This document shows positions 1 through 64,000 of a stretch of 64,000 nt of DNA, one piece after another. The translations under genes were made by a program, and so were the position numbers. The notes under the pieces were generated by a model. It saw nothing but the letters and a program-made list of their open reading frames with translations. It had not been told where the DNA came from and searched no databases. How positions within the stretch are numbered: the first letter of the stretch is position 1; each line of letters begins with the position of its first letter. The DNA lies in contig NZ_CP074371.1 of assembly GCF_018362975.1 (NCBI RefSeq), positions 4,526,001 to 4,590,000 of the forward strand, in the 5' to 3' direction. This DNA is from Nocardia tengchongensis. GTDB lineage: Bacteria; Actinomycetota; Actinomycetes; Mycobacteriales; Mycobacteriaceae.

Positions 1-261
1 GCCTTCATCGACGGCATCGCCGGCATCGAGGACCCCGACGCGCGGGCGCTCGCCGACACGGTCTGCGACCTGTTCGTCTACTCGACCATCGAGCAGAATC
101 AGGCCTGGTACATCATGCATCGGTTCATGTCGGTGGAGCGGGCCAAGTCGGTGCGGCGCGGGGTCAACGAACTGGTGGACCGGCTACGGCCGCAGGCGCT
201 CACCCTGATCGAGGGATTGGGCGTACCCGAGGGCGTGCTGCGCGCCGCCATGCTGGACTGA
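1..261 (+). CDS. acyl-CoA oxidase/dehydrogenase, C-terminal fragment (cut by window edge)
   Basis: Frame 1 is open from the first base to a TGA at 259-261 and gives 86 residues. The fragment reads like the last helical segment of actinobacterial acyl-CoA oxidases (VCDLFVYSTIEQNQAWYIMH, then VNELVDRLRPQALTLIEGLG). That family oxidises acyl-CoA to trans-2-enoyl-CoA with FAD. The N-terminal and middle domains and the start lie outside the window. The family call rests on remembered C-terminal sequence style, so it is moderately secure. Confidence 0.6.
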   Translation, partial: AFIDGIAGIEDPDARALADTVCDLFVYSTIEQNQAWYIMHRFMSVERAKSVRRGVNELVDRLRPQALTLIEGLGVPEGVLRAAMLD

Positions 262-451
262 GTCTGCCCGCTGCGCTGAACCGTTCGGCCGCCCTGCCTC
301 GTTGAGTGGTTGCCCACCCGCACTTCTACCGCAAGCTGTCGCAATTCAGGATGTGACCCCGACCGTCCGCCCGCGGACGGCAGATCGCAACGCTGCGAGG
401 GGGAATCATGATCCTGGGGAGGTGCACGTCCGCGCGCCGAGGGGTCACGCG

Positions 452-2602
452 ATGCTCGACAAGCTGATCGCACCGGCGCTGCGCACGCCGAAACTGGTTT
501 TGGCCCTGGTCGCCATCGCGTTCGTCGTGTGCGGGGTGATCGGCACCCAGGCCGCCGCCCGGTTGTCCAACGGCGGATTCGTCTCCACCCACTCCGAATC
601 CGCGCAGGTCGGCCGGATCCTGGAACGTGACTACGGCATCTCCGGCATGCAGCTCGTGCTCACCGTCGAATCACCCGGCGGCGCACAGGATCCGGCGACC
701 GCTGCCTGCGGGAAAGAGATCGCGCAACGGCTCGAGGGCGACTCGCGGGTGTCCAAGGCGGTGTCGCCGTGGACCGAACCGGCGCTGTCCAAGACTCTCA
801 TCAGCACCGACGGCACGATCGGGCTGATCGTGGCCGAGGTGCGCGGCGACGAGAACGTCGCACCGGGCTCGGCCCGCGACCTGGCCGGCGAATTCACCGG
901 CGCCCAGGGCGATGTCACCGTCCGCGCCGGCGGGCAGGCCATGATCTGGAATCAGACGGGGGAGCAGACCCGCAAGGACCTGGGCCTGGCCGAGGCCATC
1001 GCGCTGCCGCTGACCTTCCTGCTGCTGGTGTGGTTCCTCAGAAGCCTGGTGGCCGCGGCCATTCCGTTCGTCACCGGCGTGGTCGCCATCGCGGGGGCCA
1101 GCGCGGTGCTGTATCTGCTGACCTTTGTCGTCGAGCTGTCGGTGTTCGCGCTGAACATCACCACCGCGATCGGGCTGGCGTTGGCCGTCGACTACTCGCT
1201 GCTCATCATCGGACGGTATCGGGAGGAGATCGCCGCGGGCCGCGACCGCACCGCGGCCCTCACTGTCGCCATGCGACGCGGCGGACGGGCCGTCGCCTTC
1301 TCCGGACTCACCGTGGGCATCGCCCTGGTGGGAATGCTGTTCTTCCCCATGGCCTTCCTGCGCTCCATGGCCGCGGCCGGGCTGGCGGTGGTGGCACTGT
1401 CCATCCTGCTCGCCCTGACCCTGGTACCCGCCCTGCTGACGGTGCTCGGCGACCGCATCAACCGGAAACCGTTGCGCGAGGCCGCACCCGTCGAGGCGAG
1501 CCTGCTGTATCGGGTGGCGCGCGCGGTGCAGCGGCGGCCCGCGGTGTGCGCGCTGCCGGTGCTCGCGCTGCTGCTGATCCTCGGCGCGCCCATCGCGGGC
1601 CTGCGGCTGGGGCTACCCGACGACCGGGTGCTACCGGCGAGGCTGCAATCGCATCAGGTGGGCGATCTGCTGCGAGACCGGTTCGACGACAACGCGACCG
1701 GGGCCGTGCACATCGTCGTGCCGGGGCGGGGCGTCGACGTGAGCGCCTACGCCGCCGCGCTGTCGCGAGTGCCGGATGTGGAGGCCGTGATCGAGCCCGC
1801 GGGCACCGTCGTCCGCGCGGAGCCGGTGGGCCCGGGCGATCCGGCCGCGGCCGGACCGGATTCGGTCCACCTCACCGTCGCCACCCGCCTCGACCCGTAT
1901 TCGGAGCGGGCGCAACGCCAACTGGCGGCGCTGCACGCGATCGACGCGCCCGCGCCCGCGCTGTTCGGCGGCGCCGCCCAGCAGACCGCAGACGCGGTTC
2001 ACGGTGTCGCGCAAGGCTTCCCGAGGGCGCTGGCCTGGATCGCCGTCGTCAGCTTCGTGCTGCTGTTCCTGCTCACCGGCAGTGTGGTGCTGCCGCTGAA
2101 AGCCCTTGTCCTCAATGTGCTCTCGCTCTCGGCCACCTTCGGCGCGCTGGTCTGGATATTCCAGGACGGGCACCTGGGCGGGCTGGGCACCCAGGTCACC
2201 GGATACACCATCGTCACCCTGCCGGTGCTGCTGTTCTGTGTGGCCTTCGGATTGTCCATGGACTACGAGGTGTTCCTGCTCGCCCGCTTCACCGAGGAGT
2301 GGGGCCGTTCGGCGAAGACGCGGGCCGACAACGACACCGCGGTGGCGCGGGGCATCGCCCGCTCCGGTCGCATCGTGACCGCGGCGGCCCTGCTCATGGC
2401 CGTGGTCTTCGCGGGCATCGCGGCCAGCGAGGTCACCATGAACCGGATGCTCGGGCTCGGTCTGGCGCTGGCGGTGCTGATGGACGCCACCCTGGTGCGC
2501 ATGGTGCTGGTACCGGCGTTCATGCGGGCGATGGGCACCGCCAACTGGTGGGCGCCGCCACTGTCGCGGTCGCTGCTGGAACGGGCCGCGCTGCGGGAAT
2601 GA
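452..2602 (+). CDS. MMPL/RND family membrane transporter
   Basis: This is a 716-residue inner-membrane transporter of the MMPL superfamily, which exports lipids or drugs using proton motive force. It has a first TM helix at residues 12-34, an extracellular domain, a TM bundle, and then a second domain-plus-bundle repeat. Each bundle carries the Asp-Tyr pair of MMPL proton relays: AVDYSLL near residue 246 and MDYEVFL near residue 603. The ATG at 452 is preferred over upstream starts because it opens with MLDKLIAPALRTP, a typical MMPL N-terminus, and has GAGGGG about 8 nt upstream. It is about 200 residues shorter than classical MmpL proteins. The substrate is unknown. Confidence 0.92.
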   Translation: MLDKLIAPALRTPKLVLALVAIAFVVCGVIGTQAAARLSNGGFVSTHSESAQVGRILERDYGISGMQLVLTVESPGGAQDPATAACGKEIAQRLEGDSRVSKAVSPWTEPALSKTLISTDGTIGLIVAEVRGDENVAPGSARDLAGEFTGAQGDVTVRAGGQAMIWNQTGEQTRKDLGLAEAIALPLTFLLLVWFLRSLVAAAIPFVTGVVAIAGASAVLYLLTFVVELSVFALNITTAIGLALAVDYSLLIIGRYREEIAAGRDRTAALTVAMRRGGRAVAFSGLTVGIALVGMLFFPMAFLRSMAAAGLAVVALSILLALTLVPALLTVLGDRINRKPLREAAPVEASLLYRVARAVQRRPAVCALPVLALLLILGAPIAGLRLGLPDDRVLPARLQSHQVGDLLRDRFDDNATGAVHIVVPGRGVDVSAYAAALSRVPDVEAVIEPAGTVVRAEPVGPGDPAAAGPDSVHLTVATRLDPYSERAQRQLAALHAIDAPAPALFGGAAQQTADAVHGVAQGFPRALAWIAVVSFVLLFLLTGSVVLPLKALVLNVLSLSATFGALVWIFQDGHLGGLGTQVTGYTIVTLPVLLFCVAFGLSMDYEVFLLARFTEEWGRSAKTRADNDTAVARGIARSGRIVTAAALLMAVVFAGIAASEVTMNRMLGLGLALAVLMDATLVRMVLVPAFMRAMGTANWWAPPLSRSLLERAALRE

Positions 2603-2624
2603 CCCCGGACGCTATCGTGCAGAC

Positions 2625-3299
2625 GTGAGCAGACCGACCGCCCCCGTCCCCGCGCTCCCGGCGAGCAGGCCCCACCCGGCCGCCCTGCCCGCCGTGGTCC
2701 TGGCGGGGCTGATCGTCACCCTGCTTGTGCCGCTGACCTTTCCGGCGGGCGGCGGCTCGACCGGCGCGGACCTGACCCTCGAAGACGGCATCCACTCGAC
2801 GCTGGACGCGCACACCTGGGTGTATCGAGTGCTGGTGTTCCCCAGTGACAGTCCCGTCGTGCTGACCCTGCTCGTCGCGTGCGCGGCCTGGATGGCCTAC
2901 CGGCGGCAGTGGTGGCAGGCGGGGTTCACCCTCGTCGCCCCGGAAGTGGCGGTGGCGATCAACACCTATGCGCTCAAACCGTTCTGGGAGCGCAAGCTCG
3001 AGCACTATCTGGCCTACCCGAGCGGGCACACGGTCCAGTTGGTCGCGGTGGTGACGGCGTTCGCGCTCGTGACCGAATCCCGGCGCGTGCGGAGCGTGAC
3101 GGTGATCGTGATGGCGGCGGTGCTGCCCGCCGTCATGATCGGCATGGTGGGTCTCGGATACCACCATCCGACCGACGTCGTCGGCGGCACCGCGGCCGCC
3201 GTGGCGCTCGTGAGCGCGCTCTATCTGCCGTGTCGCTACCTTGCGGCAACCCGGCCGGAGCGGGCCCTCAGTAGAACGCCGCCGCCCCCGCCAGAATGA
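2625..3299 (+). CDS. PAP2 superfamily membrane phosphatase
   Basis: This 224-residue protein has about five TM segments. It carries the three PAP2 phosphatase signatures: KPFWERKLEHYLAYP (motif 1 region), PSGH (motif 2, about residue 131) and GYHHPTDVVGG (motif 3 with the catalytic His and Asp). The family dephosphorylates lipid phosphates or pyrophosphates such as phosphatidate or undecaprenyl-PP. The start is GTG, 22 nt after the MMPL stop, so the two may be cotranscribed. Its 3' end overlaps the convergent NERD gene by 32 bp. The substrate cannot be told from sequence. Confidence 0.88.
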   Translation: MSRPTAPVPALPASRPHPAALPAVVLAGLIVTLLVPLTFPAGGGSTGADLTLEDGIHSTLDAHTWVYRVLVFPSDSPVVLTLLVACAAWMAYRRQWWQAGFTLVAPEVAVAINTYALKPFWERKLEHYLAYPSGHTVQLVAVVTAFALVTESRRVRSVTVIVMAAVLPAVMIGMVGLGYHHPTDVVGGTAAAVALVSALYLPCRYLAATRPERALSRTPPPPPE

Positions 3300-4161
3300 A
3301 CCACACCACCCACAGGGCCGCGATCAGGAAGCCCAGGGTGAGCATCAACCGCATGAACCCGCGCGCCACCTCGATCCGGTCGCCGCGGCGCGGATAGAGC
3401 TTCGACGGGCTGAACCACGGCGACGGCATCACGAAACCGCGGCCCGACGCGGCCCGCTCGTGCTCCAGCCGGGCCTGCTCCTCGGCGAACGCCTCGGCCT
3501 GGGCCTGCTGCGGGCCGCCGTGCCACAGCGTCGGATCCACCGGGCCCAGGAAGCCCTCGTTCAGCAGATCCTGAGGCGCGGGCAGATACGGCAGGATCCC
3601 CAGGCCGCGGAACGCCCAGGCCACATCATTGGCCGACCACTGCGGACGACCCCGCGAGAGCAGGCCCGTGAAGTGGTCGCGCAGCCGCCGCTCGTCGCCG
3701 AGCAGCACCTGGAAACTCGGATCGTTCCACAGCTGGGTGACCTTCAGATTCGAGCCGGGCGGCGGCACCACCAGCACGATGCCGTGGATGACCCGCTGCC
3801 CGAGCCCGCGCTCGGCCAGCCAGGTCTGCAGCGCGAAGGTGTGATCACGCGACTTGTCCAGGGGACTGCGCTTGTCGCCGCCCTCGAAGGCGACGATCCG
3901 GTCGCCGATCCGCCACGGGCCGTTGACCGGAACCTGCAACTCGCCGTCCAAGCGTTCGGCCAGTGCCTCGGCCTCGATCACCACGCAGCTGGTCGGCGTC
4001 CACACCACGGCGTCGAACGGGTGCAGCTTATCGCCGTGGAACAGACTGCAATTGACCGTCGCGACGCCTTGGGGATCGGTGCTGCCCTTCCAGGTGCGCA
4101 GCCAATCGATGAGCACCTTCTCGGCATGGGTCCCGGCGGCGTTCTGCACTCGGACGAGCAT
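3268..4161 (-). CDS. NERD domain protein with C-terminal TM helix
   Basis: The predicted protein has 297 residues. Residues 1-110 (AGTHAEKVLIDWL, FDAVVWTPTSCVVIEAEAL) fit the NERD (nuclease-related) fold, with the Asp and Glu-x-Glu positions of its nuclease-like core. A middle segment has no recognised domain, and a single TM helix (LTLGFLIAALWVVWFILAG) ends the chain. The ATG at 4161 follows GGAAGGTGAG and is preferred to an ATG 54 nt upstream. The cellular role of standalone NERD proteins is unknown. Confidence 0.82.
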   Translation of the reverse strand: MLVRVQNAAGTHAEKVLIDWLRTWKGSTDPQGVATVNCSLFHGDKLHPFDAVVWTPTSCVVIEAEALAERLDGELQVPVNGPWRIGDRIVAFEGGDKRSPLDKSRDHTFALQTWLAERGLGQRVIHGIVLVVPPPGSNLKVTQLWNDPSFQVLLGDERRLRDHFTGLLSRGRPQWSANDVAWAFRGLGILPYLPAPQDLLNEGFLGPVDPTLWHGGPQQAQAEAFAEEQARLEHERAASGRGFVMPSPWFSPSKLYPRRGDRIEVARGFMRLMLTLGFLIAALWVVWFILAGAAAFY

Positions 4162-4245
4162 CCGGCTCTCACCTTCCTCGTCGGATCGATACCGCGAATG
4201 GTACGGGCACAACACCCCAAACTACCGCCGGGCACGCCGCCGCGC

Positions 4246-5940
4246 TCAGTTCGCGGGCACCTCGTGATCTTTCGGGAAGATGGGCAGCCGCAACGCACCC
4301 GGCGCGAAGTCCGGCACCGCCGCCGCTTTCGGCGCGACCGGGTTGATCCGGCGGTACGGCGAGCCCAGCTCCGGACGTGGATCGGCCTCGTTTCGATTGG
4401 GCCAGAACGCCATTGCGCGCTCGGCCTGCGCGGTGATGGTCAGCGACGGGTTCACGCCCAGGTTCGCCGTCACCGCCGAACCGTCGGCGATGTGCAGGCC
4501 CGGGTGGCCGAACACGCGCTGATACGGGTCCACCACACCGCTTTCCGGGCCCTCGCCGATCACGCAGCCGCCGATGTAGTGCGCGGTGGCCGGGATGTCG
4601 AACACGTCCATGGCCAGCATCTGCACATCGCCGTCGACCTTGTCGCCGAAGCGGCGGCCGACCTCGTGCGCCAACGGGATCCAGGTCGGATTCGGCTGGC
4701 CCGTGCCCTGTTTCGTCTTCAGCTGCCCCCACCGCCGGAACGAGGTCAGCGAGTTGTCCAGGGACTGCATGACCAGCAGGATGACCGATCGCTCCGAGGC
4801 CCGGCGGGCATTGAGGCTGCGCGCGAACACCACCGGATGCAGCACCATGGCCAGCAGGAAGCGCAGGAACCGGAAGGCGCCGCCGTCCACCAGCGGCACC
4901 GACAGCGGGAACAGGCCGTTCTGCCCCTTGCCGTAGTGGCAGACCTCGACGTGGGTGTCGGGCTCGGGGTGGATCGAGGAGGTGATGGCGATGCCCTCGG
5001 CGAAATCGTCGCGGGCCTTGCTGACCACGTTGAGGATCGCCTCGGAGTTGGAGCGGGTCAGCCCGCCGAGGCGCGGCGACAGGTTCGGCAGTACGCCCTC
5101 GTCGCGCATCTTGTGCAGCAGCTTCTGGGTGCCCAGCGCGGCCGCGGCGAACACCACCTGCTCGGCGGTGAACACCTTGCGGCCCTTGCGAACCCAGCGG
5201 TCCGAACGCTGCGTCTCGATGGCGTACCCGCCGCCGGTCATCGGCCGCACCTTGGTGGCGGTGGTCAGCGCGAACACGTGCGCGCCGGCCTGCTCGGCCA
5301 GGTACAGGTAGTTCTTGGGGGTGGTGTTCTTGGCGTTGTGCGGGCAGCCGGTGAAACAGCGGGCGCAATGGATGCAGCCGGCGCGCCGGGGGCCGGCCCC
5401 GCCGAAGTAGGGGTCCTCGACCTCCTCGCCGGGCGCGTCCTCGTTGAAGAACACGCCGACCCGGGTGGGGTGGAAGGTGTCGGCGACGCCGAGATCCTCG
5501 GCGACCGAGCGGATCACGTCGTCGGCGGGGGTCATGCGCGGATTCTGGGCCACGCCGAGCATGCGCTGCGCCTGGCCGTAGTAGGGGGCCAGCTCGGCCC
5601 GCCAGTCGGTGATGTGGGCCCACTGGCGGTCGGTGTAGAAGGCCGGCAGGGGCTCGTAGAGGGTGTTTCCGTAGATCAGGGACCCGCCGCCGACGCCCGC
5701 CGCGGAGAACACCGCGCACTTGCCCAGCACGCTGATCCGCTGGGTGCCGGTCAGGCCCAGGCGCGGGGCCCAGATCGCCTTGCGCACATTCCAGTTCGTC
5801 TTGGGGATGTCCTCGGCGTTCCAGCGGCGGCCGGACTCCAGCACGGCCACCCGGTAGCCCTTCTCGCTCAGCCGCAGCGCGCTGACGCTGCCGCCGAACC
5901 CGGAGCCGATGACGACGACGTCATAGTCGAACGCGGCCAT
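4246..5940 (-). CDS. GMC-family FAD oxidoreductase, ChoD (cholesterol oxidase)-like
   Basis: The 564-residue protein opens with a dinucleotide-binding FAD motif (VVVIGSGFGGSVSALRLSEK, residues 8-27) and AGVGGGSLIYGN. It contains the Cys-rich CIHCARCFTGCPHNAKNT segment seen in mycobacterial ChoD-type proteins, and HYIGGCVIGEGP with the GMC active-site histidine region near the C-terminus. The length matches ChoD (about 578). The ATG at 5940 follows GAGAGGAAAGACC. Related enzymes oxidise 3-beta-hydroxysterols, but many ChoD-like proteins have no proven sterol activity. It is divergent from the phosphatidyltransferase gene across 128 nt. Confidence 0.85.
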   Translation of the reverse strand: MAAFDYDVVVIGSGFGGSVSALRLSEKGYRVAVLESGRRWNAEDIPKTNWNVRKAIWAPRLGLTGTQRISVLGKCAVFSAAGVGGGSLIYGNTLYEPLPAFYTDRQWAHITDWRAELAPYYGQAQRMLGVAQNPRMTPADDVIRSVAEDLGVADTFHPTRVGVFFNEDAPGEEVEDPYFGGAGPRRAGCIHCARCFTGCPHNAKNTTPKNYLYLAEQAGAHVFALTTATKVRPMTGGGYAIETQRSDRWVRKGRKVFTAEQVVFAAAALGTQKLLHKMRDEGVLPNLSPRLGGLTRSNSEAILNVVSKARDDFAEGIAITSSIHPEPDTHVEVCHYGKGQNGLFPLSVPLVDGGAFRFLRFLLAMVLHPVVFARSLNARRASERSVILLVMQSLDNSLTSFRRWGQLKTKQGTGQPNPTWIPLAHEVGRRFGDKVDGDVQMLAMDVFDIPATAHYIGGCVIGEGPESGVVDPYQRVFGHPGLHIADGSAVTANLGVNPSLTITAQAERAMAFWPNRNEADPRPELGSPYRRINPVAPKAAAVPDFAPGALRLPIFPKDHEVPAN

Positions 5941-6068
5941 GGTCTTTCCTCTCGCATGCCCCAACCAGTCAATGAGAAGGATTGCACACAATTCTCTCAC
6001 GGAGTAGGTGGCGAAGCTCGGGGCGGCGTGGCCGGATGGTCATGGCGACGCGATTACGGTAGGACGGG

Positions 6069-6689
6069 GTGGTGACAACCGAGCGGAACGCCGAACCGGT
6101 GTACAGCGACCGCATCCTGACCGTGCCCAACGTGCTCAGCTTGGTGCGGCTGATCGGCGTTCCGGTGTTCCTGTGGCTGCTGCTGGCCGAGAAGGCCGAC
6201 GGCTGGGCCTTCGCCCTGCTGGTGGCCAGCGGCTTCACCGACTTCCTCGACGGCAAGCTGGCCCGCCTGCTGGATCAATCGTCCAAATTGGGCGCGATCC
6301 TCGATCCCCTGGTGGACCGCCTGTACCTGCTGGCGACGCTGGGCGGCTTCCTGATTCGCGGCATCCTGCCCTGGTGGGTGGTGCTGATCCTGGTCGCCCG
6401 CGACGCCATTTTGACCCTCACCCTGGGCATCTACAAGCGCCGGGACCTACCCCCGCCGGAGGTCATCTACCTGGGCAAGGCCGCCACCTTCGCGCTCATG
6501 TCGGCGCTGCCGTGGCTGCTGGCCGGGCAGATGGACTGGGCCGCCGCGGGTTTCGGCCGCGCCTTCGGTGGGGCATTCTTGATCTGGGGCACGGCGGTCT
6601 ACGTCTGGACCGGAATCCTGTACCTCGGCAAAGCGCTCGCCGTCGCCCGAGCGATACCGCCCGCGCCACACCATGATCACTCCCGATAG
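6069..6689 (+). CDS. CDP-alcohol phosphatidyltransferase (PgsA2-like)
   Basis: This 206-residue multi-spanning protein carries the complete CDP-alcohol phosphotransferase signature D-x2-DG-x2-AR-x8-G-x3-D-x3-D (TDFLDGKLARLL, then GAILDPLVD, about residues 57-82). The family transfers a phosphatidyl group from CDP-diacylglycerol to an alcohol such as glycerol-3-phosphate or inositol. Its position upstream of gcvH-garA matches Rv1822 (pgsA2) of M. tuberculosis, as recalled. The start is GTG in a GTG-GTG pair. The exact alcohol acceptor is not determined by the motif. Confidence 0.88.
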   Translation: MVTTERNAEPVYSDRILTVPNVLSLVRLIGVPVFLWLLLAEKADGWAFALLVASGFTDFLDGKLARLLDQSSKLGAILDPLVDRLYLLATLGGFLIRGILPWWVVLILVARDAILTLTLGIYKRRDLPPPEVIYLGKAATFALMSALPWLLAGQMDWAAAGFGRAFGGAFLIWGTAVYVWTGILYLGKALAVARAIPPAPHHDHSR

Positions 6690-6752
6690 GGTGTGCGACG
6701 GACGGATCGACGACGATCCCGAAAGGAACCGCCCGTTGAAAGGACACTGCCA

Positions 6753-7151
6753 GTGACCGCAGTACCCGAGGATTTGCGCTACTCCGAAGAGCACGAGTGG
6801 ATCAAGCTCGTGGGTCCGACCCGGGTACGGGTGGGTATCACCGATTACGCGCAGTCGCAGCTGGGTGACGTCGTGTTCGTGCAGCTGCCCGGGGTGGACT
6901 CCGAGGTGGCCGCCGGCGACAGCATCGCCGAGATCGAATCCACCAAGAGCGTGTCCGACATCTACGCCCCCCTCGCCGGGAAAGTCGTTGCGGTGAACGA
7001 TCTTCTGGACGCCGAGCCGGAGACCGTCAACACCGACGTCTACGGCGACGGCTGGCTCTTCGAGCTCGAGGCCGACTCCGCCGAGGCCCTCGAAGCGGCC
7101 CTCGGCAAGCTCCTGGATGCCGCAGGTTATCAAGGAGTTATCGGAGGCTGA
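6753..7151 (+). CDS. gcvH: glycine cleavage system H protein
   Basis: This 132-residue lipoyl carrier shuttles the aminomethyl group between GcvP and GcvT. It has the H-protein opening (LRYSEEHEWIKL) and the lipoylated lysine in EIESTKSVSDIYAP, about residue 65. The GTG at 6753 is chosen because GAAAGGA lies about 8 nt upstream and the product then starts VTAVPEDLRY; an upstream in-frame ATG would add an unrelated basic leader. gcvH lies at the head of the garA/ftsR/bfn/MerR cluster, 3.5 kb before gcvP. gcvT is not in the window. Confidence 0.96.
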   Translation: MTAVPEDLRYSEEHEWIKLVGPTRVRVGITDYAQSQLGDVVFVQLPGVDSEVAAGDSIAEIESTKSVSDIYAPLAGKVVAVNDLLDAEPETVNTDVYGDGWLFELEADSAEALEAALGKLLDAAGYQGVIGG

Positions 7152-7336
7152 AGCAGCCTTCACAGTTCTACCTGCACGGGTACGCCCTGGCAGGGTACGG
7201 TCAATGCCAACAGAAGTGCGCGCAGCCGGTGCCCGGATTTTCCGGACCTACCCGAGGCGGGGAGCGGCCGGAGTGCCGCATCGCTGAGGGCATCAATTGC
7301 TTGCATGGATTATTCGGTTCGAGGAGGAGAGCAAGG

Positions 7337-7804
7337 GTGAGCGAGAACAAGGACCCGGGTTACCAGGAAACGGCAGCAGAGACCACTTCGGTGTTCCGTG
7401 CCGACTTCCTGAACGAGGTCGACACGTCGCGCACCGAGCAGACCGGCGAGCAGCCGGTGCAGGGGGTGGAGGGTCTGCCCGCGGGCGCGGCCCTGTTGGT
7501 GGTCAAGCGTGGTCCGAACGCCGGTTCGCGCTTCCTGCTCGACCAGCCGACCACCTCGGCGGGACGCCATCCCGACAGCGACATCTTCCTGGACGATGTC
7601 ACGGTCAGCCGTCGCCACGCGGAATTCCGCCAGGACGACGACACCTTCCAGGTCGTCGACGTGGGCAGCCTCAACGGCACCTACGTCAACCGGGAGCCGG
7701 TGGACTCCTCGGAGCTGCAGAACGGTGACGAGGTCCAGATCGGCAAGTTCCGCCTGGTCTTCCTGACGGGTCCGCGACCGGCGACGAGCGACTCGGCTCT
7801 ATAG
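7337..7804 (+). CDS. garA: GarA-type FHA-domain regulator of glutamate/TCA metabolism
   Basis: The 155-residue protein has an N-terminal phosphorylation motif ETTSVFRADFLNE, with the adjacent Thr pair phosphorylated by PknG/PknB in mycobacteria. The C-terminal FHA domain spans about residues 60-140 (GPNAGSRFLLD, TSAGRHPDSDI, VSRRHAEF, GSLNGTYVN). Unphosphorylated GarA binds and inhibits 2-oxoglutarate dehydrogenase and NAD-glutamate dehydrogenase and activates glutamate synthase. The GTG at 7337 has a strong AGGAGGAG site 7 nt upstream, so the longer upstream reading is rejected. Confidence 0.95.
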   Translation: MSENKDPGYQETAAETTSVFRADFLNEVDTSRTEQTGEQPVQGVEGLPAGAALLVVKRGPNAGSRFLLDQPTTSAGRHPDSDIFLDDVTVSRRHAEFRQDDDTFQVVDVGSLNGTYVNREPVDSSELQNGDEVQIGKFRLVFLTGPRPATSDSAL

Positions 7805-7815
7805 GGACCGAGGGA

Positions 7816-8634
7816 ATGACTGGCGCAGCGCAGTGGACGCGCGGAGGCATGTCGATCGGCTCCGTGCTGGATCTCCTGCGTCCGGATTTTCCGGACATCA
7901 CCATCTCCAAGATCCGATTCCTGGAATCGGAGGGCCTGATCAGCCCGGAGCGCACGCCCTCGGGGTATCGCCGCTTTCATGTGGCCGACGTCGAGCGCCT
8001 GCGCTTCGTGCTGACCGCGCAGCGGGACCAGTACCTGCCGTTGAAGGTGATCAAGGAACAGCTCGAAGCGATCGACAGTGGGGCGGCGACGCTCGGAGTC
8101 CGCGAAGCGCGGGCCCGGGCGAACGCCGTGGGAGGAATCGTGCCCGATACCCGAGGGATCCCCGAAGCCTCGGATGCCTTGTCCGCCAACGGAGGCGGCC
8201 GCCTGCGCCGGCTGAACGCCGTGCCCGGTGAGGTGTCGCCCGAGGAGCTCCGGTTCGATCACGAAATCCGGATCACCCGGGCGGATCTGCTCGATCAGGC
8301 CGGCATCGACGAGAAGTTCCTGACCGAACTGATCCGCGCCAACCTGATCACCCCCGGCGCCGCCGGGTATTTCGACGGCGATGCCGTCACGCTCGCTCGC
8401 ACCGCCAAGGCGCTGAGCGAATTCGGTTTGGAGGCAAGGCATCTGCGCGCCTTCAAGCTGGCCGCAGACCGCGAAGCCGCCATGGTGGCCCAGATCGCCG
8501 CGCCGATCGCCAAGAGCCGCGACGCCGACGCCCGCGCCCGCGCCGAGGAGACGGTCCGCGAATTGGCCGCACTGTCGCTGACGCTGCACACCTGCCTCGT
8601 GAAGACCTCGGTGCGCGCTTCCCTCGGCGGCTGA
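7816..8634 (+). CDS. ftsR: MerR-family regulator, FtsR/Rv1828 type
   Basis: This 272-residue protein has an N-terminal MerR winged helix (SIGSVLDLLRPDFPDITISK, then IRFLESEGLISPERTPSGYR, residues 14-58) and a dimerisation helix. A second, C-terminal domain begins near ITRADLLDQAGI, and the family's small-molecule-sensing cysteines are not obvious. It lies 11 nt after garA, matching the Rv1827-Rv1828 order. The C. glutamicum orthologue FtsR activates ftsZ. Assignment rests on gene order and architecture. Confidence 0.85.
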   Translation: MTGAAQWTRGGMSIGSVLDLLRPDFPDITISKIRFLESEGLISPERTPSGYRRFHVADVERLRFVLTAQRDQYLPLKVIKEQLEAIDSGAATLGVREARARANAVGGIVPDTRGIPEASDALSANGGGRLRRLNAVPGEVSPEELRFDHEIRITRADLLDQAGIDEKFLTELIRANLITPGAAGYFDGDAVTLARTAKALSEFGLEARHLRAFKLAADREAAMVAQIAAPIAKSRDADARARAEETVRELAALSLTLHTCLVKTSVRASLGG

Positions 8635-8701
8635 AATCTTCGCCTAGACTCGGTAATACAGCCGGTTGGGCGGCCGGTGGTGGATTTGGGAAGGCAGTGC
8701 G

Positions 8702-9175
8702 ATGAGCGAAATGCGTGTGATCGGCATCCGTGTCGAACAGCCACAGAATCAGCCCGTACTGCTGCTGCGTGAGGTGTCCGGGGACCGCTACCTACCGATC
8801 TGGATCGGTCAGGCCGAGGCGACCGCGATCGTGCTGGAGCAGGAGGGCGTCACGCCCATTCGCCCGCTGACCCACGACCTGATCAAGATTCTGATCAAGG
8901 AGCTCGGCCACACCCTCAAAGAGGTGCGGATCGTGGATCTGCAGGAGGGCACCTTCTACGCCGACCTGGTCTTCGAGAACGATCTGCGCATTTCCGCGCG
9001 GCCCTCGGACTCGGTCGCCATCGCGTTGCGGGTGGGCTGCCCGATCTATGCCGAGGAGCCGGTGCTCGAGGAGGCCGGGCTGGTCATGCCGGACGAGCGC
9101 GAGGACGAGGTCGAGAAGTTCAAGGAGTTTCTCGAATCGGTATCTCCGGATGACTTCAAGGCCACGGACAGCTGA
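8702..9175 (+). CDS. bifunctional nuclease domain protein (DUF151, Rv1829-like)
   Basis: The 157-residue protein is almost entirely one bifunctional-nuclease domain: LLLREVSGDRYLPIWIGQAE, AIVLEQEG, RPLTHDLI and ARPSDSVAIALRVGCPIY. The Thermotoga family member has DNase and RNase activity; the actinobacterial role is not settled. The start ATG at 8702 matches the usual MSEMRVIGI opening. It sits between the two MerR genes as in M. tuberculosis. Confidence 0.9.
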   Translation: MSEMRVIGIRVEQPQNQPVLLLREVSGDRYLPIWIGQAEATAIVLEQEGVTPIRPLTHDLIKILIKELGHTLKEVRIVDLQEGTFYADLVFENDLRISARPSDSVAIALRVGCPIYAEEPVLEEAGLVMPDEREDEVEKFKEFLESVSPDDFKATDS

Positions 9176-9416
9176 CCAACTGCTGACCGGGCAAAGCATC
9201 CGAAATGAGACATTTCCTTGTCTCGACCTCAGGTTTAGGGTGAGAAACACGCGCTCGACGCTGCTTTAACGGTGCCGATTTTGCGGCCACAATCAGGGGA
9301 GTAGCCTCGATTGTTAGGCCAACGCTCCAGGGTCGATTCGGTGCTGTAGAAGGCACGGTTTCGGTTTCAATGACAAGAGCCCAGCCCTGATAGGCACGCA
9401 GTAAGGGAGTAAGTCA

Positions 9417-9984
9417 GTGGGAGATCAACCGCAACCTCGGGATGTGGTGCAGCCAGGGCTGTTCCCCGACGACACGGTGCCCGACGAGCTCGTCGGTTAC
9501 CGCGTGCCCAGCGCGTGCCAGGTGGCCGGAATCACTTACCGGCAGCTCGATTACTGGGCTCGCACCGGATTGGTCGTCCCCTCCATCCGCAGTGCCACCG
9601 GCTCCGGCAGCCAGCGTCTGTACTCGTTCAAGGACATCCTGGTCCTCAAGATCGTCAAGCGTCTGCTCGACGCCGGCATCTCGCTGCAGAACATCCGCAT
9701 CGCGGTGGACCACCTGCGCAGCCGCGGCGTCGAGGACCTGGCCGGGATCACCCTGTTCTCCGACGGCACCACCGTCTACGAATGCTCCTCCGCCGAGGAG
9801 GTGGTCGATTTACTGCAGGGTGGGTCAGGGCGTGTTCGGCATCGCCGTCAGCGGCGCCATGCGCGAACTCACCGGCGCTATCGCCAACTTCCCGGCCGAG
9901 CGCGCCGAGACCGCGTCGGCCACCGATCGCCCCGAGGACGAGCTGTCGTTCCGGCGCAAGGCGCGGATGAGTAAGACCGGTTAG
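9417..9984 (+). CDS. MerR-family regulator, Rv1830/ResR type, with a +1 frameshift near the 3' end
   Basis: The MerR helix-turn-helix (VPSACQVAGITYRQLDYWAR, residues 28-47) and dimer helix are intact up to LLQGG. An extra T at about 9825 then shifts the frame. Removing it restores a conserved tail (GQGVFGIAVSGAMREL to RRKARMSKTG) ending at the TAG 9982-9984, about 188 residues in all. Without correction the last 50 residues become an Arg-rich stretch. In M. tuberculosis Rv1830 (resR) affects growth and recovery after antibiotic exposure. A sequencing error and a real mutation are both possible. Confidence 0.82.
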
Positions 9985-10040
9985 TCCGGTCGGCAACATT
10001 CTTGTAACCTGCGGCCGCTTAGACTGACAGTGCGTCGCAG

Positions 10041-10235
10041 CCGTGCGGGAGAGTTCCGGGGATAGTCTCGGACGCCGAAGGAGCAGCACCTCCCCGTCAA
10101 TCTCTCAGGCACAAGGGACCGTGCGGAGTTTCGACGCCTCTGGAAAGTTGATGGTCGCGTGCCATCCGCCCATGGTGAAAGGTCACCGGTCGCAGGCCGG
10201 GACCGAATCTCTCAGGCATCGAGGACAGAGGGGGA
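10041..10235 (+). promoter_or_regulatory. tandem glycine riboswitch
   Basis: Two glycine aptamers lie head to tail in the leader of gcvP. Each ends in the diagnostic AATCTCTCAGGCA element (10099-10111 and 10206-10218). The first also shows GCGGGAGAGTTCC and GCCGAAGGAGCA (10073-10084), and the second has CCTCTGGAAAGTTG. A short linker joins them, as in classical cooperative glycine riboswitches that turn on glycine cleavage genes. The distance to the gcvP GTG is about 55 nt, including the GGAGCAGCC ribosome site, so control may be translational or transcriptional. Confidence 0.93.
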
Positions 10236-10290
10236 GGGCAGACGACACGTCGGCCGCCAGGCCGACCCCGCCCACCCCTTTGGAGCAGCC

Positions 10291-13131
<2,841 letters not shown>

Positions 13132-13155
13132 TCCGCGCCGGCTAGTCGAACAGGC

Positions 13156-13192
13156 AAGCGCCCCATCGGTTCTCGTGACCGGTGGGGCGCTT
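13156..13192. terminator. bidirectional hairpin terminator between gcvP and the convergent membrane gene
   Basis: A 15-bp stem (AAGCGCCCCATCGGT against ACCGGTGGGGCGCTT, one G:U pair) has a 7-nt loop. It starts 25 nt after the gcvP stop and 21 nt before the stop of the minus-strand gene. There is no strong T tract on either side. Confidence 0.8.
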
Positions 13193-13212
13193 GGCGTTGT
13201 GTCAGGGGTGGA

Positions 13213-13623
13213 TCAGGCGGTGGCCGGCTTGTAGGTGGAGATGGCCCAGATCACCACGACGTCGAGGGCGATGATGAGGATCGACCACGCCGGGTAGTAG
13301 GGAATCCAGAGGAAGTTCTCCACGATGGACAGCGCCGCCAGCACCAGGGCGGCGGTGCGGCCCCAGGCCGTGCCGCGGAGCAGGCCGATCGCCACGATGA
13401 CCTCGATGATGCCGAGGACGATGTGGATCCAGCCCCAGCCGGTGGTGTTGAGCTTGTAGATGTAGTCGTAGCCGACGACCAGCAAGTCGTCCGAGGCCAC
13501 CGCGGAAATGCCCTGCAGGATCGACAGCACGCCGATGACGAGCAGCAGAATGCCCGCTCCGATCGTCGTTCCGGCGGCCAGCCCCTGTTTCAATGTGGGT
13601 TCGGGACCCGTAGTGTGTGCCAT
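13213..13623 (-). CDS. four-TM membrane protein (DUF7144-like)
   Basis: This 136-residue protein has four hydrophobic helices: GILLLVIGVLSILQGISAV, WGWIHIVLGIIEVIVAIGLL, GRTAALVLAALSIVENFLW and SILIIALDVVVIWAI. The WGWIHIVLG and NFLWIPYYPAW segments are typical of the actinobacterial DUF7144 family, which has no known function. The gene stands alone, between convergent gcvP and the upstream VWA gene. Confidence 0.85.
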   Translation of the reverse strand: MAHTTGPEPTLKQGLAAGTTIGAGILLLVIGVLSILQGISAVASDDLLVVGYDYIYKLNTTGWGWIHIVLGIIEVIVAIGLLRGTAWGRTAALVLAALSIVENFLWIPYYPAWSILIIALDVVVIWAISTYKPATA

Positions 13624-13725
13624 TCGCCGAATATGCCACGGGTTTGCTGGCTGGAGTGGACATCACAGCTATGTGTTGCCGTGATGTTGCCACCCTCGGG
13701 CATCTCTACGCTCTCGGTGCTGTCG

Positions 13726-15393
13726 TCACGGCGTGGTGAGGGGTTGCGAAACCGCTGTGCCGAACGGCAGATCCGCGGTGGTGCCCACCTTGGTGTAGGT
13801 GCCGCCGGTGCGCTGGGCCAATGTTTGCAGCGTCTGGGTGCCGGCGCCGCCGATCACGATCACGTCCACGCGCACCGGATGCGCCGGATCGGTCGCGGCG
13901 GCGATATCGGCGAGCAGCTGGTCACCGGTGACGGGGGAGTCGTCCTCGGGGCCGTCAGTGATGAGCAGGATCGAATTGGTGCGCGCGGCGGCGTAATTGG
14001 CGAGCACGTTCTTGTAGGCCGCCTCCAGCGTCGGATAGGTGCGGTCCGGCTTGGACGGGCTCGCGACCACGGTGGACAGCGCCTGACCGAGGGCATTGCG
14101 CTGATTGTCGATGAGCGGCGCGGTCGGGGTGAGCACCTTGTACGGGTTGTTCCCGTCGAGGTTCTTGGAGTACTCCCACACGCCCAGCCCGAACTCCGGC
14201 GGCATCACGCCCATCGTGGAGGTGAGCGCGGCGGCGGCGTTGGCGAGCCGGGTGCCGTAGCCCTCGGCGGCGGACATGGACGAGGACACGTCGAGCAGGA
14301 CGGTCGCCTGCACGCCGAGCACGGGGTGGGCGAGGATCTGATCCACCTTGTCCAGCACCGCCTTCGCGGGCGCCTTGGCGGCAGGGGCCGCCGCGCCGAA
14401 ACCGTTGTCGGTGAACAGTTTCGACTGGTCCGGAGCGCGCAGGAAGTCGGCGAACAGGCCCGCGATCAGATTCTGGGTCTGGTCGACCCAGGGACCGGTG
14501 AGCTGGGCGGCCGGGTAGTCGGCGACCGGTCCGGCAGCGTCGGGCCGGAACGTGGCCAGGCCCGGGTGCGCGCGAACCTGCTGTTCGGTGGCGGGCACGG
14601 CGTGCAGCGCGGCGGCGGCATCGGTCGCACCGGCCAGCTCGGTGAGCGCCCCTTCCGTGTCCTTGGCGGCGGGCGCGATGGCGGCCAGGTTGGAGATCGC
14701 GGAGATCACCTGACCGGTGGCGACGGCCTTCTCGTCGAGAGGATCGGTGCCCGATACCCCCGACCCGACCGCGGCCGCCACCGCGAGCGAACCGTCTCCG
14801 GCGGGCAGGGCCAGGCGCAGCTTGCCCCAGCCGGACAGGCCGGCATCGGCGAGCGAACCGGCTTGCAGCTTGGGCAGATCCGCCCAGTGCACTTTGGCGG
14901 TATCGAGAGCGTGGCGCAGCTCCTCGGGCATCGCGAGCACGACCGGGCTGACCGCGATCGGCGCCGGGGTACCGGCGATCAGTCCCGGCACCCGCATCTG
15001 CTCGACCGCACGGGAGGACTGCGGAATCCACAACGCGGGTTGCGGCCCCAGCGCCGGATCCCATTTGTTCGCGCGGAACGCCGCGACCATCGCCGCCGAG
15101 GGTTGCGCGGTCACGTTCACCTGCGCGCAGTGGTCACGCACGTGCGGCTTGGTCGCGTTGAACCGGTCCGCGGCCGCTTTCACCGGCGTCAGGACATCCG
15201 GATCCACGGTGACGGCGAGCGTCGCGGTGCCGTCCACGCACGACGACGCGGCCCGGCTGTCGTTCTGCTTCGATCGATCCGACAGCCAAGCCCAGCCGAC
15301 CACGGCCAGCGCTAACACGATCACCGCGACGATTGCGATAACCGGTCCTTTGCTGACACCTCGTGACCCGCCGGCGGCGCGATGAGTACCCAC
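13726..15393 (-). CDS. membrane-anchored solute-binding/VWA fusion protein
   Basis: The 555-residue protein has an N-terminal signal-anchor (VIAIVAVIVLALAVVGWAWL, residues 18-37). Residues 50-340 resemble a bacterial extracellular solute-binding domain (FNATKPHVRDHCAQVNV, ALWIPQSSRAVEQM). A C-terminal von Willebrand A domain begins near residue 360 with an intact MIDAS motif DVSSSMS, followed by the TDGPEDD metal-site loop. It probably sits on the outer face of the membrane and binds a ligand or protein. No transporter genes flank it and its function is unknown. Confidence 0.85.
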   Translation of the reverse strand: MGTHRAAGGSRGVSKGPVIAIVAVIVLALAVVGWAWLSDRSKQNDSRAASSCVDGTATLAVTVDPDVLTPVKAAADRFNATKPHVRDHCAQVNVTAQPSAAMVAAFRANKWDPALGPQPALWIPQSSRAVEQMRVPGLIAGTPAPIAVSPVVLAMPEELRHALDTAKVHWADLPKLQAGSLADAGLSGWGKLRLALPAGDGSLAVAAAVGSGVSGTDPLDEKAVATGQVISAISNLAAIAPAAKDTEGALTELAGATDAAAALHAVPATEQQVRAHPGLATFRPDAAGPVADYPAAQLTGPWVDQTQNLIAGLFADFLRAPDQSKLFTDNGFGAAAPAAKAPAKAVLDKVDQILAHPVLGVQATVLLDVSSSMSAAEGYGTRLANAAAALTSTMGVMPPEFGLGVWEYSKNLDGNNPYKVLTPTAPLIDNQRNALGQALSTVVASPSKPDRTYPTLEAAYKNVLANYAAARTNSILLITDGPEDDSPVTGDQLLADIAAATDPAHPVRVDVIVIGGAGTQTLQTLAQRTGGTYTKVGTTADLPFGTAVSQPLTTP

Positions 15394-15467
15394 GAGCGAC
15401 CATCCTATGTTGACGCCCAGGTCGCCACCTGTGCCAGCCGGTTACGCGCAATCCGACCGGCACGAAA

Positions 15468-15504
15468 ACGGGCGGCCGCCTCGTGGTCCGAGGCAGCCGC
15501 CCGT
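15468..15504 (-). terminator. hairpin terminator after whiB
   Basis: An 8-bp outer stem (ACGGGCGG/CCGCCCGT) encloses an inner CCTCG/CGAGG stem. It is followed on the minus strand by TTTT, giving a standard intrinsic terminator. It starts 2 nt after the whiB stop. Confidence 0.82.
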
Positions 15505-15506
15505 GA

Positions 15507-15773
15507 TCAGTCGCGGATCATCTTGCCGCGGTCGTACTCGTGCCCGCCCCAGACGCCGGACTGGCCGGTGCGGGCCGCGAAGTCGCCGCATTCGCGGCGG
15601 ATCGGGCAGCCCGCGCAGATGCCGCGGGCGTAGTCGAAGTCCTGCGAGGGGTAGGGGAACCACGCCTCGTGGTTCGGGTCACCCTTGCAGGCCGCGCGGG
15701 CCCAGTAGTCCTTCGAGTCGGAGATGGGGAGCAGATCAGCCAGGGTCTGCTCCCGAAGTGCAGTGTTCGTCAT
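15507..15773 (-). CDS. WhiB-family Fe-S transcription factor
   Basis: The 88-residue protein has the four cluster-binding cysteines (AACKGD, ICAGCPIRRECGD) and the family turn GVWGGHEYDR in front of the basic C-terminus. WhiB proteins bind a [4Fe-4S] cluster and usually partner the primary sigma factor. The exact WhiB class is not assigned. A strong hairpin terminator follows, and the HNH gene lies 56 nt upstream on the same strand. Confidence 0.94.
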   Translation of the reverse strand: MTNTALREQTLADLLPISDSKDYWARAACKGDPNHEAWFPYPSQDFDYARGICAGCPIRRECGDFAARTGQSGVWGGHEYDRGKMIRD

Positions 15774-15829
15774 CGGATCTCGCTCCTTTCATGTCCGATC
15801 ACGCGGGATGGGTGTGGTGGTTCGCCGAG

Positions 15830-16387
15830 TCAGGACGCGGCCAGTTCCTTCCAGATCTGGCGCTGGGCCCGCTCTCGGTCATTGGGGGCCTTGGGCTCCC
15901 ACAGCAGGCGCATGCCGGCCTCCGCGGGAGTCCGGTCCGCCTTGTACGTATTGCAGGGACCGCACGCGGCGATGAGGTTGGCCCAGGTGTTGGGCCCGCC
16001 CCTCGACCGCGGGCGGATGTGGTCCACGGTGCGGGCCCAGCCGGAGCAGTACCCGCAGCGGAACCGGTCGCGGCGCAGGACCGCGGGCAGGGTGGCGCGG
16101 CTGTCGTCGTCGTGGGTGAGGATCCGGTGCTCGAGGTAGATGTAGCGGGTGAGCCGGATGGTCTCCGGCAGCGCCAGCTCCAGGTGCCGCGAGCGGATCG
16201 GGAATTGCGGCTGCCGGTCGGCGACGGTCTCGGCGGCACCGCTGAGCAGCAGCACCACCGCGCGCTCGGCGCGGATCGTGGTCAGCGCCTCGTAGGAGGC
16301 GTTGAGCAGCAGCACCCCGGCGTTCATCCAATTGTCGGTGGTTATCTCCGGGTCTTCGGCATGACGGAACAGCATGGGCGTCACCAT
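15830..16387 (-). CDS. HNH endonuclease
   Basis: The predicted protein has 185 residues. The HNH core occupies about residues 105-155: the zinc-type CGYCSG and CGPCNTYK pairs flank TVDHIRPRSRGGPNTWANL, with the metal-binding DH and Asn present. The N-terminal region VLLLNASYEALT is the usual start of the actinobacterial McrA-like standalone HNH family. The start is uncertain: neither the ATG at 16387 nor the in-frame ATGs at 16375 and 16327 has a strong ribosome site. DNA substrate and role are unknown. Confidence 0.85.
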   Translation of the reverse strand: MVTPMLFRHAEDPEITTDNWMNAGVLLLNASYEALTTIRAERAVVLLLSGAAETVADRQPQFPIRSRHLELALPETIRLTRYIYLEHRILTHDDDSRATLPAVLRRDRFRCGYCSGWARTVDHIRPRSRGGPNTWANLIAACGPCNTYKADRTPAEAGMRLLWEPKAPNDRERAQRQIWKELAAS

Positions 16388-16646
16388 GTTTCGTGAAAGG
16401 GATCGAACAGGAAAAGGAATCGGCCGGTTACTGATGGGCCCGGAGACGGCCGAAGCCCCGGTACTGTTCGTCGATACTCGGATTCAAAGCCGCCTCCTCC
16501 TTCCTGCTGGTCACGACCGTGTCGGTCGGGTGATCATCGATGAAACACATGGTGGCACAACGGCCCTGCGCTTGTCGGCTGATTATTTTCGCCCCCGGTG
16601 CAGTGACAACGATCCGCGGCGCGCGTTTGTTCCGCACACTGGAGAT

Positions 16647-17459
16647 GTGACCATCGACGCCTGGGCGCAGCATCCGACCGAGCGATTTCTCGCGCGCGAC
16701 ATCTTCGACTCGCTGCGCCGCTGGACCGGCGGCGCGATACCGACGGGGGAGATCCCCCTGAAAACCACGCTCGCCGCCATGGACGCCGGCGGCGTCGACC
16801 GGGCGCTGATCTCGGCGTGGTGTGCGCCCGAAGGGGTGCTCATCTCCAATGACGAAGTGGCCGACTGGGTCGCCGAGGCGCCGGACCGGTTGATCGGGGT
16901 GGCCTCGGTGGATCTGCGGCGCCCGATGCCCTCGGTGCGGGAACTGCGGTATCGGGTGCGCGAGCAGGGCTTCGTGGCGGTGCGGGTGCTGCCGTGGCTG
17001 TGGGAGGTGCCGCCGACCGACGCCCGCTTCTATCCGCTCTACGCCGCCTGCGTCGACCTGGGGATCCCGTTCTGCACGCAGGTCGGGCACACCGGTCCGC
17101 TGCGGCCCTCGGAGCCGGGCCGCCCGATTCCCTACATCGACCGGATCGCCCTGGACTTCCCGGAGCTGACCATCGTGTGCGGTCACGTCGGCTACCCGTG
17201 GACCGCGGAGATGATCGCGGTGGCCCGCAAACACGAGAACGTGGTGATCGACACCTCCGCCTACACCACGAAAAGGCTGCCGCCCGAACTGGTCTCGTAT
17301 CTGAAGTCCGCAAGCGGGCGGCGCAAGGTGCTCTTCGGCACCAACTATCCGATGATCGCGCCCCAGCACGCTTTCGACGGTCTGGACGCGCTGGAGCTGG
17401 ACGACGAGACCCGCGAGCTGTACCTGGACGGCAACGCGCGCCGCGTCTTCGGGCTCTGA
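16647..17459 (+). CDS. amidohydrolase family protein (metal-dependent, TIM barrel)
   Basis: The product is 270 residues from the GTG at 16647. It contains TIDAWAQHPTERFL, CGHVGYPWTAEMIAVARKHE and VLFGTNYPMI, characteristic of the amidohydrolase_2 group that includes decarboxylases acting on aromatic or heterocyclic acids. A HVGYPW histidine and the late Asn/Asp region are present. The frame is open 270 nt upstream, but that leader looks non-coding. The GTG has GGAG very close (2 nt), so the start is tentative. It diverges from the HNH gene. The substrate is unknown. Confidence 0.8.
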   Translation: MTIDAWAQHPTERFLARDIFDSLRRWTGGAIPTGEIPLKTTLAAMDAGGVDRALISAWCAPEGVLISNDEVADWVAEAPDRLIGVASVDLRRPMPSVRELRYRVREQGFVAVRVLPWLWEVPPTDARFYPLYAACVDLGIPFCTQVGHTGPLRPSEPGRPIPYIDRIALDFPELTIVCGHVGYPWTAEMIAVARKHENVVIDTSAYTTKRLPPELVSYLKSASGRRKVLFGTNYPMIAPQHAFDGLDALELDDETRELYLDGNARRVFGL

Positions 17460-17483
17460 CGCGGCGCGCGGAGTCGTGCGATA

Positions 17484-18062
17484 TCAGGCGGCGGGCACCG
17501 AACCGGCCACCGAGCCGTGGGTCCCGGTGTGCTCGGGCAGCTGGTCGTCGAGCGGAATCCAGTCTTCGTGCCGCTGCGCGATCCGCCCGCCGGAGACGGC
17601 GATGGCCGTGGCCGCGAGATCGACGGCCAGCGCGGCGTCGTCCTCGTCCATGGCCAGGATCGACAGGCTCAGCAATTGCGCGGTTCGGCTCGGTCCCGGC
17701 GTGCGGGCGAGATGGTCGGTGGTCGCGGCGGCCGGGCAGCCGGTGGACAGCATGATCGCGGCGGCCAGGAATTCGACCGGGGTGGACGCGGCCAGATGCG
17801 CGCCCCGGGCCGCCGCGCTGATCAGGCTGTGCGGCGTCGGGAGGCCTTGGGGCAGCGGCAGACTGGGGACCGTGCCCCAGCGGTGCAACGGCGGGAACAT
17901 ATCGAAGTCGGACCGGCCCAGCCAGCGGCGGTGGCACAGCTGGGCGAGCCGCTCGGCGGTGTCGCGCAATCGGGTCTGCTCGGCTTGGAAGCTGAGCGTG
18001 ATCTGCCGGCAGGGCAGCAGCGCGATCGGGCGGTGAACGGAGGGAACAACGACTACGGTCAT
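17484..18062 (-). CDS. hypothetical protein (192 aa)
   Basis: No known family was recognised. The 192-residue chain starts MTVVVVPSVHRPIALLPC and has a helical, Ala/Leu-rich middle (HSLISAAARGAHLAASTP, QLLSLSILAMDEDDAALAVD) without TM segments. The frame has the GC-rich third-position pattern expected of a real gene. It follows the small membrane gene by 28 nt on the same strand, so the two probably form an operon. Confidence 0.65.
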   Translation of the reverse strand: MTVVVVPSVHRPIALLPCRQITLSFQAEQTRLRDTAERLAQLCHRRWLGRSDFDMFPPLHRWGTVPSLPLPQGLPTPHSLISAAARGAHLAASTPVEFLAAAIMLSTGCPAAATTDHLARTPGPSRTAQLLSLSILAMDEDDAALAVDLAATAIAVSGGRIAQRHEDWIPLDDQLPEHTGTHGSVAGSVPAA

Positions 18063-18090
18063 GAGGCAGCTCGTTCTCTTCGCGGCGGGA

Positions 18091-18405
18091 TCAACCCTGC
18101 ACGTCGGCCGGCATCGGGGTGGTGCGGGTGCGGCGCCAAGCCGCGCCGAGGGACAGCGCCGAGATGGCGAACATGGCCATCAGGATCAGCGTCGCGAAGA
18201 ACAGCGTCGCGCTGGACTCGAGGCTGCGGCTGCTGCGGTACCAGATCGCGACGGCCGCCAGGACGGGACCACTGGTCAGTAGTGCGGACAACAAAGACAG
18301 CAAACCAATAGCAATTAATATGGATGTCGACGGGGACTGTTTGACCGCATCGAACCACGCAGCTAAGCGCTGGCTAACTCTCGGCGGCGTTGCTGTCCCG
18401 ACCAT
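18091..18405 (-). CDS. small two-TM membrane protein
   Basis: This 104-residue protein has two clear TM helices (SILIAIGLLSLLSALLTSGPV and LFFATLILMAMFAISALSLG) and a basic tail. No family was recognised. It is the first gene of a probable two-gene operon with the 192-residue protein. The 269 nt upstream, up to the P450 stop, are AT-richer than the surroundings and contain a CTGGTC-GACC-GACCAG hairpin (18586-18601) followed by TTTT on the plus strand. No other gene is apparent there. Confidence 0.7.
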   Translation of the reverse strand: MVGTATPPRVSQRLAAWFDAVKQSPSTSILIAIGLLSLLSALLTSGPVLAAVAIWYRSSRSLESSATLFFATLILMAMFAISALSLGAAWRRTRTTPMPADVQG

Positions 18406-18674
18406 TCTTGCGACACCTCCACATCGTCCGAAAATGCGGTCCCACCAGTACGGCGTGAGTGAGGTTAGCGCATCGAACGGTTTCGGAAGGCGAACTTTTA
18501 TCGAAAGGTGACCACTCGGTTTGTTCTGTCTCGAGCGTTTGAAGGCGTTTTCTCAGCTTGTCTTGGTATTCGCCAATCATTAGCTCTGGTCGACCGACCA
18601 GTTTTGTGACGCACGTCGCTCTCGCGATGGGCGAGTCGCGCGGAAAAGCCCGAATCCGGGCTGGATCTACAGGC

Positions 18675-19892
18675 CTAGAGCTGGACGGGAAGCTCCTTCA
18701 GGCCGTGCATGAGAGTGCTCGGATGCCATTCCAGCTCCTGCGCCGGGCGCGCCAGACGCAGATCCGGGAATCGGGAGAGTAAGGCCGAGAACGCGACTCG
18801 GGCTTCCAGGCGGGCCAGGGGAGCGCCGACACAGAAGTGGATGCCGTGGCCGAAGGCGACGTGGCCCGCGGTGTCGCGGTTCGGATCCAGCATGTCGGGG
18901 TCCTGGTAGCGGTCCGGGTCGCGATTGGCGGCGGGCAGCGCGACGAAGACGAATTCGCCTGCGGGAATGTCGGTGTCGGCGATGGTGATCGGCTCGGCCG
19001 TGTGGCGGACCGTGCTCATGTTCACCGGACCGTCGAAACGCAGGAATTCCTCGATGGCGTCGGGAATCGCGTCGTGGTCGGCCTGTAGGACGCGCAGCTG
19101 CTCGGGGTTGCGGAGCAGGGCGAGGGTGCCGTTGGCGATCAGGTTCACGGTGGTGTCGTGTCCGGCGATCAGCAGCAGCGTGGCCATGCCGACGAGTTCG
19201 GATTCGGTGAGGGTGTCGCCGTCGTCGGCGGGAACGACGAGCGCCGACAGCAGATCCGATTCCGGCCGTTCACGTTTGGCCCGCACCAGCCTGGTCAGAT
19301 AGTCGGCCATGGCGGCCGCGGCACTGGCCCGGTTCTCCTCGAGCCCGGCCACCGCGACCAGTGCGTGGGTCCACTCCTGGAAATCGGTGCGATCGGCGAG
19401 GGGCACCCCGAGCAGTTCGCAGATCACCGTGATCGGCAGCGGTTCGGCGAATTCGTGCAGCAGATCCACTTCGGCCCGGCCCGCCATCGCGTCGAGCAGG
19501 TTGTCGGTGATCTCCTCGATGCGCGGGGTGAGGGCGGCAATCCGGCGCGGGGTGAAGGCGCGGGTCACCAGTTTGCGCAACCGGGTGTGCCCCGGCGGAT
19601 CGGTGCTGAGCATGTGGGTGAGCACGGCCAACTGCTTCGGGTCCGAGGGCGGGACGCCACGTTTGGCGCTGAGCAGTTCGTCGTTGACGGCGGCCGCTTT
19701 GCGCAACCGCGGATCGTTGAGGGCGGCGCGGCCTGCGGCGTAGTCGAGGACGACCCAGCGGATGATGCCGTCCGGGAAGCGAACTTGCCGTACCGGCCCG
19801 TGCTCGCGCCAGCGGCGGTAGTGCTCGTGGGGGTCGGCGAAGAATTCCGGTCCGATGGATTCGATCCGGTCCGGTGCTTCGAGGTCGGCCAT
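18675..19892 (-). CDS. cytochrome P450 monooxygenase
   Basis: The 405-residue soluble bacterial P450 has the I-helix oxygen-binding motif AGHDTT, the K-helix ExxR (EFLR in EEFLRFDG) and the heme-thiolate loop FGHGIHFCVGAPLARLE with its axial Cys near residue 353. It starts with ATG at 19892; the longer frame would add a leader reading out of the promoter. No ferredoxin or reductase gene is adjacent, so electrons must come from elsewhere. The substrate is unknown. It diverges from the membrane/XRE/oxidoreductase operon. Confidence 0.95.
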   Translation of the reverse strand: MADLEAPDRIESIGPEFFADPHEHYRRWREHGPVRQVRFPDGIIRWVVLDYAAGRAALNDPRLRKAAAVNDELLSAKRGVPPSDPKQLAVLTHMLSTDPPGHTRLRKLVTRAFTPRRIAALTPRIEEITDNLLDAMAGRAEVDLLHEFAEPLPITVICELLGVPLADRTDFQEWTHALVAVAGLEENRASAAAAMADYLTRLVRAKRERPESDLLSALVVPADDGDTLTESELVGMATLLLIAGHDTTVNLIANGTLALLRNPEQLRVLQADHDAIPDAIEEFLRFDGPVNMSTVRHTAEPITIADTDIPAGEFVFVALPAANRDPDRYQDPDMLDPNRDTAGHVAFGHGIHFCVGAPLARLEARVAFSALLSRFPDLRLARPAQELEWHPSTLMHGLKELPVQL

Positions 19893-19945
19893 GGTTCCGA
19901 CACTAGCCGATGGAATCGATTGCGGCGAAGCGTATTTCGCGGCGA

Positions 19946-19984
19946 TGTAAAGAAAACTGTACATCGTGTCGTGATTTCTTTACA
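19946..19984. promoter_or_regulatory. perfect inverted repeat, candidate operator of the XRE module
   Basis: TGTAAAGAAA at 19946-19955 and TTTCTTTACA at 19975-19984 form a perfect 10-bp inverted repeat around a 19-nt spacer, which itself contains TGTACA. It lies in the P450/membrane-gene divergent region and ends 8 nt before the plus-strand ATG, so a bound protein would block that promoter. The small XRE protein two genes on is the obvious candidate binder. That is an inference. Confidence 0.6.
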
Positions 19985-19992
19985 CTGATCGC

Positions 19993-20418
19993 ATGCCCTA
20001 TGAGGAGAAGCGAACCTGGATCCTGGGTGTCGCGGCCGTCGTCTCGTACGTGATCTACCTGATCGTCGTGCTGGTGCGGGCGCGGCACACGGCGCTGGTC
20101 GAGGTCGCCTATGTCGCGCCGATGCTGTGGGCGATCGGGGGTTCCATCGCGGCCTCGATCGTGGCCGCCATCGCCGTCGCCATCGGATCCCACGATCGCG
20201 ACCGGCGCGATCAGCGCGACCGCGAAATCGACCTGCGCGGAACGCATGTCGGCCAAGCGTTCGTGATTCTCGGCGCGGTCGGAGCGTTGGTGCTGGCCTT
20301 GGCGAACGGTGACACCTTCTGGATCGCCAATGTCATCTACCTCGGATTCACGCTGTCCGCGGTCGTCGGCGCGACCGCCAAGCTGGTGGCCTACCGGCGG
20401 GGGATGTGGCCATGGTGA
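19993..20418 (+). CDS. four-TM membrane protein cotranscribed with an XRE regulator
   Basis: The 141-residue protein has four predicted TM helices (VVSYVIYLIVVLV, GGSIAASIVAAIAVAI, AFVILGAVGALVLALA, ANVIYLGFTLSAVVG). It resembles the short integral membrane proteins that are often paired with a tiny Cro/C1-type regulator, in a two-gene arrangement of unknown function. The ATG lies 8 nt after a long inverted repeat. Its 3' end overlaps the next gene. Confidence 0.82.
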   Translation: MPYEEKRTWILGVAAVVSYVIYLIVVLVRARHTALVEVAYVAPMLWAIGGSIAASIVAAIAVAIGSHDRDRRDQRDREIDLRGTHVGQAFVILGAVGALVLALANGDTFWIANVIYLGFTLSAVVGATAKLVAYRRGMWPW

Positions 20419-20639
20419 AACCCACGAAGGTCACCAACAACATTCGCGCCCTGCGGTTCTCCCACGGCGAGATGACCCAGGCCGAGCTGGCCGACCGGCT
20501 CGGCGTGACCCGCCAGACCGTCAATGCCATCGAACAAGGCAAGTATTCGCCATCGCTGGAGACGGCGTTCCAGATCGCCCGGGTCTTCCGGGCAGCGCTG
20601 GACGAGGTCTTCGAATACCCGGAAGAGGATGAGTCGTGA
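20412..20639 (+). CDS. small XRE-family helix-turn-helix regulator
   Basis: This 75-residue, single-domain Cro/C1 regulator reads MTQAELADRLGVTRQTVNAI in the helix-turn-helix and EQGKYSPSLETAFQIARVF after it. It overlaps the upstream membrane gene by 7 bp; a GTG at 20406 is an alternative start. Its stop overlaps the next start (GTGA). The tight coupling suggests one transcript for membrane protein, regulator and oxidoreductase, probably autoregulated at the inverted repeat 19946-19984. Confidence 0.9.
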   Translation: MVKPTKVTNNIRALRFSHGEMTQAELADRLGVTRQTVNAIEQGKYSPSLETAFQIARVFRAALDEVFEYPEEDES

Positions 20640-21598
20640 AAGCCATCACCCAGGACGCCTACGGCACCGTCGATGCGTTGTCCTACACCGACATTCCCAC
20701 CCCGCAGACCGGGCCGGACGGGGTGCTCGTCCGGGTCCGCGCCGCGGGTGTGGACCCCAGCGTCTGGCACATGATGACCGGCGAACCACTGGTCGCCCGG
20801 CTGGCGCTGGGCCCCGGCAAACCCCGGGAGCGGGTGCGCGGCTGGGATGTCGCGGGCATCGTGGAAGCGGTCGGCCCGCAGGTCACCGCATTCGAGCCCG
20901 GTGACGAGGTGTTCGGGACGGTCCCCGGTTCGTTCGCCGAATTCGCCGCCGCCCCCGCGGCCAAGCTGCAACGCAAGCCCGCCAATCTGAGCTTCGAACA
21001 GGCTGCGGCGCTACCGATCTCGGGTACGACCGCGCTCACCGGTTTGCGCGACACGGGCCGTATCGAGGCGGGTCAGCGCGTGCTGATCATCGGCGCCTCC
21101 GGCGGTGTCGGTCACCTGGCGGTCCAGCTGGCCAAGCATTACGGCGCCGAGGTGACCGGCGTGTGCTCGGGCGCGTCCTCCGCCTTCGTCACCGGGCTCG
21201 GCGCGGACCGCGTCATCGACTACCGGACCGAAAAGCTCAGCGGCCGTTACGACCTCATCCTCGATATGGCCGGCAACCGCCCGCTGGCGGTGCTGCGCGA
21301 CCTGCTCACCGAGACCGGCACCCTGGTCCTCGGCGGCGGTGAGGGTGGCGGCCGTTTCTTCGGCGGCCTGGGCCGTTCGGTGCGCGCCGAGCTGCTCTCG
21401 CCCTTCGCGCGTCAGCGCCTGCGCGCGCTGCTGGCCCTGCCCAAGCCCGAAGCCCTGGTCACGCTCACCGAGCTCGCTACCGCGGGCGCGGTCGTCCCGC
21501 ACATCGACCGCACCTACGCCCTGTCCGAAGCGCCCGCCGCCATCACCCATCTGGCCGCCGGCCACTCACGCGGCAAATCGGTCATCGTGGTCAGTTGA
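20636..21598 (+). CDS. NADPH:quinone reductase-like MDR oxidoreductase
   Basis: The 320-residue protein of the zinc-independent MDR/quinone oxidoreductase family has an N-terminal GroES-like fold (VLVRVRAAGVDPSVWHMM, GWDVAGIVEAVG, GDEVFG). The nucleotide-binding fold has VLIIGASGGVGHLAVQLAKH at about residues 148-167. The cysteines of the structural zinc lobe are absent. It starts GTG, overlapping the XRE stop by 4 bp. It probably reduces quinones or enones with NADPH; the physiological substrate is unknown. Confidence 0.9.
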   Translation: MKAITQDAYGTVDALSYTDIPTPQTGPDGVLVRVRAAGVDPSVWHMMTGEPLVARLALGPGKPRERVRGWDVAGIVEAVGPQVTAFEPGDEVFGTVPGSFAEFAAAPAAKLQRKPANLSFEQAAALPISGTTALTGLRDTGRIEAGQRVLIIGASGGVGHLAVQLAKHYGAEVTGVCSGASSAFVTGLGADRVIDYRTEKLSGRYDLILDMAGNRPLAVLRDLLTETGTLVLGGGEGGGRFFGGLGRSVRAELLSPFARQRLRALLALPKPEALVTLTELATAGAVVPHIDRTYALSEAPAAITHLAAGHSRGKSVIVVS

Positions 21599-21640
21599 TT
21601 TGTTTGACGCCCGATCGGCGCGGGGCATCGATCAGCAGGG

Positions 21641-22297
21641 TCAGTCCAGTCGGCCGTAGATCAGGCGCAGGACCGCTTCGGTGAGATCGTCGAGGCCGCG
21701 ATTCACCTCGTCCGGGGGCGCCGCGGACAACTGCGAGAGCCGGCCGTCGCGCATCAGGGTGACGAGTGCCGCCAGCGTTGCCGAGTCGATGCCCTCGGGA
21801 GCGAGGCCGGCCGCGCGGTCGCGCTCGATCTTGGCGGCCAGCGCGCTGGTGAATCGGTTCTGGATGGTGGCGATGAATTCGGTCAGCGGCGGGTAGTTGT
21901 TGTCGTAACCCTCCAGTGAGCAGACCAGGATCGTGCTGTTGTCGTGCCAGATCGCGGCCGTCCCCGCGAGTTGGGTGCGCAGCAGTTCGCGCTGCGGGCC
22001 GGTGGACGGCAGCCAGACGTGGGTCTTGGCGTAACCGTCGCTCACGTCCTCCATCAGGCGCGCGAGAACCGCGTGTTTGGACGGGAAGTAGAAGTAGAAG
22101 CTGGTGCGCGAAAGGCCTGTCGCGGTGGTGATGTCGTCGACGGTCAGGTTGGCCATCGGCTTCTTGGTCAGCAGCCGGCGGGTCGCGTCGAGGATCTCGG
22201 CCTCGCGCTGATCACCCTTCGACACGGCGCCGCGGCGGCGCAGATTCTCGGTCGTGACTCGGGTCTGCTTCACCTTGCGTCCGCCCTGCTGCGCCAT
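21641..22297 (-). CDS. TetR/EthR-like repressor, divergent from an MFS pump
   Basis: The 218-residue regulator has a TetR helix-turn-helix at about residues 32-75 (MANLTVDDITTATGLSRTSF, then YFYFPSKHAVLARLM), a close match to the EthR style. The divergent MFS transporter and a perfect palindrome between them indicate local repression relieved by a ligand the pump exports. The long basic N-terminal tail (QGGRKVKQTRV) is unusual for the family. Confidence 0.92.
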   Translation of the reverse strand: MAQQGGRKVKQTRVTTENLRRRGAVSKGDQREAEILDATRRLLTKKPMANLTVDDITTATGLSRTSFYFYFPSKHAVLARLMEDVSDGYAKTHVWLPSTGPQRELLRTQLAGTAAIWHDNSTILVCSLEGYDNNYPPLTEFIATIQNRFTSALAAKIERDRAAGLAPEGIDSATLAALVTLMRDGRLSQLSAAPPDEVNRGLDDLTEAVLRLIYGRLD

Positions 22298-22348
22298 GTG
22301 TTCACCCTATTCGAGTTCCATTCCTGCAATGGACGTGGCGTCTATCAT

Positions 22349-22367
22349 AATCGACACTGTGTCGATT
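22349..22367. promoter_or_regulatory. palindromic TetR operator between tetR and mfs
   Basis: AATCGACACTGTGTCGATT is a perfect 9-bp inverted repeat around one central base. It lies 52 nt from the TetR ATG and 19 nt from the MFS ATG. CATAAT (22345-22350) overlaps its left edge and could be the -10 of the pump promoter. The arrangement is typical of a divergent TetR-controlled efflux pair. Confidence 0.8.
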
Positions 22368-22386
22368 CCGTCGTAGGGTTTCACGA

Positions 22387-23889
22387 ATGACCTCCCCGCT
22401 CGAGCATCGGCGTTCCGCGTCGCCGACCGCGATCGTGCTGACCATGGCCAGCACCGTGTTTCTTCTGGCCATGGCCCAGACCCTGCCCGTGCCGGCGCTG
22501 CCGCAGATCGGTCTGCAGCTCGGCGTCTCGGCGACCACCGTCGGATGGGTCACGACCGCGACCATGCTGGCCGCCTCGGCGCTGACACCACTGCTCGGGC
22601 GATTGGGTGATGTCTACGGACACAAGCCGGTCATCCTGGCGACGCTGGTGGTGACGCTGGCCGGCAGCCTGATCGCGGCCTCGGCGCACAGCATCGATCT
22701 GCTCATCGTCGGAAGGGCCTTGCAGGGCGCCAGTTTCGGTCTGTTCCCGCTGGCGATCAGCGTGCTGCGCCATGAACTTCCCGCCGAGCGCCTGACCGGG
22801 GCCCTGGCCGTTACCGCGTCGACGCTGGGCGTGGGCAGCGGTGTCGCGCTGGTGGCCACGGGTCTGCTGACGCAGGGCGGCGCGGACTACCGCCGCATCT
22901 TCTGGCTGTGCGTCGTGCTGACCGTGGTGGTGCTGGCGCTGGCGTTCTTCATCCTGCCGCGGCGCGCGGGCCAGGGCGGCCGCGTCGATTACGTGGGCGC
23001 CGCTGTCCTCGGCGTCGGTCTGGTCTGCCTGCTGCTGCCGATTTCCCAAGGCCACGAGTGGGGTTGGGGCAGTGCCCGCGTGATCGGACTGTTCATTGCG
23101 TCGGTGGTCGTGCTGGCCGGGTTCCTGGTGCTGCAGTCCAAGCTGCGTTCGCCGCTGGTGGCGACCTCGCTGCTGGCGCACCGCCCGGTCGCGGTCACCA
23201 ATATGGCCAGCTTCTGCGTCGGTTTCGCGATGTTCAGCGTGTTCCTCGGGGCGACCTACTTCGTGGCGACGCCGCGGGCGCTGGCCGGCTTCGGTTTCGA
23301 CGCCTCCGTGCTGCGCACCAGCGTGGCCTTCATGCTGCCGGGCGCGGTGGTCTCGGTGGTGATGGGCCCGATCGCCGGCCGCCTGGTCGGGCGGATCGGC
23401 GCGCGGTATGTCCTGCTGCTCGCCAGCGTCATCGGCCTGTGCGCGCTCACCGCCCTGGCGGTGCTGCACACGACCAGCGCGGAAGTCGTTGTCGCACTGA
23501 TCGTCGCGAACGCGGCCATCGCGATCGCCTACGCCGCCATGCCCGCACTCCTGGTCGCCAATGTGGCGCCGCACGAGACCGGCATCGCCAACTCGATCAA
23601 CTCGATCATGCGCACCGTCGGCGGCGCCATCGGCAGCGCCCTGGTCGTCACCATCCTCACCAGCGACACCCTCGGCCACGCCCTGCCCAACGGCGCGGTG
23701 ATCACGCTCCCGGCCGAAGACGCCTACCGCATCGCCTTCCTGACCGGCGCGGCCTTCTTCGCGGTGGCAGCGCTGCTGGCCGGCTTCGGCCTCGGCCGCA
23801 CCGGCCGCCGCCTGACCCCGCACGAGGTCGAAGAGGACGTCGCCCTGGCTCGCGCCGGTGAATTCGCCACCGCCTCCGCCAGTCTCTGA
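22387..23889 (+). CDS. MFS drug transporter, DHA2-type (14 TM)
   Basis: This 500-residue major facilitator has about 14 hydrophobic segments, the motif-A-like loop GRLGDVYGHKPV between TM2 and TM3, and a late ANVAPHETGIANSINS loop typical of DHA2 multidrug exporters. It is driven by proton antiport. A divergent TetR gene and a palindrome in its promoter suggest induction by the exported compound. A strong terminator follows 13 nt after its stop. Confidence 0.92.
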   Translation: MTSPLEHRRSASPTAIVLTMASTVFLLAMAQTLPVPALPQIGLQLGVSATTVGWVTTATMLAASALTPLLGRLGDVYGHKPVILATLVVTLAGSLIAASAHSIDLLIVGRALQGASFGLFPLAISVLRHELPAERLTGALAVTASTLGVGSGVALVATGLLTQGGADYRRIFWLCVVLTVVVLALAFFILPRRAGQGGRVDYVGAAVLGVGLVCLLLPISQGHEWGWGSARVIGLFIASVVVLAGFLVLQSKLRSPLVATSLLAHRPVAVTNMASFCVGFAMFSVFLGATYFVATPRALAGFGFDASVLRTSVAFMLPGAVVSVVMGPIAGRLVGRIGARYVLLLASVIGLCALTALAVLHTTSAEVVVALIVANAAIAIAYAAMPALLVANVAPHETGIANSINSIMRTVGGAIGSALVVTILTSDTLGHALPNGAVITLPAEDAYRIAFLTGAAFFAVAALLAGFGLGRTGRRLTPHEVEEDVALARAGEFATASASL

Positions 23890-23902
23890 CCCGAAAACGC
23901 CC

Positions 23903-23936
23903 GAACCCCTCCACCGTTCATACGGTGGAGGGGTTC
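23903..23936. terminator. perfect 15-bp hairpin terminator after mfs
   Basis: GAACCCCTCCACCGT pairs perfectly with ACGGTGGAGGGGTTC across a TCAT loop. It serves mfs on the plus strand and can also end the short minus-strand gene at 23957-24058. Confidence 0.88.
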
Positions 23937-23956
23937 GCGCTGTCGTCCGCGCGGTC

Positions 23957-24058
23957 TTACAGCGGGATCGGGCCCGCCGAGCCCGAGGTGAACCACGACA
24001 CGGTCGCGTTGACGTGGGTCAGGATGACATTGACGATCTCGAGAACGGCTGAACCCAT
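23957..24058 (-). CDS. 33-residue amphipathic small protein, candidate
   Basis: The minus-strand reading frame from ATG 24058 to TAA 23957 encodes 33 residues: MGSAVLEIVNVILTHVNATV, then a Ser/Gly turn (SWFTSGSAGPIPL). AGGA sits 8-11 nt upstream of the ATG. The peptide is hydrophobic and amphipathic, without charged residues except Glu7. It lies in its own compartment between the mfs hairpin and the glcB hairpin. No family was recognised. Its compact form recalls the very short envelope proteins of Corynebacteriales, but that is only a resemblance. Confidence 0.5.
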   Translation of the reverse strand: MGSAVLEIVNVILTHVNATVSWFTSGSAGPIPL

Positions 24059-24122
24059 CGATAAATCCTCATGCTCGGGGTGATTGACGCTGCGCAGCGT
24101 ATCCGACCCGCTCCGAAACGGG

Positions 24123-24158
24123 GGAATCCCCGGCCGATGGTGATCGACCGGGGATTCC
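24123..24158 (-). terminator. hairpin terminator downstream of glcB
   Basis: GGAATCCCCGG pairs perfectly with CCGGGGATTCC over a 14-nt loop. It begins 26 nt past the glcB stop on the minus strand. Confidence 0.75.
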
Positions 24159-24183
24159 GTTGCAGCTCAAACGAAGTCGGAAC

Positions 24184-26376
24184 CTACACGCACTTGGCGG
24201 CGGCCTTGGCCTCGCGGCGGCGGCGGTGGAGGATCGGTTCGGTGTAGCCGTTGGGCTGGGTGGTGCCCTCGAGGACCAGTTCCTTCGCCGCCTGGAAGGC
24301 GATGGAGGCGTTGAAGTCCGGGGACATGGCGAAGTACGACGAGTCGCCGGCGTTCTGGCGGTCGACGACGGGGGCCATGCGCTCGAGCGAGGCGATCACG
24401 TCGGCCTCGGTGACGATGCCGTGGCGCAGCCAGTTGGCCATCAGCTGGCTGGAGATGCGCAGGGTGGCGCGGTCCTCCATGAGGCCGATGTCCTTGATGT
24501 CGGGCACCTTCGAGCAGCCGACGCCCTGGTCGATCCAGCGCACCACGTAGCCGAGGATGCCCTGCGAGTTGTTGTCCAGCTCCTGCTGGATCTCCTCGGG
24601 CGACCAGTCGGTGTTCGGGGCGAGCGGGATCTCGAGGATCTCGTCGACGGTGGCGCGGGGGCCGCCCTTGGCGATCTCGGCCTGCCGCTTGAACACGTCC
24701 ACCAGGTGGTAGTGGGTGGCGTGCAGGGTGGCGGCGGTGGGCGAGGGCACCCAGGCGGTGTTGGCGCCGGACTTCGGGTGGCCGATCTTCTGGACCAGCA
24801 TCTCGGCCATCAGATCGGGCATGGCCCACATGCCCTTACCGATCTGCGCCTTGCCGGGCAGGCCGGTGGCCAGACCGGTGTCGACGTTCCAGTCCTCGTA
24901 GGACTTGATCCACTGCTGGCCCTTCATCTCGGCCTTGCGGACCATCGGCCCGGCCTCCATGGAGGTGTGGATCTCGTCGCCGGTGCGGTCCAGGAAGCCG
25001 GTGTTGATGAACACCACGCGGTCCTTGGCGGCGTGGATGGACGCCTTCAGGTTCACCGTGGTGCGGCGCTCCTCGTCCATGATGCCGACCTTGAGGGTGT
25101 TGGCCGGCAGGCCCACGACCTCTTCGATGCGGCCGAACAGCTCGTTGGTGAAGGCCACCTCGTCCGGGCCGTGCATCTTCGGCTTCACGATGTAGATCGA
25201 GCCGGTGCGGGTGTTGCGCAGCGCGGTCGCGTCATTCGCGGCGTTCAGGGCGTGCTTGGCGATCAGGACGGTGATCAGGCCGTCCATGATGCCCTCGGGG
25301 ATCTCGTTGCCCGCGGCGTCGATGATCGCGTCGGAGGTCATCAGGTGACCCACGTTGCGCACGAACAGCAGCGAACGGCCGTGCAGCACGAGCTCGCCGC
25401 CGTCGATCGCGGTGTAGACGCGGTCCGGGTTCATGGTGCGGGTGAAGGTCTTGCCGCCCTTGGACACCGCCTCGGCCAGATCGCCCTTCATCAGGCCTAG
25501 CCAGTTGTGGTAGCAGAGGACCTTGTCCTCGGCGTCCACGGCCGCGACCGAGTCCTCGAAGTCCATGATCGTGGTGACCGCGGACTCCAGCACCAGGTCC
25601 TTGACACCGGCGGTGTCGGTGGAGCCGATGGGGGAGGACGGGTCGATCTGGATCTCGATGTGCAGCCCGTTGTGCTTCAACAGGATCGAGGTCGGGTTGG
25701 CCGGGTCGCCCAGGTAGCCGACGAGGGTGTCGTTGTCGGCCAGGCCGATCTCGGTGCCGTCCTCGAGGCCGACCACGAGCTCGCCGTCCTCGATCGAGTA
25801 CTTGGTGGAGCCGACGTGCGAGCCGGTGATCAGCGGCACCGCGTCGTCGAGGAAGTTGCGGGCCCACTCGATGACCTTGTCACCGCGGACCTTGTTGTAG
25901 CCCGAGCCCTTCTCCGCGCCATTGGCCTCGGAGATGGCATCGGTGCCGTACAGGGCGTCGTAGAGCGAGCCCCAGCGCGCGTTCGCGGCGTTGATGGCGA
26001 AGCGGGCGTTCATCACCGGCACGACCAGCTGCGGTCCGGCCTGGGTGGCGATTTCGGCGTCCACGTTCTCGGTACCGATCTGGAAGTCGGCCGGTTCGGG
26101 ACGGAGATAGCCGATCTCGGTGAGGAACTGCTTGTAGGCAGCCTTGTCGTAGCCTGCGCCCGGGTTCGCGCGGTGCCACTCGTCGATCTTGGCTTGGATG
26201 TCGTCGCGTTCCGCCAGCAGTGCGCGGTTGCGGGGGGCGAGGTCATTGATGACGGCCTCGGCACCCGACCAGAACGCGGCGGAATCAACACCGGTGCCGG
26301 GGAGGGCCTCGTTCTCCACGAAATCGTGGAGCACCTTGGCAACCTGCAGCCCGCCGACCTGAATCCGCTCTGTCAT
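24184..26376 (-). CDS. glcB: malate synthase G
   Basis: The 730-residue monomeric malate synthase condenses glyoxylate with acetyl-CoA to make malate in the glyoxylate shunt. Family landmarks are [18 protein letters not shown], the conserved Arg loop [39 protein letters not shown] and the late [18 protein letters not shown]. The length equals that of M. tuberculosis GlcB (741) within a few residues. It is a single gene, on the minus strand, at the same map position as Rv1837c. Confidence 0.97.
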
Positions 26377-26491
26377 CTATTGCCTCATTTCGAGAAGCCG
26401 GGTGGAAAAAGTACGCCCGTCATATTACTCGCCGGTACGGGACGGTATTCCCCGGCCTCGGGGTGAGGGCCTCGGCCGATGGGGGTTGATT

Positions 26492-26516
26492 GTATCGATC
26501 GGTACATTTAATGTAC
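26492..26516. promoter_or_regulatory. two overlapping dyads in the SDR-TetR-ACAD promoter
   Basis: GTACATTTAATGTAC (26502-26516) is a perfect 6-bp inverted repeat around TTA. It overlaps GTATCGATCGGTAC (26492-26505), a palindrome with one mismatched pair. Both lie 29-53 nt before the SDR start and are the likely binding site of the TetR protein encoded next in the operon. This is inferred from symmetry and position. Confidence 0.55.
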
Positions 26517-26544
26517 TGGGTGGAACATTTTCCGGGGGCACGGC

Positions 26545-27306
26545 GTGAAGGTGCGGTTCATGGGAAAACCCTTGTCGGGCAAGGTCTCTGTGGTGACGGG
26601 CGGCAGTCGCGGACTCGGACGGGAGATGGTGCGCGCGTTCGCGGCCGCCGGATCCGACGTCGTGATCGCCAGTCGCAAGCTCGACGCGTGTGAGGAGCTG
26701 GCGCGCGAAGTGCGCGACGCCACAGGACAGCGAGCACTGGCCGTGGCCTGCAATGTGGGTGATTGGGCACAGTGCGACACGCTCGCCGACGCGGCCTACG
26801 CGGAGTTCGGGCGCGTCGACGTACTGGTCAACAACGCGGGCATGTCGCTGCTCTATCCCCGCTTGGACCAGGTTTCCGAGGCCATGTTCGACAAGGTGAT
26901 CGCCACCAATCTCAAGGGGCCGTTCCGGCTCTCGGCGCTCATCGGCGCGCGCATGGCCGCCGGCGGTGGGGGATCGATCGTAAATATATCTTCGATCGAG
27001 GCCGCCCATCCCGAACCGCTCGCGGTGCCCTACGCGGCCGCCAAGGCCGGGCTCGAGGCGCTGACCGGCGGATTCGCTCACACCTACGGGCCCTCGGTGC
27101 GGGTCAACACCATTCGCTGCGGGCCCTTCGACACCGATATCGCCAAAGCGTGGCCCGCGGAGATGCGCACCGAGCTGGCCCGACACACCGCGCTCGGCCG
27201 TCTCGGCGCGCCCGCCGACATCGTCGGGGCCGCGCTGTTCTTCGCCTCCGACGCCTCCGCCTACTGCACCGGCGCGACACTGGCCCTGGACGGTGGATTC
27301 CGGTGA
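26545..27306 (+). CDS. short-chain dehydrogenase/reductase
   Basis: The 253-residue classical SDR has the nucleotide site VTGGSRGLGREM (residues 18-29), NNAGMS, a catalytic Ser in VNISSIEAAH, and the YAAAK catalytic Tyr-x3-Lys. It ends with the family's LALDGGFR. The start is GTG at 26545, with ATG at 26560 as an alternative. It is the first gene of an operon with a TetR regulator and an acyl-CoA dehydrogenase, which suggests a hydroxyacyl or ketoacyl step in a catabolic route. Confidence 0.92.
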   Translation: MKVRFMGKPLSGKVSVVTGGSRGLGREMVRAFAAAGSDVVIASRKLDACEELAREVRDATGQRALAVACNVGDWAQCDTLADAAYAEFGRVDVLVNNAGMSLLYPRLDQVSEAMFDKVIATNLKGPFRLSALIGARMAAGGGGSIVNISSIEAAHPEPLAVPYAAAKAGLEALTGGFAHTYGPSVRVNTIRCGPFDTDIAKAWPAEMRTELARHTALGRLGAPADIVGAALFFASDASAYCTGATLALDGGFR

Positions 27307-27944
27307 CCGCCGCCGTTCCGGCCCGCCGCCGCGGCCGCCCGCTCGCCTCCGAGGCCGGGCCGGGGGAGACCCGCGAGCGGATCGTGCGCGCGGCGCTGGA
27401 GCTGTTCGCGGAGAAAGGGTTCCACGGCACCGGCGTCGCCGAGATCGGGGACCGGGCCGGGGTGCAGCGCGGGGCGCTGTACTACCACATCGGGTCCAAG
27501 GAGGAGCTGCTGTGGCAGATCCTCGGCGACTACACGCGCCTCATGCTGGCCGAGGCCGAGCGGATCGCGCACAGCGCCGACTATCCGGTCACCAAGCTGC
27601 GCAAGCTGATCCACTCGCACGTGGTCATGATCATCGACAACCGTCGCGCCGTCGCGATCCAGCTGCGCGACGTGGCCGCCCTCGGCGGTGAGCGGGCGCG
27701 CCAACTGCAAGAACTGCGGGACCGCATCCAAAACCTGTGGCAGCAGGTCATCGACGCGGGCACCGCCGCGGGCGTGCTGCGCACCGCCGACCACGTGGTC
27801 ACCAACGGCGTGCTCGGCATGCTCAATTCGGTGACCTTCTGGTACCGGCCCGACGGGCAGCACACGCCCGACGAGATCGCCGCCATTCTCTGCACCACCG
27901 TCCTGGATGGACTCATCCAACCGCGTACGAGCACGAAAGGCTGA
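27303..27944 (+). CDS. TetR-family regulator within a catabolic operon
   Basis: The 213-residue regulator has a TetR helix-turn-helix at residues 24-70 (IVRAALELFAEKGFHGTGVA, EIGDRAGVQRGALYYHIGSK). It starts GTG, overlapping the SDR stop by 4 bp (GTGA), and the acyl-CoA dehydrogenase starts 2 nt after its stop. The local dyads at 26492-26516 suggest autoregulation of the whole operon, plausibly by an acyl-CoA ligand. Confidence 0.9.
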   Translation: MTAAVPARRRGRPLASEAGPGETRERIVRAALELFAEKGFHGTGVAEIGDRAGVQRGALYYHIGSKEELLWQILGDYTRLMLAEAERIAHSADYPVTKLRKLIHSHVVMIIDNRRAVAIQLRDVAALGGERARQLQELRDRIQNLWQQVIDAGTAAGVLRTADHVVTNGVLGMLNSVTFWYRPDGQHTPDEIAAILCTTVLDGLIQPRTSTKG

Positions 27945-27946
27945 CC

Positions 27947-29238
27947 ATGGCTTGGGATTTCGGCACCGACCCGGAGTATCAGAAGAAGTTGGACTGGGTC
28001 GCGGAGTTCGTCAGCACCGAGGTGGAACCCCTCGACCTGATCTACCCCAATCCGTATGACCGCACCAACCCCGGGATCCGCGCGCTCATGAAGCCGCTGC
28101 AGGAGAAGGTGAAAGAACAGCAGCTGTGGGCCTGCCACCTGGGTCCGGAACTCGGTGGCCCCGGCTACGGGCAGCTGAAGCTGGCCCTGCTCAACGAGGT
28201 CCTCGGCACCTCGCAGTGGGCGCCGCTGGTGTTCGGCTGTCAGGCCCCGGATTCCGGCAATGCCGAGATCCTGGCGCATTTCGGGACGCCCGAGCAGAAG
28301 GCCAAGTACCTGCAGCCGCTGCTCGACGGCGAGATCGGGTCCTGCTACGTCATGACCGAGCCGACCGGCGGCTCCGACCCGACCGCCTTCGTGACGCGTG
28401 CGGTCCGCGATGGCGACGAGTGGGTCATCAACGGCGAGAAGTGGTTCAACTCCGCCGCCGAATTCGCCACCTTCCATATCGTCATGGCGGTCACCGATCC
28501 GGACGCGCCCCCGCACCAGCGGTTGTCGATGTTCATCGTCCCCGCCGACACCCCGGGCCTGGAGATCGTGAAGAACTTCACCGTCCCCGGCTTCAGCGAA
28601 CACGAAGGCCACCTGCGGTTCACCGATGTCCGCATTCCCGCGGATTCGTTGCTCGGGGCCGAGGGGCTCGGCTTCATCGTGGCCCAGACGCGTCTGGGCG
28701 GCGGCCGTGTCCACCACGCCATGCGCACGGTCGCGTTGGTGCGCAAGGCCTTCGACATGATGTGCGAGCGCGCCGTGTCCCGCCCGATGGGCAGGGGCAA
28801 TCTCGGTGGCAAGCAGATGACGCAGGAGAAGATCGCCGAGTCCTGGATCGAGATGGAGCAGTTCCGGCTGCTGGTGCTGCGCACCGCGTGGCGTATCGAC
28901 CAGGAGCAGGACTACCGCAAGGTGCGTCACGACATCGCCGCCATCAAGGTCGCCATGCCGAAGGTCATGCACGACATCGCCCAGCGCGCCATGCATCTGC
29001 ACGGGGCCATCGGCGTCAGCACCGACCTGCCGTTCACCGACATGATGACCTACGCGCAGATCATGGCCATCGCGGACGGGCCGACCGAGGTCCACAAGAT
29101 CACCTTGGCCAAGGAGGTGCTCAAGGGGTACGCCCCGGCGGATCCGGTGTACCCCACCGGTTATCGGCCCGCGCTGCGCGCGAGAAGGCCCGCCAACTGG
29201 TCGCCGAGCGGCTCGAGCACACCATCGCCAACCTCTGA
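27947..29238 (+). CDS. acyl-CoA dehydrogenase, frame disrupted near the C-terminus
   Basis: The enzyme is about 430 residues. It has the acyl-CoA dehydrogenase FAD/substrate motifs CYVMTEPTGGSDPTA (about residue 140) and INGEKWFNSAA, and a late HLHGAIGVSTDLPF and IADGPTEVHK. The reading frame is intact to GYRPALR, then slips near 29180. In the adjacent frame the expected tail EKARQLVAERLEHTIANL ends at a TGA (29236-29238), just before a terminator. An extra GC in the GCGCGC run, or one missing base, would explain it. Uncorrected, the frame runs on past the terminator, which is implausible. Confidence 0.87.
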
Positions 29239-29258
29239 TCGTTCGTCGAACGGCATGT

Positions 29259-29285
29259 CCTGGATGGTGATTCGGACCATCCAGG
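29259..29285. terminator. hairpin terminator between convergent ACAD and membrane genes
   Basis: CCTGGATGGT pairs perfectly with ACCATCCAGG over a 7-nt loop. It is 20 nt beyond the corrected acyl-CoA dehydrogenase stop and 17 nt beyond the stop of the minus-strand gene. Confidence 0.8.
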
Positions 29286-29302
29286 GCGTGTCATCCGGCG
29301 GG

Positions 29303-29806
29303 TCAGCCGGCGGGGGTGGGTTCGTCGATGGTGCGGACGTAGGTGTCGATGTAGGTCGACAGCAGCAGTTCGACCGTGGTGATGAACTTGGTGGCGTTCG
29401 CGGGTGTGGGGCCGCCCTCGTAACCGTCCGCGCCCGAGACGAATTTCCAGCCCTCCGACAACAGTGCTTGCTGGGTGCGGCGGTTGGCGGCCAGCCGCTG
29501 ATCGGTGCGGAAGAGCGCCGCACTGCCGGTGGCGACCACCGCGATGCCGCCGGCCACCGCGGTCGCGGCGCGGATCAGCGAACCCTCGAAACCGGCCAGG
29601 CCGGTGACCACGGCGCTGGCGGCCATGGCCAGGAAACGGGAGAACTGGCCGTAGTTGCGGAATCTGCCGGTGAGGCGGGTCGTATTCGCCACCTCGTGGG
29701 CGTAGGTGCTGGTCCAGAACTGGTGGAACGCGGGACCGACCGCTTTCCAGTCGATGACCTCGGCCATCGCGTCCGTTTGGGCGTTCGGTGCTGCGGAGCC
29801 TGCCAC
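29303..29806 (-). CDS. two-TM membrane protein, DUF4231/SLATT-like
   Basis: The 167-residue protein starts from GTG 29806 (ATG 29767 is an alternative). Two adjacent TM helices (FLAMAASAVVTGLAGFEG and AATAVAGGIAVVATGSAAL) are followed by a soluble helical tail with LLSEGWKFVSGADGYEG. This topology and the Trp/Tyr spacing resemble DUF4231 (SLATT) proteins, some of which are effector subunits of nucleotide-signalling defence systems. No CD-NTase or other partner is encoded next to it, so a defence role is unsupported here. Confidence 0.7.
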   Translation of the reverse strand: MAGSAAPNAQTDAMAEVIDWKAVGPAFHQFWTSTYAHEVANTTRLTGRFRNYGQFSRFLAMAASAVVTGLAGFEGSLIRAATAVAGGIAVVATGSAALFRTDQRLAANRRTQQALLSEGWKFVSGADGYEGGPTPANATKFITTVELLLSTYIDTYVRTIDEPTPAG

Positions 29807-29938
29807 GCGGTCAGTCTGACACGAGATCCGCGGCCGCGCCCGCCGGTTTTCGTGAGTATGGCTCGTGGCCAAGGGAATTCGTCCGCTTCGACCGACTTCG
29901 GCAGGTATCGCGCGGCCTGTCGTGCCCCGCGCGGCGGA

Positions 29939-30661
29939 TCAGCCCTGCCGGGGCTCGATCCAGAGCGCTTCGGACAACGCGCACAGCTCGCCGTCGGCGG
30001 TCGAGAGTGCCACGCCCACCGTGTGTTTGCGGCCGTCGCGGGCGATCACCCAGGCGTGGGAGATGTAGTCGGCTCCGGCGTACATCGGTCGTAGCTGAGT
30101 CGCGGTGAGGGCGGCGGTGAACGCGCCGCTGCCCATCTCGGAGAAGACGAAGGCCGCACGACCTCCGGGACAGTCGAGCGCCGACCAGACGATTTCCGGT
30201 GGCAGCTCCCCGGTCTCGTCGGCGAGGCCCGCGTCAGGAGTCCAGGCCGCGGCCATCATCCGTGTGCCGGGCAGCTCCGACGGGAACAGTCGCAGTCCGC
30301 GACCGGGCGCACAGCCCAGCCCGCAGCCGTAGCAGTCGGTGACGGTCCGGTCGCCCGACAAGGCCAGTTCGACAGCGGATTTCGCGGCGGTCCACGACGG
30401 GGTGGGCCGCGGGTCCAGGGTCAGCACACTCGGTGTGGCTTCGACCAGCAGGGTGTCGTCGGTGGCGGTGAACGCGGCCCGGCCGCCCGCGGGGCTCGAC
30501 AACCGGATCGGGGTGCCGACCATGACCGCACGGCGGAAATCGACGCGCACGGTGTCCCCGCCGGCCTCGGCGGCCAGCAGTCCCGCGAGATACCCGCCGA
30601 ACACGATCTCCGGATAGCCGTGGATGTGCGCGGGAATGGTGAGCGCTTCCGCCTGGGTCAT
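29939..30661 (-). CDS. thioesterase-like (hotdog) protein
   Basis: The 240-residue protein reads as a double-hotdog or hotdog-plus-extension thioesterase relative: IVFGGYLAGLLAAEAGG near residue 20 and GAFTAALTATQLRPMYAGAD in the second half. An unusual Cys pattern CYGCGLGCAPGRGLRL lies near residue 105. The ATG at 30661 begins MTQAEALTIPAHIHGYPEIV. The reading frame is open well upstream only by chance. The substrate is unknown. Confidence 0.75.
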   Translation of the reverse strand: MTQAEALTIPAHIHGYPEIVFGGYLAGLLAAEAGGDTVRVDFRRAVMVGTPIRLSSPAGGRAAFTATDDTLLVEATPSVLTLDPRPTPSWTAAKSAVELALSGDRTVTDCYGCGLGCAPGRGLRLFPSELPGTRMMAAAWTPDAGLADETGELPPEIVWSALDCPGGRAAFVFSEMGSGAFTAALTATQLRPMYAGADYISHAWVIARDGRKHTVGVALSTADGELCALSEALWIEPRQG

Positions 30662-30954
30662 CGTGGCAGGCCAACCCTTCCCCGGCCACCGTGGCCGATC
30701 ATCACACCTGACGATACCCACCCCCCCGAACCCCCGATCCCGTGAGATTTCGCACCCGTCGTCACCCGGCCCGGGTGGGCGCGCCGAGCAGGTCGAGGGC
30801 GCTGTCGGAGCCCGGGCCGCCGCCGGGGAGCGCAGGGCAACCGCGGCGGGCCGTGCCGTCGGCCGCTTGTCCGTGCTCCGTACCTCTAGGTCGTGCGCGT
30901 GTGCTTGTTGGCCGCGCGGTCGCGCCCGGTCGCGTGGCCGCGCGGAACTACCCC

Positions 30955-30995
30955 GGCTTGCGCTCGCACACAACGTGGAACGCACGCGGGATATG
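30955..30995 (-). repeat. degenerate copy of the adenylate cyclase 3' end
   Basis: About 41 nt here are roughly 85% identical to 31020-31060, the last codons of the cyclase gene just upstream on the minus strand. Shared blocks include TTGCGCTCGC, ACGTGG and GCGGGA. The copy is out of frame. The surrounding stretch 30662-31011 holds no recognisable gene. The simplest reading is the tail of a second cyclase copy, or a short segmental duplication. Confidence 0.5.
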
Positions 30996-31011
30996 CGTGT
31001 GCAGTCGACGA

Positions 31012-32013
31012 CTATCGCCGTTTGCGCTCGCGGACGACGTGGGAGCGCAGGCGGGAGATGCCTTTCACTCGCACGCTGCGCAGATGGCGCAAGGTCAGGT
31101 CGGTGTCGGCGTCGAGGATCGCGGCGGCGCCGTCGTCGGCCAGGACGGTGCCGGGGCGGGCCACGCCAGTGAGGCGGGCGGCGACGTTGACCACGGTGCC
31201 GTAGAGGTCGCCGAAGCGGGTGAGGACGGGGCCGTAGGCCAGACCGACGCGGATCTGCGGCATCTCCGAGATCGTCTGGGCCGCACGGGCGATCGCCCTG
31301 TGCATGTCCAGGGCGATGCGGGCGCCGTCGCGAGGGTGCTCGGCGGCGAACATCACTTCGTCGCCGACGTTCTTGATGACCCACCCGCCGTGGGCGGTGA
31401 TCACCTCGGTGGTGGTGGTCTCGAAGGCGTCGAGCAGTTCGGTGAGTTCGTCGGGGTCCAGGTGCCGCGAGAGCCGGGTGTAGCCGACCATGTCCGCGAA
31501 CCCCACCAGCAATGGCCTTGTGGCGGTACCGGATTCGTGGGTGCGGCTCAGCGCCGCGGCCAGGTGCCGCTGCCAGGCGTAGTCGTGCAGTTCGGCCAGC
31601 ACCGCGATGGCGCGCGCGGTCGCGTCCCGGCTCGCCTCGGGCGTCGTGCCGTTGTCGGCGGCGAGGCGGCCGGTGACCTCGCGGGTGATCAGGTCGGCCT
31701 GCCATTCGGCCAGGCGCGCCATCGCCTGACCCATGGTGCGGGCGGCGGCGACCTGGCTCTGCTCATTGGTCAGCGAGGCCGCGCTCAGCGCCGCGAAGGC
31801 GCGCACCGCGGCCACGTCGCTGTCGGTGAAGGCCACCTCGTCGTCGCTCGCGGCGGCCGGAAATCCCAGGGCCACCCACAATTTCCGGGCCTGCTCGACG
31901 GGGACGCCGGACAGTTCGGCGACCTGGACGCGGGTGTACCGGCGCGGCCCGCCCAGCAGTGACTGCTCGACCACCGCGTCGACGATCTCGGTCGACCCAC
32001 CGGATTCGATCAT
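31012..32013 (-). CDS. class III adenylate cyclase with N-terminal regulatory domain
   Basis: The 333-residue soluble protein carries, at about residues 10-90 (GPRRYTRVQVAELSGVPVEQ), the helical adenylate-cyclase regulatory domain seen in Rv1264 and Rv2212. The cyclase homology domain starts near residue 165: VGFADMVGYTRLS (metal Asp), VIKNVGDEVMFA (substrate Lys and second Asp), GTVVNVAARLTG (transition-state Asn and Arg region). All catalytic positions appear intact, so it should make cAMP as a dimer. The ATG at 32013 is used. A 46-nt gap separates it from the DUF305 stop. Confidence 0.9.
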   Translation of the reverse strand: MIESGGSTEIVDAVVEQSLLGGPRRYTRVQVAELSGVPVEQARKLWVALGFPAAASDDEVAFTDSDVAAVRAFAALSAASLTNEQSQVAAARTMGQAMARLAEWQADLITREVTGRLAADNGTTPEASRDATARAIAVLAELHDYAWQRHLAAALSRTHESGTATRPLLVGFADMVGYTRLSRHLDPDELTELLDAFETTTTEVITAHGGWVIKNVGDEVMFAAEHPRDGARIALDMHRAIARAAQTISEMPQIRVGLAYGPVLTRFGDLYGTVVNVAARLTGVARPGTVLADDGAAAILDADTDLTLRHLRSVRVKGISRLRSHVVRERKRR

Positions 32014-32060
32014 GCGGTCAGTACAGCACACGACACGGTCGTGAGGGACGGTCGGGAATC

Positions 32061-32720
32061 TCACGACAGGGGTTGGGCATTGCGTTGCGCGAGCATGATC
32101 GTCATCAGCCCCGCTTCCTGCGACTGGGCAGCGATCATGCCGCGCGCGGCCTCCTTCACCGGGCCCGACGCGACCAGCTGATCGGCCGCCTTCGCCATGG
32201 CCACGCCACCGCGATGATGACGCAGCATGAGTTGCAGGAACAGGACTTCGGCGTCCTTGCCGCGCGCGACGGCCAGGGCATCGAGTTCTGTCTGGGTCGC
32301 CATGCCGGGCATGGAGGTGCCGTTGGTGGCGGCCATGGTCGGCATCGAATGATCGTGCGCACCGGCCGAATCCGAGGTTATCCACGCCATCGGATGCTTG
32401 GAGTCCGGTGATGCGTTGGCCAGGCGCAGCCAGCCGAGCAGGGTGCCGATTTCCATGCGCTGGGCATCGGCGATCTGCTGGGCCAGCTGACGTACGGTCG
32501 GATCGACGCCGGAATCCAGGCGCTGCACCATGATCAGGGCCTGTTCATGGTGCGTGGCCATATCCTGACTGAACCCGATCTCGGTCTGACTGAGCACAGC
32601 CGGTGTCTCGTGCTCGGGGATCAGCAGGGGGCGCAGCAGCATCCCGGCGGCCAGCAGGGTGAGGGCGAGCGCGGCGATCGCCAGTGGCCGCCGCACCCGT
32701 TCACGCAGGGTTCCCGTCAC
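32061..32720 (-). CDS. DUF305 membrane-anchored protein
   Basis: This 219-residue protein has one N-terminal TM anchor (PLAIAALALTLLAAGMLL) and a secreted four-helix DUF305 domain. The two family motifs are FSQDMATHHEQAL (about residue 50) and LMLRHHRGGVAMA (about residue 163). A Met/His-rich linker (HDHSMPTMAATNGTSMPGM) hints at copper binding, but no function is established. The GTG start overlaps the stop of the LVIVD gene by 4 bp, so both are one operon. Confidence 0.9.
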   Translation of the reverse strand: MTGTLRERVRRPLAIAALALTLLAAGMLLRPLLIPEHETPAVLSQTEIGFSQDMATHHEQALIMVQRLDSGVDPTVRQLAQQIADAQRMEIGTLLGWLRLANASPDSKHPMAWITSDSAGAHDHSMPTMAATNGTSMPGMATQTELDALAVARGKDAEVLFLQLMLRHHRGGVAMAKAADQLVASGPVKEAARGMIAAQSQEAGLMTIMLAQRNAQPLS

Positions 32721-34294
32721 GAACCCACCACGGACTGCTGGTCGGCGGGCGGCGTGTACACGTCCTCGGCGAGCTGCAACACCATGAACCCGTTGTCATT
32801 GCAGGTCGCCCACAGCTGACTGCCGTGCCACTCCGGCGGCGAGAAGCACCAGTCGGTGGACAGGTCGCCGAAGGCCAGCATGCCCGTCCGCGACGAGAGC
32901 GCCTGGTTGGGATCGAACTTGCCCTCCAGCATGGCGCGCGCCGCCGACGGGAACTCCATGACCGGCGGGCCGATCAGCGAGGCCAGCGCGTGCGGGGAGT
33001 TCCACAACTCCAGGTTGCGGCCCTTGCGCGCGGGCGGATTGAAGTAGGCGATCTCCTTGGGGTGGAACGGATCCCGCACATCGAACACGCGGATGCCGGA
33101 TTCCTCCCACCCGCAGGCCAGCGCGGTCGGATTGGTGGGCCGGTCGGCGGCGCAGTAGTGGGCGTCGTAGGAGAACACCGAGCCGCCCATGGCCGAGGCC
33201 AGCGCCGAATCCTGGTTCTCGGGCAGGTTGATCTCCAGTTTGAGCTTGGCCGCCACCGACGGATTGGTGTCGTCGGAGACGTCGATGAGCTTTACTCCGC
33301 CCGCGCCGCCCTCGTCCACGGTGAACAGGTAGGGCTTGCCGTCGTAGGTGACCGGGATGCTGTGCTGGGTCGCCCAGCCGTCGGTCCAGAACACCCGTCC
33401 CAGATGGGGGACCTGCGGATTCGGGTCGCGGCGCTGGACGGCGCTGATGTCGAGCACGGTGAAGCCGCCGAGCGCGGACAGGTACATGCGGTTGCCGTCG
33501 GGGCTGATGCCGAAGCCGTGCGCCTCGATGCCGGTCAGGCCCTGCCAGATCACGTGCGGATTGGCCGGATCGGTCAGATCGACCGCGCTGACGAAGCCGG
33601 GCGCGATGCCCGAGGCCCAATACGTGCGACCGTCGGGGGAGAAGCCGCCCTCGTGCGTCGTGATGGGCAGCGGCATCAGCAGATTCGTGCCCGCGCCCGG
33701 GTTCAGCAGTCGCGGATGCGCGCAGTCGGAGATGTCGTACACCGACAGGTATCCCGCGCCCTCACCGACCGGAACACCGGTGCCCACCAGCAGTTTCCGC
33801 TCGGCATTGACCTTCAGCGACTCCCAGGTGCCCGCGAGCATGGCCGGTTCGGTGAGGCTGCCGGTCTCCACCGGGTTCGCCGGATCCGACACGTCGAGCA
33901 CCTGCACGCCCTGCGCGGGCCCGAGAATGTTGCCCGGGAACAGCGATCCGGTGTACGAGCAGTGGTCGTAGGTCGTCGAGGTGATGCCCGCGCCCTTCCC
34001 GACATACCCGCCCACGAACGACAGGTTGCAGCGATAGCCCAGCGTGCTGCGCCCACCGTTGCGGTCGTCGGCCGGAACATCGCCCTGCAGGCCCCTTTCC
34101 GGCAGCGAGTCCGCGCCGCACTCCGCCCGTGGCACCGAGGTGCGGCCCACGTCGAGGAACTGTTGCACTTGATCGGCGAGATCGGACTGCAGGTCCGCCG
34201 ATGCTCCGTGCATCGGCAGGACCGCCGCCCCCAGCAGCGTCACCGCCAGCACCGCTGCCGGCTTGGACCGCCGGATGCCCCTGAACCGCCCCAT
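32717..34294 (-). CDS. secreted LVIVD-repeat beta-propeller protein
   Basis: The 525-residue protein has a signal peptide (KPAAVLAVTLLGAAVLPMHG, cut near residue 34). Repeated blades share V-x-D-x-S-DPANP or D-x-RDPFHP turns (VQVLDVSDPANPVETGS, AVDLTDPANPHV, IRVFDVRDPFHPKEIAYF). The family is of unknown function. The ATG at 34294 follows GGGGG about 8 nt upstream. It is translationally coupled to the DUF305 gene, a pairing that suggests a joint extracytoplasmic task. Confidence 0.87.
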   Translation of the reverse strand: MGRFRGIRRSKPAAVLAVTLLGAAVLPMHGASADLQSDLADQVQQFLDVGRTSVPRAECGADSLPERGLQGDVPADDRNGGRSTLGYRCNLSFVGGYVGKGAGITSTTYDHCSYTGSLFPGNILGPAQGVQVLDVSDPANPVETGSLTEPAMLAGTWESLKVNAERKLLVGTGVPVGEGAGYLSVYDISDCAHPRLLNPGAGTNLLMPLPITTHEGGFSPDGRTYWASGIAPGFVSAVDLTDPANPHVIWQGLTGIEAHGFGISPDGNRMYLSALGGFTVLDISAVQRRDPNPQVPHLGRVFWTDGWATQHSIPVTYDGKPYLFTVDEGGAGGVKLIDVSDDTNPSVAAKLKLEINLPENQDSALASAMGGSVFSYDAHYCAADRPTNPTALACGWEESGIRVFDVRDPFHPKEIAYFNPPARKGRNLELWNSPHALASLIGPPVMEFPSAARAMLEGKFDPNQALSSRTGMLAFGDLSTDWCFSPPEWHGSQLWATCNDNGFMVLQLAEDVYTPPADQQSVVGS

Positions 34295-34562
34295 CGCGGT
34301 ACCCCCGTCTTCGTTGTGCCTGCCCGTTTGTGTCGTGACCGGGCGCACAAGTCGAGGTGCGATGTGGTCACGGTTACATCGCGAACGCTAACTCATAGAC
34401 TGACCGCTCGGTAGATCTAGCGCAAAATTGTCTGTGACAGTTTGTGGCGGTGGGTCGGTCGTTCGGCCGGGGCCCTGCCGAAAACCGGTGCGGCGGTGGT
34501 TAACAGGATCGTCCCTAGAGTCGATCTTGAAGAGGTCCGATGATCGAAGGGGTAGGTGAACG

Positions 34563-35171
34563 ATGCGTTCGACAGTATTGACGGTGCTACTGGCCGGCGC
34601 GGTGGTCGCGGCGGCGACCGGTTGCACGGACGGGGCGACGCCCGGATCCGCCCCGGCGACCTCCGCGGCCCCCGTCTCATCCGGCGGCGGAAACCCCAGC
34701 GCCACAGGCAACCCCGGCCCCACGACCGGCGCCTCCGCCACCACCACCTCCGCCGACACCCCGATCGCCGCCTGCGCGCCCGGCCAGGTCGAGATCACCG
34801 CCAAGGGTCGCGGCGCCGCCATGAGCCACCACGGCATCACCCTCACCTTCTCGATCGCCAACCCCGCCCAGGCGTGCACCCTGCACGGCTACCCCGGTCT
34901 GGACGAGACCACCGACACCGGCGAGGTGATCCACGCCGAGCGCACCCCCGGCGGCTACATGGCTCAGGACGCCGACCCCGAAGCCACGGTCGTCGTCAAA
35001 TCCGGCCACCCCGCCCAGGCCGTCGCCGAGTCCGTCGCCTGCGGCGTCTTCGGCAAACCCGACCTGAAGGTAGTGAAAACCCAAGTAACTCCGCCCAACT
35101 CGACCGACACCCGGACCGTCGACGCCTCCCTCGATACCTGCAACCTGAAGATCCACCCGGTGACGGCCTAG
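34563..35171 (+). CDS. DUF4232 lipoprotein
   Basis: The 202-residue lipoprotein has a signal peptide with lipobox at Cys21 (AAATGC), a 45-residue Ser/Thr/Pro/Gly linker and then one DUF4232 domain (GRGAAMSHHGITLTFSIANP, CTLHGYPGLDE) with paired Cys residues. The domain is common in actinobacterial secreted proteins of unknown function. It starts 269 nt from the divergent LVIVD gene. Confidence 0.88.
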   Translation: MRSTVLTVLLAGAVVAAATGCTDGATPGSAPATSAAPVSSGGGNPSATGNPGPTTGASATTTSADTPIAACAPGQVEITAKGRGAAMSHHGITLTFSIANPAQACTLHGYPGLDETTDTGEVIHAERTPGGYMAQDADPEATVVVKSGHPAQAVAESVACGVFGKPDLKVVKTQVTPPNSTDTRTVDASLDTCNLKIHPVTA

Positions 35172-35341
35172 CCCCCTCGCGGGGTGGGCGAATTATGAGG
35201 GTTTGGCCTGAAAATGCTCCGGTGCCCGGTTCGGGTAACCGCTCGGCGCGCTCCCTCGGTACCCTCTACGCCGTGCGCCGACCTCCCCGACTGGGCGGTC
35301 GGCTTGCGCACCAGTGGTATTCGGAACGTGAAGGATGTGCA

Positions 35342-35842
35342 TTGAAGCTCCGTCAGAGTGGACGTCTCGCCGTGGCGGCGTTGGCCGTCGTGACCGTATT
35401 CGGTCTGTCGGCCTGTGGTAGCGGTGAGAAGCACCCGGGCCACACGCCGGCCAAGCCGTCGACGTCGAAAATGGCGTCCGGCCAGACGTATCCGCCCGCC
35501 CCGTCCGCGACGGAGCTGAACACCGCCATGCAGAAGGTCCTCGACCCCAGCGTCCCCGACACCGAGAAGCTGGACCTGATGCAGGGCATGCAGGCCGACC
35601 CCAGCCTCCCGTCCCGCCTGGTCGAGGCCTACAAGCAGAACAACGCCTCCATCACCGTCACCAACGTCGTCGACCTCGGCAACGGCACCCTCACCGCCGA
35701 CGCCCAGGCCGCCATCAACGGCGGCGCCCCCCAACAGGCGGTCGTTCCCTTCGTCGCCGAAGCCGGCAAGTGGAAGGTCCAGAAGGACTGGATCTGCAAC
35801 ATCCTCTCCCTCGCCAACCAGACCTCCCCGGCCTGCAGCTGA
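35342..35842 (+). CDS. Mtb12-like lipoprotein
   Basis: The 166-residue protein starts with a TTG at 35342, preceded at the right distance by GAAGGA; no ATG or GTG fits. The signal peptide ends in the lipobox LSAC. The mature part after a Pro/Lys linker resembles the low-molecular-weight antigen Mtb12 fold (ATELNTAMQKVLDPSVPDTE, ASITVTNVVDLGNGTLTADA). It ends with a Cys pair (WICNILSL and PACS). A strong terminator follows. Confidence 0.8.
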   Translation: MKLRQSGRLAVAALAVVTVFGLSACGSGEKHPGHTPAKPSTSKMASGQTYPPAPSATELNTAMQKVLDPSVPDTEKLDLMQGMQADPSLPSRLVEAYKQNNASITVTNVVDLGNGTLTADAQAAINGGAPQQAVVPFVAEAGKWKVQKDWICNILSLANQTSPACS

Positions 35843-35853
35843 GTTCCGGCGCT

Positions 35854-35882
35854 ACGGGGCCGGAAGTTGCTTCCGGCCCCGT
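35854..35882 (+). terminator. 13-bp hairpin terminator after the Mtb12-like gene
   Basis: ACGGGGCCGGAAG and CTTCCGGCCCCGT form a perfect stem around TTG, starting 12 nt after the stop. Confidence 0.85.
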
Positions 35883-36011
35883 GGCACCACCGCACCGTCT
35901 GATCGGGCAGTGTGAACTCCCCGGTGTGCGGCAGGGTCGCGGGGTGACGACAGGCGTACCATCAGGCGTGCTCGGCGCTCGAGATCTTGTCCCTGCGAAC
36001 AAGGTGGAGCA

Positions 36012-37058
36012 ATGCGCCAACCGTCGATTCATGTCGCGTCGCTCGTAGCCGGCGAAGAGATGCACGACAGTGAACTCGGTTCGATTCACCGGCTCACGGC
36101 CGACAACTTCCCGGTCTTGAACGGTTTGTCGATCAAGCGACTACGGCTGGCTCCCTCCGCTATTCGCGAACCACACTGGCACGCGAACGCTACCGAACTG
36201 ACCTACTGCCTCGCAGGGCAAGTGCTGGTGTCGGTTCTGGACAATGGAAGCAAGTTCTCGTCGTTCCTGGTCAGCGCCGGAGAGATGTTCCACATCGAGT
36301 CGGGTGCGCTGCACCATGTCGAGAACATCGGTGACACCGACGCGGAATTCGTCATCGCCTTCCGGCATGAGCGACCAGAAGACTTCGGCTTCAGCGCGGC
36401 CCTCGGCGCGATGACCGACGCGGTCCTCGGAAACACTTACGACCTCCCGGCCGAGGCCTTTGCCGGTATCCGGCGCAGCACTACGGCGAAGCTGATCGTC
36501 GCCCGGGAAGGCGCCCCCGATATCCCGACGGCGGCCCATTTCGGGGACCCGCATCATTACGCCGTCGAAGCCATGGCGCCACCGCTGGAGTACTCGGCGG
36601 GATCGGCCCGCTTCGCCCGGCAACAGTATTGGCCTGCCCTGCACGACATCTCGATGTACTCCCTGCGAGTCAGCGAAGACGGTATGCGCGAACCACATTG
36701 GCATCCGGTGACCGCCGAAATGGGCTACGTGCACAAGGGTTCGGCGCGGATGACGATCATGAACCCCGACGGCGCCCTCGACACCTACATCGTCAACGAG
36801 GGTGAGGTCTACTTCGTCCCTCGCGCCTACCCACACCACATCGAGGTGATCGACTCACCCGAGATCCACCTCCTCATCTTCTTCGACCAGTCCACCCCCG
36901 CCGATATCGGCTACCGCGCCTCGATGAGCGCCTACTCTCGCAAAGTCCTGGCCGCGACGTTCGGCGTCGCGCTCGCCGACCTCCCACCCCTTCCCTTCAC
37001 CCCGTCCGACCCCCTCCTCGTCACCCGCCGCAACCCCCTCGACCCCGTCGCTGACTGA
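36012..37058 (+). CDS. bicupin protein (oxalate decarboxylase-like)
   Basis: The 348-residue protein has two cupin domains, each with the metal-site signature EPHWH (residues about 56-60 and 227-231), matched by later His residues (ALHHVENIGD and AYPHHIEVID). The layout fits the bicupin group that includes oxalate decarboxylase. The N-terminal HDSELGSIHRLTADNFPVLN segment is typical of that group. The ATG at 36012 follows AAGGTGGAG. Whether it is an enzyme or a sugar- or auxin-like binder is not clear. Confidence 0.85.
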   Translation: MRQPSIHVASLVAGEEMHDSELGSIHRLTADNFPVLNGLSIKRLRLAPSAIREPHWHANATELTYCLAGQVLVSVLDNGSKFSSFLVSAGEMFHIESGALHHVENIGDTDAEFVIAFRHERPEDFGFSAALGAMTDAVLGNTYDLPAEAFAGIRRSTTAKLIVAREGAPDIPTAAHFGDPHHYAVEAMAPPLEYSAGSARFARQQYWPALHDISMYSLRVSEDGMREPHWHPVTAEMGYVHKGSARMTIMNPDGALDTYIVNEGEVYFVPRAYPHHIEVIDSPEIHLLIFFDQSTPADIGYRASMSAYSRKVLAATFGVALADLPPLPFTPSDPLLVTRRNPLDPVAD

Positions 37059-37059
37059 G

Positions 37060-37359
37060 GTGGCGTCGAGGCGGACTTCGTCGACGAACGGAGCGGTTGC
37101 CAGCCGTGATACCACTGGGCCATCTGGTCGGGGGTGAATTGGTCGGCTTGGGGTCGGCCGGCGTGGCGGCGGACGGTCTCGTCGAAGGAGAGGTCGATGT
37201 TGACCGCGCCTGGGACGTCGGACTCGCGCAACATGTGGCGTCGGACCGTATCCTGCGGCACGACAAGGCAACTCGCGCGCGGGAAACGCTGTTGCACTCC
37301 GTTGGCCACCGTTGTCTTGCCGGAGCGGAGTTGCCGCGGATCACGACGAGGGTGCTCAT
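37060..37359 (-). pseudogene. P-loop kinase pseudogene (AAA/zeta-toxin-like), internally deleted
   Basis: Minus-strand ATG 37359 opens MSTLVVIRGNS, the start of a small actinobacterial P-loop kinase. One base is missing in the P-loop, so GSGKT is read only in the next frame. That frame continues with RFPRASCLVVPQDTVRRHML and DVPGAVNID, then jumps directly to LSFDETVRRHAGRPQ, so roughly 60-80 central codons are gone. A further slip follows near FVDEVRLDATS. It overlaps the HEAT-repeat gene end (stop and ATG nearly abut), so it was once coupled to it. Confidence 0.75.
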
Positions 37360-37367
37360 GGTTCGGG

Positions 37368-38864
37368 TCATGGGCGATCGTCGAGTTGGACGAGGGCGAG
37401 AGCTATGTGCAGGTTGTCGACGTCTCGGAGGGTGCTGGCGGCGGAAGCGGGCAGGCCGGAATCGCGGCAGGCATCGAGCAGACGGAGGTGGATGGCCCAG
37501 GTCATCGACGGCGGTTCCGTGAGCAGGGGTAGCAGGGGGTCGATGTGGCTGCCGAGTTGGGAGATCGCCTCGGCGCGGATGCTTTCGCGGAGGTCTGTTC
37601 GCGCCAGGTCGATCAGGCGGTCGTCGAGTTCGCCGGGTGGGGTGTGGGCGGCGCAGGTGGCCAGGGCTTCGTAGCCGCGGGTAGCGGCTACTTCACCGGA
37701 GGCGACCAGATTCCAGGTGAGCGTGGCGATTTCCCGTGATGGCGGCACGAATCGGAGGTTGTAGACCGCGGACTTGCGGACGCCGGAGTTCGGGTCGTGG
37801 GCGAGGGCGAGGAGCGTGTCCACCTCGTGCCAGTTCGCCAGCATGCGGCAGGACAGTTCCCGGACTTCGGGGTCGGGATGGCTGGAGAGCAGGGCGGCGA
37901 TGGCGGGACGGTCGGCGGCGGGTACGCGCGGCCAGTCGTAGGCGCGCAGCGCGGTGAGTTTCGCCGTCCACAGTCCGTCGAGGTCTGAATAGGTGGCGAT
38001 GATCTCTGCCGCTGTGGGGACGGGTGGCCTCGGGCGGCCCCGGCCTGGTCGTGTGGACGGGGACGCGGGATCGGTCTCGGGTGGGCCGAGGATGTCGGCG
38101 ACCGGGACGATCCACGATCGGAGGGACATTTGCTCGCGCTCGAAATCGACGAGCATGTCGTCCTTGGATGCCTGCGCGGCGACTGCCCGGGCGTCATCGC
38201 CCTGGGCGATCTCGTGCAGCAGCCGCAGCGTGGCCCGGCTGTGGTAGTAGCGAAGCGTTTCGATTGCGGCGCAAGCGACGTCGGTGTCGCTGTCAGCGGC
38301 GGCGCGATGCAGCCCGGGTTCGGCGGCCACCGGTTCGTCCCAGCACAGGACGTCGGCCGCAGCTCGCCGTACGGCCGGGTCAGGGTGGTCCAAACCCAGT
38401 ATCTTGTACTGCTGCCAGCGCGGTTCCTCGAAGCCGAACTCGAGGCCGATCACCGCGTGCCGGTGCAGCAGGTGGTGCGGATCGCGCGCGACCGGTTCGA
38501 GTAGATCGGACTCGCTGCGGTCGGCCTGCCGCAGTATGCAGGCGCGCACCAGGTCGTCGCCGCTGTTCCACCACGCACGCAACTCCGCGCCTTCGGGGCA
38601 CATCGCCGTGCTCTCCAGCACCCCCAGTGCCGCCTGCCGCACCTCCACCGGACGGCTGCCGTCCAAACCGATCGCGGTCAGCGGTTCGACGCCTCGTGGA
38701 TCGCCCAGCCGCTGCAGCGCATACGTGATCTCGTCCCGCTCCAGCCCACCGATATCGGTATCGGCCAGCCTCCGGATCAACTCGAACGTCGCGGACCGAT
38801 CAGCCTGCTCCGTGATCGGTTCCAACTCACCACTCACCGCACCCACCAATCCTCGCCGAGCCAC
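37368..38864 (-). CDS. HEAT-repeat protein
   Basis: The 498-residue protein is almost wholly helical repeats. Typical HEAT elements are DPRGVEPLTAIGLDGSRPVE, VRQAALGVLES, DPAVRRAAADVLCWDE, HPDPEVRELSCRMLANW and DPNSGVRKSAVYNLRF. A Pro-rich linker (about residues 270-288) divides two repeat blocks. No enzyme motif is visible and a scaffold or binding role is likely. The former kinase gene starts directly after its stop. Confidence 0.78.
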   Translation of the reverse strand: MARRGLVGAVSGELEPITEQADRSATFELIRRLADTDIGGLERDEITYALQRLGDPRGVEPLTAIGLDGSRPVEVRQAALGVLESTAMCPEGAELRAWWNSGDDLVRACILRQADRSESDLLEPVARDPHHLLHRHAVIGLEFGFEEPRWQQYKILGLDHPDPAVRRAAADVLCWDEPVAAEPGLHRAAADSDTDVACAAIETLRYYHSRATLRLLHEIAQGDDARAVAAQASKDDMLVDFEREQMSLRSWIVPVADILGPPETDPASPSTRPGRGRPRPPVPTAAEIIATYSDLDGLWTAKLTALRAYDWPRVPAADRPAIAALLSSHPDPEVRELSCRMLANWHEVDTLLALAHDPNSGVRKSAVYNLRFVPPSREIATLTWNLVASGEVAATRGYEALATCAAHTPPGELDDRLIDLARTDLRESIRAEAISQLGSHIDPLLPLLTEPPSMTWAIHLRLLDACRDSGLPASAASTLRDVDNLHIALALVQLDDRP

Positions 38865-38979
38865 CCCATCCGGACTATCGAGAATCCTCAGCCCAGAGCC
38901 CGAACAATGCCAGTCGATTTCGACTCCGATGGCATTGCAAGAGGCGACGAGGCCCAGGCCGCTACTGTCGGCGGCGTAG

Positions 38980-39792
38980 CTAGAAGTGCACCTGCTGTTG
39001 GGTGTTCGCGACCGCGGTGACCGAAGAGACGCCGAGGGTGCCGTATTCGTCGTAGAGGTTGGCGGAGCCGATCGCTATGCCGTCGGCGGCGTGTTGTCCG
39101 TTCGATTCCAGGCCCAATCCGTCGGATCCGGGCATGCGGAAGAGGTTCATCGTGACGTCGACGTTGATGAAGGGCACGCTGTCGCCGTCCCAGTTGGTGA
39201 TGAAGCTGGTGGCTTCCGCCAGCGTGGCGACGCGGATGAACGGTGTGGCCTTTTCGCCTCGAACTGCGGGAACCATTGTCCGGGTCCACATTCGCTTGCG
39301 GGCGTTGTTTCGGTGGTCGGCGAAGTCGGCCGACCAATCGTGTGGATGGTCGGCGCTGCTCAGCATCGGTGGCGTGGTGTCTCCATCGGAGTCCACCGCG
39401 TCCGGGCGGGAGAATTCCGCTGCTGGCGTCCAGGCGCGGCCTGCGGCCCGGTCGTCGTCCCGAGGCCGGATGAACAGCCCTGATGCCCGAACGGCCACCT
39501 GGTTGGACTGCACCAGTTCCAGGTGGACCAGCGCGACTCGCGTGCTCGACCGAACCAGCTTGGCCCGCGCCGAGATCGAGTCGAACGTCGTCATCTTGAC
39601 GAAATCGATGGTGAGACGGCACCCGGCCGCCTCGAACGGGCAACCCCGTTCCAACTCCCGAGCCACGAGCGCGGTCAACCCCTGCCCGCCGATCGTGTCC
39701 TGCCCCCACGGCCCCCGCGCCGCCTCGAGCGGAACGAACCCCTTGCCTTGAATATCGAAGAACCCGTTCGCAGAATCCTCGGTCTGTGACAT
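38980..39792 (-). CDS. thioesterase family protein (double hotdog)
   Basis: The 270-residue protein has an opening (ARGPWGQDTIGGQGLTALVA) and middle (RLTIDFVKMTTFDSI, VALVHLELVQSNQVAVRASG) that fit the actinobacterial acyl-CoA thioesterase-like superfamily with two hotdog folds. A second fold follows with VPFINVDVTMNLFRMPGSDG. It should hydrolyse an acyl-CoA or bind an acyl chain. It stands alone between the HEAT gene and the 295-residue gene. Confidence 0.82.
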   Translation of the reverse strand: MSQTEDSANGFFDIQGKGFVPLEAARGPWGQDTIGGQGLTALVARELERGCPFEAAGCRLTIDFVKMTTFDSISARAKLVRSSTRVALVHLELVQSNQVAVRASGLFIRPRDDDRAAGRAWTPAAEFSRPDAVDSDGDTTPPMLSSADHPHDWSADFADHRNNARKRMWTRTMVPAVRGEKATPFIRVATLAEATSFITNWDGDSVPFINVDVTMNLFRMPGSDGLGLESNGQHAADGIAIGSANLYDEYGTLGVSSVTAVANTQQQVHF

Positions 39793-39879
39793 GTTGCGCC
39801 CCTCCCTGTTTCGTTCTGCATCGCGACGATGCTCGCCAATGCTAGAACGAGTTCCAATTAGGGATCGAGATGGCGACGG

Positions 39880-40764
39880 CTAGGGCTCGGTGGTCAGCAG
39901 GGCTCGGCAGGCGTCGAGGAGTCGGGCTCGGAGGAGTTCTGATCGCGCCGCGATGTCGGCTTGGGCGCGGACGTATTCGGCTCGGCCGGAGGGGGTTTCG
40001 ATGCGGATGGGGGTGTAGCCGTAGGTGAGGAGGTCGTAGGGGCTCGCCTTCATGTCGAGTTCGCGGGCGGCGCAGGCCAGGTCGAAGGCGTCGAACAGGA
40101 GGTCGGAGGGGATCAAGGGGGTTAGTTTGAAGCCCCATTTGTAGATGTCCATGTTGGCGTGGAGGCAGCCGGGCTGTTCGCGGGAGATTTGGGAATCTCG
40201 GGTCAGCGGTTCGATGTTGAGGGGGACGGCTTCGGGGGTGAAGAAGCGGAAGGCGTCGAAGTGGGTGCAGCGGATTTGCATTGATTCGACTACGGCGTCG
40301 GTGCCGGCGGAGCCCAGGCGGAGGGGGACCTGTTGGTGGCGGACGTCGTCGGTGCGGTAGACCATGGCCCACTCGTGGAGGCCGAAGCAGGAGAGCTGGG
40401 CCGGGCGAGAGGCGGTCGCGGACAGCAGGCTCGCGACGAATTCGATGGTGTCGCGGCGCTTTTCGAGGAAAGCGGGGTCGGCGGTCCAGCCGGGGGTGGC
40501 GGAGTCGAGCGAGACCTGGTGGTAGCCGCGGGAACCCGTGTAGTCGTCGGCGTCGGTGAGGGTGACGCCGAAACCCGGGTGCCAGCGTTTGAGCTGGGAC
40601 GGCTTGTTGCCGTAGTAGGTGAACAGGAAATCGATCACCGGATGTTTCGTACCCGCGGCGCGCCGTTGCAGATACGGGCCGAGCAACGCGTCGACCCGGT
40701 CACGGTGGGCGGCCGCCCGGTCCCGCCATACGGGACCGGGCAGCACGTCGAGACGAGAATCCAT
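39880..40764 (-). CDS. conserved actinobacterial protein (often labelled 3-methyladenine DNA glycosylase)
   Basis: The 294-residue protein has a conserved opening (RVDALLGPYLQRRAAGTKHP, VIDFLFTYYGNKPSQLKRWH) and CLHANMDIYKWGFKLTPLIP. Homologues in mycobacteria are often named 3-methyladenine DNA glycosylase. I see neither a helix-hairpin-helix-GPD motif nor another known glycosylase signature, so the activity is unproved. The ATG at 40764 overlaps the upstream CNNM gene stop (TGATG), placing it in one operon with the two CNNM/CBS genes. Confidence 0.72.
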   Translation of the reverse strand: MDSRLDVLPGPVWRDRAAAHRDRVDALLGPYLQRRAAGTKHPVIDFLFTYYGNKPSQLKRWHPGFGVTLTDADDYTGSRGYHQVSLDSATPGWTADPAFLEKRRDTIEFVASLLSATASRPAQLSCFGLHEWAMVYRTDDVRHQQVPLRLGSAGTDAVVESMQIRCTHFDAFRFFTPEAVPLNIEPLTRDSQISREQPGCLHANMDIYKWGFKLTPLIPSDLLFDAFDLACAARELDMKASPYDLLTYGYTPIRIETPSGRAEYVRAQADIAARSELLRARLLDACRALLTTEP

Positions 40765-41828
40765 CACTCGGCGAGACGGTGGGTGGCGTCGCGGACGGTG
40801 CCCACGAACTCCTCCACCAGGTCTTCCAACGCCACGATGCCGACCGTGTTGCCGCGGCTGTCCACCACACGCCCCAGGTGGGAGTTGGTGCGGCGCAGGC
40901 GGGCCAACGCTTCGAACAAGCCACTGCCCATGCTGACGGTGGGCAGTGGACGGATATCGGTGCGGGGGATCGGGGTGCCCGGGCCCGCGTCCTCGTCGGC
41001 GGTCAGGTCGAGCACATCCTTGACGTGCAGGTAGCCGACCAGAGAGCCGTCGTCCGCACGCACCGGGTAACGGGAGAAACCGGTTTCGGCGACCGCGGAT
41101 TCGATATCGCCGAGGGTGGTTCCGTCGCCACGCAGCGGCACCGACCGGGCCTTGGCCAACGGCACCATCACGTCGGCGACGATGCGGTCGCTGGAACCCA
41201 GCGCCTGGGTGAGACGACGATGCTCTTCCTCGTCGAGCAAACCCTCCGAACGCGATTCACCGAACATCTCCGCCAGCTCGTCGGAGGACACCGTCGAATC
41301 CAGCTCGTCCTTGGGTTCGATGCGCAGCGCCCGCAGCGAGATATTGGCTGCGAAGTTGTAGATCGCGATCAACGGCTTGGCCAGGCGCAGCCACATCAGA
41401 TGCAGCGGAACCAGCAGCAGCGCCATGCGTTCCGGGCCGGCGAGCGCGATGTTCTTCGGAATCATCTCGCCGAGCAGGATGTGCAGGATCACCACGATGG
41501 TCAGCGCCAGCGCGAACGAGACCGGATGCAGCAGCGAATCCGGCACGCCCACCAGATCGAACGGCTTCTCCAGTAGGTGCGCCACCGCAGGCTCACCCAC
41601 CCGGCCGAGCAGGATCGAGCAGATGGTGATGCCCAACTGCGCGGCCGCCAGCATCATCGACAGGTTCTGGCCCGCCTCGATGACGGTGTTGGCGCTGCGT
41701 TTGCCTTGTGCCGCAAGCGCTTCCAGGCGGTCGCGGCGCGCGGAGATCAGAGCGAACTCCGCGCCCACGAAGAACGCGTTGCCCAGCAACAGCAGGAACG
41801 TCAGCAGGACGGCGTACAGGTCACCCAT
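40764..41828 (-). CDS. CNNM/DUF21-CBS membrane protein (Rv1841c-like)
   Basis: The 354-residue protein has an N-terminal DUF21 domain with four TM segments (LYAVLLTFLLLLGNAFFVGA, MLAAAQLGITICSILLG, LTIVVILHILLGEMIPKNI), followed by two CBS domains (VMVPLAKARSVP, SRYPVRADDGSLVGYLHVKD; GNTVGIVALEDLVEEFVG). It lacks the C-terminal CorC/HlyC domain. The family includes Mg2+ transporters and tethering proteins of mycobacteria. It overlaps the longer paralogue by 8 bp. Confidence 0.92.
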   Translation of the reverse strand: MGDLYAVLLTFLLLLGNAFFVGAEFALISARRDRLEALAAQGKRSANTVIEAGQNLSMMLAAAQLGITICSILLGRVGEPAVAHLLEKPFDLVGVPDSLLHPVSFALALTIVVILHILLGEMIPKNIALAGPERMALLLVPLHLMWLRLAKPLIAIYNFAANISLRALRIEPKDELDSTVSSDELAEMFGESRSEGLLDEEEHRRLTQALGSSDRIVADVMVPLAKARSVPLRGDGTTLGDIESAVAETGFSRYPVRADDGSLVGYLHVKDVLDLTADEDAGPGTPIPRTDIRPLPTVSMGSGLFEALARLRRTNSHLGRVVDSRGNTVGIVALEDLVEEFVGTVRDATHRLAE

Positions 41829-43209
41829 GGGTCTGCTCCCAGATCGCGAGGGCCTCGGCGTCGATGGGCCGGATCAGGACCCGGTCGATCCGCCGGCCGT
41901 CCATGCGCTCCACGGTGGCGATCCAGCCGCCAGGAGTGTGCGTGTGCTCGAGCTGATGGTTGCCGGGTTCGGGCAGCAGCACCTCGTCGCCGGTCTCCGG
42001 AATCCGGCCCAGACGGGTCAGCACCAGGCCGCCCAGGGTTTCGTATTCGCCCTCGGGCGGGTCGTATCCGGTGGTGCGGGACACCTCGTCGATGCGCATC
42101 AGGCCCGAGCAGTTCCAGCCGTTCGGGGTGCGGCGCACATCGAGTTCCTCCTCGTCGTGCTCGTCGCGCACGTCGCCGAGGATCTCCTCGATCAGGTCCT
42201 CCATGGTGACGATGCCCGCGGTGCCGCCGTACTCGTCGACCACCAGCGCCACCTGCATGCCGTCGCGGCGCACCCGCTCGAGCACCTCGTCGCCGTCCAG
42301 ACTGGCCGGCACGATCGGCACCTGCTGCGCGATCGACTTCAAGGTGATGTTGCGGCGGTCCTTCACCGGATGCACGAAGGTCTGCTTGATGTGCACGAAC
42401 CCGAGCGTGTTGTCGAGATCGCCGTCGATGACCGGGAACCGGGAGTAGCCGGTCTCGCGGGCGGCATCGATCAGATCGGCGAGAGTGCAATCCTGATCGA
42501 GGGTTTCGATGGTCATGCGCGGCGTCATGAGTTCCTCGGCGGTGCGCTCACCGAACTGTAGCGAGCGATCCACCACCTGCGCGGTGCGCTGATCGAGCGC
42601 CCCGTGCAACGCGGAAGTCCGCACCAGCGAACCCAATTCCTGCGGTGATCGCGCCGAACGCAGTTCCTCGGCCGGCTCGATACCCAACCGGCGCACCGCC
42701 CAGTTGGCGGCCCCGTTCAGGAAATTGATCATCCATTTGAAGACGCTGGAGAAGGCGATCATCGGCCCCGCGGTCCAGCGCGCGGTTTCCAGCGGAGAGG
42801 CGATGGCGATGTTTTTGGGCACCAGTTCGCCGTAGATCATCGACAGCGAGGTGGCCAGGATCAGCGCCAGCGCCAGCGAAATGCCCTGCCGGGTGCCGTC
42901 GCTCACGCCGAAAGCGTCCAGCATCGGTTCCAGCAGCCGTGCCAGCACGGGCTCGGCGATGTAACCGGTGATCAGCGTGGTGATGGTGATGCCCAGTTGG
43001 GCGCCCGACAACTGGAACGAGAGGGTGCGATGCGCCTGCCGCACCTGCCGGGCGCGGCGGTCGCCGTCACGGGCGTGCGCCTCCACGGTGGAGCGTTCCA
43101 GGGCGGTGAGGGAGAACTCGGCGGCCACGAACAGCGCGGTGCCGGCGGTCAGAGCGATGAATCCGAGCAGACTCAGAACGGTGAGCAGGGCCGACACGGT
43201 CAGTACCAC
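41821..43209 (-). CDS. CNNM/CorC membrane protein, full length (Rv1842c-like)
   Basis: The 462-residue protein has DUF21 TM domain (residues 1-190), a CBS pair (about 205-330; ELMTPRMTIETLDQDCTLAD, MQVALVVDEYGGTAGIVTME) and a C-terminal CorC/HlyC domain (YETLGGLVLTRLGRIPETGD). It is the first gene of a three-gene operon with its shorter paralogue. The 345 nt upstream may hold a structured leader. Confidence 0.93.
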   Translation of the reverse strand: MVLTVSALLTVLSLLGFIALTAGTALFVAAEFSLTALERSTVEAHARDGDRRARQVRQAHRTLSFQLSGAQLGITITTLITGYIAEPVLARLLEPMLDAFGVSDGTRQGISLALALILATSLSMIYGELVPKNIAIASPLETARWTAGPMIAFSSVFKWMINFLNGAANWAVRRLGIEPAEELRSARSPQELGSLVRTSALHGALDQRTAQVVDRSLQFGERTAEELMTPRMTIETLDQDCTLADLIDAARETGYSRFPVIDGDLDNTLGFVHIKQTFVHPVKDRRNITLKSIAQQVPIVPASLDGDEVLERVRRDGMQVALVVDEYGGTAGIVTMEDLIEEILGDVRDEHDEEELDVRRTPNGWNCSGLMRIDEVSRTTGYDPPEGEYETLGGLVLTRLGRIPETGDEVLLPEPGNHQLEHTHTPGGWIATVERMDGRRIDRVLIRPIDAEALAIWEQTHG

Positions 43210-43497
43210 CTGGCCGTTTCCGAAGCCGGTAGAGCGGGGAAGCCGGGTTCGTCACCCGGCTCGGTAGAGGAGCCCTCCTGTGAAGCGCCCTTGGACGCGG
43301 GTGACAACTGGTTCCTTTCGCAGGGGTTGCAGGCGGAGTTACGCCACGGATGCCCAGTTCCTGGGTCCGGTCAGGTCATGCTACCGGGCGACTCGAGGCG
43401 ATTCCGCACAGCGGGGCCGTATCACATCGCGTGGGTGCTTCGAATCACCGGCCGACAGCCGGGACGCGATGTGGGTGGTCCGGGTCCGCACACGCGA
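43210..43497 (-). other. long leader/intergenic region before the CNNM operon
   Basis: No gene is apparent between the CNNM start and the guaB1 terminator. The transcript leader contains an 8-bp hairpin with a 5-nt loop (AGCCGGGT at 43241-43248 pairing with ACCCGGCT at 43254-43261) and a repeated CGGTAGAG sequence on either side. It may be a structured 5' UTR. No known riboswitch consensus was recognised. Confidence 0.35.
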
Positions 43498-43529
43498 AAC
43501 CCGGCGGATCCGAGCGGACCCGCCGGGTT
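43498..43529 (-). terminator. hairpin terminator after guaB1
   Basis: AACCCGGCGGATCCG pairs with CGGACCCGCCGGGTT (one G:U) over a 2-nt loop, 25 nt past the guaB1 stop on the minus strand. Confidence 0.8.
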
Positions 43530-43546
43530 CGTGGTGTGCAGTACTA

Positions 43547-45265
<1,719 letters not shown>

Positions 45266-45649
45266 TCAGGATGCGGTGGGGATGAACAGCGCTTCGAACG
45301 GCGGTTCGCCCACCGCGACGGTCGTGTGACCGCGCCCCTCGGTGTCGGCGGCCAGCACCACGTCCCCCGGTGCGAACCGGCGGCACTCGCCGTCGGTGGT
45401 AGTCACCTCGATCGCACCGCGCAGCATGACAACCCACTGCCGGGCCGGGGCCGGATGTGGTTCGCTGTCGAAGCCCTCGCTGCGCAGATAGGCCGCACCC
45501 GCGGTCGAGGACATGTCGCCGACCGCCATGGCGGGTACGCCGACCGCGAGAGTTCTTTCCGCCAAACCGATCTCGGCTTCGGTGAACGTCGATCCGCCGT
45601 CGGGGGTGGAGGCGATCACCGTGTAGCGCAGGTTCTTTCGTTCGATCAT
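45266..45649 (-). CDS. small cupin-domain protein
   Basis: The product is 127 residues from ATG 45649. It is a single cupin barrel: QWVVMLRGAIEVTTTDGECR gives the first conserved strand pair and RFAPGDVVLAADTEGRGHTT the second with a His. The first motif lacks the usual His-x-His, so metal binding is doubtful. The longer open frame upstream has an Arg-rich, non-coding look. About 210 nt with no gene separate it from the helicase stop. Confidence 0.75.
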   Translation of the reverse strand: MIERKNLRYTVIASTPDGGSTFTEAEIGLAERTLAVGVPAMAVGDMSSTAGAAYLRSEGFDSEPHPAPARQWVVMLRGAIEVTTTDGECRRFAPGDVVLAADTEGRGHTTVAVGEPPFEALFIPTAS

Positions 45650-45859
45650 GGTTCCGAGGCTCGTCGCCTGATGCCCGCGACGCGATTCCCTGCGGGGAAT
45701 GGCGCGGCGAACCGCTCGGGAATTCGCCACCCACCTTGGTTTGCTGAATGATTGCTGGAGCCACTTTCGGCCTCCGAGTTATCTCAATCTCGTCGGATTT
45801 GCCGGAAATGGGTCGCTATTCGAGTGGGCGTGTCGTAGGAACCTACAAACGTGTCGGGC

Positions 45860-47536
45860 TCAGCGGGACGAACGGCGGGCTGCGCCGGGTTTGCGCTTCT
45901 TGTTGTGCGGGCGGCTCTCGCCGCGCGGGCGCTGTTGGCGGAACCTCGGCTGCTCGGGTTCGGCCTTCTGCGCCTGGGCCGGCGGGGCCGCGGGGTCGGC
46001 GATCGGGCGGCCGCTCGGGCGGCGGGCGCCGGTGATCTCGGTGAGCGTGCGGTCGCCGGGGCGGACCTCGACGTCGGTGAGGGTCACCGAGGCGCGCTCA
46101 GCGAGACGGGCCGCCTCCTCGCGGTCGTCGGGGGTGACGATGGTGACGACCGTGCCCGACGCGCCCGCGCGGGCGGTCCGGCCGGTCCGGTGCAGGTAGT
46201 CCTTGGGGTCGGCGGGCGGATCGACGTGGACGACCAGCGAGACGTCGTCGATGTGCAGGCCGCGGGCCGCCACGTCGGTGGCGACCAGCACCGGCGCGGT
46301 GCCGTCGGCGAAGGCCGCGAGCATGCGATTGCGCTGGTTCTGCGCCTTGCCGCCGTGCAGCGCGACCGCGCCGATGCCGATCTCGCGCAGCTTGCGCGCC
46401 AGCTTGTCGGCGCCGTGCTGGGTGCGCACGAACAGCAGGGTCCGGCCTTGCCGCGCGGCGATCTCACTGACCACCGCACGCTTGTCCGGGCGCCGGACGT
46501 GCAGGGCGTAGTGCGCGATGTCGGGACCCGCGGCGACCTTCCCCATGCGGGAGGCCTCACTGCCCAGAGAATCCGCACCGGACTGCGTGGCGGCGCCCGT
46601 GCTCGGCGCAGCTGAATTCGCTTCCGTCGCAGCCGTTCCCGCTTCGGCGTCGGCTGCCACCACGGCTGTAGCGATCGCGTGGGTGGCGGGTTCCCGCAGG
46701 TACTTCTGCGTCAGTCCGTCGATCGACTCGTCGAGGGTCGCCGAGAACAACAGCTGCTGAGCGTCGTCGGGCACCTTGTTGAGCAGGGCGGTGAGCTGCG
46801 GCAGGAAGCCCAGTTCGGCCATGTGGTCGGCCTCGTCGACAGTGACGACGCGAATATCGGCCAGCTGCACCGCCTTCCGACCCAACAGGTCGGTCAACCG
46901 GCCGGGCGTCGCGATGACCACGTCCACGCCGCGCGCCAGCCGCTCCTCCTGTTTCTTGATCGGCAACCCGCCGACCGCCGTCGCCAACCGCAGCCCCAGC
47001 GACAACGCGGGCTCGTCCAGCGCCGCCTCGATCTGAATCGCCAGCTCACGGGTCGGTGCCAGGATCAGCCCGCGCGGTCGCTTCGGCACGCTCGGCGCAC
47101 CGAAGAGCCGAACCAGCATCGGCAGCCCGAACGCCAAGGTCTTGCCGGAACCCGTTGCGGCCCGGCCCAGCACGTCGCGGCCCGCGAGAATGTCGGGAAT
47201 GACCGCGGCCTGAATCGGAAACGCGCTATCCATCCCACCCCGCCGCAGCGCCTGCACCAGCACCGGCGGCAGACCGAGATCCGCGAATCGCACCGCGCCG
47301 CCCGGCCGACTCCGCCGGCCGGTCGCTCCAGCATTGCCGCCGACACCGCCCGCCGATTCCACGGGTGTCGCCGAGGCTTCCGTGGGTGCCGCGTCCGTCG
47401 TGGACGCCGGGTCGGGTGCTGATGTCGGGTCGGTGTGGATGGTGTCCTCCATGGCTGGGTTCGGGGTTGCTACGGGCACGGCGGATCCAGCCGCGCCCGA
47501 GTCGGATTCGGGGGCGGGCGGATCGGATTCAGGCAC
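45860..47536 (-). CDS. DEAD-box RNA helicase
   Basis: The 558-residue protein has all core motifs: Q motif (RFADLGLPPVLVQALRRGG, FPIQ), motif I AATGSGKT, Ia PTRELAIQ, GG, TPGR, II VDEADHM, III FSATLD, IV LLFVRTQHGADKL, V ATDVAARGLHIDD and VI HRTGRTARAG. Unusual are a Thr/Pro/Ala-rich 60-residue N-terminus and an Ala-rich insert (about residues 300-345) between the RecA domains. The C-terminus is basic (KKRKPGAARRSSR). It overlaps the M56 peptidase gene by 8 bp. Confidence 0.93.
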   Translation of the reverse strand: MPESDPPAPESDSGAAGSAVPVATPNPAMEDTIHTDPTSAPDPASTTDAAPTEASATPVESAGGVGGNAGATGRRSRPGGAVRFADLGLPPVLVQALRRGGMDSAFPIQAAVIPDILAGRDVLGRAATGSGKTLAFGLPMLVRLFGAPSVPKRPRGLILAPTRELAIQIEAALDEPALSLGLRLATAVGGLPIKKQEERLARGVDVVIATPGRLTDLLGRKAVQLADIRVVTVDEADHMAELGFLPQLTALLNKVPDDAQQLLFSATLDESIDGLTQKYLREPATHAIATAVVAADAEAGTAATEANSAAPSTGAATQSGADSLGSEASRMGKVAAGPDIAHYALHVRRPDKRAVVSEIAARQGRTLLFVRTQHGADKLARKLREIGIGAVALHGGKAQNQRNRMLAAFADGTAPVLVATDVAARGLHIDDVSLVVHVDPPADPKDYLHRTGRTARAGASGTVVTIVTPDDREEAARLAERASVTLTDVEVRPGDRTLTEITGARRPSGRPIADPAAPPAQAQKAEPEQPRFRQQRPRGESRPHNKKRKPGAARRSSR

Positions 47537-48469
47537 GGCTGACCAGGCGGCTGAGTTCGACCAGCCAGGGGATCGCGACGGCGAGGGTCGGGACGACGAG
47601 GATGGCCATGGCGGCCAGGTAGGCGGCGACGGCGATGCGGAGGTCGCCGATGGGACCGGCCAGGCGCTGGATGCGGATCAGCGTGCTGGGGCCGCCGGCG
47701 GCCATGGCACCTTGCGGGGCGGGCGAGTTCGAGCAGGCCACGAGTGCGCGGGCGAGCGGCGTGGGTCCGGTGACCTTGACCGCGGAGTCGTCGGCGAGCA
47801 GTTCGATGAGCAGCTTCACCGAGTCCAGCGCGGACTTCGAACGCACTACGCGCGGGAACGCCTCGTGCGCGGCGGTGAAGGCTTCCAGCACCAGGTCGTG
47901 GCGGGCGCGCAGGTGGGAGCGCTCGTGACTGACGATGGCGGTGAGTTCCGCGTCTGTCAGGTTGGTGACGGTGCCCTGGCTGAGCACCACGCGCCGACGC
48001 AGGCCGGGCAGGCAGTAGGCGATCGGCTCGGCGGCGGCCAGTACCCGGATGTCGGCCGATTTGCGTTGCACGCTGGACTGATCGAGCAGATCGACCAGCA
48101 TGCGGTGGCGGGCGCGGCGGCGGCGGGTGTGGATGCCGACCCGGATCACCGACCAGATCAGCCGCGCCCCGACCAGCAGGGTCAGCGCGAAGACCAGCAC
48201 GAGCGCGAGCCACAGCGGCAGGCCCAGGGCGTCGATCTCTTTGCTGGGGGTGGTGGTCGGCCGTCCGTCGGGGCCGGGGACCAGCAGGCGGGAGGCGATG
48301 GCGAGGCCGGAGCCGAAGGCCTGAGCACCGCGGCCAGCGCGATGGCCTGCCACAGCACCAGCGCCGCGCGGGGGCTGCGGAAGGGCCAGGTGGCTCGGCT
48401 GAGCAGCGCTGGCACCGGTCCCGCCAATAACAAGGCGAGACCGGCGAAAACCGGCGCTGTCCAGTCCAC
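47529..48469 (-). CDS. M56-family (BlaR1-like) membrane metalloprotease, frame disrupted by one base
   Basis: The restored protein is about 313 residues. TM helices at the N-terminus (VFAGLALLLAGPVPALLS, LVLWQAIALAAVL) are joined after a one-base deletion near 48324 to AFGSGLAIASRLL and a second TM pair. The zinc protease motif is HERSH (residue about 178, AIVSHERSHLRARHD), and the final TM segment follows. Its partner BlaI is encoded 44 nt upstream, the Rv1845c-Rv1846c arrangement. It probably cleaves or signals to BlaI on an envelope or beta-lactam signal, though no sensor domain is attached. Confidence 0.86.
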
Positions 48470-48513
48470 TGTCCTCAGCTCACTGCGTTGTGGGGCTCGG
48501 GCCGAGGGTACAG

Positions 48514-48915
48514 CTACCTGGACTCGGGATTGTCCTTGCGCGCGACCTCGGTGGCTTCGAGCTTAGCGAGTGCGGCGCGCAATGCGTCAGCCTCGTCCGC
48601 GCCGACCTGTTCGACGAAGTGCACCAGCGCGGCGCGGCGGCTGCCCACCTCGTCGGCCTGCTGCAGCGCGTCGAACATCAGACTGGCGACGAGTTCGTCG
48701 CGGGTGTGGACGGGCGCGTAGCGGTGTGCGCGGTCGTCGCGCTGCTGGACCACGAGGTTCTTCTTCGCCAAGCGCTGTAGAACGGTCATCACCGTGGTGT
48801 ACGCGAGTTCACGACGCTCAGCGAGGGCTTCATGGACCTGCCGGACGGTTTGCGGTTCGTCGGCCGACCACAACTGGTCCATGACCGCTTTCTCGAGTTC
48901 ACCAAGACCTGCCAT
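48514..48915 (-). CDS. BlaI/MecI/CopY-family repressor
   Basis: The 133-residue winged-helix repressor has GELEKAVMDQLWSADEPQTV (helix 1) and ELAYTTVMTVLQRLAKKNLV (recognition helix and wing), then a dimerisation tail. The M. tuberculosis orthologue is Rv1846c, which controls blaC and its own operon and is cleaved after beta-lactam stress. An imperfect dyad in its promoter (48950-48966) resembles the TACTACA-type BlaI operator. It heads the operon with the M56 protease and the helicase. Confidence 0.92.
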   Translation of the reverse strand: MAGLGELEKAVMDQLWSADEPQTVRQVHEALAERRELAYTTVMTVLQRLAKKNLVVQQRDDRAHRYAPVHTRDELVASLMFDALQQADEVGSRRAALVHFVEQVGADEADALRAALAKLEATEVARKDNPESR

Positions 48916-48949
48916 CCCACCAGCTTACGGAGGCAACGACAGCAATGCG

Positions 48950-48966
48950 TACTACAGGTCGTCGTA
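48950..48966. promoter_or_regulatory. candidate BlaI operator
   Basis: TACTACAGGTCGTCGTA is an imperfect dyad (TACTAC against GTCGTA with one mismatch) 34 nt before the BlaI start. It is close to the TACTACA/TGTAGTA half-sites described for actinobacterial BlaI and would allow autorepression. Confidence 0.5.
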
Positions 48967-48993
48967 ACCGGCGGGTTGCTGGTGTGGGATTCC

Positions 48994-49785
48994 TCATACC
49001 CGGACGTGCCGGCTGCCGATGGGCACGATCATGGGCCGCCCCGACACCGGATCCTCGAGCACCTCGGCGCGCAGACCGAATACTTCCTGCAGCAGCTCGG
49101 CGCTGATGATGTCCGCGGGCGCGCCCTGGGCCACGATCCGCCCGGCCCGCATGACGATGAGGCGATCGCTGTAGCGGATGGCCAGATTCAGGTCGTGCAG
49201 CACCATGACCACGGTCCGGCCCAGATCGTCGTGCAGGCGATCGACCAGATCCAGCACCTCGAGCGCGTGGGTCAGATCCAAATAGGTGGTCGGTTCGTCG
49301 AGCAGCAGGATGTCGGTGCCCTGGGCCAGGGCCATGGAGATCCAGGCCCGCTGGCGCTGTCCGCCCGACAGTTCGTCGAGGGTGCGTCCGGCCAGGTCCG
49401 CGATGCCGGTCTGGGTGAGAGCGGCCAGTACTTCGGTCTCGTCGTCGGCCGACCACTGCCGCAGCCAGGATTGATACGGGTGGCGGCCGCGGGCGACCAG
49501 ATCGGCGACGGTGAGGCCCTCGGGTGCGACCGGTGTCTGCGGCAGCATACCGACCACGCGGGCGATGTCCTTGGTCTTCATGGTGGCGATGGCCTTGCCG
49601 TCGAGCAGCACCCGGCCCGCCTTGGGGCGCAGCAGCCGGCCCAGCGACCGCAGCAGGGTCGATTTGCCGCAGCCGTTGGGGCCGATCACGGTGGTGACCA
49701 GCCCGGGTTCGATGGTCAGCGACAGTCCGTCGACGATGACCCGGTCGCCGTAGCCGAGGGTGATGTTCTCCGCCGCGAGAGTCAC
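48994..49785 (-). CDS. iron-siderophore ABC transporter, ATP-binding subunit
   Basis: The 263-residue ATPase of the FepC/FecE type has Walker A GPNGCGKS (residues about 37-44), Q-loop LPQTP, signature LSGGQRQRAW, Walker B ILLLDEPTTYLD and H-loop VLHDLN. It energises the two FecCD permeases encoded upstream on the same strand. The GTG at 49785 lies in the third copy of a short tandem repeat, and the reading frame begins VTLAAENITLGYG. No periplasmic binding lipoprotein gene is next to it. Confidence 0.94.
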   Translation of the reverse strand: MTLAAENITLGYGDRVIVDGLSLTIEPGLVTTVIGPNGCGKSTLLRSLGRLLRPKAGRVLLDGKAIATMKTKDIARVVGMLPQTPVAPEGLTVADLVARGRHPYQSWLRQWSADDETEVLAALTQTGIADLAGRTLDELSGGQRQRAWISMALAQGTDILLLDEPTTYLDLTHALEVLDLVDRLHDDLGRTVVMVLHDLNLAIRYSDRLIVMRAGRIVAQGAPADIISAELLQEVFGLRAEVLEDPVSGRPMIVPIGSRHVRV

Positions 49786-49840
49786 AGTGCCGCCTTCGAA
49801 GTCACAGTGTTGCCTTCCGAAGTCACAGTGTCGCCTTCCG
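49781..49840. repeat. three tandem 20-21-bp repeats spanning the permease stop and ATPase start
   Basis: GTCACAGTGnnGCCTTCnGAA-type units occur at 49781-49800, 49801-49821 and 49822-49840 (plus-strand coordinates). On the coding strand each unit reads GGCnnCACTGTGACTTC, a copy of the permease's last codons and TGA fused to a GTG-ACT start. The first copy ends the permease, the third starts the ATPase, and the middle one offers a short decoy frame that stops almost at once. Confidence 0.85.
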
Positions 49841-50872
49841 ATTGGTGCGAACGAGCAGATACAGCAGGAACGGTCCGCCGACCGCCGCGGTGACCACGCC
49901 CACCGGCAGTGACACCGGGGACGCGGTGCGCGCGAGCAGGTCCGCGCCCACCACGGCGATGGCCCCGACCAGTGTCGACGCGATGATCGGCTCGCCGGGA
50001 GTGCGGAGCAGCCGGCGCGCGATCTGCGGCGCGGCCAGCCCCACGAAGCCGAGCGGGCCGACCGCGGCGGTCGCCAGCGCGGCGCAACAGACCGCGGCGG
50101 CAAGGAGAATCGCCTGCTGGGTCTGGATGCGGACGCCGAGGATGCGGGTGGTGTCGGTGCCGAACCGCAGCGCGGCCAGCGTGCGCGCCGATCCGGCGGT
50201 GACGAGCAGTGCCACTCCCAAGCCGATCGAGGCGGGGATGAGGCTGGAACAGTCGGCCATGTTCAGTGATCCGGTCAGCCACTGCTGGGCGTGGGCCGCG
50301 TCGTTGAGGGTGGCCCGGGTCAGCAGCCAGCTCACCACCGACAGCAGCGCCGCGTTCACGCCGATCCCGATGAGCACCAGCCGAAATCCCATCACCCCGG
50401 CGTCCCCGGAGGCGGTCCGTCCCCAGGCCAGCAGGTAGATGAGGACCGCGGTCAGCAGTCCGCCCGCCAGCGCCGCCCCCGAAACCCCCAGCGCCGCAGC
50501 GGTCCCCGTGCCGGCCCCGCCGAGTCCGACCAGTACCGCGACCGCTCCGACGCTCGCACCGGAGGTGATCCCGAGCAGGTCCGGGCTGGCCAGCGGATTG
50601 TGCAGGATCGACTGCGTCACCGCGCCCGCCAGTCCCAGCGCCGCCCCGACCACCACGGCGGTCAGCGCCCGGGGCAGCCGCGAGTCCATGATCACGAACC
50701 GCTGCGCCCGAGTTCCCCCGCCGCCCAGCACATCCAGCACGCGCCCGACCGGAATCCGGAATTCGCCCACCGCGATATCGAGGGCGAACAGCCCGAACAG
50801 CAAGGCCGCCAGCCCGATCACCGTGACCAGGGCCACGGGCCGCAGCACCGCCGATGCTCGGCCCACTCGCAC
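49823..50872 (-). CDS. FecCD-type siderophore permease 2 (N-terminus possibly longer and frameshifted)
   Basis: The 349-residue permease is BtuC/FecCD-like. It has about 10 TM helices and family motifs RLPRALTAVVVGAALGLAGA, NPLASPDLLGITSGA and GPLGFVGLAAPQIAR. The GTG at 50872 is the first start in this frame. However, a GTG at 51198 overlaps the upstream permease stop (GTGA) and opens a Pro/Thr/Ser-rich leader. That leader would join this frame if one G were restored in the C5/G5 run at 51021-51025, giving about 108 extra residues. Both readings are possible. Confidence 0.85.
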   Translation of the reverse strand: MRVGRASAVLRPVALVTVIGLAALLFGLFALDIAVGEFRIPVGRVLDVLGGGGTRAQRFVIMDSRLPRALTAVVVGAALGLAGAVTQSILHNPLASPDLLGITSGASVGAVAVLVGLGGAGTGTAAALGVSGAALAGGLLTAVLIYLLAWGRTASGDAGVMGFRLVLIGIGVNAALLSVVSWLLTRATLNDAAHAQQWLTGSLNMADCSSLIPASIGLGVALLVTAGSARTLAALRFGTDTTRILGVRIQTQQAILLAAAVCCAALATAAVGPLGFVGLAAPQIARRLLRTPGEPIIASTLVGAIAVVGADLLARTASPVSLPVGVVTAAVGGPFLLYLLVRTNRKATL

Positions 50873-51194
50873 GGCAGGGCGGACGGTGCGCAGAGTGTCT
50901 GCGGCAGCGGCGCGCTCGGTCGCGATGGCCTGGTGATTCCCGGTGTCGGAGCGGGGCGCGGACTGCTCGACCCCCGCTGTGACCGCGACCGTGCTCGGGT
51001 GAGCGGTCCGGCGTTCATCGCCCCCGGGCTGGTGGGCGGGACGGTCGAGTCCGGCTCGGCCACTTGCTGATCCGGGGTGGTGTCGGCGCGGATGCCAGGG
51101 AGCGCGGAGGGGCCCGAAACGGGTGCTGTGGGGTTTGCGGTGCGATCGCCGGAGCTCACCGCGGTTCCGGCGGCGTTGGGAGGTGTCGGGAGTG

Positions 51195-52232
51195 TCACAG
51201 GCTCACCAGCTTTCGGCGGCGGACGAGCAGCAGGAAGAACGGCGCGCCGAGCGCGGCGAGGGTGATGCCCGCCTGGAGTTCGCCCGGGCGGGCGATCAGG
51301 CGGCCGGCGGTGTCGGCCAGCAGCAGCACCACCGCGCCCAGCAGTGCCGAGTAGGGGAGTAGCCAGCGGTAGTCGGGGCCGGTGACGGCGCGGGCCAGGT
51401 GGGGGACGATCAGTCCGAGGAAGGCGATGGGGCCGACGGCGGCGGTGGCCGCGCCTGCGAGCAGCACGACGGCGGTCAGGCCCAGGGCCCGGCTGCGGGT
51501 GAGGTTGACACCGAGGCCGCGGGCCACGTCGTCGCCGAGGCCGAGCAGGTTCAGGGCGGGGGCGCAGGCCAGCGCCAGGATCGTGCCGACCAGCAGGAAG
51601 GGCAGGATCTGGCGGATGGTGGCGGCGTCGTGCCCGGCGACGTCGCCGACCACCCAGTACCGGTAGGTGTTGAGGGCGGTGCCGTCGAGCAGGACCACGA
51701 TATTGGTCATGGCCTGCAGGAACGCGGTGACGGCCGCGCCGGCCAGGACCAGGCTCAGCGGGCTGGCCTTGCCGCCGCCGAGGGCGGAGACGCCGAAGAC
51801 GACCAGGCCCGCGAGCAGTGCGCCCGCGAACGCGAACCAGATGTACTGGGCGGGCGCGGTGAGCGCGAGCAGGTGGATGCTCAGGGCCGCCAGGAAGGCC
51901 GCGCCCGCGTTGATGCCGAGTAATCCGGCGTCCGCGAGGGGGTTTCGGGTGTAGCCCTGGATGAGTGCCCCGGCCATGCCGAGCGCGAGTCCGGTGCTGA
52001 GGGCGAGTCCGGTTCGGGGGAGCCGCAATTCGCGCACGATCTGGGCGGCGGTATCGGTGGCGGGGCACGAAAGTGGCAGTCCACCAGGGCAGACGATGGC
52101 GTCATAGACGGTTCCCAGGCCCAGATTGCGGGTGCCGAGGGCGATGCTGGCGGCGACCGCGCACAGCAGGAGCATGGTGAGGACGAGAAGTCCGGACAGA
52201 CGTCGCCGTCTGGTGGTGACTACGGCGGGCAC
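51195..52232 (-). CDS. FecCD-type siderophore permease 1
   Basis: The 345-residue permease has the family hallmarks RLPRTGLALSTGLALGMAGA, NPLADAGLLGINAGAAF and GPIAFLGLIVPHLARA. It has 9-10 TM segments and pairs with the second permease to make the membrane channel of an Fe3+-siderophore importer. It is the first gene of the operon, 40 nt from an IdeR/DtxR-type box (52272-52290), so iron repression is very likely. Confidence 0.94.
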   Translation of the reverse strand: MPAVVTTRRRRLSGLLVLTMLLLCAVAASIALGTRNLGLGTVYDAIVCPGGLPLSCPATDTAAQIVRELRLPRTGLALSTGLALGMAGALIQGYTRNPLADAGLLGINAGAAFLAALSIHLLALTAPAQYIWFAFAGALLAGLVVFGVSALGGGKASPLSLVLAGAAVTAFLQAMTNIVVLLDGTALNTYRYWVVGDVAGHDAATIRQILPFLLVGTILALACAPALNLLGLGDDVARGLGVNLTRSRALGLTAVVLLAGAATAAVGPIAFLGLIVPHLARAVTGPDYRWLLPYSALLGAVVLLLADTAGRLIARPGELQAGITLAALGAPFFLLLVRRRKLVSL

Positions 52233-52271
52233 GGTGACGAACTACTCCTGACACGCTCTATGGTCGGTAAG

Positions 52272-52290
52272 TCTGGTAAGCCTAACCTAT
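52272..52290. promoter_or_regulatory. IdeR/DtxR-type iron box shared by fecCD and the fhuF-like gene
   Basis: On the minus strand the site reads ATAGGTTAGGCTTACCAGA, 15 of 19 positions like the IdeR consensus TTAGGTTAGGCTAACCTAA. It lies between the divergent fecCD1 and fhuF-like genes and can control both when iron is plentiful. Confidence 0.75.
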
Positions 52291-52366
52291 CTTTTTGAAC
52301 TCGTTGTCCATGCTCCGCGCTCTGTGTCCCCACATTGGCCGGATAGTCGATGAATGAGGAGGTTCG

Positions 52367-53071
52367 ATGCTCGAACCCGTAACCGTGTGCCCGCCGCGCG
52401 ATTCCAGGCTCGCCTTCGGGACGGCCTGTCACCGCCTGCGCGCGCTGCAACCCGACCACCCGCGCGTCTACGCCGTCGCCGCCATGGCCGACCAGGGCAA
52501 ACGTCGTTGGTGGCGGCTCGCCGACGGGATCCGCGAGGGTCGCGTCGAAGTGATGTACCAGCGGCACGCCGCGGAGATGAGCAATGCCGACATCGCCGCC
52601 GAGGTGGTCGCCACCGCGTTGATCCACGCGGTCGTGGGCCGGGTGATGGCCATGGTGGTCTCCGAGGCCCGCGCCTGGGATCCGGGCCTGGAGAACCTCT
52701 GGATCCACTCCGACAACGACGGCGGCATCGACTGGGCAGGCTTGTCCGACACCACGATCCGCGTGCTGGACGGCGATCCGCTGGCCGAGGAGGACGGCGT
52801 GGTGGCGCTGCCGTGCGAACGGGCGCTCTACGTCTGGCTCGTGCACCGCTGCCTGCCCGCGCTGACCCTGATCCAGGACGCGATGGCGCATTGCGCCGGT
52901 CTGAGCGTGCGGCGCTTCTGGAGTCTGGTCGCGGAATCGGTGGTGGGTGCGGCGACCTATGTTCCAGCCCTGGCGAATACGTCCTCGTCGGAGGGTGCGC
53001 GGCGGGGCCAGGCCATGCTGGCGGCGTTCGAGGACCGTGGTCTGCCGGTTCGCCGCGTCTGCGTCCGGTAG
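52367..53071 (+). CDS. FhuF-like ferric-siderophore reductase family protein without a C-terminal Cys motif
   Basis: The 234-residue protein has an all-helical second half (RALYVWLVHRCLPALTLIQD, FWSLVAESVVGAATYVPALA) that resembles FhuF/IucA-C-terminal-like proteins, which release iron from imported siderophores. The usual C-terminal CC-x-CxxC-type [2Fe-2S] motif is absent; the chain ends GLPVRRVCVR. It is divergent from the siderophore permeases across a shared iron box, which supports an iron role. Confidence 0.6.
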   Translation: MLEPVTVCPPRDSRLAFGTACHRLRALQPDHPRVYAVAAMADQGKRRWWRLADGIREGRVEVMYQRHAAEMSNADIAAEVVATALIHAVVGRVMAMVVSEARAWDPGLENLWIHSDNDGGIDWAGLSDTTIRVLDGDPLAEEDGVVALPCERALYVWLVHRCLPALTLIQDAMAHCAGLSVRRFWSLVAESVVGAATYVPALANTSSSEGARRGQAMLAAFEDRGLPVRRVCVR

Positions 53072-53338
53072 CGCCGAGATCGGTCCTGCCGAAGGTTAGC
53101 TGTAACCAATGAGGTGATGCTCTACCGTGCCCGCGCGGGCGACGCAAGTCGACTGTGCGGCAAACGATCTTGATGCACCGACCCTGCAAAATGACGACCG
53201 CCACCGGGCGCGCGCGAGCGACGTCCGGTTTGGTGTGCTGCCCACTTGCTGCTGCTACTGTTCCGTCCGCGGTGCCCGATTCCTCGCGAGAGATGCGCGG
53301 CGGCACAGCGGTAGTGGATCGAACTGGTGGAGGCGTGG

Positions 53339-54318
53339 ATGGCGGTCGTGTTCGACACCGCGGTGTTGGCTCGGCACGAGCGCGCGGACGCGATGGCGGC
53401 CGTCACCTCGGAAACGGTGGCCGCCGCCGATGTGCGATTCGCCGAACGCGATGCGGCACACGGCCGTATGGAGGCGTGGACGTTCGGGCCGGTGGAGCTG
53501 CTGCGCGCGGAGACCGCGGGTGTGGACGTGATCCGGACGGCCAAGCACGTGCGGACCACTCCGGCTGGGCTTTTCTCGGTGACGCGGCAGATCGGTGGCA
53601 CCCGTATCCATGAGCATTTCGGCGTCCAGGAGGCGCTCGCCCGGGAGACTGCGGCGCCATCGACCATGACAACCCGTACGTTTCGGTGATGCGCGGCGCG
53701 TCGATCAGCGTGAGCCTGCGCCTGTCGGTGGACGAGCTGGAGTTGCCGGGTGACATCGTTCGGACCGCGGCGCTGGGCCTGCGCACCAGCCCGCTGTGCC
53801 CGATCGTGTCCACGTTCATCGGCGACCTCGTCGGTCGCGCCGATACGATCGAATCCGATCCGGGCGCAGCCGATCTGGGGCGGGCGGGGGTGGATCTGGT
53901 TCGCGCGCTGCTGTTGTCGGCGGCCGGTGCCGAGCCGGCCGAGGGCCTCGCGGCGGGTCTGCCCGCGCCGCTGCTGTTGCGCCAGATCGAGACCTATCTG
54001 CGCGCCCACCTGCGCCGCCGCGATCTCACTGCCGAGGAAGTCGCTGCCGCGCACCATATCTCGGTGCGCAGGCTCTATCGGCTGTGGTCGGATCAGGGGC
54101 TGTCGATGCGGCAGTGGATCATTACCGAACGGCTGGAGCTGGCCCGGCGGATGCTGGCCGATCCGCGGCATGCGGAGCGCACGATCGGCTGGATCGCGCG
54201 CACCGCGGGATTTCGCGACGCCAGTCACTTCACCCGCCGCTTTCGTGCCGCCTACGGCATCGGCCCGAGCGAGTGGCGGGCCGAGGCGCGCGGTGCGGCC
54301 CGCGGGACCACGGGCTAG
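53339..54318 (+). CDS. AraC-family regulator, frame disrupted by one base
   Basis: The restored protein is about 326 residues. The N-terminal sensory half (MAVVFDTAVLARHERADA to GVQEALAR) breaks at a G run (53643-53645). Adding one G restores GDCGAIDHDNPYVSVMRGAS, the usual PGDC-like turn of AraC_binding_2 proteins, and the chain continues in the next frame. The AraC DNA-binding domain (EEVAAAHHISVRRLYRLWSD, IARTAGFRDASHFTRRFRAA) is intact. GGAGG lies 5 nt before the ATG at 53339. It is convergent with a paralogue whose stop is 3 nt away. Confidence 0.82.
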
Positions 54319-54321
54319 CGG

Positions 54322-55284
54322 TCAGGCGGTGGCCGCCGCGTAGCGCCAATCCCGCGGGGTCATCCCGTACGCGGCCCGGAACCGGCGCGTGAAATGCGTG
54401 GCGTCGCGGAAGCCGACGGTGTGGGCGATGGCGCTGATGGTGCGCCCGCCGTGCGCGGGATCCACCAGCAGGGCGCGTGCGGCCGCCAGTCGTTCGCCGA
54501 TGATCCACTGCTCCAAGCGGATTCCGGCGCCCGCGCACAACCGGTAGAGGTAGCGGGCGGACATGTTGTGGGCCGCGGCGATCTGCTCGACCCGCAGGTC
54601 CGGGTCATTGAGGTGGCGGCGCACGTAGCTCTGCACGTCGCGGACCACGGCCTGCTGGTGGGCCGGGGTGTCGTCGCCGGTGGTGGCGGGTCCGGACGCG
54701 GACAGCAGCAGCGCGCGCACCATCTCCACACAGCACTGGCCGACCATGACCGCGGCGGGATCGCGCTCGAGGGCTTCGGCGCCCTCGATGAGTTCGGTGA
54801 TCTGCCCGGCGATCATGTCGTGCAGCGGGCTGTGCCGGAGGCGTCCGGTGGCGGCGGCCAGGGTCTCGCTCGACAGTCCGAGTCGATCGCGCGGCACAGC
54901 GATGCACCAGGATTCGCCGAGGCCGTCCCAGCCCACCTCGAAGGGGGTCGCGAAGTCCCAGACCGCGCATTCGCCCGGCGCGGTGACCGTGTGCCGGCCG
55001 TTCTGGTAGTGATGCCGGACTGCCTGCTTCTGCAACACCACGGCGACCGCGGAGGAGGGGGTTCGGAGCACCTGCGCCGGAGTGCGGCGGACTCGGACCG
55101 CTGAGATCTGGATCCGGTGCAGTGTGGCCACACCGAGCCGCCACTTCTCGTGGCGAGTGACGACGCGTTCCGGTGGATCGAGCAATTCCGCATCGACCTG
55201 CAGTGCCACCGACTTCGCGAGGTCGGTGACCAAGTCGTGCCGATTCTCGATCGGGCACGACGCCGCATCCAATAGGACAGCCAT
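54322..55284 (-). CDS. AraC-family regulator
   Basis: The 320-residue protein has an AraC_binding_2-type N-terminal domain (CAVWDFATPFEVGWDGLGES, DRLGLSSETLAAATGRLR) and a C-terminal AraC helix-turn-helix pair (VEQIAAAHNMSARYLYRLCA, AIAHTVGFRDATHFTRRFRA). The ATG at 55284 follows GGGGAGTTGAG. It is the paralogue of the convergent AraC gene, with matching domain order and similar C-termini. The target is unknown. Confidence 0.93.
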   Translation of the reverse strand: MAVLLDAASCPIENRHDLVTDLAKSVALQVDAELLDPPERVVTRHEKWRLGVATLHRIQISAVRVRRTPAQVLRTPSSAVAVVLQKQAVRHHYQNGRHTVTAPGECAVWDFATPFEVGWDGLGESWCIAVPRDRLGLSSETLAAATGRLRHSPLHDMIAGQITELIEGAEALERDPAAVMVGQCCVEMVRALLLSASGPATTGDDTPAHQQAVVRDVQSYVRRHLNDPDLRVEQIAAAHNMSARYLYRLCAGAGIRLEQWIIGERLAAARALLVDPAHGGRTISAIAHTVGFRDATHFTRRFRAAYGMTPRDWRYAAATA

Positions 55285-55399
55285 CTCAACTCCCCTCGGA
55301 ACCCGCCCGACTCGGGTTCCAGCTTTCGTGCTGAACAACGTAACCGACCCGATTTTAGGAAGCTCAGGGCAAACTCCATGCATGCGCGGACCGGCCATT

Positions 55400-56216
55400 A
55401 TTAGGAGCGGAATGGTGAAAAGTCCGGCAAATGGAACCGATCAGTCATTCGACCAGTGACTTCGCGAGCGCGGCTCGACTGGGTGTGCCATGCGCGCGGC
55501 ACACAGAGGCGACAATCGTGCGCCCACAGCAAAACTGCGGGCGGCGTGCGACGAGTCGGTAGGGCGTTCGCCACCGCGGCCGGTCGGGCGGGGGGAGCGT
55601 GCGCCGTGGGCAAGGTTTGCGGCACGGAGAGACAGGAATGTGCGACACACATAGCCGGGATGCGCGGCGCTCACCGCCGAGATTCTCAGCACGCACGGCA
55701 CATCGTGCACGCGGTGCCGCGATCTGCCCGGCGGCCACCGCGGCCGCGATGGCGACGTTGTGGAATCGGCCGCGGCATGCGGCGTCGGCGCGCTGGACCG
55801 GCCACGTGCGCGGATTGCGCAGTGTCGGTGCTGGATTCGATCGATGTGAGCCGATGTCCGGGCTCGGGGCGAGTTCCCCCGGATTTCTTCGCAGCCGGCC
55901 GTCCGATCACCGTTGCAGGCGGTCCTCGTCCACGGCCGGCCGCGTTGTGGAACTGGGCAGCGAGGCGGCTCACTGCGTCGCTTGCCCGAATCGACCATAG
56001 GACGCGCACGCATCGAAGCCCATGACCGTGAGTGCACAGCAGTCGGCTCAGAGTGACTGTGCGCCAATCCGGTTCCCCAGCGGGCGCTCACCGCAAACCG
56101 ACCTGTCGCTGTGAGCCGATTGGCTGGCACGTTCAGCACCCTTTTCGACCCGGTCGTGCACATAACTTTGTCGGTGTCCGAGGTCACAGCCACTTGCCGG
56201 GAGAAGCGGGAGACAC
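55400..56216. other. 817-bp region without a recognisable gene
   Basis: Both strands have open frames here, but their products are Arg/Ala/Cys/His-rich with no fold or family signature, as expected of chance frames in GC-rich DNA. No hairpin terminator, RNA gene or repeat family was recognised. It separates the minus-strand AraC gene from the plus-strand XRE gene, so both promoters lie inside it. Confidence 0.4.
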
Positions 56217-57051
56217 ATGGCGAACATGCAAGGCGTAGCGACGTTTTCGGTCATGGAGGCGCCTGCTGTGCACGGGACGGGCCGCCTGACATCGGATCTC
56301 GATGGTGCGGCCGTGCAGCCGCCGAGTTTCGGCGCGGTGCTGCGCCGGCTGCGGGACGAGCGCAGGGTGTCGCGCGAGCGTCTGGGCATGTCGGCGGGGC
56401 GTGAGCGCCAGCTACATCACCCATCTGGAACTCGGGCGCCGCGGCCGCCCCACCCAGGCCGTGGTGGAAGCCCTGTTCGCGTGCCTGCATCGAGTCCAGC
56501 CGGTTTCGCACCGCTCGCGGCGCTACCTCTTCGATCTGGCCGGCCTGCCCGACCCGGCTGCCCCGTCGCTCGCTGAACTGCGGGCCGCGATCGATCCGGC
56601 CAAGCTGCGCCGCCTGGAGCGGCTCGGCCCCGATCCGGCCGGTTACTTCGATTCCCGCTGGCACGTCCTGGCTTTGAACGACGCCGCCCGCCTGGCCTTC
56701 CCCGGCCTGACCGAGGGCGGCAACTGGCTGATCTGGCTGCTGGAGGACTCCCGCGCCACGACCGCCCTCCTCGACCGTGAGGCCGCGGCCGCCGCCTCGG
56801 TTTCGGTCCTGCGCGCCCGCATCGCCGCCTTCGACGTCCCGGAATGGTCCGGCGATTATCTCCGCGACCTCGGCCGCAGCCCGGAATTCCGCCGCCTGTG
56901 GTCGCGAGCCCAAGACCTCGACCATCCCGGCGAACGCATCATCCGCCTGCGCGATCGCCGCGGCGAAGTCCCACTGGACATGCAGCTCTACGACGTCGAA
57001 AGCGCCCGCTACCCGGGCTGGATTCGCATGCTGTGGGGAATGACCTGCTGA
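56217..57051 (+). CDS. XRE-family regulator with MmyB-like ligand-binding domain, frame disrupted by one base
   Basis: The restored protein is about 277 residues. The helix-turn-helix (FGAVLRRLRDERRVSRERLG) is interrupted by an extra G in the run 56396-56399, exactly at MSAG. The next frame continues VSASYITHLELGRRGRPTQA and the MmyB-like ligand-binding domain (FDSRWHVLALNDAARLAFPG, WSGDYLRDLGRSPEFRRLWS). Removal of one G restores the whole chain. The ATG at 56217 has GGGAGA upstream. A hairpin follows 20 nt after the stop. Confidence 0.85.
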
Positions 57052-57071
57052 AATTCTCACCCGAATACAGA

Positions 57072-57117
57072 GGTGGTGGGTTCTGTCGATCGATCACATT
57101 CGACAGAACCCACCACC
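57072..57117. terminator. 18-bp perfect hairpin terminator (bidirectional)
   Basis: GGTGGTGGGTTCTGTCGA and TCGACAGAACCCACCACC form an 18-bp perfect stem with a 10-nt loop, 20 nt past the XRE stop. On the minus strand it would end the short transcript from the iron-regulated promoter at 57178-57206. There is no strong T tract on either side, which is common in actinobacterial terminators. Confidence 0.85.
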
Positions 57118-57171
57118 GGCAGGGGATCGGGGCCACCGCAGCCCTCGGGGCCTCACACGATCCTGACGCCG
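57072..57171 (-). ncRNA. candidate iron-regulated small RNA (MrsI-like by position)
   Basis: A promoter with an embedded IdeR box (57178-57206) points along the minus strand into a gene-free 100-nt stretch that ends in an 18-bp hairpin. Within it, GGATCG and CGATCC, with inner GGCC pairs, can form a second hairpin. No open frame with a ribosome site is seen. In M. tuberculosis the iron-responsive sRNA MrsI (ncRv11846) lies between Rv1846c and Rv1847. The homologues of those genes flank this region here, although accessory genes have been inserted. Expression is unproved. Confidence 0.5.
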
Positions 57172-57177
57172 GTTATG

Positions 57178-57206
57178 AGTGTAGGTCAGGCTTACCTAAC
57201 TTGCAA
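57178..57206 (-). promoter_or_regulatory. iron-box promoter with no protein gene behind it
   Basis: On the minus strand TTGCAA (57201-57206) and TACACT (57178-57183) are spaced by exactly 17 nt. The IdeR/DtxR-like box GTAGGTCAGGCTTACCTAA (plus strand 57181-57199, 16 of 19 consensus positions) fills the spacer. That is the usual geometry of an iron-repressed promoter. The predicted start is near 57171. Confidence 0.65.
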
Positions 57207-57253
57207 GCACTTCGACCTTCTGGCCCGAGGGCGGTATTTCGGCTGGTGGGCGC

Positions 57254-58216
57254 TCAGCGGGTGGGGCGGGGGCCGATGATGGAGGCGCGCTCCACGATTC
57301 GGGGCTGCGGCCAGTAGTCGCTGGCGGCGTAGTGCTGGACCGCGCGGTTGTCCCAGAAGGCGACGGTGTGCGGCTGCCACGTCAGGCGGACCTGGTGTTC
57401 GGGGTAGTCGGCCGCGCGGGCCAGGCGGTCGATGAGGTCATGGCTGCGGTCGGGCTCGTAGCCGACGATGTGGTCGGTGAAGATGCGGTTCACGTAGAGA
57501 TGCTTGCGGCCGGTCTCGGCGTGGGTGGCGACGACCGGGTGCGTCACCGACGGGTTGCGGCGGCGCATCTCGGCCTGCTGCTCGGGCGAGGCGTGAGCGC
57601 CGAAGGCGCGGGTGAAATCGTGGACGGCATCGAGATCGTCGATCTCCGTTCGGGTCTCGTCGTCCAATGATTCGTAGGCGGCATACATGTCGGAGAACAG
57701 GGTGTCGCCACCGATCGCGGGGACGGCCACCGCGTGCAGGATCGCTCCCATCGACGGCTGCTCGCGCCAGGTGACGTCATGGTGCCAGGCGTTCTCGACG
57801 CCGACCATCTGCGCACCTTTCTCGAAGCGGACCAGTTCGGGCTGATCGGAACTGGCGGCCAGGGCGGGATGGATCTCGAGTTCGCCGAAGCGCCGGGCGA
57901 AGGCGACATGCTGGTCCGGAGTCAGCGGCTGGTCCCGGAAGAACAGCACCTTGTAGTCGTGCAGGGCGCGACGCAGTTCGGCGATGACCTCCGGCGGCTG
58001 CGGGACGGTCAGGTCGACGCCGCTGATCTCCGCACCCAGAGTCGCCGCGACCTGCCGAGCGTCGAAATGCTGCCATCGCAGTGCGGCCAGCCGCTCGCGT
58101 TCGGCCCGCAGGTGGACGAAGGGCCCGGCCAGCAGCGGATAGTCGCCCAGTTGGAAGGGCCGCACCCCCTGCTCGGCGCTGTCTACCGGTGTGGCCGTCA
58201 TGGTCGATTCGGACAT
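57254..58216 (-). CDS. TauD/TfdA-family Fe(II)/2-oxoglutarate dioxygenase
   Basis: The 320-residue protein has the iron facial triad visible as His-x-Asp in NAWHHDVTW (about residue 142) and a distal His in AVQHYAASDYWPQ. The 2-oxoglutarate Arg follows in RIVERASI. The AEISGVDLTVPQPPEVIAEL opening is typical of taurine-dioxygenase-like enzymes, which oxidise sulfonates or related acids. A divergent TetR gene and two operator copies in between suggest substrate-induced expression. The substrate is unknown. Confidence 0.9.
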   Translation of the reverse strand: MSESTMTATPVDSAEQGVRPFQLGDYPLLAGPFVHLRAERERLAALRWQHFDARQVAATLGAEISGVDLTVPQPPEVIAELRRALHDYKVLFFRDQPLTPDQHVAFARRFGELEIHPALAASSDQPELVRFEKGAQMVGVENAWHHDVTWREQPSMGAILHAVAVPAIGGDTLFSDMYAAYESLDDETRTEIDDLDAVHDFTRAFGAHASPEQQAEMRRRNPSVTHPVVATHAETGRKHLYVNRIFTDHIVGYEPDRSHDLIDRLARAADYPEHQVRLTWQPHTVAFWDNRAVQHYAASDYWPQPRIVERASIIGPRPTR

Positions 58217-58235
58217 TCGACTCTCCTCACACTCG

Positions 58236-58289
58236 CTGTAGTCGAGTGACTACGGTCGCATGAGAGCTACTGTAGTCGTGTGACTACAG
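58236..58289. promoter_or_regulatory. two TetR operator copies between tauD and tetR
   Basis: CTGTAGTCGTGTGACTACAG (58270-58289) is a perfect 8-bp inverted repeat over 4 nt. A second copy, CTGTAGTCGAGTGACTACGG (58236-58255), has one mismatch. They are 34 bp apart centre to centre, about three helical turns, and one lies next to each gene. The right-hand copy contains the GTG start of tetR itself. Confidence 0.85.
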
Positions 58290-58870
58290 AACCCGCCACC
58301 GATTCGATCCCGGAGATTTCAAACCCCACCGGACGGGACGAGGTGCGCGCGGCCGTCCTGCGGCACGCGGCGGACCTGTTCGCCGAACGCGGACCGGCCG
58401 CCACCTCGGTCCGCGACATAGCAGAACGCGCCGGCGTCAACCACGGCCTGGTCTTCCGCCACTTCGGCGCGAAGGACAATCTGGTCGCGGCTGTCCTCGA
58501 CCACCTTGGCGACGAACACGGCACCGCCGACTTCACCGGCTTCGACTCCGGCGCCACCCCCGCGGCCTACCGCCGCCATCTGACCGTCATCGCCCGCTGC
58601 CTGCTCGACGGCTACCCGGTCGGCGAAATGCAGCAACGCTTCCCAGTAATGACGGCACTCGTCGACCACATCCGCGCAACCGGCGCCGACGACCGCACCG
58701 CCGCCCTCACCGCAGCCCACACCACCGCCCTCGTAATCGGCTGGGAACTCTTCGCCCCGTTCCTGCGCGCCGCCACCGGCCTCCAGGACATCCCCGAATC
58801 CGAACTGCGCCAAGACATCGCGGCCCGCGCCGTCGACATCCTCCACTCGGCGAAACCGCCTGCTCAGTAG
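58280..58870 (+). CDS. TetR-family regulator, divergent from tauD
   Basis: The 196-residue regulator has its TetR helix-turn-helix at residues 25-68 (AVLRHAADLFAERGPAATSV, RDIAERAGVNHGLVFRHFGA). The GTG start at 58280 lies within the operator, so the mRNA has almost no leader or starts further upstream. It probably represses tauD and itself. No other gene shares its promoter. Confidence 0.9.
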   Translation: MTTEPATDSIPEISNPTGRDEVRAAVLRHAADLFAERGPAATSVRDIAERAGVNHGLVFRHFGAKDNLVAAVLDHLGDEHGTADFTGFDSGATPAAYRRHLTVIARCLLDGYPVGEMQQRFPVMTALVDHIRATGADDRTAALTAAHTTALVIGWELFAPFLRAATGLQDIPESELRQDIAARAVDILHSAKPPAQ

Positions 58871-58904
58871 CTACTGCGCGACCGGCTCGCGCGACGCCAG
58901 GGGG

Positions 58905-59061
58905 TCAGCCCAGCCACGGCAGGTTCGAGCCGTCGCGGTGGTGTTGAAGCCGAAGGCGCACGGTCGGATGAACGGGCGTGCCCTCCAACTCATCCCCCAG
59001 GCTTGAACGAATTCGCCTTGGGCGCGTTCGGGTCTCGGTAGTAGTCACGCCGTGAGCTCAT
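58905..59061 (-). pseudogene. NUDIX hydrolase remnant, centre deleted
   Basis: Minus-strand ATG 59061 gives MSSRRDYYRDPNAPKANSF, the opening of actinobacterial NUDIX hydrolases, and then a stop (58990-58992). In another frame the C-terminal strand/helix ELEGTPVHPTVRLRLQHHRD and NLPWLG follow to a TGA at 58905-58907. The middle, including the Nudix box, is gone. The frame upstream of the ATG (59062-59226) is open and reads GLATYELAAALEQKP, perhaps the tail of a former partner gene. Confidence 0.55.
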
Positions 59062-59276
59062 TACTGAATCCTTGTGTCGTGGTACCCGGATTGGCTTCTG
59101 CTCGGTTGGTTTCTGTTCCAGGGCGGCGGCCAACTCGTAGGTGGCGAGCCCGGTGCGCCAATGGTGGACCTCGGCGTCACTGCCGACATGCGGATGACGC
59201 TGGACGCATACGTGGCGGTTTGAGTGTCAGGGTCCCCGATTCCGGAGGGGCTCCGGGGTTGTGCAAATGTGTGCAT

Positions 59277-59714
59277 ATGAGCGCCGACTTCTCTTCGATC
59301 AAATCCCTGGCCGATGTGACGCCTGAGCTGATGAACAAGCTCAGTGAGGGGACGTTCACTGATCTGATCGGGTTGAAATTCACGGAGTTGAGTGGGGATA
59401 AGGTGGCTGCGGAGTGGGTGGTTACGCCGCAGTTGTTTCAGCCTGCTGGGATTGTGAATGGTGGGGTCTACTGCACGGTTATCGAGACGTTGGCCAGTGT
59501 GGCGGGCGGGGCCTGGTTGGGGGATCGGGGGACTGTTGTGGGGGTGAACAACAACACTGACTTCTTGCGGGCGGTGCGGGAGGGAAAGTTGACGGGGGTG
59601 GCTTCGCCTATTCATCGGGGGCGGTCTCAGCAGTTGTGGCAGGTGGTCATTACTGATGAGCAGGAGCGGACGGTGGCTCGGGGGCAGGTGCGGTTGCAGA
59701 ATCTGGGCACGTAG
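59277..59714 (+). CDS. PaaI-type hotdog thioesterase (Rv1847-like)
   Basis: The 145-residue single hotdog domain has the PaaI/HGG motif GIVNGGVYCTVIETLASVAG (about residues 59-78), with Asn-Gly-Gly in place of HGG and the catalytic-position Glu in the following helix. VGVNNNTDFLRAVREG and ARGQVRL complete the fold. The ATG at 59277 is used. It lies upstream of ureABC as Rv1847 does, but a 121-nt gap suggests separate promoters. The acyl-CoA substrate is unknown. Confidence 0.9.
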   Translation: MSADFSSIKSLADVTPELMNKLSEGTFTDLIGLKFTELSGDKVAAEWVVTPQLFQPAGIVNGGVYCTVIETLASVAGGAWLGDRGTVVGVNNNTDFLRAVREGKLTGVASPIHRGRSQQLWQVVITDEQERTVARGQVRLQNLGT

Positions 59715-59835
59715 GAAGGCGCGGGCGGGGGCGGATCGGGTGGGGCGCGGCGGGTCGGTTATCGCTGAAACATGCTGGTAACGCGGGTCGTGCCAGAATG
59801 ACCGACGATTCGTCCCGTGATGCCGAGGAGACCGC

Positions 59836-60150
59836 ATGCTATTGACGCCGCATGAGCAGGAACGCCTGCTGTTGAGTTACGCGGCCGAATTGGCTCGGCG
59901 GCGGCAGGCGCGCGGGTTGAAGTTGAATCACCCCGAGTCGATCGCGATCATCACCGATCACGTGCTCGAGGGGGCACGCGACGGGCGGACCGTCGCTGAG
60001 CTGATGGCTTCGGGGCGGACCGTGCTCACCCGGGACGACGTCATGGACGGGATCCCCGAGATGATCCACGACGTGCAGGTGGAGGCCACCTTCCCCGACG
60101 GCACCAAGCTCGTCACCGTCCACACACCCGATCGGATGACGCGGCGATGA
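59836..60150 (+). CDS. ureA: urease gamma subunit
   Basis: The 104-residue protein is close to the standard length. Its gamma-subunit signature is [20 protein letters not shown], followed by [20 protein letters not shown] and the [20 protein letters not shown] tail. A GAGGAG site lies 7 nt before the ATG. It overlaps ureB by 4 bp. It forms the nickel urease with UreB and UreC that hydrolyses urea to ammonia and CO2. Confidence 0.97.
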
Positions 60151-60458
60151 TTCCCGGTGAATACCTCTGTGCCGAAGGCACGATCGAATTGAACGCGGGC
60201 GCGGATCGCATCGAACTCGATGTGGTCAACACCGGTGACCGGCCGGTGCAGGTCGGCTCGCACGTGCACTTCCCGCAGGCCAACACGGCGCTGGAGTTCG
60301 ACCGTGACGCCGCGCACGGCCACCGCCTCGACATTCCGGCCGGCACCGCGGTGCGTTTCGAACCCGGTCTGGGGCAGCGGGTTTCGCTGGTCCCGCTCGG
60401 CGGCGACCGCGAAGTGCATGGAATCAGCCTCACCCCTCCCGGAAAGCTGGATGCCTGA
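60147..60458 (+). CDS. ureB: urease beta subunit
   Basis: The 103-residue protein has [17 protein letters not shown], the [20 protein letters not shown] block and [13 protein letters not shown], the standard UreB features. Its start overlaps ureA (ATGA) and its stop overlaps ureC (TGATG), so the three subunits are translationally coupled. Confidence 0.97.
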
Positions 60459-62179
60459 TGGCCGAACTGTCCCGCGCCCGCTACGCCGAACTGTTCGGCC
60501 CCACCGTCGGCGACCGAATCCGGCTCGCGGACACCGACCTGCTCATCGAGATCACCGAGGACCGCAGCGGCGGACCGGGACTCGCCGGTGACGAGGCCGT
60601 CTTCGGTGGCGGCAAGGTGCTGCGCGAATCCATGGGCCAAGCCCGCGCCACCCGCGCCGAGGGCACCCCGGACACCGTCATCACCGGTGTGGTGATCGTC
60701 GACCACTGGGGAATCATCAAGGCCGACATCGGTATCCGCGACGGCCGCATCGTCGCCATCGGCAAGGCCGGCAACCCGGACACCATGAGCGGGGTGCACC
60801 CGGACCTGGTGGTCGGGCCCTCGACGGAGATCATCGCCGGCAACGGCCGCATCGTCACCGCGGGCGCCATCGACTGCCACGTGCACTTCATCTGCCCGCA
60901 GATCCTGGACGAGGCGATGGCGGGCGGCATCACCACCCTCGTCGGCGGCGGCACCGGCCCGGCCGAGGGCTCCAAGGCCACCACCGTCACCCCGGGCGCC
61001 TGGCACCTGGCCCGCATGCTGGAGTCCACCGACTCCTGGCCGGTCAACATCCTGCTGCTCGGCAAGGGCAACACGGTGCGTGAGGACGCGCTGTGGGAGC
61101 AATTGCGCGGCGGCGCGGGCGGATTCAAGCTGCACGAGGACTGGGGCACCACCCCGGCCGCCATCGACCACTGCCTCACCGTGGCCGACGCCTCCGGCGT
61201 GCAGGTGGCCCTGCACTCGGACACCTTGAACGAGGCCGGATTCGTGGAGGACACCCTGGCCGCGATCCGCGGCCGGGCCATCCACTCGTATCACACCGAG
61301 GGTGCGGGCGGCGGGCACGCGCCCGACATCATCACCGTCGCTTCGCATCTCAATGTGCTGCCCAGCTCCACCAACCCGACCCGCCCGCACACCATCAACA
61401 CCCTCGACGAGCATCTCGACATGCTCATGGTGTGTCACCACCTGAGCCCGTCCATCCCCGAGGACCTGGCCTTCGCGGAGAGCCGGATCCGGCCCTCCAC
61501 CATCGCCGCCGAGGACCTGCTGCACGACCTCGGCGCGATCTCCATGATCGGCTCCGACGCCCAGGCCATGGGCCGCATCGGCGAGGTCGTCATGCGCACC
61601 TGGCAGACCGCGCACGTCATGAAGCGCCGCCGCGGTGCCCTGCCCGGCGACGGCGCCGCCGACAACAACCGCGCGCAACGCTATGTCGCGAAATACACGA
61701 TCTGCCCGGCCGTCACCCACGGCCTGGACGCCGAGATCGGCTCGATCGAGGTCGGCAAACTCGCCGACCTGGTGCTGTGGGAGCCCGCCTTCTTCGGTGT
61801 CCGCCCGCACGCGGTCATCAAGGGCGGCGCGATCGCGTGGGCGGCGATGGGTGACGCCAACGCCTCCATCCCGACCCCGCAGCCGGTGTTGCCGCGCCCC
61901 ATGTTCGGCGCCGCGCCGAGTGTCGCGGCCGGCACCTCCCTGCATTTCGTCTCCGAGCAGGCCATCGAGGACGGCCTCGCGAACCGCCTGCGGGTGAACC
62001 GGAAACTGGTACCGGTGGCCAACGTTCGCCGCCGCACCAAGGCCGACCTCCCCAACAATGACGCCATGCCCCGCATCGAGGTCGAACCCGACACCTTCAC
62101 CGTCCGCATCGACGGCGAGGTGTGGAGCGAGCAGCCCGCCACCGAGCTACCCATGGCCCAGCGCTACTTCCTGTTCTGA
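60458..62179 (+). CDS. ureC: urease alpha subunit, catalytic
   Basis: The 573-residue protein has all the metal and catalytic residues: DCHVHF (nickel histidines), the lysine that is carbamylated in [22 protein letters not shown] and [12 protein letters not shown] histidines, the flap [18 protein letters not shown] with its mobile Cys-His, and the nickel Asp in GSDAQAMGR. The enzyme should be functional when loaded with nickel. No ureF, ureG or ureD follows; the next gene is an O-methyltransferase. Confidence 0.98.
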
Positions 62180-62245
62180 TGTGGTGAATCCCTCGCGGTG
62201 ATCACAATCCTGGGCGGCGGCCGCATCCCCTGGCAGACTCGGGGC

Positions 62246-62914
62246 ATGACGACCGCCGAGTGGGCCGAAGTTGATCACTACCTCGTGGAAACCCTGGTGG
62301 GGGGCGAGGATTCGGAGACATTGCGGGCGAACGCGGCGGCGGGGCTGCCCGCCATCGACGTGTCGCCGCCGCAGGGGAAGTTCCTGTATCTGATCGCGGC
62401 CTCGGTGCGGGCGCGGCGGGTGCTGGAGATCGGCACGCTGGGCGGGTACAGCACCGCGTGGCTGGCTCGGGCGGTGGGCAAGTCCGGGCAGGTGGTGACG
62501 CTGGAGTTCGAGCCGCGGCACGCGGAGGTCGCGCGCGGCAACCTGGATCGGGCCGGGGTGGGGGATCGGGTGGAGATCCGGGTCGGCGCGGCGTTGGACA
62601 CGCTGCCGGAACTGGCTGCCGCCGAGCCGGAGCCGTTCGATCTGGTGTTCATCGACGCCGACAAGGTCAACAACGCGAACTACGTGCGCTGGGCGCTGCA
62701 ACTGACCCGGCCGGGATCGGTGATCATCGTCGACAACGTGGTGCGCAACGGCGGCATCGCCGACGCGGACTCGGCCGACGCGGCGGTGCGGGCCAGCCGG
62801 GAGGTCATCGAATTGATCGCCGCCGAGCCGCGATTGGACGGGACTGTACTGCAGACGGTCGGCGGCAAGGGCTGGGACGGCTTCGCCTACGCGCTGGTGC
62901 TCGGCGAGGAGTGA
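62246..62914 (+). CDS. class I SAM-dependent O-methyltransferase
   Basis: The 222-residue protein is of the catechol/caffeoyl-CoA O-methyltransferase type: SAM site EIGTLGGYSTAWLARAVG (about residue 60), VTLEFEPRHAEVAR, the metal-binding FIDADKVNN and IIVDNVVRNG. ATG 62246 begins MTTAEWAEVDHYL; an in-frame GTG at 62198 is less likely. It sits in the place where ureF would be expected. The substrate is unknown. Confidence 0.92.
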   Translation: MTTAEWAEVDHYLVETLVGGEDSETLRANAAAGLPAIDVSPPQGKFLYLIAASVRARRVLEIGTLGGYSTAWLARAVGKSGQVVTLEFEPRHAEVARGNLDRAGVGDRVEIRVGAALDTLPELAAAEPEPFDLVFIDADKVNNANYVRWALQLTRPGSVIIVDNVVRNGGIADADSADAAVRASREVIELIAAEPRLDGTVLQTVGGKGWDGFAYALVLGEE

Positions 62915-62947
62915 CGCGGCCGGTCCGTGAAATGGACCGGCGGGCAA

Positions 62948-63502
62948 TCATTGTCGCGACTCGGGCAGGCTGTCCGGGTTCGCGGCCAGCTCCCGCCAAT
63001 AGTCGACGTACGCCTGCTCGTGCATGATGCCCAGGCGCAGGATGCGTGCGCGCGAGGTGGCGCGCACGCTGTCGGCCGGGTCGATCTCGGCATAGAGGTC
63101 GCGGTACATGTCGAGCCAATGCTGGTGTTCGGCCACCTGATTGCGGGCCAGCGCCACCACGTCGCCGGGGTCGCCCAGATCGGCGAAGAACAGCTTCAGC
63201 TGCGCGGGGTCGCGCGTCTCGGGCTGCGGTGAGGTCGGATCGCCGAGCCATCGGGTGAGTTCGGCGCGCCCGGCGTCGGTGAGGTGGAAGACGCGGCGCC
63301 GACGCCCGGACTCCTCGGCCTCCTCCCGCAGCAGCCCCTGATCGGCTAGTCGCGGCGGCACGCGGTACAGCTGCGCGTGCGGGATCGGCCAGAACTTGTC
63401 GACGCTCTCCTCCAGTCGCGCCTTGATGTCGTAGGGGGTCAGCGGTCCGTGCCGGGCGATGAGTCCCAGCACGATGTGGTCCTGCGGGCCGAGTTCGGCC
63501 AT
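62948..63502 (-). CDS. PadR-family regulator
   Basis: The 184-residue protein has a winged-helix PadR domain in residues 5-85 (LGLIARHGPLTPYDIKARLE, FWPIPHAQLYRVPPRLADQG, RVFHLTDAGRAELTRWLG) and a C-terminal helical dimer domain (AEHQHWLDMYRDLYAEIDPA). ATG 63502 follows GGAAGGGG. It diverges from a SnoaL-like gene and the 86-nt gap carries a direct repeat, so autoregulation and control of the neighbour are likely. Confidence 0.92.
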   Translation of the reverse strand: MAELGPQDHIVLGLIARHGPLTPYDIKARLEESVDKFWPIPHAQLYRVPPRLADQGLLREEAEESGRRRRVFHLTDAGRAELTRWLGDPTSPQPETRDPAQLKLFFADLGDPGDVVALARNQVAEHQHWLDMYRDLYAEIDPADSVRATSRARILRLGIMHEQAYVDYWRELAANPDSLPESRQ

Positions 63503-63524
63503 GACGCAACCCCTTCCGGTTGAC

Positions 63525-63579
63525 ACGGTATCGCTGAGACTATACCTTGGTACCAGTCAGACGGTATCAATGAGACTAT
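63525..63579. promoter_or_regulatory. direct repeat in the PadR/SnoaL promoter region
   Basis: ACGGTATCGCTGAGACTAT (63525-63543) recurs as ACGGTATCAATGAGACTAT (63561-63579), 17 of 19 identical and 36 bp apart. Between them lies TACC-TT-GGTA. Either the repeats or the central dyad could be the PadR operator. Confidence 0.7.
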
Positions 63580-63588
63580 GGAGTGACA

Positions 63589-63996
63589 ATGCGCGACTAC
63601 GCCATCGACCTGTTCGACCGCTGGACCCAGCTGTGGAACGGCGACTACGCCCTGGCCGACGAGATCATGGCCCCCGCGTTCACGCTGCGCTACGCGCAGC
63701 CGGGCGCGGCCGCGTACGACAGCATCCGGGACCGTGCCGCCTTCGTCGACGCCATCGACACCTTCCGCAAGGAACGCCCGGGCCTGGTCTTCTCGACCCA
63801 GGGCACCCCGGTCGTCGAAATGGATGACACCCGAACCGGAATCATCGCCCGCCCCTACGGTGCGCAGGTCATCGATTCGGCCGGGACCGTCGTGCGCGAC
63901 ATCAGCGGCACCGACATCCTGCGCGCCGAGAACGGGCAGATCGTGGAGGTGTGGTCGGTGTCCGGCGGGCTCGAAGGACGCAGCTTCTACGCTTAG
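63589..63996 (+). CDS. SnoaL/NTF2-like protein
   Basis: The 135-residue protein has the cone-shaped NTF2-like fold: YAIDLFDRWTQLWNGDYALA opening, MAPAFTLRYAQPG and IVEVWSVSGGLEGRSFYA at the end. Such proteins are often cyclases, isomerases or hydratases, or just ligand binders. ATG 63589 is preferred to GTG 63583 because GGAGTG sits 5-8 nt before it. It is divergent from the PadR regulator and probably controlled by it. Confidence 0.85.
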   Translation: MRDYAIDLFDRWTQLWNGDYALADEIMAPAFTLRYAQPGAAAYDSIRDRAAFVDAIDTFRKERPGLVFSTQGTPVVEMDDTRTGIIARPYGAQVIDSAGTVVRDISGTDILRAENGQIVEVWSVSGGLEGRSFYA

Positions 63997-64000
63997 GCCC

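Follow-up and report, generated by a model that had tools for sequence, protein, structure and literature searches.

In the window (the whole 64,000-nt stretch of Nocardia tengchongensis DNA analysed), the minus strand from 57206 to 57063 very probably carries an orthologue of the mycobacterial small RNA MrsI, one that has probably been retargeted: an RNA that would be controlled by IdeR, spare iron and act by pairing of its apical loop. The comparison with relatives revealed a conserved structured RNA, its boxed promoter, its locus, an invariant loop and an enrichment of the loop complement upstream of two iron-related genes; an IdeR-boxed, terminator-ended RNA of approximately 100 nt in the MrsI interval, as proposed in the first-pass annotation, is thus supported across genera. 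According to the available parts of the published reports, MrsI (ncRv11846) of Mycobacterium is encoded at H37Rv 2096766-2096867 in the blaI-Rv1847 interval (PMC8628891) and is a 100-nt RNA with an IdeR box, a terminator, a 7-nt apical loop, a seed of 6-8 nt and bfrA as target (PMC8628891, PMC11188477, PMC12101431). In the literature searched, MrsI was described from mycobacteria alone; the available part of a study of Nocardia brasiliensis ncRNAs (PMC5543724) names no transcript with the neighbours of this RNA, and its several intergenic transcripts between "hypothetical protein" genes and 146 supplementary predictions may already include it unnamed. The features of the locus are as follows.

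57178..57206, minus: promoter as a whole (sequence, conservation in relatives' loci)
57201-57206, minus: -35 element TTGCAA, read from the sequence
57178-57183, minus: -10 element TACACT, read from the sequence, 17-bp spacer to the -35 element
57181..57199, minus: IdeR/DtxR-type iron box, putative repressor site, between -35 and -10 and overlapping the -10 element
57063..57173, minus: predicted MrsI-type sRNA, ~100-110 nt (model match, conservation, covariation, fold)
57124..57163, minus: inner stem-loop, GGAUCG (57158-57163) paired with CGAUCC (57124-57129), then the seed hairpin
57139..57145, minus: apical loop AGGGCUG, predicted seed with core GGGCUG (invariance, enriched complement)
57072..57117, minus: intrinsic-terminator-like hairpin, 18 bp with 10-nt loop, followed by UCUGUAUUC
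48514..48915, minus: BlaI homologue (Penicillinase_R; PDB match), bordering the MrsI interval on the left
56302..57051, plus: MmyB-like (MLTR_LBD) regulator, convergent with the sRNA and facing its terminator
57254..58216, minus: TauD-family dioxygenase, same strand as the sRNA and upstream of its promoter
59277..59714, plus: Rv1847-like thioesterase (4HBT), right border (PDB match), ureABC next

The promoter TTGCAA-17-TACACT is present on the minus strand as annotated, and the IdeR/DtxR-like site reported inside it was confirmed as the best match of the window: compared with TTAGGTTAGGCTAACCTAA, which we take to be the IdeR consensus, positions 57181-57199 agree in 16 of 19 letters read on the plus strand (15/19 on the minus strand), score highest of all 19-mers in the 64 kb and form the sole site with at most three mismatches (expected 0.00; 100 shuffles). 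Upstream of the loop, within 120 nt, a box of at least 13/19 was found in 157 of 162 loop-positive loci compared with 26 of 810 random windows from the same loci, and a TTGnnn-16..18-TAnnnT promoter in 152 of the 162, a set in which one place occurs more than once and at least one locus (L187) is not a member; locus L164 is without a box. The position of the box suggests that IdeR would repress the sRNA promoter at 57181-57199. The box is not an "orphan", as it had been called, since a second IdeR-like box (15/19) is located on the minus strand at 52272-52290; a minus-strand gene for a FecCD siderophore permease starts approximately 40 bp downstream of it, at 52232, and the transporter therefore probably belongs to the same regulon as the sRNA.

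The 5' end of the RNA is predicted at 57170-57174 and its 3' end at approximately 57063, after a U/C-rich tail; the covariance-model match covers genome positions 4583063-4583171 (window 57063-57171). An outer stem encloses an inner hairpin with the apical loop AGGGCUG and is followed by the terminator hairpin, whose 18 bp, described beforehand as perfect and downstream of the predicted start, were verified (arms 57072-57089 and 57100-57117); the U-tract 3' of it is poor (UCUGUAUUC). The calculated fold energy is -62.5 kcal/mol versus -40.8 +/- 3.7 kcal/mol for shuffled sequences (z -5.9). Relatives of the genus share one architecture, i.e. the box in the promoter, then GGCG..GGAUCG..seed hairpin..CGAUCC..UGCC, then the hairpin, with the sequence of the latter varying while its pairing and position are kept. 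For the genus alignment A1 (23 of 29 distinct sequences used), which was not fitted to a structure, RNAalifold predicted 33 pairs, 14 of them with compensatory changes. In the alignment A4 of 88 matches, which was fitted to the structure of the model and thereby favours that structure, 95.7% of cells were paired versus 78.7% in shuffles, both sides had changed in 26 of 33 pairs versus 20.3 in shuffles, and the covariation score was 0.447 versus 0.155 (0/500 shuffles as high; at most 0.091 when the partner was slid); in the terminator, all 15 modelled pairs showed compensatory changes (88 sequences). Given the large gap to the shuffles, and given that A1, unfitted, led to a prediction of its own, the predicted structure can be regarded as safe. 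All 88 aligned RNAs share the loop AGGGCUG, and its closing stem covaries (CUG/CAG 69, CCG/CGG 15, CAG/CUG 3, CGG/CCG 1); in one further genus (g13, locus L347) the loop reads UGGGCUG, with the six bases GGGCUG kept.

These data bear on the idea that the region codes for a small protein instead of an RNA. Mechanically called open reading frames do cross it in the window, and to this extent the earlier statement that no reading frame is present does not hold; however, 59 of the 88 aligned RNAs contain no frame with both start and stop inside (the others: 1-27 amino acids), the core shows insertions or deletions of one and two bases among the genus relatives, and the stems show compensatory change, all of which makes a coding function exceedingly improbable. 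A comparison with Rfam gave no family at gathering score over the sRNA locus; at E<=1, the interval 56900-57400 yielded just mir-1304 (0.18) and sR53 (0.5), both far below their cut-offs.

The assignment of the borders to homologues of Rv1846c (BlaI) and Rv1847 was corroborated by the best PDB matches: the BlaI homologue hits 2g9w (8.8e-57; listed under the title "conserved hypothetical protein"), which we take to be Rv1846c, and the thioesterase hits 3s4k ("Putative esterase Rv1847/MT1895", 8e-40). Both genes are 10.4 kb apart and enclose FecCD transporters, AraC and other regulators, TauD and TetR genes; these accessory genes, suspected of being later insertions, are absent from many blaI-Rv1847 intervals of the relatives. 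Among 152 distinct loci, 127 have the Rv1847-like gene downstream in the same orientation as the sRNA, 11 have it on the opposite strand and 14 lack it in the 1.5-2 kb flank; the BlaI homologue is divergent in 86, on the same strand in one and outside the 1.5-2 kb flank in 65, where FecCD-like genes are often found instead. The possible difference in orientation from MrsI was also borne out: the sRNA and the Rv1847 homologue lie on opposite strands in the window itself and in 11 of the 152 loci, all from the window's genus.

With a 204-nt query, a match was obtained in 145 of 148 genomes of Nocardia (own genome included), and these genus-wide matches start at the iron box and reach as far as the base of the terminator hairpin. 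This extent argues against the view that the hairpin is a mere shared terminator of the convergent regulator (56302-57051, plus) and TauD gene (57254-58216, minus), next to a stray iron box. The hairpin of the window is indeed positioned between two convergent genes, the TauD stop codon lying 47 bp before the sRNA -35 element, and would be able to stop both transcripts; however, tblastn detected neither gene's homologue beside the sRNA in the listed relatives' loci (1.5-2 kb flanks), whereas box, promoter, core RNA and hairpin move together across relatives, and such an origin of the conserved elements appears very improbable.

The covariance model R1, built from the window's genus alone, matched at E<=0.1 in 165 of 251 genomes and in 22 of the 31 genera of the family, including weak matches in g3 and g31 that are without loop or flanking genes and were discarded as chance. 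Laxer searches added three genera (g8, g25 and g28); a single R1 match in g26 (E 2.3e-4) is outside the 22 carrier genera that were inspected, and in all of the latter, out of 31 in the family, the seed is in place. Genus g6, Rhodococcus/Rhodococcoides, was among the genera examined. The genomes examined from 8 of the 31 genera yielded nothing convincing. Sixteen genomes from other families of the order were also searched, and none gave a loop-bearing match (their weak matches, without loop or flanking genes, were likewise attributed to chance); phages and plasmids gave no match to the sRNA. With strict filters and a limit of E<=1, the RNA was detected in at least 147 of 248 g29 genomes, which is an underestimate, since 14 of 38 re-searched non-matching genomes reach E<=5.4e-4 and 4/9 of the remainder match with a model R2. 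This genus is, by inference, Mycobacterium, because the BlaI of locus L158 is approximately 92% identical to 2g9w (114/124, counted by eye) and the L147 thioesterase has a match to Rv1847 (7e-61). In one g29 genome (G443, 3.3 Mb), the copy at L249 (~1517) retains the loop and an 11/19 box-like site; no terminator hairpin was seen by eye, the thioesterase is poorly conserved, and the copy looks like a decaying one.

The genus-only model recovered the RNA with its box, loop and terminator beside the blaI/Rv1847 homologues in g29 and many other genera. The identity with the M. tuberculosis MrsI is approached via the g29 genomes, the published RNA and its seed being compared by description: among the g29 matches listed, none is positioned at H37Rv 2096766-2096867 (two genomes of 4.3-4.4 Mb have neither flanking gene there), and in other g29 genomes the sRNA lies at the blaI-Rv1847 locus. 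Common to both are the blaI-Rv1847 interval, the IdeR box in the promoter, the length of ~100 nt, the 3' terminator, the 7-nt apical loop and the presence of the loop complement before bfrA in g29 and other genera. In contrast to MrsI, the window's subgroup has the sRNA inverted relative to Rv1847, with genes for siderophore transport and for regulators in the interval; a protein search of four genus genomes revealed no bfrA, and the candidate target is a class I fumarase; furthermore, the closing stem is CCG/CGG in the window's genus versus CUG/CAG in most other genera. The RNA would be of the iron-sparing type, as the first reading had it, but is better named an MrsI orthologue than a separate "Nocardia-type" sRNA.

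Targets were sought via ferritin, BfrA, one pattern scan of eight genus genomes and fumarase. If the loop is the seed, its complement CAGCCC is expected in bfrA leaders. Indeed, CAGCCC occurs before bfrA in 20 of 26 leaders (13/14 in g29, 7/12 elsewhere; absent from 6/26), compared with 4% of 100-nt windows from the same loci, and is the commonest of all 6-mers at this place; it ranks first among the 30 permutations of its letters, the 29 others averaging 2.4 of the 26 leaders, and none of 2000 single-base shuffles reached the CAGCCC counts of bfrA or of the fumarase treated below. BfrA was detected in 26 of the 40 genomes searched; at E<=1e-20, none was found in 4/4 genomes of the window's genus tested, own included, and the own genome possesses a single ferritin of a type other than BfrA. 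Several iron-box-like half sites were noticed by eye in the leaders of BfrB-type ferritins (L203, L204, L206, L212), as expected for bfrB, which is IdeR-activated.

Class I fumarases are [4Fe-4S] enzymes, and that of the window genome came to light through the pattern scan (CAGCCCT before AGGAG and a start codon, eight genus genomes). There is no genome-wide excess of the pattern, because its 37 matches (some overlapping pairs) are fewer than the 94 of the backward control; downstream frames were read for the 30 matches that became loci. Three places belong to the window genome, one of them, the one followed in relatives, at the start of a class I fumarase (PF05681). There, two CAGCCC are located 31 and 25 nt before the start, 6 nt apart. 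Within 100 nt of the fumarase start (taken as the start codon nearest to the aligned first residue), CAGCCC is present in 12/17 genus genomes, or 11/16 without the own genome, whose site is not independent evidence because the target came from the scan, and in 3/10 genomes of other genera, compared with 2.9% of random windows; the leaders without it are 5/17 and 7/10, respectively. Its positions are -22, -25/-31, -27, -48, -50 and -62, and this shifting argues against mere inheritance of one leader, although five genomes have the same double site. In rank, CAGCCC comes next after four 6-mers of a shared AGGAGTGCG block before the genus fumarases. Class I fumarase would be the best predicted target in the window's genus. 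The window genome's fumarase (L304, G000:C1:4684898 onwards, outside the window) changes frame after ~330 codons, whereas the listed relatives have one long frame; this is possibly a sequencing error. A Rieske oxygenase-like gene of another genus genome (L300, family assigned by eye) carries CAGCCCT just before its Shine-Dalgarno sequence and is a possible further target.

The iron-controlled RNA might instead act via a protein partner or as a sponge, without its loop pairing to mRNA leaders, since an invariant loop at the tip of a strong stem would suit a protein just as well and target pairing is deduced from sequence. This is improbable in view of the first rank of the exact GGGCUG complement before bfrA and its rank next to the AGGAGTGCG-block 6-mers before the genus fumarases; moreover, the published MrsI, according to the available parts of the reports, acts on bfrA through a six-nucleotide seed.

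For the loop-pairing RNA, the following course is proposed. Under iron sufficiency, IdeR would occupy the box inside the promoter and block transcription (as judged from the box and the published MrsI data); at low iron, an RNA of ~105 nt would be made that ends at the 18-bp hairpin, as its conservation suggests. The apical-loop GGGCUG would then pair with CAGCCC in the leaders of messages encoding dispensable iron proteins and reduce the translation or stability of these mRNAs, the pairing itself having comparative support; bfrA carries the site in g29 and several other genera, and class I fumarase is the best predicted target in the window's genus. Sequence comparison leads us to infer that the RNA is transcribed, that IdeR represses it, that it silences its targets and that it corresponds to the M. 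tuberculosis MrsI. RyhB of enterobacteria is an iron-repressed, iron-sparing sRNA and controls fumarase in Escherichia coli. Like RyhB and IsrR (Staphylococcus), compared here by description, the RNA would be an iron-repressed sRNA silencing dispensable iron proteins; unlike them, its repressor would be the DtxR-family IdeR and not Fur, and its seed is placed in a hairpin loop.

A broader reading, for and against which we see equal chances, regards MrsI as an ancient iron-sparing RNA of the whole family: its GGGCUG seed would have stayed fixed, and its targets would have been rewired as short CAGCCC sites came and went. Mycobacteria and their allies would have bfrA as target, and the window's genus, from which bfrA seems to be missing, class I fumarase and perhaps further iron-sulphur enzymes. 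If so, the shifting sites before fumarase would display target turnover in the act, a case of one sRNA with constant seed while the targets change. The family-wide covariance model, the invariant seed and the conserved seed sites render the MrsI mechanism testable by comparison, for an RNA covered by no Rfam family; the carriers provide non-pathogenic relatives for study, and a concrete new target, class I fumarase, is predicted where bfrA was not found.

Two other Rfam matches were recorded in the window. The 5_ureB_sRNA match at 60620-60911 (59.8 bits), on the strand opposite to ureC, may be due to conservation of the urease coding sequence and not to an RNA; a glycine riboswitch is located at 10036-10131 (61.6 bits).
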